From assembly GCA_016188625.1 (NCBI GenBank), contig JACPHL010000140.1, positions 1,526 to 6,679 of the forward strand: a DNA stretch of 5,154 bases, in the 5' to 3' direction. This document shows positions 1-5,154 of the stretch, in pieces. The stretch is from Candidatus Rokuibacteriota bacterium. GTDB taxonomy: Bacteria; Methylomirabilota; Methylomirabilia; Rokubacteriales; JACPHL01. Position numbers and translations under genes: made by a program. Within the stretch, counting starts at the first letter, position 1. Every line of letters begins with the position of its first letter. A model generated the notes under the pieces. The model was not told where the DNA came from. It saw only the letters and a list, made by a program, of their open reading frames with translations, and ran no database searches.

Positions 1-1420
1 GGGAGGACTCCACGGTCCGCCGGATCGTCTCCAGGTCGCCGCCGGTCTCGAGGAGCAGGGCGACGGAGCCGTAGCCGAGCCGGAACTGGCTCGCGATCGG
101 CTCCGGCGGCCCGCCCACCGTGGCCAGGACCGCCTCCAGGCTGTCGCGGCTGTCGAGGGCGATGACGCACTTCCCCTCGGGATCGATCCCGCGGCGCCCC
201 GCCCGCCCGGCCATCTGGGTCAGCTCGTTGTGGGTGAGCCCGCGGAAGCCGCGGTCGGTCCGCTTGGTGAGCCCCTGGAGGACCACGCTCCTTGCGGGCA
301 TGTGGATCCCCAGGCTCATCGTCTCGGTGGCAAAGACGACCTTGACCAGGCCCCGCTCGAAGAGCAGCTCGGTGAGCCGCTTGAGGGTCGGCAGGATCCC
401 GGCGTGGTGGAGCCCGACCCCGAGGGCGAGGGCCTGGAAGATGGTCTGGTTGAGCGGGGACTCGGCCATGGCCGGGCTCTCGACCTCCCGGCGCTGGGCC
501 CGGTCCAGGAGCGGCCGCCCCTCCTCGAGAAACTCCTCCATGGCCCGCTCGCACCCCGCCCGGCTGAAGATGAAGTAGATCGCCGGGAGCCACCCGCGGC
601 CCTTCAGCTCCTCGATCACGTCGTCGGGGGAGGCGACCCGCCGCGCGTAGAAGCGCCCCCGGTCCCGGCCTCGGTCCCGCTCCTCGCGCCGGGCGTCCCC
701 GTCCACGCCGACGAGCCGGACGGTCCCCGCCCGCACGGCGTCGAGCGGGTGGAGTTCGGCCGCGAGGTCCGCGACCAGATACTGCAGCGGGACCGGGCGG
801 TGCGGGTGGATGATGGGGGTGATCGGGCGGTGGACCAGGCTGACCCAGTCCGCGATCTCCCGGATGTTGGCGACGGTCGCGGAGAGCGCCACCAGGGCCA
901 CGTCCTTCGGCGCGTTGACGATGATCTCCTCCCAGACCGTCCCCCGCCCCTCGTCCCCCATGTAGTGGCACTCATCGAGGACCACGTAGCCGAGCCCCTC
1001 CAGTGTCCCGGTGTAGAACATGTTGCGGAGGATCTCGGTGGTCATGACCAGGATGGGGGCGCGGGGGTTGACCTTGACGTCACCCGTGAGGATCCCGACC
1101 TCCGCCACCCCGAACTGGCGGCAGAAGTCGGCGTACTTCTGGTTCGAGAGGGCCTTGAGGGGGGTGGTATAGGCCAGGCGCCGCCGCCGGAGGAGGGCGA
1201 GGTGGATCGCCAGCTCGGCGATCAGGGTCTTCCCCGCCCCGGTGGGCGCCGAGACGATGACCGACTGCCCCTCCAGGAGGGCCAGGATGGCCTGAACCTG
1301 GAAGTCGTCGAGGGGGAAGGGGTAGCGGCGCTCGAAGGTCCGGTAGAGATCCAGGTCCGCCAGCCGGAGCCGGCCGGCGTCGAGGGCCTCCTGGACCGGG
1401 ATCGGGTCGGGCTGGGTCAA
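1..1420 (-). CDS. Ski2/Mtr4/HelY-like superfamily 2 RNA helicase, N-terminal part (3' end outside window)
   Basis: An ATP-dependent 3'-5' RNA helicase of the Ski2-like group by family; the cellular role is presumably RNA processing or decay, which is inference. The 473 visible codons hold in order: a short N-terminal extension, a Q-motif-like segment LDDFQVQAI (37-45), Walker A APTGAGKT (58-65), motif Ia TTPLKALSNQ (85-94), TGDVKVN (112-118), Walker B DECH (149-152) followed by YMGDEGRG and WEE, SAT (180-182), ATETMSLGIHMPAR (364-377) and motif VI QMAGRAGRRG (402-411). After that comes the FRLGYGSVALLL segment typical of Ski2-like proteins, and the frame stays open to the edge, so the C-terminal domains are missing. 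I chose the TTG at 1420-1418 because AAAGAGGTGATC, almost the full anti-16S complement, lies just upstream and no ATG or GTG lies suitably near. The gene is divergent from the exported-protein gene. Family is certain, exact subfamily less so. Confidence 0.93.
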   Translation of the reverse strand, partial: MTQPDPIPVQEALDAGRLRLADLDLYRTFERRYPFPLDDFQVQAILALLEGQSVIVSAPTGAGKTLIAELAIHLALLRRRRLAYTTPLKALSNQKYADFCRQFGVAEVGILTGDVKVNPRAPILVMTTEILRNMFYTGTLEGLGYVVLDECHYMGDEGRGTVWEEIIVNAPKDVALVALSATVANIREIADWVSLVHRPITPIIHPHRPVPLQYLVADLAAELHPLDAVRAGTVRLVGVDGDARREERDRGRDRGRFYARRVASPDDVIEELKGRGWLPAIYFIFSRAGCERAMEEFLEEGRPLLDRAQRREVESPAMAESPLNQTIFQALALGVGLHHAGILPTLKRLTELLFERGLVKVVFATETMSLGIHMPARSVVLQGLTKRTDRGFRGLTHNELTQMAGRAGRRGIDPEGKCVIALDSRDSLEAVLATVGGPPEPIASQFRLGYGSVALLLETGGDLETIRRTVESS

Positions 1421-1428
1421 GCTGGGAT

Positions 1429-1440
1429 GATCACCTCTTT
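1429..1440 (-). promoter_or_regulatory. Extended Shine-Dalgarno of the helicase gene
   Basis: On the minus strand this reads AAAGAGGTGATC, which pairs with nearly the whole anti-Shine-Dalgarno end of 16S rRNA apart from one missing G. It ends 8 nt before the TTG codon and is the main reason for choosing that non-ATG start. Confidence 0.75.
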
Positions 1441-1443
1441 TAC

Positions 1444-1472
1444 ACGCTACCACCCGGTCGCCGGGTTGTCGA
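1444..1472 (-). promoter_or_regulatory. Possible sigma70-type promoter of the helicase gene
   Basis: On the minus strand TCGACA (1472-1467, 5/6 match to the -35 consensus) is followed after 17 nt by TAGCGT (1449-1444, a poor 3/6 -10). Transcription would start near 1437, giving a leader of about 17 nt that begins with the ribosome binding site. The strong -35 and correct spacing support it; the weak -10 keeps confidence low. Confidence 0.4.
1452..1466. repeat. Perfect inverted repeat ACCCGG-N3-CCGGGT
   Basis: Two perfect 6-nt arms (1452-1457 and 1461-1466) are separated by TCG. The repeat fills most of the spacer between the proposed -35 and -10 of the helicase promoter, and lies about 28 bp upstream of the divergent -35 at 1494. 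It could be an operator for a dimeric regulator. Chance is possible in DNA of this GC content. Confidence 0.35.
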
Positions 1473-1493
1473 GGGGAAACCCGCTCCGTCCGC

Positions 1494-1522
1494 TTGACAC
1501 CGCCTCGGCGCCTCCCTAGACT
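1494..1522 (+). promoter_or_regulatory. Sigma70-type promoter of the exported-protein gene
   Basis: A perfect -35 TTGACA (1494-1499) is followed after exactly 17 nt by TAGACT (1517-1522, 4/6). The expected transcription start, about 7 nt after the -10, falls at 1529-1530, which is the ATG itself. This predicts a leaderless mRNA. No Shine-Dalgarno is present before the ATG, which agrees. Confidence 0.75.
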
Positions 1523-1529
1523 TGGCCGG

Positions 1530-1952
1530 ATGGTTCGACTGCTCGCGGGCGCTCTCGCCGCTCTCCTGGCGCTCCTGGCGGGGCCCGGCACCCCGGCCCT
1601 CGCCACGCACGAGCCCGACCATCGCTACGTCGTCCTCGGCTATGTCAAAGACGGGGCGGGGCGGCCCCTGGCCGGGGCCACGGTGAGGGTGGTCCGCGCC
1701 AGGACCGGCCTCGCCTACCCGGCCAGGACCGACGGAGAGGGGTTCTACCTCGTGGTCGTCCACCTCCACGACGGGGACCTGGGGGAGACCCTGACGGTCT
1801 CCGCCGCCGGCGCCAGCGCCAAGATCACCGCGACCTTCGAACCGCGGGACAAGCGCGTCGAGCGGGGGACGCGCGTGGACATCGAGGGGGGCCGGGTGGT
1901 CGAGCGGCGCGCCCTGTTCGCGACGACCCTGAAGGAGGTCCTCGATCGGTGA
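1530..1952 (+). CDS. Small exported protein with carboxypeptidase regulatory-like domain
   Basis: A 140-residue protein with a clear signal peptide: MVR, a hydrophobic Leu/Ala core at about 4-17, and an Ala-Leu-Ala signal peptidase I site (23-25) before Thr26. The mature part has the pattern of a carboxypeptidase regulatory-like (transthyretin-fold) beta-sandwich: GYVKDGAGRPLAGATVRV (37-54) and TDGEGFY (67-73). It should be periplasmic or secreted. The domain is structural or binding, not known to be catalytic, so the role is unknown; no catalytic carboxypeptidase domain is attached. The ATG at 1530 is chosen because the frame's earlier TTG at 1494 is the first codon of the -35 box and would add an arginine-rich, non-signal-like extension. 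It stops 15 bp before the next gene's promoter, so it is probably monocistronic. Confidence 0.82.
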   Translation: MVRLLAGALAALLALLAGPGTPALATHEPDHRYVVLGYVKDGAGRPLAGATVRVVRARTGLAYPARTDGEGFYLVVVHLHDGDLGETLTVSAAGASAKITATFEPRDKRVERGTRVDIEGGRVVERRALFATTLKEVLDR

Positions 1953-1967
1953 GGGGGGGCGATGGCC

Positions 1968-1996
1968 TTGACACCGGCTGGGGCACGGGCTGTAAT
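1968..1996 (+). promoter_or_regulatory. Near-consensus sigma70 promoter of the RAM-domain gene
   Basis: A perfect -35 TTGACA (1968-1973), a 17-nt spacer and TGTAAT as -10 (1991-1996, 5/6). Transcription should begin near 2003, leaving a leader of about 23 nt with the ribosome binding site. One of the best -35/-10 pairs in the window, suggesting high basal expression. Confidence 0.82.
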
Positions 1997-2010
1997 GGCG
2001 CCATCCTACC

Positions 2011-2020
2011 GGAGGAGGGG
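2011..2020 (+). promoter_or_regulatory. Ribosome binding site of the RAM-domain gene
   Basis: GGAGGAGGGG lies a few bases before the ATG at 2026 and fixes that start rather than any upstream codon. Confidence 0.85.
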
Positions 2021-2025
2021 AGCCG

Positions 2026-2271
2026 ATGAAGGCCTACGTCCTGATCGAGACCAGCGCGGGGAAGACCAAGGGCGTCAAGAAGGCCCTGGGCAAGGTCAAG
2101 CCGGGGAAGTGCAAGATCGACTCCCTGGACGCGGTGACCGGGCCGTACGACTACATCGCGGTGGTGGAGGGGCCGAGCCTGGACGACATCGGCCAGCTCG
2201 TGACCGAGGGGATCGGGACCATCGACGGGGTCACGCGGACCACCACCTGCCTCGCGGTCGCCATCGGTTAA
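2026..2271 (+). CDS. Stand-alone Lrp/AsnC ligand-binding (RAM) domain protein
   Basis: An 81-residue protein made only of the RAM (regulation of amino acid metabolism) domain found at the C-terminus of Lrp/AsnC regulators. Visible hallmarks are the opening strand MKAYVLIETSAGK (1-13), the turn TGPYDYIAVVEG (38-49), and the final strand GVTRTTTCLAVAIG (68-81). There is no helix-turn-helix, and the complete length and good ribosome binding site show that it is a natural stand-alone form and not a truncation. By family, such proteins oligomerise through alpha-beta-sandwich dimers and may bind amino acids or other small effectors, or join full-length Lrp proteins. A specific ligand cannot be read from the sequence. 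It has its own promoter and is followed directly by a strong hairpin, so it is a single-gene unit. Confidence 0.9.
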   Translation: MKAYVLIETSAGKTKGVKKALGKVKPGKCKIDSLDAVTGPYDYIAVVEGPSLDDIGQLVTEGIGTIDGVTRTTTCLAVAIG

Positions 2272-2275
2272 CTAC

Positions 2276-2303
2276 TTGGAGGGGGGCGCTGCCCCCCTAC
2301 CAA
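2276..2303 (+). terminator. Strong GC hairpin after the RAM-domain gene
   Basis: It starts 4 nt after the stop codon. TTGG, A and GGGGGG-C (2276-2287) pair with G-CCCCCC, T and CCAA (2291-2303), with one bulged A and a GCT loop, giving about 12 base pairs. There is no T-tract, so it is not a textbook intrinsic terminator. It may be a hairpin-only terminator or a barrier that protects the 3' end. The genes converge here, so it could serve both strands. Confidence 0.6.
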
Positions 2304-2304
2304 A

Positions 2305-2387
2305 CCTCCCCCCAAGGTTGCGCGGGCAAAGCCCGCGCTCGGAGCGACCCATCCGTCCCCGGAGTCGAGGGGCAAGAGCGTGGCACC
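2305..2387. repeat. Imperfect direct repeat, copy A, with perfect stem-loop
   Basis: Aligns without gaps to copy B, 93 bp downstream, at roughly 78% identity by eye. It starts with CCTCCCCCC and holds a perfect stem GCGCGGGC / GCCCGCGC (2320-2327 and 2331-2338) with loop AAA, then a shared CTCGGAGCG segment and a shared CCATCCGTCCC-type segment. It contains no gene. It resembles a REP-like dispersed intergenic element, which is inference. Confidence 0.7.
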
Positions 2388-2397
2388 CCGTCCGAAG

Positions 2398-2480
2398 CCT
2401 CCCCCCGGGGTTGCGCCGGCGGAGCCGGCGCTCGGAGCGGACCATCCGTCCCTAGGGCTGAGGGTCAAGGGCGCGGCCGC
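2398..2480. repeat. Imperfect direct repeat, copy B, with perfect stem-loop
   Basis: Second copy of the repeat. Its stem is GCGCCGGC / GCCGGCGC (2413-2420 and 2424-2431) with loop GGA. Compared with copy A, one stem position has changed G to C and its partner has changed C to G, so pairing is kept. The rest follows copy A with scattered substitutions. Confidence 0.7.
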
Positions 2481-2565
2481 TTCGGCGCTACTCGGAGCAC
2501 CCCACCGCCTGCGGCCCGGGGGACCCCCAGGGGGGAGGCGTCGGCCCCGAGCGGAACCCTTCTCT
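2481..2565. other. GC-rich intergenic tail, no gene seen
   Basis: Between the repeats and the stop of the selenoprotein gene lies GC-rich DNA with runs of C and G (about 2518-2536) able to form small hairpins. They may aid termination of the minus-strand gene, but loops would be very short and no T-tract follows. Nothing else is supported. Confidence 0.4.
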
Positions 2566-2982
2566 TCACCGCCCGGCGATCACCACCTCGGAGGTGAGGG
2601 TGCGGTGGACCGGGCACTTGAGGGCGATCTCTCGGATCCGGGTCTCCTGCTCCGCGCTCAGCTCGCCCTCGAGGAGGAGCGCGAGCTCGATCCGGTCCAC
2701 CTTCCCCTCCCGGGTCTCGCACTCCGCGCACTCCTCGGCGTGGATCTTCTCGTGGCGGAGGCGGACCTCCACCCGATCGAGGCGCCACCCCTTCCGTCTT
2801 GCGTACAGCAAGACCGTCATTGAGGTTCAGGCCCCCAGGGAGGCCAGGAGCAGCTCGTAGGGGCCCGGGCCCGTGTCGTCGCCGCCGGCCTCCTTCGGCT
2901 CGTCCACGACCAGCCGGTGCGGCCCCATCCTGACTTCGTGCTGCAGGTTCCTCACGTAGGTCACGGTCACGTCCCTGGCCAT
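2566..2982 (-). CDS. OsmC-family selenoprotein (in-frame TGA read as Sec52)
   Basis: OsmC/Ohr proteins are cytoplasmic dimeric thiol peroxidases that reduce organic hydroperoxides with a peroxidatic and a resolving cysteine. The frame from ATG 2982 gives 138 residues, the usual family length: a beta-rich N-terminus (VTVTYVRNLQHEV), GPGPYELLLASLGA (38-51), TGA at codon 52, then TSMTVLLYARRKGW (53-66), RLRHEKIHAEECAECE (74-89) with a CxxC at 85/88, and KCPVHRTLTSE (122-132) with the second cysteine at 123. The family has GAC-TSM here, so TGA replaces exactly the peroxidatic cysteine. A hairpin fitting a bacterial SECIS lies 12 nt downstream. AAAGGAGG sits 8 nt before the ATG. The true stop is also TGA (2568-2566). 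Alternatives are a nonsense-mutated pseudogene or sequencing error, made unlikely by the exact position, hairpin and intact flanks. The substrate and redox partner are unknown. Confidence 0.88.
2796..2814 (-). promoter_or_regulatory. Bacterial SECIS (bSECIS) stem-loop
   Basis: On the coding strand GTCTTGC (2814-2808), loop TGTAC (2807-2803) and GCAAGAC (2802-2796) form a perfect 7-bp stem. The stem starts 12 nt and the loop 19 nt after the TGA, within the range known for bacterial SECIS elements. The loop has G in its second position followed by U, like the GU that SelB recognises in the E. coli fdhF element (from memory). No bulged U is seen in the stem. The element lies inside the coding region and encodes Val57 to Arg62. 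Confidence 0.8.
2827..2829 (-). other. Selenocysteine codon TGA (Sec52)
   Basis: The minus-strand reading is GGG GCC TGA ACC TCA ATG, giving Gly-Ala-Sec-Thr-Ser-Met. The next in-frame stop is only at 2568. By homology the position corresponds to the reactive cysteine of OsmC proteins. Confidence 0.85.
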
Positions 2983-2990
2983 GCCAGGTT

Positions 2991-2998
2991 CCTCCTTT
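2991..2998 (-). promoter_or_regulatory. Shine-Dalgarno of the selenoprotein gene
   Basis: AAAGGAGG on the minus strand, 8 nt before the ATG at 2982-2980. It shows that translation starts upstream of the TGA; the internal ATG at 2820 has no such site. Confidence 0.88.
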
Positions 2999-3006
2999 CC
3001 GGGGGC

Positions 3007-3034
3007 TCGACGCCCCGTCGGGCTATGGTAAGAT
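3007..3034 (+). promoter_or_regulatory. Probable promoter of the epimerase-dehydrogenase operon
   Basis: TCGACG (3007-3012, 4/6 to the -35) and TAAGAT (3029-3034, 4/6 to the -10) are 16 nt apart. Transcription would start near 3041, just ahead of a GAGGG ribosome binding site (3043-3047) placed 6 nt before ATG 3054. The -35 overlaps a GGGGC / GCCCC inverted repeat (3002-3006 and 3012-3016). Confidence 0.5.
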
Positions 3035-3053
3035 GCCCGGTCGAGGGAAATCC

Positions 3054-4031
3054 ATGGAGTGCTTGATCCTGGGCGGGAGCGAGTTCATCAGCCTCCACGT
3101 GGTGCGCGAGCTCCTCCGGCGCGGACATCGGGTCACCGTCCTGAACCGCGGGAGCCGCAACCAGCGCCTCCCGGCCGGCGTGGAGGTCCTCCTGGCCGAC
3201 CGGAAGGAGCACGCCGCCCTCCGCGCCGGGCTGGCGGGCCTGGCGTTCGACGACGTCTTCGACATCGCCTACGCCCCCACAACCGCCGAGGACGTCCGGG
3301 CGGCGCTGGAGGCCCTCGACGGCCGGGTCGGCCACTACCTCTTCTGCTCCTCCACCCGGGTCTACGACCACACCGCGCCCCTCCCCTTCACCGAGACGAC
3401 CCCGCGCAGCCTCTACTGGGGGGAGTACGCCCGCCACAAGCTCGAGGCCGAGGACGTCCTCCTCGAGCGCCACCGGGCCGGGGGCCTGCCCGTCACCCTG
3501 GTGCGCCCGACCCACGTCCTGGGCCCGTACAACACCCGCGACAACGAGACCTTCTTCTTCGACCGGATCCTCCGCGGCCGGCCGGTCCTCGTCCCGGGGG
3601 ACGGCGGATGGCTCCGCCAGTTCGGGCACGCCGAGGACCTGGCCCACGCCTTCGCCGAGATGGCGGGCAATCCCAGGGCGTCCGGCCAGGCCTACAATAT
3701 CACCGGCGAGGAGTGCGTCACCCAGGCCGGGTTCGTGGAGCTGATCGCCCACGTCATGGGGAAGCCGGTCGAGCTGGTCCACTTCGATCCCAAGCTCCTC
3801 GAGGGGTTCGAGAAGCCCGGCCGCGTCTTCGGCCAGAACCTCGTCTACCCGGCCCACATCTTCTACAGCACCGCCAAGGCCAGGCTCGAGCTGGGCCTCC
3901 ACCCGCGCTACACCCTGGAGGCCGGCCTCCGGCAGACCTACGAGTGGTACCTGGCCGAGGGGCTCGACCGCCGCCCCGTGGAGTTCGCCTTCGAGGATCA
4001 GCTCCTGGCCCGGCTCGGCCGGGGGCGTTGA
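3054..4031 (+). CDS. NAD(P)-dependent epimerase/dehydratase-like SDR
   Basis: A 325-residue extended/atypical short-chain dehydrogenase-reductase with an N-terminal Rossmann fold. The dinucleotide site is the variant LILGGSEFIS (4-13), in place of the classic GxxGxxG, followed by HRVTVLNRGS. FCSSTRVYD (about 97-105) supplies the Ser/Thr of the active site and YARHK (125-129) the catalytic YxxxK pair; then LVRPTHVLGPYN and YNITGEE, typical of sugar-nucleotide epimerase-like and CSP41-like proteins. The substrate cannot be told from the sequence; a nucleotide sugar is a reasonable guess, but many relatives have unknown roles. ATG 3054 is preferred over ATG 3033 since it has GAGGG 6 nt upstream and puts the GG motif near the N-terminus as usual, while ATG 3033 overlaps the proposed -10. 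It is followed after 3 nt by the dehydrogenase gene. Confidence 0.87.
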   Translation: MECLILGGSEFISLHVVRELLRRGHRVTVLNRGSRNQRLPAGVEVLLADRKEHAALRAGLAGLAFDDVFDIAYAPTTAEDVRAALEALDGRVGHYLFCSSTRVYDHTAPLPFTETTPRSLYWGEYARHKLEAEDVLLERHRAGGLPVTLVRPTHVLGPYNTRDNETFFFDRILRGRPVLVPGDGGWLRQFGHAEDLAHAFAEMAGNPRASGQAYNITGEECVTQAGFVELIAHVMGKPVELVHFDPKLLEGFEKPGRVFGQNLVYPAHIFYSTAKARLELGLHPRYTLEAGLRQTYEWYLAEGLDRRPVEFAFEDQLLARLGRGR

Positions 4032-4034
4032 CCC

Positions 4035-4982
4035 ATGCCGCGGGGCCCCGTCTCCGTCCTCCTCTACCATCCCGACGCCGCCGCCGACTACGCCCGGCTG
4101 GTCCGCGCCCCCCGAGACCGCATCCGCCTTCACGTCGCCTCGACCCGCGAGGAGGCGGAACTCCACCTAGCCGAGGCCGAGGTCCTCTACACCTGGGGGT
4201 TCCCCGGCGAGCTCCTCCCCCGCGCGAAGCGCCTCCGCTGGGTCCAGATCATGGGGGCGGGCGTGGACCGCTTCCTCACCGCGCCGCTGCCGCCTGGCGT
4301 CAAGCTGACGCGGGCCCCCGGCGTCTTCGGACCCTGGATGGCCCAATACGCCCTCGGCTGGCTCCTCTGGGTCACCCAGCGGATGGAGGCGGTCCGCCAG
4401 GCCCAGCAGGCCCGCCGCTGGGCCCCGTTCAACGCCGACCGCCTCCACGGACGGACCCTCGGGATCCTCGGGGCGGGCTCCATCGGGCGGGCCATCGCCC
4501 GCGCGGCCAGGGCCTTCGGGATGCGCGTGACCGGGGTGACCCGGAGCGGCCGGCGCGTCGCCGGCGTGGACCGGGTCTACGGGCGGGGGGCCCTCCGGGC
4601 GTTCCTCCGGGAGGCCGACTGGGTGGTCGTCGTCCTGCCGCTGACTCCCGAGACGCGGGGGATCATCGGGGAGCCCGAGCTCCGGGCGATGAAGCCGAGC
4701 GCCTGGCTCGTCAACATCGGGCGCGGCGCCCTCGTCGAGGAGGCGGCGCTGATCCGAGCGCTCCAGGAGCGGTGGATCGCGGGGGCCATCCTCGACGTCT
4801 TCCCCAAGGAGCCGCTCCCGCCCGAGCACCCCCTCTGGGCCCTCCCCAACGTCGTCGTCACCCCCCACATCGCCGGCCCCAGCACCCCGGAGGAGATCGC
4901 GCCGATCTTCAACGCCAACCTCCGGCGCTACCTGGCCGACCGCCGGCTCCTCGGCCTCGTGGACCGGCGCCGCGGCTACTGA
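4035..4982 (+). CDS. D-2-hydroxyacid dehydrogenase (GhrA-like glyoxylate/hydroxypyruvate reductase type)
   Basis: A complete 315-residue NAD(P)H-dependent dehydrogenase of the D-isomer-specific 2-hydroxyacid family, interconverting 2-oxo acids and D-2-hydroxy acids in the cytoplasm. The N-terminal catalytic domain contains WVQIMGAGVD (69-78). The nucleotide-binding domain has LGILGAGSIGR (142-152) with GxGxxG. The catalytic triad is visible: Arg230 in NIGRGALVEE, Glu259 in DVFPKEPLP and His278 in TPHIAGPS. Residues after the second beta strand (VTRSGRR, 168-174) are basic, which hints at NADPH preference; this is inference. The ATG follows the SDR stop by 3 nt with only a G-run as possible ribosome binding site, so translational coupling is likely. 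Whether the two enzymes act on related substrates is not shown. The exact substrate, such as glyoxylate or hydroxypyruvate, is unproven. Confidence 0.9.
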   Translation: MPRGPVSVLLYHPDAAADYARLVRAPRDRIRLHVASTREEAELHLAEAEVLYTWGFPGELLPRAKRLRWVQIMGAGVDRFLTAPLPPGVKLTRAPGVFGPWMAQYALGWLLWVTQRMEAVRQAQQARRWAPFNADRLHGRTLGILGAGSIGRAIARAARAFGMRVTGVTRSGRRVAGVDRVYGRGALRAFLREADWVVVVLPLTPETRGIIGEPELRAMKPSAWLVNIGRGALVEEAALIRALQERWIAGAILDVFPKEPLPPEHPLWALPNVVVTPHIAGPSTPEEIAPIFNANLRRYLADRRLLGLVDRRRGY

Positions 4983-5047
4983 GCGCGGGCTGCAGGAGGT
5001 GGGCGTGGCAGTCGATGATCCCCGATCCGAGGAGGCGGCCACAAAAA

Positions 5048-5154
5048 ATGGATCCTTCCGACTTTCGAGTGGGCGATGGGGCCCCCGCCGGGGGTTCCCG
5101 CTCGCTCAGCCTCGACGACGGCCCGCTGGGGAGGCGCCGACCCTTCGCTTCACA
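5048..5154 (+). CDS. Possible start of a further gene, function unknown, truncated by the window end
   Basis: An ATG at 5048 opens a frame of 35 full codons to the edge (starting MDPSDFRVGDGAPAGG), with mostly GC-ending codons like the neighbouring genes. GGAGG (5031-5035) lies 12 nt upstream, rather far. An A-run (5043-5048) precedes it. An alternative is GTG 5005 in another frame, with AGGAGGT at 4994-5000, but its codons end in A or T much more often. No domain is recognisable in so short a piece. Confidence 0.4.
   Translation, partial: MDPSDFRVGDGAPAGGSRSLSLDDGPLGRRRPFAS

What the first reader, a model, noticed from the sequence alone, without database searches (positions are those of the whole stretch)
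2566..2982. OsmC-like selenoprotein hidden behind an in-frame TGA
The frame from 2982 has OsmC hallmarks on both sides of one TGA, and the TGA occupies exactly the peroxidatic cysteine position (GPGPYELLLASLGA, TGA, TSMT), with the second family cysteine kept at 123. Sec for Cys at a catalytic redox site is the classic selenoprotein pattern. Sec-containing OsmC-like proteins have, as I recall, been reported in bacterial or metagenomic selenoproteome surveys, so the class may not be wholly new, but this member would be missed by standard annotation. Sec52 with Cys123 (and possibly Cys85/Cys88) suggests a selenenylsulfide peroxidase.
Basis: partly seen in the sequence, partly recalled or inferred. 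Interest (0 to 1): 0.92.

Follow-up and report, generated by a model that had tools for sequence, protein, structure and literature searches.

The report
Selenium-containing OsmC-like redox protein gene
A small redox-protein gene in a Rokubacteria-like bacterium uses the stop codon UGA in its middle to insert the selenium amino acid selenocysteine at its active site; the case is very well supported by sequence, but proteins of this kind were already reported in 2005.

Summary
The finding holds. On the minus strand, 2982-2566 encodes a complete 138-residue OsmC-family protein interrupted once, by TGA at 2829-2827, exactly where homologues have the reactive Cys. Twenty-seven distinct genes from other genomes also have TGA at this codon; 81 homologues have TGC or TGT there. 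A textbook bacterial SECIS hairpin (stem 2814-2808/2802-2796, loop UGUAC, 19 nt after UGA) follows; it covaries across relatives and here is built from codons almost absent from neighbouring genes. The same genome has tRNA-Sec(UCA), selA and selB together on one contig, plus selD, itself a TGA gene. The protein folds as OsmC in a confident model, with U52 in the central helix and an invariant partner Cys123. Most likely it is a thiol-dependent oxidoreductase working through a U52-C123 selenenylsulfide. Cys85/Cys88 are dispensable (10 of 28 Sec members lack them). The Arg/Glu pair of Ohr peroxidases is not conserved, so hydroperoxide reduction is plausible but unproven. Sec-OsmC proteins are a known class (Sargasso Sea, 2005; NCBIfam NF041052), although this one scores below that model's cut-off. 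It is a new, well-supported member of a known kind.

The parts
2566..2982 (-). osmC-like selenoprotein gene, 138 residues including Sec52; ATG at 2982, terminal TGA 2568-2566
2827..2829 (-). in-frame TGA read as selenocysteine (U52), at the Cys position of the family
   Evidence: 28 distinct TGA genes and 81 TGC/TGT genes at this codon
2796..2814 (-). bacterial SECIS hairpin: GUCUUGC (2814-2808), loop UGUAC (2807-2803), GCAAGAC (2802-2796); 19 nt between UGA and loop
   Evidence: meets the published bSECIS constraints quoted
2614..2616 (-). codon of Cys123, invariant second redox cysteine (CPVH motif)
2719..2730 (-). codons of Cys85-Ala-Glu-Cys88, a CxxC pair kept in 18 of 28 Sec members
2991..2997 (-). 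AAGGAGG, Shine-Dalgarno-like site 8 nt before the ATG
   Evidence: read from the sequence

Best explanation
The gene encodes a stand-alone OsmC-fold selenoprotein. During translation SelB carrying Sec-tRNA(UCA) binds the hairpin just after the UGA and inserts selenocysteine at residue 52 (inferred from the parts present). U52 sits in the long central helix of the OsmC fold and is the nucleophile. It most likely reacts with a hydroperoxide or disulfide-type substrate, is resolved by the invariant Cys123 to a selenenylsulfide, and is then reduced by a cellular dithiol. The gene, UGA, SECIS and machinery are shown by sequence; Sec insertion itself, the U52-C123 bond, substrate and reductant are inferred. 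The Cys85/Cys88 pair is not essential to the cycle.
For: One internal stop in an otherwise full-length OsmC frame. TGA at this codon in 28 distinct genes (relatives down to about 45% identity, also outside the order), Cys in 81 others. Amino-acid change is held below synonymous change both before and after the TGA (dN/dS 0.16-0.79 and 0.29-0.48), so the part after the TGA is translated. SECIS: 7-bp stem, 5-nt loop with G in second place followed by U, 19 nt from UGA, -10.4 kcal/mol, 0 of 200 shuffles as stable, within the bSECIS limits given in PMC13188914. The loop letters UGUA are invariant and the stem covaries: 19 cells changed on both sides, against a mean of 5.1 in shuffles, 0 of 500 as high. 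Stem codons TTG, GCA and AGA occur 1/85, 0/83 and 0/75 times in three neighbouring genes, and none of 5000 synonymous recodings keeps all 7 pairs. RNA after the codon folds better in Sec than Cys genes (-12.6 versus -7.9 kcal/mol). Machinery: tRNA-Sec with anticodon TCA and 75.7 bits, selA 600 bits, selB 381 bits on one contig, selD 396 bits. AlphaFold2 model pLDDT 92; top matches are all OsmC/Ohr structures, Z 13.0 to 2opl. Position 52, T56, C123 and P124 are invariant in 44 aligned proteins.
Against: No protein-level proof of Sec. Folding of a longer stretch (50-60 nt) is not unusual against shuffles (z about -1). Three Sec members (L048-L050) need a slightly shifted stem. The catalytic Arg and Glu of Ohr (PMC5962072) are not conserved, and the YhfA branch is stated not to be a thiol peroxidase (PMC4069020), so peroxidase action may be wrong.
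Confidence: 0.9

Rival explanations
1. Pseudogene: the TGA is a disabling mutation in a dead osmC gene.
For: A standard annotation would show a fragment, as the ORF listing does with an 84-aa piece at 2566-2820.
Against: TGA at the same codon in 27 distinct genes of other genomes, no other frame-breaking change, purifying selection after the TGA, conserved SECIS and a complete Sec machinery.
Confidence: 0.01
2. Sequencing or assembly error, TGC read as TGA.
For: The genome is a fragmented draft (344 contigs, 84% complete); reads were not available.
Against: The same TGA occurs in 27 other distinct assembled genes, with a SECIS that would serve no purpose behind a TGC codon; genes of Cys relatives fold less stably there.
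Confidence: 0.005
3. Another reassignment: the organism reads TGA as Trp or Cys generally.
For: One TGA is readable in frame.
Against: The gene itself and many relatives end in TGA, tRNA-Sec with anticodon TCA is present, and the readable TGAs found sit at redox sites (OsmC U52, SelD GAG-U-ACK).
Confidence: 0.005
4. It is a selenoprotein but not a hydroperoxide peroxidase: a YhfA-like redox or thiol-transfer protein that acts on disulfides, persulfides or electrophiles.
For: Ohr Arg19 has no conserved counterpart; at the Glu51 position (10 residues before the reactive residue) there is Tyr in 23 of 28 Sec and 16 of 16 Cys members; the BLAST score to E. coli YhfA (E 1e-5) is a little better than to OsmC (E 5e-4); about half of the Cys relatives have long upstream frames, and the four scanned are C-terminal domains of alpha/beta-hydrolases.
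Against: U52 and C123 occupy the peroxidatic and resolving positions; Sec at such sites suits peroxide chemistry; a D/E one residue further on (E43) is common and could stand in for Glu51.
Confidence: 0.45

Closest known systems
Sec-containing OsmC-like proteins of the Sargasso Sea and GOS surveys (PMC1088965, PMC2398784)
   Same: OsmC family (COG1765 / PF02566), Sec at the redox motif, bacterial SECIS right after the UGA
   Different: Their redox motif is tabulated as UxxT; here it reads U-TSM-T (UxxxT).
NCBIfam NF041052 OsmC_like_Se, 'OsmC-related (seleno)protein'
   Same: All 44 aligned members match it, the window protein over residues 4-135 of 138
   Different: The window protein scores 60.5 bits, below the cut-off of 95: a related subfamily rather than a member by NCBI's rule
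OsmC domain of alpha/beta-hydrolase-OsmC fusions (Cys relatives such as L053 and L058; PDB 9wo1 is the nearest solved chain, 400 residues)
   Same: Closest Cys-type sequence relatives and best PDB sequence hit (E 2.1e-27); same DEP..GG, GACTSMT, CxxC and CPVHRTL motifs
   Different: The window gene is a stand-alone OsmC domain with Sec
Ohr / OsmC peroxiredoxins (XfOhr, E. coli OsmC)
   Same: Fold (Z about 10) and the pair of redox positions
   Different: Catalytic Arg and Glu not conserved; about 20% identity
E. coli YhfA (1ml8)
   Same: Fold (Z 11.9) and N-terminal motifs
   Different: Sec instead of Cys, extra CxxC loop

Membership tests
Bacterial selenoprotein | In-frame UGA aligned with Cys of homologues | tested here: met
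Bacterial selenoprotein | bSECIS: 3-9 nt loop, 4-16 bp stem, G in first two loop positions, 16-37 nt from UGA, MFE at most -7.5 kcal/mol | tested here: met
   5 nt, 7 bp, G second, 19 nt, -10.4 kcal/mol (model quoted)
Bacterial selenoprotein | selA, selB, tRNA-Sec and selD in the genome | tested here: met
Bacterial selenoprotein | Sec present in the protein | not testable with these tools
   needs 75Se labelling or mass spectrometry
OsmC superfamily (PF02566) | Profile match above gathering score | tested here: met
   63.5 bits against 27.5
OsmC superfamily (PF02566) | OsmC/Ohr fold with two redox residues, one in the central helix and one about 65-70 residues later | tested here: met
   model pLDDT 92, Z 13.0 to 2opl; U52 in helix 41-64, C123 invariant
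Ohr-type hydroperoxide peroxidase | Conserved catalytic Arg and Glu (XfOhr Arg19, Glu51) | tested here: not met
   no conserved Arg in the N-terminal part; Tyr at the Glu51 position, with a D/E one residue later in most members; assigned by sequence alignment, geometry not measured
Ohr-type hydroperoxide peroxidase | Thiol-dependent peroxidase activity | not testable with these tools
   biochemical assay needed
NCBIfam NF041052 OsmC_like_Se | Score at or above 95 bits | tested here: not met
   60.5 bits

The most novel reading that the evidence does not exclude
Having Sec at position 52 freed this OsmC subfamily from its CxxC loop. All 16 Cys-type relatives aligned keep Cys85/Cys88, while 10 of 28 Sec-type members, in three separate groups of the tree, have lost them and keep only U52 and C123. 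Selenium would thus have made a second cysteine pair (relay, metal or redox loop) unnecessary, giving a natural series for testing what the loop does.
Probability: 0.3. Interest if true: 0.5.

Novelty: new member of a known kind. Interest (0 to 1): 0.38.

Why it matters
The gene would be cut in two by standard annotation, in a lineage near one recently reported to hold a very large selenoproteome (PMC13188914 cites a Methylomirabilota genome with 63 predicted selenoproteins). The Sec/Cys pairs and the natural loss of CxxC in Sec members give clean material for asking what Sec does in the OsmC fold; I found no experimental study of a Sec form in the papers searched.

Tried and rejected
Rfam scan of 2500-3100 gave no family above its gathering score; that says little about a SECIS. 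Whole-stretch RNA folding of 50-60 nt was not exceptional; the core hairpin and its covariation carry the case. RNAalifold on all 28 sequences predicts only four of the stem pairs, because three distant members have a shifted stem. The other tRNA-Sec-model hits in the genome that I checked are tRNA-Ser. A single origin of the Sec form could be neither shown nor excluded: the tree needs four changes, but well-supported branches force only one. A hydrolase fusion was considered; the window gene is stand-alone, with a divergent epimerase gene upstream. Two selenoprotein papers by Haft were not in the library and Deng et al. 2026 was not read, so I could not check whether this very gene is already listed in a survey.

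Full report
Observation. The frame from 2982 down to 2566 was translated with TGA as Sec: it is a complete OsmC-like protein with one internal TGA at codon 52 (bases 2829-2827) and a terminal TGA. Pfam OsmC matches residues 34-135 at E=2.6e-17; the piece after the TGA alone gives only 3.7e-7. A Shine-Dalgarno-like AAGGAGG lies 8 nt before the ATG. The plain ORF list shows only an 84-residue fragment at 2566-2820.

Relatives. Among 119 related genomes the best matches of the same order and class carry TGA at the same codon; I extracted 28 distinct TGA genes, counting the window's. The closest (in G002; the same match appears in a Candidatus Rokuibacteriota contig, L051) is about 84% identical. 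A separate scan of about 85,000 species genomes returned 80 loci, 79 of them Cys forms, mainly from Proteobacteria, Actinobacteria, Verrucomicrobia, Acidobacteria and Myxococcota, at about 52-64% identity. Of all distinct loci, 28 have TGA and 81 TGC or TGT; there is no other codon. dN/dS is below 1 on both sides of the TGA in seven pairs: 0.16-0.79 before it, 0.29-0.48 after it.

SECIS. Starting 12 nt after the UGA lies GUCUUGC-UGUAC-GCAAGAC. The core folds at -10.4 kcal/mol, and none of 200 shuffles is as stable. It meets all four published bSECIS constraints (quoted from PMC13188914). Across 28 Sec genes the loop letters UGUA never vary, while stem pairs change on both sides: 19 such cells against 5.1 expected, covariation score 0.321 against 0.125, 0 of 500 shuffles as high, and all slid registers score at most 0.100. 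Cells count sequences, not independent events. In the window the stem needs TTG, GCA and AGA, codons used 1 in 85, 0 in 83 and 0 in 75 times in three neighbouring genes; none of 5000 synonymous recodings keeps the seven pairs. Sec genes fold more stably after this codon than Cys genes, partly perhaps a base-composition effect that I did not separate further.

Machinery. The genome (2.6 Mb, 344 contigs, 84% complete) has tRNA-Sec with anticodon TCA at C273:1401-1498, then selA (600 bits) and selB (381 bits) on the same contig. selD is on C179 (396 bits) and is itself interrupted by TGA at its redox position, GAG-U-ACKL. The Sec reading therefore needs nothing that the genome lacks.

The protein. 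An AlphaFold2 model from 44 window and locus sequences has mean pLDDT 92; all the best structural matches are OsmC/Ohr proteins, led by 2opl (Z 13.0), with 1lql and 1ml8 (YhfA) close behind. U52 lies in the central helix 41-64. D27, E28, P29, G34, P39, P41, position 52, T56, C123 and P124 are among the invariant positions. C123 is the expected resolving residue. C85/C88 are present in all 16 aligned Cys forms but missing in 10 of 28 Sec forms, so they cannot be essential to the Sec cycle. The Arg and Glu that activate the Ohr cysteine (PMC5962072) have no conserved counterparts: position 18 is R in only 9 of 28 Sec forms, and Tyr stands at the Glu51 place, with D or E one residue later in most. 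The family resembles YhfA slightly more than OsmC. The YhfA branch is described as an exception to thiol-peroxidase activity (PMC4069020). I therefore rate redox action through U52-C123 as likely and hydroperoxide as the physiological substrate as no better than even.

Context. About half of the Cys relatives have a long open frame upstream; the four scanned are C-terminal domains of alpha/beta-hydrolase fusions. PDB 9wo1, the best solved sequence relative, matches in its C-terminal part. The Sec gene of the window is stand-alone. In six relatives it is next to the same divergent NAD-epimerase and D-2-hydroxyacid dehydrogenase genes as here, and in three also near the Lrp/AsnC-domain gene. The link is unexplained.

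Known or new. OsmC-like selenoproteins were described in the Sargasso Sea set in 2005 and again in GOS in 2008, with motif UxxT, are listed in recent reviews, and have an NCBIfam model, NF041052, under whose cut-off this protein falls. A Methylomirabilota genome with 63 predicted selenoproteins has been reported; that Rokubacteria belong to that phylum in GTDB is my own knowledge. The finding is therefore real and correctly read, and is a new member, probably a separate subfamily, of a known kind.

Noticed in passing
L020:1357-1824 (+), G000 contig C256: A second OsmC-family gene in the same genome also has TGA at the reactive Cys position (GG-U-MTGT), with the CP partner Cys and a 7-bp hairpin after it; it is only about 20% identical to the window protein. 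Its hairpin is not exceptional against shuffles.
   Followed up: partly
L015 (contig C179), selD: SelD of this genome is itself a TGA gene (GAG-U-ACKL) with a stable hairpin after the TGA.
   Followed up: partly
window 3033-4982 and L026, L028, L033, L043, L044, L045: The Sec-osmC gene is divergent from an NAD-epimerase plus D-2-hydroxyacid dehydrogenase pair, and this arrangement recurs in six related genomes; the functional link is unknown.
   Followed up: partly
window 2026-2271: Short gene with only the Lrp/AsnC ligand-binding domain (no DNA-binding part), convergent with osmC; also found near osmC in L028, L043 and L045.
   Followed up: partly
window 2268-2560: Intergenic stretch in which a GC-rich motif (about cctcccccc..ggttgcgc..g..gcgctcggagcg.ccatccgtcc) appears twice by eye; perhaps an intergenic repeat.
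   Followed up: no
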